This document shows positions 1 through 10,596 of a stretch of 10,596 nt of DNA, in pieces; positions within the stretch are counted from its first letter, which is position 1, and every line of letters begins with the position of its first letter. Both the position numbers and the translations under genes were made by a program. This DNA comes from Pseudomonadota bacterium. GTDB lineage: Bacteria; Pseudomonadota; Alphaproteobacteria; Rhizobiales; Rhizobiaceae. Below the pieces are notes generated by a model. That model searched no databases, was not told the origin of the DNA, and saw nothing but the letters and a program-made list of their open reading frames with translations. Location of the stretch: assembly GCA_023419995.1 (NCBI GenBank), contig JAEZXF010000019.1, forward strand, positions 1-10,596, given 5' to 3'.

Positions 1-3
1 ACC

Positions 4-858
4 TTGACCGAACCGACGACCATCTACTCGATCCAGGCGCGCCGCCGCGCCCGCCAGCCCTATCGCAACCCGCTGCGCGAGAAGCTTCGCCGCGGCGAGC
101 GGACGCTCGGGCTGTGGATCACCCTGCCGGTTCCCGCCGTCACCGAGATCGCAGCCGAGCTCGGCCTCGACTGGGTCTGCATCGACATGGAGCACGGCGC
201 GACGGCCTATGCCGACGTCGCCAACCATGCGCGCGCGGCGAAGGGAACCGGCCTCGCCGTGTTCGCGCGGGTCTCCTCCATCTCTGCGGAGACGATCACC
301 CGCTGCCTCGACCTCGGCGTCGACGGCATCGTGCTGCCGATGGTGCGCTCGGCCGACGACGTGCGCCGCGCGCTCGACTACATGCTCTACCCGCCGCGGG
401 GCAGCCGCGGCCTCGGTGGCGAGCGCGCCCAGAAATGGGGCATGGGCGTCGATGACTACGTCGCCACGGCGAACGACGAGCTGATCCTGATGCCGATGAT
501 CGAGCATGCGGACGCCGTCGCCGCCATCGACGAGATCCTCGCCGTGCCGGGCCTCGACTTCTTCTTCATCGGCCCGGGCGACCTGTCGTCGAGCCTCGGC
601 CATGTCGGCCAGTGGAACCCGCCCGGCACCGCCGAGGCGATCGAGCACGTGCTGGAGCGGGCCAGGGCGCACGGCGTCACGCCCGGCATCTACGCCCACG
701 GCACGGCGGAAGTGAAGACGCGCACGGACCAGGGCTTCCGCATCGTCGCCATGGGATCCGACCTGCCGATGATGATCACCCAGATCAGCAACGATCTCGC
801 CGTCATCGCGGAGCAGGCACAGGGCAGCGTCACGGTCATTCACGGAGGCGAGCGCTGA
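4..858 (+). CDS. HpcH/HpaI family aldolase (class II, metal-dependent)
   Basis: Cytoplasmic aldolase of the HpcH/HpaI (2,4-dihydroxyhept-2-ene-1,7-dioate aldolase) family, which cleaves 4-hydroxy-2-oxo acids to pyruvate or a related oxoacid plus an aldehyde. Residues are counted from the TTG at position 4. The family core starts near residue 22 (NPLREKLRRGE). The catalytic signature DMEHG is at 61-65 (acidic residues plus His64), followed by an Arg in FARV (Arg89). The two metal ligands expected in HpaI fit Glu167 (PMIEHAD) and Asp193 (GPGDLS). The 284-residue length is slightly long for the family because of a basic N-terminal stretch. The frame is open to the left edge, so the real start may lie outside the window. 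The ATPase gene begins 1 base after the stop, so the two are very probably co-transcribed. The family is clear; the substrate is not known. Confidence 0.9.
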   Translation: MTEPTTIYSIQARRRARQPYRNPLREKLRRGERTLGLWITLPVPAVTEIAAELGLDWVCIDMEHGATAYADVANHARAAKGTGLAVFARVSSISAETITRCLDLGVDGIVLPMVRSADDVRRALDYMLYPPRGSRGLGGERAQKWGMGVDDYVATANDELILMPMIEHADAVAAIDEILAVPGLDFFFIGPGDLSSSLGHVGQWNPPGTAEAIEHVLERARAHGVTPGIYAHGTAEVKTRTDQGFRIVAMGSDLPMMITQISNDLAVIAEQAQGSVTVIHGGER

Positions 859-859
859 C

Positions 860-2323
860 ATGGCACAGGCAGTGGCAACCCGATCGGCCGCGGAGGCCGG
901 CAGCACCGACATCAAGCTCTCGGTCAAGGGCCTGAGCAAGCGCTACGGCACCACCGTGGCGCTCCATCCGACCGACCTCGACCTGCGCACCGGCGAGTTC
1001 ATGACGCTGCTCGGCCCGTCCGGCTCCGGCAAGACGACGCTGCTGATGATGGTGGCGGGCCTGCTCAACTCCAACTCCGGCGACCTGTGGATCGACGGGC
1101 AGCGCACCACCAACTCGCCGCCGTGGGAGCGCGGCATCGGCATGGTGTTCCAGAACTACGCGCTGTTCCCGCACATGAGCGTGTTCGAGAACATCGCCTT
1201 CCCGCTGCGCATGCGCAGGATCCCCGAGGACGTGATCCGCCGCGAGGTGGCCGAGGTTCTCGACATGGTGCAGCTCGGCCATACCGCGGAGCGCCTGCCG
1301 CGCGGGCTCTCCGGCGGCCAGCAGCAGCGCATCGCGCTGGCGCGCGCCTTCGTGTTCAAGCCGCACATCATCCTGATGGACGAGCCGCTCGGCGCCCTCG
1401 ACAAGAAGCTGCGCGACCAGCTCCAGCTCGAGATCAAGAACATCCACCTGTCGCACAAGACGACCATCCTCTACGTCACGCACGACCAGGGCGAGGCGCT
1501 GACGATGTCGGACCGCATCTGCCTGATGAACAACGGCCGCATCGAGCAGCTCGACACGCCGTCGGCGCTCTATTTCCGGCCGAAGACGGTGTTCGCGGCC
1601 GACTTCCTCGGCGATTCGAACTTCATCGACGGCGCGGTCCGCGGCGCGGACGGCGCCCATGTCGGGATCGACGCCGATGCCGCCAGGGGCACGGTGCTGC
1701 GCGGCGTCGGCGAGGGCCTCGCGGCCGGGTCGCGCGCGCGCATGATTGTGCGCCCCGAGCGGCTGGCACTGTCGAGCGAGGTTCCGGAAGGCTGGAACGC
1801 GCTGCCGGTCACGGTGAAGCAGTCGATCTTCGTCGGCGGCTTCACCCGCCACTTCGTCTCCGGCCCCGGCGGGCTCGACCTCGTCTCGCTCGAGCTGACG
1901 GCCGGGCCGGGCAGCGAGCGCGCCGCCGGCCAGGAGACCATGGCGATCTGGCCGCCCGACAGCGCGGTCGTCCTCGCCGACGACACGGGCTCCGCGTCGG
2001 GAGCGCGCTGGCGATCCGGGAACGGGCCGCGCCCGGCCCGCTGCGCCGCTTCGCGGCGCGCTGGGGCAAGCTCGCACCCGTGCTTCTCCTGCTGGTGGGG
2101 CTGGCGATCCTGCCGGTCGGCAAGCTGCTCGAGCTCAGCTTCTACAGAAGCGGCGAGTGGAGCCTCGACCACTACATCCGCCTGTTCTCCTCGCCGGTCT
2201 ACGTGCAGGTGCTGGCGACCACCTTCAAGGTGGCGATCTACACCACGATCTTCACGCTCCTCGTCAGCTACCCCCTTGCCTACATCATCGCGCGGCTGCC
2301 CGAGAACCGGCGCAACCTGCTGA
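860..2323 (+). CDS. PotA-like ABC transporter ATP-binding protein (no stop at its expected end)
   Basis: Energises the adjacent permease for import of a small solute; it belongs to the spermidine/putrescine-type (PotA, CUT1-like) ATPases. Visible motifs are Walker A GPSGSGKT (52-59), Q-loop Gln98 (VFQNY), signature LSGGQQQR (150-157), Walker B ILMDEP (171-176), and H-loop His208 (VTHD). A TOBE-type C-terminal part runs from about 255 to 375. The start is the ATG 1 base after the aldolase stop, with GGAGG at 844-848 upstream. Homology-like sequence ends near residue 380 (DDTGSAS, about position 1999). From there the frame stays open to a TGA at 2321-2323, adding about 107 residues rich in Ser, Arg, Cys and Trp. 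That tail is simply the shadow of the permease coding frame. The normal product was probably 380 residues. As written, the protein would carry a nonsense tail, which may or may not be tolerated. Confidence 0.9.
   Translation: MAQAVATRSAAEAGSTDIKLSVKGLSKRYGTTVALHPTDLDLRTGEFMTLLGPSGSGKTTLLMMVAGLLNSNSGDLWIDGQRTTNSPPWERGIGMVFQNYALFPHMSVFENIAFPLRMRRIPEDVIRREVAEVLDMVQLGHTAERLPRGLSGGQQQRIALARAFVFKPHIILMDEPLGALDKKLRDQLQLEIKNIHLSHKTTILYVTHDQGEALTMSDRICLMNNGRIEQLDTPSALYFRPKTVFAADFLGDSNFIDGAVRGADGAHVGIDADAARGTVLRGVGEGLAAGSRARMIVRPERLALSSEVPEGWNALPVTVKQSIFVGGFTRHFVSGPGGLDLVSLELTAGPGSERAAGQETMAIWPPDSAVVLADDTGSASGARWRSGNGPRPARCAASRRAGASSHPCFSCWWGWRSCRSASCSSSASTEAASGASTTTSACSPRRSTCRCWRPPSRWRSTPRSSRSSSATPLPTSSRGCPRTGATC
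1991..2010 (+). other. ATPase/permease junction with lost stop and lost start codons
   Basis: In the ATPase frame the codons from 1991 read TCC GCG TCG GGA, and in the permease frame 1999-2001 reads GGG. A T at position 2000 would turn GGA into TGA (ATPase stop) and GGG into GTG (permease start), giving the common 4-base GTGA overlap. With G there, the ATPase reads on to 2323 and the permease has no conventional start until GTG at 2080, inside its first membrane helix. The codons are seen directly; the lost T is inferred. A CTG at 2008 preceded by GGGAG (1999-2003) is a possible but unusual substitute start. Confidence 0.6.
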
Positions 2324-3774
2324 TGTTCGCGGTAATGCTGTCCTTCTGGGCGAGCTTCCTCATCCGCACCTTCGGCTGGATGGTCATCCTCAACCGCAAC
2401 GGGCTGCTCAGCCAGATTCTGATGTGGCTCGGGATCACCAGCGAGCCGGTCGGCATCCTCTACACCTCGACCGCCGTGGTCATCGGCATGACGCACGCGA
2501 TGGTGCCCCTGTGCATCATGACGATGCTGCCGGTGATGCAGTCGATCGACGAGAACCTGTCCAAGGCCGGCATGGTGCTCGGCGGCAGGCCGGGCAGCGT
2601 GTTCTGGCGCATCTACTTCCCGTTGTCACTGCCGGGCGTCACCGCCGCGGCGCTGCTGGTGTTCATCACCTCGCTCGGCTTCTTCATCGTGCCCGCCTTC
2701 CTCGGCGGCCGGCTCGACACCATGCTGACGCAGCTCATCATCGACCAGGTGCAGGAGTATCTGAACTGGCCGTTCGCGGGGGCGCTGTCGCTGCTGCTGC
2801 TGGTCGCGGCGCTGCTGGTGTTCTGGATCTACGACTACCTGATCGGCCTGTCGGCGCTCGCCGGCACCGCCGACCCCAACGCCTCGGGCGGCAGGCTGGG
2901 CAGCGCCGGCGCCCGCTTCGGCCAGGCCTTCGGCGCCACGATGGCCCGCATCAGCGACGCGATCTACGGCGCGGTCGCCGCGGTCGCCGGCCGCAGCATG
3001 CCGGCCGTGGGGCAGGTCACGCGCTGGGGCGTGGTCGCCCTGACGCTCCTCTTCCTGCTGCTGCCGGTTCTGATCATGATCCCGGTGTCCTTCACCGAGG
3101 GCGCGCGCATGACATGGCCGCCCGAAGGCTTCAGCCTGCGCTGGTACGAGACGCTGTTCAACTCGCAGATCTGGACGCAGGCGGCCGTGCGCTCGCTGAT
3201 CGTCGCCGTCGCCTCGGCGACGCTGGCACTCATCATCGGCACGCCGGCGGCCTTCGCCATCGCGCGCCAGAACCTGCCGGCCAAGACGCTCATCCTCGCG
3301 ATCATCCTGTCGCCACTCATCATGCCGCGCATCGTGATCGCGGTGGCGCTGTTCTATCTCTACGCGCAGATCGGCCTCGTCGGCACCTATACCGGCCTCA
3401 TCCTCGGCCACACGATCCTCGCGATACCCTACGTGGTCATCACCGTCATCGCGGTGCAGAAGCAGTACGACCCGCGCTACGACCAGGCGGCATGGAGCCT
3501 CGGCGCCCGCCCGTCGCAGACGCTCCGGCGGGTGACGCTGCCGCTGATCCGCGGCGGCCTGCTGTCGGCGTTCCTGTTCGCCATGATCACGTCGTTCGAC
3601 GAGCTGACCATCGCCCTGTTCGTCACGGGCGGCCTTACCACGACCCTGCCGAAGCAGATGTGGGACGACGCGATCAACGTCGCCACGCCCACGCTCGCGG
3701 CATTGTCCACTCTTCTGCTGGTCTTTGTCGCTGTCATGACACTGATCGGACAGCGCCTTCAATCGCGCAGTTAG
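1999..3774 (+). CDS. Fused double ABC permease (PotB-like plus PotC-like domains), start codon uncertain
   Basis: Inner-membrane channel of the importer, with two binding-protein-dependent permease domains in one chain. Counting residue 1 at 1999, the first domain spans about 25-285. It has an opening helix (LAPVLLLLVGLAILPV), a PotB-like segment around YPLAYIIARLP and an EAA-type loop at about 188-213 (KAGMVLGGRPG, ending PLSLPG). A linker of about 50 residues rich in Gly, Ala and Arg follows. The second domain spans about 343-591, with EAA loop DQAAWSLGARPS at 495-506. Polyamine-type systems usually encode the two halves separately; fusion is the rule in some ferric-iron permeases. The frame is open far upstream, but residues before about 1999 are shadow of the ATPase. 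No ATG, GTG or TTG occurs in this frame from 1741 to 2079. GTG 2080 would cut into the first helix, and ATG 2323 would delete roughly the first two helices. Confidence 0.85.
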   Translation, partial: GSALAIRERAAPGPLRRFAARWGKLAPVLLLLVGLAILPVGKLLELSFYRSGEWSLDHYIRLFSSPVYVQVLATTFKVAIYTTIFTLLVSYPLAYIIARLPENRRNLLMFAVMLSFWASFLIRTFGWMVILNRNGLLSQILMWLGITSEPVGILYTSTAVVIGMTHAMVPLCIMTMLPVMQSIDENLSKAGMVLGGRPGSVFWRIYFPLSLPGVTAAALLVFITSLGFFIVPAFLGGRLDTMLTQLIIDQVQEYLNWPFAGALSLLLLVAALLVFWIYDYLIGLSALAGTADPNASGGRLGSAGARFGQAFGATMARISDAIYGAVAAVAGRSMPAVGQVTRWGVVALTLLFLLLPVLIMIPVSFTEGARMTWPPEGFSLRWYETLFNSQIWTQAAVRSLIVAVASATLALIIGTPAAFAIARQNLPAKTLILAIILSPLIMPRIVIAVALFYLYAQIGLVGTYTGLILGHTILAIPYVVITVIAVQKQYDPRYDQAAWSLGARPSQTLRRVTLPLIRGGLLSAFLFAMITSFDELTIALFVTGGLTTTLPKQMWDDAINVATPTLAALSTLLLVFVAVMTLIGQRLQSRS

Positions 3775-3817
3775 GAACGACCAGCAGTTGCCCGGTGAAG
3801 CGACACCAACATCCCTG

Positions 3818-3824
3818 AAGGAGG
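3818..3824 (+). promoter_or_regulatory. Strong ribosome binding site of the solute-binding protein gene
   Basis: AAGGAGG lies 5 bases before ATG 3830 and is the best Shine-Dalgarno match I found in the window. It selects this ATG over an in-frame TTG at 3788 and a GTG at 3827. A strong site fits the usual need for excess binding protein over membrane subunits. Confidence 0.85.
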
Positions 3825-3829
3825 TAGTG

Positions 3830-4900
3830 ATGATTAAGACCCCGATAACAAGACGCACGGCACTCAAGGGAGCGGCGCTCATGGGCGTCGCGCTTGCAAC
3901 ACCCGCGATCTTCCGCCCCGCGCAGGCCCAGACCAAGCAGCTGATCGTCCGCACGCCCGGCGGCCCGACCGCGCTGGCGATGCAGAAATCCTACTACGAC
4001 GCGTTCGAGGCGAAGACCGGCATCAAGATCGTGCCGGCGACGTCGACCAACGAGCCGGTCAGCCAGGTCAAGGCCATCGTCGAGTCCGGCGCCAAGACCT
4101 GGGACATGGCGGCCTCGTTCGGCCGGGCGGCGATCAGCCAGCTCATCGCCGACGGCGACTATCTGGAGCCGCACGGCCTCAACGACGATCCGGCCATCCA
4201 GGTGGTGCCGGCGGAGTTCCGCAACGACTACGCGATCGGCCACGGCATCTATGCGACGCCGCTGACCTATCGCAAGGACAAGTACGAGACCGGCCCGCAG
4301 AGCTGGGCCGACTTCTTCGACGTCGAGAAGTTCCCCGGCGCGCGCGCCATGCGCAAGAACCCGGTCGACACGATCGAGATCGCCCTGATGGCGGACGGCG
4401 TCCCCTACGACCAGCTCTACCCGCTCGACCTCGACCGCGCCTTCGCCAAGCTCGACACGCTGAAGCCGCACATCGCCAACTGGTGGACCAGCCCGGTGCA
4501 GGCGATCGAGCTGATCGTCAACGGCGACGTCAACATGGTGCCGGTGTGGTCGAACTTCACGGTCGCCGCCATCGAGACCGGCGCGCCGCTGGGCATCAGC
4601 TGGCGCAACAACATCTTCGGCGTCGACATGTTCACCATCCTGAAGGGGTCGGACAACGTCGAAGCCTGCCGCGAGTTCATCAAGTTCTGCGTGCAGGCCG
4701 AGCAGCAGGCCGGCGTCGCCAGCCAGGTGGCGATCGCGCCGACCAACCCGGACGCCTACAAGCTGATCCCCGCGGACCGGGCCGCGCTCCTCGCCAGCAG
4801 CCCGGAGAACGCCAAGGAAGCCGTCGAAATCAGCAACGATTTCTGGTCGGCCAACCGCGACGCGATCTCCGACCGCTTCAACGAGTGGCTGCTGACCTAG
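3830..4900 (+). CDS. PotD-like ABC transporter extracellular solute-binding protein, Tat-type signal
   Basis: Periplasmic receptor of the importer, 356 residues, of the spermidine/putrescine-binding (SBP_bac) type. The N-terminus carries a twin-arginine motif TRRTALK (7-13), a hydrophobic stretch (GAALMGVALATPA) and a probable cleavage after AQA at 31-33. This suggests export in folded form by the Tat pathway. The mature part opens with the strand LIVRTPGG, and includes YYDAFEAKTGIKI and YKLIPADRAALLASSPENAKE, as in PotD-like proteins. The gene starts 55 bases after the permease stop. It is followed 11 bases after its stop by a strong hairpin, which may stabilise its mRNA. PotD-like proteins bind polyamines but also other compounds. 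Its position between aldolase genes suggests an organic acid, which is an inference. The family is sure; the ligand is unknown. Confidence 0.92.
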   Translation: MIKTPITRRTALKGAALMGVALATPAIFRPAQAQTKQLIVRTPGGPTALAMQKSYYDAFEAKTGIKIVPATSTNEPVSQVKAIVESGAKTWDMAASFGRAAISQLIADGDYLEPHGLNDDPAIQVVPAEFRNDYAIGHGIYATPLTYRKDKYETGPQSWADFFDVEKFPGARAMRKNPVDTIEIALMADGVPYDQLYPLDLDRAFAKLDTLKPHIANWWTSPVQAIELIVNGDVNMVPVWSNFTVAAIETGAPLGISWRNNIFGVDMFTILKGSDNVEACREFIKFCVQAEQQAGVASQVAIAPTNPDAYKLIPADRAALLASSPENAKEAVEISNDFWSANRDAISDRFNEWLLT

Positions 4901-4911
4901 CCGGAGCAGCG

Positions 4912-4943
4912 CGACTGCGGCCGCCACGCGGCGGCCGCAGTCG
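4912..4943 (+). terminator. 14-bp GC hairpin after the solute-binding protein gene (attenuator or mRNA stabiliser)
   Basis: A perfect inverted repeat has arms 4912-4925 and 4930-4943 and loop ACGC; each arm contains GCGGCCGC. No T-run follows, so it is not a standard intrinsic terminator. It lies between the binding-protein stop and the first RraA start, 13 bases before that ATG. A partial terminator or 3'-end stabiliser that sets binding-protein level above the downstream enzymes is the most likely role (inferred). Confidence 0.6.
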
Positions 4944-4956
4944 TCAGCGAAAGATC

Positions 4957-5628
4957 ATGACCAACACTCCTCCCCTTTTCCCGACCCCCGCCTTTTTCCC
5001 GACCCCGGCGTTCGCCAACGCGGTCGAGCACGTTCTGGGCGCGTGGACGCCGCGCGCCTTCATGCTCGAAGGAATGAGCGCCGTGCGCGCTCAGGACCGG
5101 GCCGTCGGCCCGGCCTATACGATCCGGCTGCGCAGGGCGGCAACGCGCTCGCGGCAGAACGCCGCCCGCGCGCTCGCCGCCTATGACGCCGCCCCCGCCG
5201 GCAGCATCGTCGTCATCCAGGTGATGGACGACCTCGGCGGCGCGGTGATGGGCGATATCATCGCGCACCGCCTGAAGAAGCTCGGCGTCGCCGGCGCGGT
5301 CGTGGAAGGCCCGGTCCGCGACATCGACGGCCTAGCCGAGTTCGGTCCGCCGATCTGGTATCGCGACGCGGTGACGACCGGGCTCGAAATGGCGGAGACA
5401 GAGGCGGAAGCGCAGGTCGCGCTCGACATCGACGGCGTCGAGGTCGTTCCCGGCGCTCTCGTCACGGTGGATCGCGACGGCGTCTTTTTCCTCCCGGCCG
5501 GGCACGGGGACGCCATCCTCGCCCGCGCGGCGGCAGTCGTCGCCCGCGAGGAAACGCTGCATGCCGCGCTCGCCGGCGGCGAAAGCCTCGTCGAGGCGCT
5601 GGGCTTCGCCGACGCCACCGCATCCTGA
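4957..5628 (+). CDS. RraA family protein, putative class II aldolase, first of two tandem copies
   Basis: Member of the RraA/HMG aldolase family (often labelled dimethylmenaquinone methyltransferase-like), 223 residues, cytoplasmic. Relatives include 4-hydroxy-4-methyl-2-oxoglutarate/4-carboxy-4-hydroxy-2-oxoadipate aldolases and oxaloacetate decarboxylases, as well as RNase E inhibitors. Visible family blocks are VGPAYTIRLRRA (50-61), the GD motif in AVMGDIIAHR (Gly99-Asp100) and the RD pair in GPVRDIDGL (Arg121-Asp122). In the aldolases this Arg contacts the pyruvate part and the Asp binds the divalent metal. Retention of RD favours an enzyme over a pure RNase E regulator. The usual PGD near residue 167 is PGA here. 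The start is the first ATG after the hairpin; its Shine-Dalgarno (GCGAAAGA) is weak. The N-terminus holds a short tandem repeat (LFPTPA/FFPTPA). The second copy begins 56 bases after this stop. Confidence 0.88.
   Translation: MTNTPPLFPTPAFFPTPAFANAVEHVLGAWTPRAFMLEGMSAVRAQDRAVGPAYTIRLRRAATRSRQNAARALAAYDAAPAGSIVVIQVMDDLGGAVMGDIIAHRLKKLGVAGAVVEGPVRDIDGLAEFGPPIWYRDAVTTGLEMAETEAEAQVALDIDGVEVVPGALVTVDRDGVFFLPAGHGDAILARAAAVVAREETLHAALAGGESLVEALGFADATAS
4975..5010 (+). repeat. 18-bp in-frame tandem repeat in the first RraA gene
   Basis: Two 18-base units, 4975-4992 and 4993-5010, match at 15 of 18 positions around the core TTTTCCCGACCCC. They encode LFPTPA and FFPTPA near the protein's N-terminus. 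The second RraA copy has no such repeat. It looks like a small local duplication. Confidence 0.8.
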
Positions 5629-5629
5629 C

Positions 5630-5651
5630 CGCCCGCGCAGCCGCGCGGGCG
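5630..5651 (+). repeat. GC hairpin between the two RraA genes
   Basis: A 9-bp perfect stem (5630-5638 with 5643-5651, loop AGCC) begins 1 base after the first RraA stop. There is no T-run. It is probably an intercistronic mRNA structure rather than a full terminator, since the next gene starts 33 bases later with its own good ribosome site. Confidence 0.5.
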
Positions 5652-5684
5652 AACCGACACGCTCCCCAACCCGAGGTGAAAAGA

Positions 5685-6356
5685 ATGGACGACAAGCCGG
5701 CAGACACCATCGCCCTGACCGAGATCGGCAGCGCGACGATCTGGGACGCCACCGAGCACAAGCATGGCGGATTCGCCATCGGCCACCGCACGGTCGAGTC
5801 GCTGCGCGCGTTGCGCCCGACCGACCACGCGATCGGGCCCGCCTACACCATCCGGATGCGCCGCGCGGCGGCGAGCGACCCGGCCAACCGCGAGAGCTTC
5901 CTCGCCGCCTACGACCGGGCACCCAAGGACGCCGTGGTCGTGGTCGAGGTGCAGACCGACATCGGCGGCGTGGCCATGGGCGACATCGTCGCGCACAGGC
6001 TGGCGCAGCGCGGCGTCGCCGGCGTGGTGATCAACGGCGCCATCCGCGACCAGAGCGGGCTGAAGGACGTCGCTCCGCCCACCTGGTACCGCTACATCAC
6101 GCCCGCCGGGCCGGTGTCGCGCCAGACCACGGTCGAGGTCGGCGTCGAGGTCGTGGTCGACGGCGCCGTGGTGCGCCCCGGCGACCTGGTGACGGCCGAC
6201 GCCGACGGGCTGATGGTCACCCCGGCCGAGGAGGCCGAGGAGATCCTCGCCGCGGCCCGCTCGATCGTCCGGAAGGAGGCGGCGATCCACCAGCGCATCG
6301 CCGCCAAGGAAAGCATGCGCTCGATCCTGATGGGCATCAAGGACGAGGCGGAGTAG
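5685..6356 (+). CDS. RraA family protein, putative class II aldolase, second tandem copy
   Basis: Also 223 residues, with family motifs at exactly the same residue numbers as the upstream copy: IGPAYTIRMRRA (50-61), AMGDIVAHR with Gly99-Asp100, and GAIRDQSGL with Arg121-Asp122. It also keeps the typical PGD (165-167) and DADG turn that the first copy has partly lost. These residues fit a metal-dependent aldolase or decarboxylase acting on a 4-hydroxy-2-oxo acid or oxaloacetate-like compound (family knowledge). The exact reaction is unknown. ATG 5685 is chosen because GAGGTGA (5673-5679) sits 5 bases upstream; an in-frame GTG at 5676 falls inside that site. It is the last gene of the + strand operon and is followed by a strong hairpin before the convergent kinase gene. 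RraA proteins form trimers or hexamers, so the two copies could form mixed rings (speculative). Confidence 0.9.
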   Translation: MDDKPADTIALTEIGSATIWDATEHKHGGFAIGHRTVESLRALRPTDHAIGPAYTIRMRRAAASDPANRESFLAAYDRAPKDAVVVVEVQTDIGGVAMGDIVAHRLAQRGVAGVVINGAIRDQSGLKDVAPPTWYRYITPAGPVSRQTTVEVGVEVVVDGAVVRPGDLVTADADGLMVTPAEEAEEILAAARSIVRKEAAIHQRIAAKESMRSILMGIKDEAE

Positions 6357-6415
6357 GCTCCTGACTCCGCCCGAAGGCCCGCCTTCACCCGCATCGGCGT
6401 GAACGCAGGCCGGAG

Positions 6416-6441
6416 ACCCGGCGCCGCCCCCGGCGCCGGGT
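6416..6441. terminator. Symmetrical GC hairpin between convergent operons
   Basis: Perfect 11-bp stem ACCCGGCGCCG (6416-6426) with its complement at 6431-6441, loop CCCC, plus a flanking G-T pair. It lies between the RraA stop (6356) and the kinase stop (6448) on the opposite strand. It could therefore end both transcripts. Only TT follows on the + side and TCTCC on the - side, so a U-tract is weak. Confidence 0.65.
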
Positions 6442-6447
6442 TCCCGA

Positions 6448-7713
6448 TCACGAGGCCGGATGCGGCCCGCCTTGCGGCAAGGTGACGACGAAGCGCGCGC
6501 CGCCGTCGACGGGGGTTTCCTGCCGCACGCCGCCGCCGTGGCGCTCGGCGATCTGGCGCACCAGCGCCAGGCCGAGGCCCCAGCCGCCGGCCTGCTCGCT
6601 GCGGCCGGTGGGGCGATAGAACGGCTCGAACACCCTTTCCCGCTCGGCGTCCGGAATGCCGGGCCCGTGGTCGCGGACGGCCAGCTCCACCACGCCCGGC
6701 CCGCGGCCAATCGTGGCCGAGACCGGCGGCGCGCCGTGGCGCACGGCGTTCTGCATCAGGTTGCGCACGGCGCGCGCGAGAAGCCGCGCGTTGCCCTTGA
6801 CGATCGCAGCCTCGCCCGCCACCTCGACGTCGTGGCGCGCGCCCTCCTCGGCGGCGAGCGCCAGCAGGTCCACCTCCTCCGTCAGGTCGAGCGCGTCGGC
6901 ATGGTCGAGCCGGCTCGCCAGCAGGATCTCCTCGACCAGCTCGTCCAGCTCGGTCAGGTTGCGGACGATCTCGTCGCGGTGCCTGCCGCTCGCATCCTGG
7001 CCGTAGAGGTCCGTCGCCATGCGCAGGCGCGCCAGGGGCGAGCGCAGCTCGTGGCTGGCATTGGCGAGCAGCGAGCGGTGCGCGGCCACCAGATGCTCGA
7101 TCCGCCCGGCGGCGCGGTTGAAGCTCTTGGCAACGGCGGCGACCTCGTCGCGCCCCTCCGCGGGGACGCGCAGGGCGAGGTCGCCCTCGCCCCATTGCTC
7201 GACCCCGTGGCGCAGGCGCTCGAGGCGGCGCGTCAGGTGGCGCACGACCGGCCAGGCGACGATGCCGGTCACCCCGGCGACGAGGGCGAGCCAGAGCAGC
7301 GGACTGGCCCGCGGCGGACCGAAGGGATTGCCGGCGAAGCGGGCGACGACGACCCGGCCGTCGCCGAGCCGCACCGCCATCTGCGGGCCGCGCTCGCCGC
7401 GGCGGAACTCGCCCCGGTCGTCGGGCATGACGAACGGCAGCGGGCGGCCGACGCCGGCGATCAGCGCGCCGTCGGCCGAGAAGACCGAGATGTCGGCATC
7501 GAAGGCCCTGCCCAGCCGCTCGAGGACGATGCGCGTCTCTCCGGGATCGGCGTCGGCTGGCAGCATGTCGGCCAGGAAGGCGTTGCGCCTCGCGCCCCAG
7601 CCGCGATCCTCCTCGTCGTGGGAAAGCCGCACGAAGACGGCGCTCGCCAGCGCCACCACGACGAGGCTGGCCAGCAGCGTGAGGTACACCTTGAGGAAAA
7701 GGCTGTTGCGCAT
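6448..7713 (-). CDS. Sensor histidine kinase with HAMP domain (CpxA/EnvZ-like class)
   Basis: Inner-membrane sensor kinase of 421 residues that should phosphorylate the response regulator encoded just upstream. Membrane helix 1 is at about 9-29 (VYLTLLASLVVVALASAVFV). A periplasmic region of about 105 residues follows, then helix 2 at about 138-157 (PLLWLALVAGVTGIVAW) and a HAMP linker at about 158-210. The HisKA H-box NASHELRSPL has the phospho-acceptor His221. The ATPase domain shows the N-box RNLMQNAVRHG (Asn318, Asn322), G1 DHGPGIP (348-354), the F-box EPFYRP and G2 GGWGLGLAL (376-384). All catalytic boxes are intact. The ATG lies 11 bases after the regulator's stop, and the AGGA of its ribosome site overlaps that TAG, so the two are translationally close. 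The signal is unknown. The CpxP-like gene in the same operon points to envelope or metal stress. Confidence 0.95.
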   Translation of the reverse strand: MRNSLFLKVYLTLLASLVVVALASAVFVRLSHDEEDRGWGARRNAFLADMLPADADPGETRIVLERLGRAFDADISVFSADGALIAGVGRPLPFVMPDDRGEFRRGERGPQMAVRLGDGRVVVARFAGNPFGPPRASPLLWLALVAGVTGIVAWPVVRHLTRRLERLRHGVEQWGEGDLALRVPAEGRDEVAAVAKSFNRAAGRIEHLVAAHRSLLANASHELRSPLARLRMATDLYGQDASGRHRDEIVRNLTELDELVEEILLASRLDHADALDLTEEVDLLALAAEEGARHDVEVAGEAAIVKGNARLLARAVRNLMQNAVRHGAPPVSATIGRGPGVVELAVRDHGPGIPDAERERVFEPFYRPTGRSEQAGGWGLGLALVRQIAERHGGGVRQETPVDGGARFVVTLPQGGPHPAS

Positions 7714-7724
7714 GGGATGGCGTC

Positions 7725-8423
7725 CTACCTGTCCTCGTCCTGGCGGCGGGCGAAGACATAGCCGGCGCCGCGCACGGTGACGATGCGGCGCGGCTGCTTC
7801 GGGTCGTCCTCTATTGCCGCGCGGATGCGCGAGACGTGGACGTCGATCGAGCGGTCGAAGGCGTCGAAGCCCTCACCCTTCAGCCTGTCCATCAGCTGCT
7901 CGCGCGAGAGCGTGCGGCCGGCGTTCTCCGCCAGCGCCACCAGCAGGTCGAACTGGTGGCCGGTCATGGCGCAGTCGCGGCCGTCGATGCGCGCGACGCG
8001 CGAGGCGGGGTCGATCTCCAGCCGGCCGAACCGCATGACCCGGTCGCCGGCGGCGGCACCGCCGCTGCGGCGCAGGATGGCGCGGAGCCGCGCCAGCAGC
8101 TCGCGCGGGTTGAACGGCTTCGGCAGGTAGTCGTCGGCGCCGAGCTCGAGGCCGACGATGCGGTCCGTCTCCTCGCCCTTGGCGGTCAGCATCAGCACGG
8201 GAACGCTCGAGGCGGCGCGGATGCGCCGGCAGGTTTCGAAGCCGTCGAGATCAGGCAGCATGACGTCGAGGATGACAGCAGAGGGCGCCCTGCGCCTGAT
8301 CTCGTCCAGCCCGGCAAGGGCGGTCGCGGCGGTTCGCACCGCGAAGCCGTTGCCGGACAGGTAGTCCGACAGCATGGCGGAGAGCCGCGTGTCGTCGTCG
8401 ACGATCAGAATCTCGTCCGCCAT
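7725..8423 (-). CDS. OmpR/PhoB-family response regulator
   Basis: DNA-binding regulator of 232 residues, partner of the downstream kinase. The receiver domain (about 4-118) has the acidic pair Asp9-Asp10, phospho-acceptor Asp53 (VILDVMLPD), Thr80 (LMLTAKGEE) and Lys102 (PKPFNPREL). The C-terminal winged helix (about 130-228) shows TGHQFDLLVALAENAGR, then RSIDVHVSRIR and the wing VRGAGYVF. ATG 8423 (MADEILIVDDD) is preferred because receiver domains begin this way. A GTG at 8447 is in frame but adds 8 residues with no family support. The gene is 37 bases downstream of the CpxP-like gene. Regulators of this family bind tandem direct repeats spaced about 10 bp, and such a repeat exists at 9071-9085. 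Confidence 0.95.
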   Translation of the reverse strand: MADEILIVDDDTRLSAMLSDYLSGNGFAVRTAATALAGLDEIRRRAPSAVILDVMLPDLDGFETCRRIRAASSVPVLMLTAKGEETDRIVGLELGADDYLPKPFNPRELLARLRAILRRSGGAAAGDRVMRFGRLEIDPASRVARIDGRDCAMTGHQFDLLVALAENAGRTLSREQLMDRLKGEGFDAFDRSIDVHVSRIRAAIEDDPKQPRRIVTVRGAGYVFARRQDEDR

Positions 8424-8460
8424 GCCGGAAATGCCCCGTCCTGTCACGGACGGGATCCTA

Positions 8461-8988
8461 TCACCTGCGAGGGCCCTTGCGCTCGTCGAAATGCTTGGCC
8501 AGCTCGGCGCGCTGCTCGGGCGTCAGCACTTCGGCGGCATCGAGGAGCGCGGCCGTCACCTTCTTCGAGGCCTCGTCGATCGCGGCGATGCGCTCGGCGC
8601 GCAGCGCCTCCGCCCGGGCGCGGTCGATCGTGCCGGCCGAGACCAGCTCCATCACCGCCTCGCGGGTGTCGCGGAACTCGCGCATCATCGGCCTGAGATC
8701 GGCGCGGGTGTCGTCGATGAGCGCCCAGATGCGGGCTTCCTGCTCGGCGGTGGCGTCGACCTCGGCGAGCGCGCGGCCGAGGCCGCGGCCGGCGAAATGG
8801 CCGCCGTGCTTCATGCCGACTTCCATGAACTGCCGGCCCATGCCCTCGGGCCCGCCCATCGCGCCGGCCGCGCCGATGCCCGCCAGCGCCAGCACGGCGA
8901 CGCCGCCGGCGACGATCCACCGTGTGCGGGGCCTGCCGCTCTTCGCGGCCTCGTTGGCGACGCCGGTTTCCTGCTTGTCCTGTTCCAT
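8461..8988 (-). CDS. CpxP/Spy-like periplasmic heavy-metal sensor family protein, membrane-anchored
   Basis: Protein of 175 residues resembling the LTxxQ-motif family (CpxP, Spy, CnrX/ZraP-like), which bind misfolded proteins or metals in the periplasm and modulate a sensor kinase. It has about 21 charged cytoplasmic residues, a hydrophobic segment at about 24-44 (WIVAGGVAVLALAGIGAAGA), then a Gly/His-rich stretch (GMKHGGHFAGRG). A long helical part carries LIDDTRADLRPMMREFRDTRE and a final LTPEQRAELAKHFDER motif (155-170). The long N-terminal stretch suggests a membrane anchor, although a cleaved signal peptide is possible. ATG 8988 is chosen for its AAGGAG site 7 bases upstream. The frame is open to 9126, but that stretch is not protein-like and contains the putative promoter. 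It is the first gene of a three-gene operon with regulator and kinase. Which ligand it senses cannot be told. Confidence 0.85.
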   Translation of the reverse strand: MEQDKQETGVANEAAKSGRPRTRWIVAGGVAVLALAGIGAAGAMGGPEGMGRQFMEVGMKHGGHFAGRGLGRALAEVDATAEQEARIWALIDDTRADLRPMMREFRDTREAVMELVSAGTIDRARAEALRAERIAAIDEASKKVTAALLDAAEVLTPEQRAELAKHFDERKGPRR

Positions 8989-8995
8989 CGTGGGG

Positions 8996-9001
8996 CTCCT
9001 T
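8996..9001 (-). promoter_or_regulatory. Ribosome binding site of the CpxP-like gene
   Basis: AAGGAG on the - strand, 7 bases before ATG 8988. It fixes the start of this gene against the longer open frame reaching 9126. Confidence 0.8.
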
Positions 9002-9040
9002 GTCCATGCGGCGGGATCGCCGCGATGAAGCCAAGCTAGA

Positions 9041-9071
9041 GGCCGACTGTTTCGGCCGTTCGGGACGAACG
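9041..9071. promoter_or_regulatory. Two adjoining inverted repeats in the upstream region of the signalling operon
   Basis: GGCCGA (9041-9046) pairs with TCGGCC (9052-9057). Directly next to it, CGTTCG (9057-9062) pairs with CGAACG (9066-9071) across GGA. They share base 9057 and lie between the direct-repeat box and the start codon at 8988. They may be operator half-sites or a 5'-leader structure. On the - strand, GAACGG and TAGCTT (17 bases apart) could serve as poor -35 and -10 elements, which I hold only weakly. Confidence 0.35.
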
Positions 9072-9085
9072 TGAAGAAATGTGAA
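9071..9085 (-). promoter_or_regulatory. Putative OmpR/CpxR-type operator (tandem direct repeat)
   Basis: On the + strand GTGAA-N5-GTGAA; in the direction of transcription TTCACATTTCTTCAC, two 5-base half-sites with a 10-bp period. OmpR-family dimers bind head-to-tail repeats with this spacing, and the E. coli CpxR box (GTAAA-N5-GTAAA) is similar in form. It lies 82-97 bp upstream of the operon's first start codon, as expected for an activator site. The match is seen; binding by the local regulator is inferred. Confidence 0.5.
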
Positions 9086-9117
9086 GCGGGGCCGGGTCTT
9101 TCCGGCTTCGACGGAAG

Positions 9118-9226
9118 CCCCCTCACCCGCGCCCTCTCCCTGTGAACGGGAGAGGGGTCGCCGGCATCGCGGCCGATCTCCTTCTCACCGCTTGCGGAGA
9201 GAAGGTCCCAGCAAGGGGATGAGCGG
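9118..9226. repeat. Palindromic intergenic repeat with two hairpins (RIME-like)
   Basis: The outer ends are roughly complementary (CCCCCTCACCC at 9118-9128 against GGGGATGAGCGG at 9215-9226). Inside are hairpin one (CCCTCTCCC 9132-9140 with 9148-9156) and hairpin two (CCTTCTC 9180-9186 with GAGAAGG 9199-9205, extended by CCGC/GCGG after one A-A mismatch). This layout is typical of dispersed palindromic elements in rhizobial genomes. It begins 25 bases beyond the stop of the PCC gene and may end that transcript. Confidence 0.7.
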
Positions 9227-9250
9227 CGATCGAATCGAAACCGAAACGAT

Positions 9251-10099
9251 CTAGGCGACGCGGGCGACCACCAGCACTTCGAAGGTGACGCAGACCGGGT
9301 TTGCGCCCCGCATCAGGATGCCCTCGTGGATGGCCCCGTCCATGTCGGCCAGCGCCACGTCGAGTGAGGCGGAACCGGCTGTCGCGCGGCCGTCGACGAT
9401 CATCACTTCCGTGGCGTAGGACGGCACGTGGCGGCCATCCGCGAAATCCACCCCGACGAGGCTGCCGACGCCGTGCACCGACGCCTCCGCCAGGCCATGG
9501 CGGCGGCAGACCGCCTCCAGCGTCTGCGCGATGTCGCCGTTGGGCCGCACGGTGCACGCCAGCGCCGGCTGGCCTCCGGCGGCGGCGGCACCCTCCCCGC
9601 TCGCCTCGGCGGAAAACAGCTTGAAGTTGGTCTCGGGATCGTCGCGAACGACGAAGGCAGAGCCCTGGATGCCCCAGGCCTCGACGCGCGCCTGCGCCGC
9701 CACGACCGAGTCGTGCGGCAGCAGATGGCCGGCGTGGCGCACGCCGTCCGCCGCACGCCAGACGCCGTGGCAATGGAGGAAGGGTTCGCCGTCGCGGATG
9801 CCGGCGATGACGGACGCCTTCTCGATCGTCACGACGCCGTCCGGCGCATGGGTGGCGCTGTACCAGGCGACGTGGGTGTCGTCCGGCGCCGGCGCCGGGA
9901 TGACGTAGCGCATCGGCGAGACGGCGACGCTGTCGAGGCGGGCGAAGCCCGAGGCGAAGCCGGCTTCGGCCAGGGCGCCGGTCACCGCCTCGTTGACCGT
10001 CCTTCCCGCCGGCAGCGTCAGCGTCAGGGGATGGGCGCGGCAGGGAACGACGCGCTCCCGCTCGGTGGCAATGGGCCCCGGATGGCGCAGCGACCGCAT
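9251..10099 (-). CDS. Protein with two PCC/DUF296 domains
   Basis: 282 residues, two copies of the PCC (plants and prokaryotes conserved, DUF296) fold, function unknown. The first copy (about 25-163) keeps the probable metal-binding His pattern: HCH (His109, His111) followed by HAGHL (His125). The second (about 178-280) has the fold signature (HGVGSLVGVDF, then ILMRGANPVCVTFEVLV) but lacks the HxH pair, so it is probably degenerate or structural. In archaea similar single-domain proteins bind zinc; in plants the domain is part of AT-hook proteins. No DNA-binding tail is visible here. I chose ATG 10099. A GTG at 10114, whose GTGA overlaps the SDR stop by 4 bases, is equally plausible and adds 5 residues. 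Neither has a good ribosome site, which suggests coupling to the SDR gene. Confidence 0.8.
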   Translation of the reverse strand: MRSLRHPGPIATERERVVPCRAHPLTLTLPAGRTVNEAVTGALAEAGFASGFARLDSVAVSPMRYVIPAPAPDDTHVAWYSATHAPDGVVTIEKASVIAGIRDGEPFLHCHGVWRAADGVRHAGHLLPHDSVVAAQARVEAWGIQGSAFVVRDDPETNFKLFSAEASGEGAAAAGGQPALACTVRPNGDIAQTLEAVCRRHGLAEASVHGVGSLVGVDFADGRHVPSYATEVMIVDGRATAGSASLDVALADMDGAIHEGILMRGANPVCVTFEVLVVARVA

Positions 10100-10110
10100 C
10101 GGGGCGGCGC

Positions 10111-10596
10111 TCACGTCGCCAGGCCGGCAGTGAGGAAGCCGCCGTCGACGGCGAGGATGTGGCCGTTGACGTAGCTCGCGTCGGGCGACAGCAGGAAGGC
10201 GACGGCCGAGGCGATCTCGCGCGGCTCGCCGTAGCGGCGCAGCGAGACGCGCGCGTTCCACTGCGCGCGCACGTCGTCGGTATGGACCACCTTGGTCAGC
10301 GGCGTGTCGATCGGCCCCGGCGCGACGGCGTTGACGCGGATGCCGTGCTGGCCGAGCTCGTTGGCCATGATCAGCGTCAGGAGGTTCTGCCCGCCCTTGG
10401 ACGAGCCGTAGGCGCTGCGGCCCTTGTTGCCGGTCATGCCGGAGACGGAGGTGATGTTGACGATGGCGCCGCCCTCGCCGCGCGCCAGCCACAGGCGGGC
10501 GGCCGCGCGCGAGACGATGAAGGTGCCGGTCAGGTTGACGTCGACGATGCGGCGGAAATCCTCGACGCTGGTCTCGACCGCCGGGCGGTCCATGGC
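10111..10596 (-). CDS. SDR family oxidoreductase, C-terminal part (cut by window edge)
   Basis: Short-chain dehydrogenase/reductase, NAD(P)-dependent and cytoplasmic; about 160 C-terminal residues are present and the Rossmann N-terminus with its glycine motif lies outside the window. Counting from the Met at 10593, the catalytic residues are the NVNLTG-type Asn20 (DVNLTG), Ser49 (NITSVSG), Tyr62 and Lys66 (YGSSK). They are followed by APGPIDTP and a FabG-like C-terminus (EIASAVAFLLSPDASYVNGHILAVDGG). This is a classical SDR; FabG-like annotation would be unsafe because substrate-determining parts vary. Met 10593 is internal, as the frame continues off the edge. It is followed closely by the PCC-domain gene. 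Confidence 0.92.
   Translation of the reverse strand, partial: AMDRPAVETSVEDFRRIVDVNLTGTFIVSRAAARLWLARGEGGAIVNITSVSGMTGNKGRSAYGSSKGGQNLLTLIMANELGQHGIRVNAVAPGPIDTPLTKVVHTDDVRAQWNARVSLRRYGEPREIASAVAFLLSPDASYVNGHILAVDGGFLTAGLAT

Follow-up and report, generated by a model that had tools for sequence, protein, structure and literature searches.

In the 10,596-nucleotide stretch of DNA analysed here (the window), the junction between the genes for a PotA-like ABC transporter ATPase and a fused PotB/PotC-like permease is an ordinary junction of its kind carrying a private one-base departure, most likely an error in the sequence or a recent mutation and not a new kind of gene. The window reads GGGA at 1999-2002, where ATGA or GTGA would form a stop/start overlap, and thus itself lacks the four-base overlap; on sequence comparison, we assign a probability of about 0.93 to the ancestral junction having been such an overlap at exactly these positions. 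Judging from the geometry, the ATPase stop and the permease start of the relatives would share four bases, and ribosomes would re-initiate on the permease. The window record departs from its near-identical relatives at a single base of this overlap, and with that base both signals are lost together. The features on which the argument draws are collected in Table 1.

Table 1. Positions of the genes and junction features in the window.
Feature	Positions	Strand	Remarks
HpcH/HpaI-family aldolase	4..858	+	PF03328; upstream of the ATPase; frame open at the window's left end
PotA-like ABC transporter ATPase	860..1999	+	380 residues to the family's usual end; ABC_tran and TOBE_2
ATT codon (ATPase Ile296)	1745..1747	+	Met in 9 of 9 close homologues
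GGGA, site of the stop/start overlap inferred for the nearest relatives	1999..2002	+	P0121 end, P0001 start
Fused two-domain PotB/PotC-like permease	1999..3774	+	591 residues counted from 1999; TAG 3772-3774
Extension of the open ATPase frame into the permease gene	2000..2323	+	107 extra residues, TGA at 2321
CTG codon (permease Leu4)	2008..2010	+	Private; P, H or K in close homologues
PotD-like substrate-binding protein	3830..4900	+	SBP_bac_8; strong Shine-Dalgarno-like site
RraA-like protein 1	4957..5628	+	PF03737
RraA-like protein 2	5685..6356	+	PF03737

Domain composition of the ATPase and the permease

In the ATPase, ABC_tran covers residues 35-177 (118.1 bits, above the cut-off of 25) and TOBE_2 covers residues 296-372 (34.3 bits, above the cut-off of 21), with homology ending at 372. 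Its best NCBIfam match is TIGR01187 potA, which scores 331.1 bits with the 487-residue run-through as query and stays below the cut-off of 355.6. The permease carries BPD_transp_1 in two stretches, its first half being PotB-like and its second half PotC-like, and falls short of both the PotB and the PotC equivalog cut-offs of NCBIfam (209.3 against 348 and 165.5 against 326, respectively).

Reading frames at the junction

The ATPase frame (codons at 860, 863 and onwards) opens with ATG 860, reads GGA at 2000-2002 as a sense codon and reaches its first stop at TGA 2321-2323, giving an ORF of 487 aa as recorded. The permease frame (codons at 1999, 2002 and onwards) contains no ATG, GTG or TTG between GTG 1123 and GTG 2080, and an alternative regular permease start in this part of the ATPase gene was rejected accordingly; the NUG codons of this interval are CTGs alone (1519, 1792, 1948, 2008 and 2041), and permease homology already begins upstream of 2080. 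The earlier note had described an ATPase without a stop meeting a permease without a start at this point, and the frame reading bears it out on both counts. Codon composition changes at the same place: GC3 in the ATPase frame falls from 1.00 (1800-1999) through 0.71 (2000-2199) to 0.52 (2120-2320), as against a rise in the permease frame from 0.55 through 0.94 to 0.97 over the same three intervals, and this exchange between the two frames indicates that the coding frame changes at about 2000. We considered the open run-through as a sign of a longer ATPase and rejected it, because other frames of this GC-rich stretch are also open over long distances, an example being the 553-codon ORF of the third frame at 2157-3818.

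An inverted repeat lies across the junction, GCTCC at 1989-1993 facing GGAGC at 2000-2004, with a 5-bp stem whose innermost pair uses G2000. Its completion by G2000 was discarded as evidence for being too weak, as 1039 of the 31698 possible substitutions in the window (3.3%) complete such a stem.

Near-identical proteins and the position of stop and start

Two near-identical proteins define where the ATPase would end and the permease begin. P0121, an ATPase of 380 aa, differs from the window at one residue (Met for the window's Ile296), and its last residue corresponds to codon 1997-1999. P0001, a permease of 591 aa, differs at three: its residue 1 is Met at codon 1999-2001, its residue 4 is Pro, against Leu in the window (2008-2010), and its residue 148 is Cys, a position occupied by Ser in the window and in most close relatives. 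The ends of the two proteins agree with each other despite their different clusters and sources. With start and stop codons deduced from these protein ends, P0121 implies that the ATPase stop follows immediately on 1999 and P0001 that the permease begins at 1999, which together make a four-base overlap. The overlap that the earlier note had drawn at 1999-2002 matches these ends, and the lengths it had given, 380 residues for the ATPase and 591 for the permease, follow from the coordinates and equal those of P0121 and P0001.

The wider sets of homologues agree. Window residue 380 is overshot by at most one residue in 115 of the 120 ATPase matches listed of 7999, the longest of which measures 399 aa. 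Among the 120 permease matches listed of 1218, the median number of residues before the codon at 2080 is 29, against 27 for a start at 1999.

The same permease matches weigh on a start further in, at GTG 2080, which would give a protein of 564 residues in this strain. This codon is the first in-frame ATG, GTG or TTG after 1123, and a weak Shine-Dalgarno (SD) pairing estimate of -4.7 kcal/mol precedes it; its use would, however, remove the basic N-terminal segment before helix 1, and 118 of the 120 homologues listed carry five residues or more upstream of it, while the other two are short fragments of 454 and 377 aa. We regard this start as highly improbable. A programmed frameshift yielding an ATPase-permease fusion was likewise weighed, given that no stop interrupts the ATPase frame at the junction and that slippage by -1 would lead into the permease frame. 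An X XXY YYZ heptamer is, however, absent from the ATPase frame between 1942 and 2317, and no fused homologue occurs among the 120 permease matches listed of 1218, the longest of which has 622 aa in a search admitting lengths up to 1.75 times the query. On these two grounds the fusion was rejected as extremely unlikely.

Junctions in related loci

Nine loci were found in genome contigs, of which seven were similar enough to be used, L008 (E 2e-27) and L009 (1e-7) being excluded from the junction counts. GTGA or ATGA, the arrangement that the earlier note had proposed to look for in relatives, is available at the junction in five of the seven. The junctions of L002 and L005 read ATGA, L003 and L004 have GTGA available, and L001 reads GTGATG, which accommodates either GTG with a four-base overlap or ATG with a one-base overlap. 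L006 reads TGACATG, without a four-base overlap, and the L007 junction is without a regular start, apart from TTG codons that lie 16 and 34 bases past the first base of the stop. Judged by this availability together with the protein ends of P0121 and P0001, the nearest relatives probably do carry the overlap.

Three of these loci are close counterparts of the window. In Brucella haematophila (L001), Ochrobactrum teleogrylli (L005) and Bosea sp. WAO (L002), the six-gene cluster of window positions 1-6356 is found with like gene content and in the same order, the ATPases being 66-77% and the permeases 66-75% identical to those of the window; unlike the window, all three have both a stop and a start at the junction. 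In the stretches of L003, L004, L006 and L007, the three transporter proteins alone were found among the six tested, and their permeases are just 51-54% identical to that of the window; these four may be paralogues.

We also examined the junction in six plasmid records among the 20 listed of 2442 matched. In all six of these less similar relatives a separate annotated stop and start lie within -4 to +4 bases of each other (+1, -1, +4, -4, +4 and +4), the distance being exactly -4 in one. The exact four-base overlap is a trait of the nearer relatives, not of all. Nowhere in the plasmid collection did a record match 80% of the 2915-base query at one place; the best of those listed reached 68-71% identity over 68-76% of it, and two records matched the permease protein at E <= 1e-150. 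Under strict E-value limits, the permease was matched in two of 394 genomes in the family of G001 (G001 and G004) and in one of 397 in the order of G002 (G002 itself), and the ATPase in one of 397 in the order of G001 (G001 itself). Two further proteins with the source label Leptospira interrogans, P0017 (permease) and P0222 (ATPase), are 58% and 54% identical to the window; contamination or a mistaken label is perhaps the reason.

Strength of the one-base argument

According to the earlier note, replacing the single base G2000 by T restores both signals. The arithmetic of that proposal holds. Taken by itself, the argument does not reach significance: a count-only control found 116 of 895 codons, and 3 of 61 between 1900 and 2080, at which one substitution could create a start/stop overlap of this geometry in these two frames. 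At the overall rate, with codons taken as independent, such a codon is expected within ten codons of any point with a probability of ~95%, and at the lower local rate a repairable codon within ten codons is still the likelier outcome. Because the one-base argument is weak by itself, outside evidence is needed, and it is the exact match to both near-identical homologues that carries the claim.

Probable translational coupling and a possible CUG start

A distance of -4 is described as the commonest gene distance in prokaryotes (PMC10666635). Through a four-base overlap the translation of two genes can be coupled, in that the ribosome finishes the first and re-initiates on the second, and overlaps are enriched among genes for complex subunits (PMC6728339, PMC10666635); for E. 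coli pairs, the results reported are not uniform (PMC6728339). The junction resembles ATGA/GTGA termination-reinitiation overlaps of this size in the geometry deduced from the window's near-identical relatives, and departs from them in that the window itself reads GGGA. SD-like pairing is estimated at -2.3 kcal/mol before 1999, whereas the ATPase start has -8.8 and that of the binding protein -11.9. A weak SD before 1999 is in keeping with a coupled start, although RraA-like protein 1, whose gene has no overlap, is also preceded by weak pairing (-3.9 kcal/mol).

Compared with 9 close ATPases and 11 close permeases, the window has private residues at 3 of 971 positions of the two proteins. The earlier note had overlooked the changes at 2009, nine bases past 2000, and in ATT 1745-1747. 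Two of the three lie three codons apart, for which chance gives a probability of ~0.018, counted after the fact. In the wider set of 120 listed homologues per protein, no private window residue was found in columns with at least 50 rows, which comprise 367 of 380 ATPase and 585 of 591 permease columns, permease columns 1 and 4 included; in these two the loose N-terminal alignment places other residues, and column 1 shows G in 13 of its 108 rows. This outcome speaks against relying on private residues, which are conspicuous solely in comparison with the close sets. For comparison, the binding protein (3830-4897), aligned with 9 homologues, has private residues at positions 2 and 182 only, in 356 columns, and so looks intact.

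The closeness of the private changes at 2000 and 2009 invites a reading in which the start has been rearranged and works: an SD-like GGGAG (1999-2003) and a CUG start at 2008, where CTG is the first NUG codon of the permease frame after the junction, would initiate a permease of 588 residues independently, and the ATPase would run on for 107 residues. The SD-like pairing estimate for the 17 bases holding GGGAG before 2008 is -6.8 kcal/mol, against -2.3 before 1999. However, CUG initiation complexes are reported to be less stable than AUG, GUG and UUG ones (PMC11497404), only four bases separate GGGAG from CTG, and GGAGC (2000-2004) folds into the 5-bp stem with 1989-1993; in addition, residue 4 is variable among close homologues, so the change at 2009 may be neutral, and none of the relatives seen shows such an arrangement. 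We consider this start very unlikely, and it is highly improbable that the changes at 2000 and 2009 constitute one evolved switch, in which the SD-like GGGAG and the CUG uncouple the permease from the ATPase and leave it a 107-residue tail.

Consensus error or real lesion

If the four-base overlap was the ancestral state, the deviating base may have entered the record in two main ways. An error in the record's consensus is the likeliest source, at about an even chance. Only 3 of 971 residues being private, the ATPase and the permease show no other decay, and the operon's six genes are otherwise open; the intact state of the operon and the fact that the change strikes two conserved genes suggest an error. 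Errors in HiSeq metagenome data favour G as the wrong call and affect T more often than any other base (PMC4787001), a bias that also counts towards error, with the reservation that these figures come from HiSeq and the record's own platform may differ.

Sequence context counts against an error. The 3-mers enriched before substitution errors are headed by two that end in GG, with GCG, CCG, AGG or TGG in third place (PMC4787001), and GGT and GGC are given elsewhere as error contexts (PMC3622629). Position 2000 is preceded by TCG when the + strand is read and by CTC when the - strand is read, so that the base does not follow a GG-ending Illumina hotspot. The earlier note had invoked T to G before G-rich sequence as a known error type; since the motifs precede the error and neither TCG nor CTC is among them, only the general G bias survives from that suggestion. 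The absence of a classical hotspot, together with the clustering of private changes within three codons, which a lone random error leaves unexplained, suggests that the base may not be an error.

A real and recent lesion, to which we give somewhat less than an even chance, would lengthen the ATPase by 107 residues, deprive the permease of its coupled start and leave the importer weak or dead in an operon that has not yet decayed. At other residues as well, the window differs from P0121 and P0001 (Ile296, Leu4, and Ser148 against Cys), and it may represent a distinct strain; the base is not at a known error motif; and long overlaps are reported to arise most often when a stop codon mutates to sense and reading continues into the following gene (PMC10666635). 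Against a lesion, no further decay is seen in the operon, and a single event would cost two subunits of an otherwise conserved complex. Should the base be real, ribosomes translating the ATPase would read on through 107 codons of the permease gene, the permease would be left with only weak start options such as CTG 2008 or GTG 2080, and the strain would offer a natural test of how strongly translational coupling between subunits matters to an ABC importer.

For annotation, the junction illustrates how one deviating base in a four-base overlap makes two genes look wrong, one too long and the other startless, and how comparison with near-identical proteins resolves such paired faults.

The gene cluster and its possible substrate

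The transporter genes resemble PotABCD-type spermidine/putrescine importers (TIGR01187 PotA, PRK09497 PotB, PRK09500 PotC, PRK09501 PotD) in their TOBE_2 ATPase, their PotB- and PotC-like permease halves, the adjoining PotD-like binding protein and the single direction of all genes. It differs from those importers in that a single chain unites the PotB- and PotC-like halves, every score stays below the NCBIfam cut-off, and the cluster adds an HpcH/HpaI-family and two RraA-like proteins. With scores under the cut-offs, a polyamine is not established as the substrate; the neighbouring genes suggest that the cluster perhaps imports a hydroxy- or oxo-acid, which would then be cleaved by the aldolase-like enzymes. 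The tandem RraA-like proteins (4957-6356) both score below the NCBIfam cut-offs for named aldolases. The first codons of the RraA-like protein 1 gene hold a short tandem repeat at 4978-5013, FPTPAFFPTPAF.
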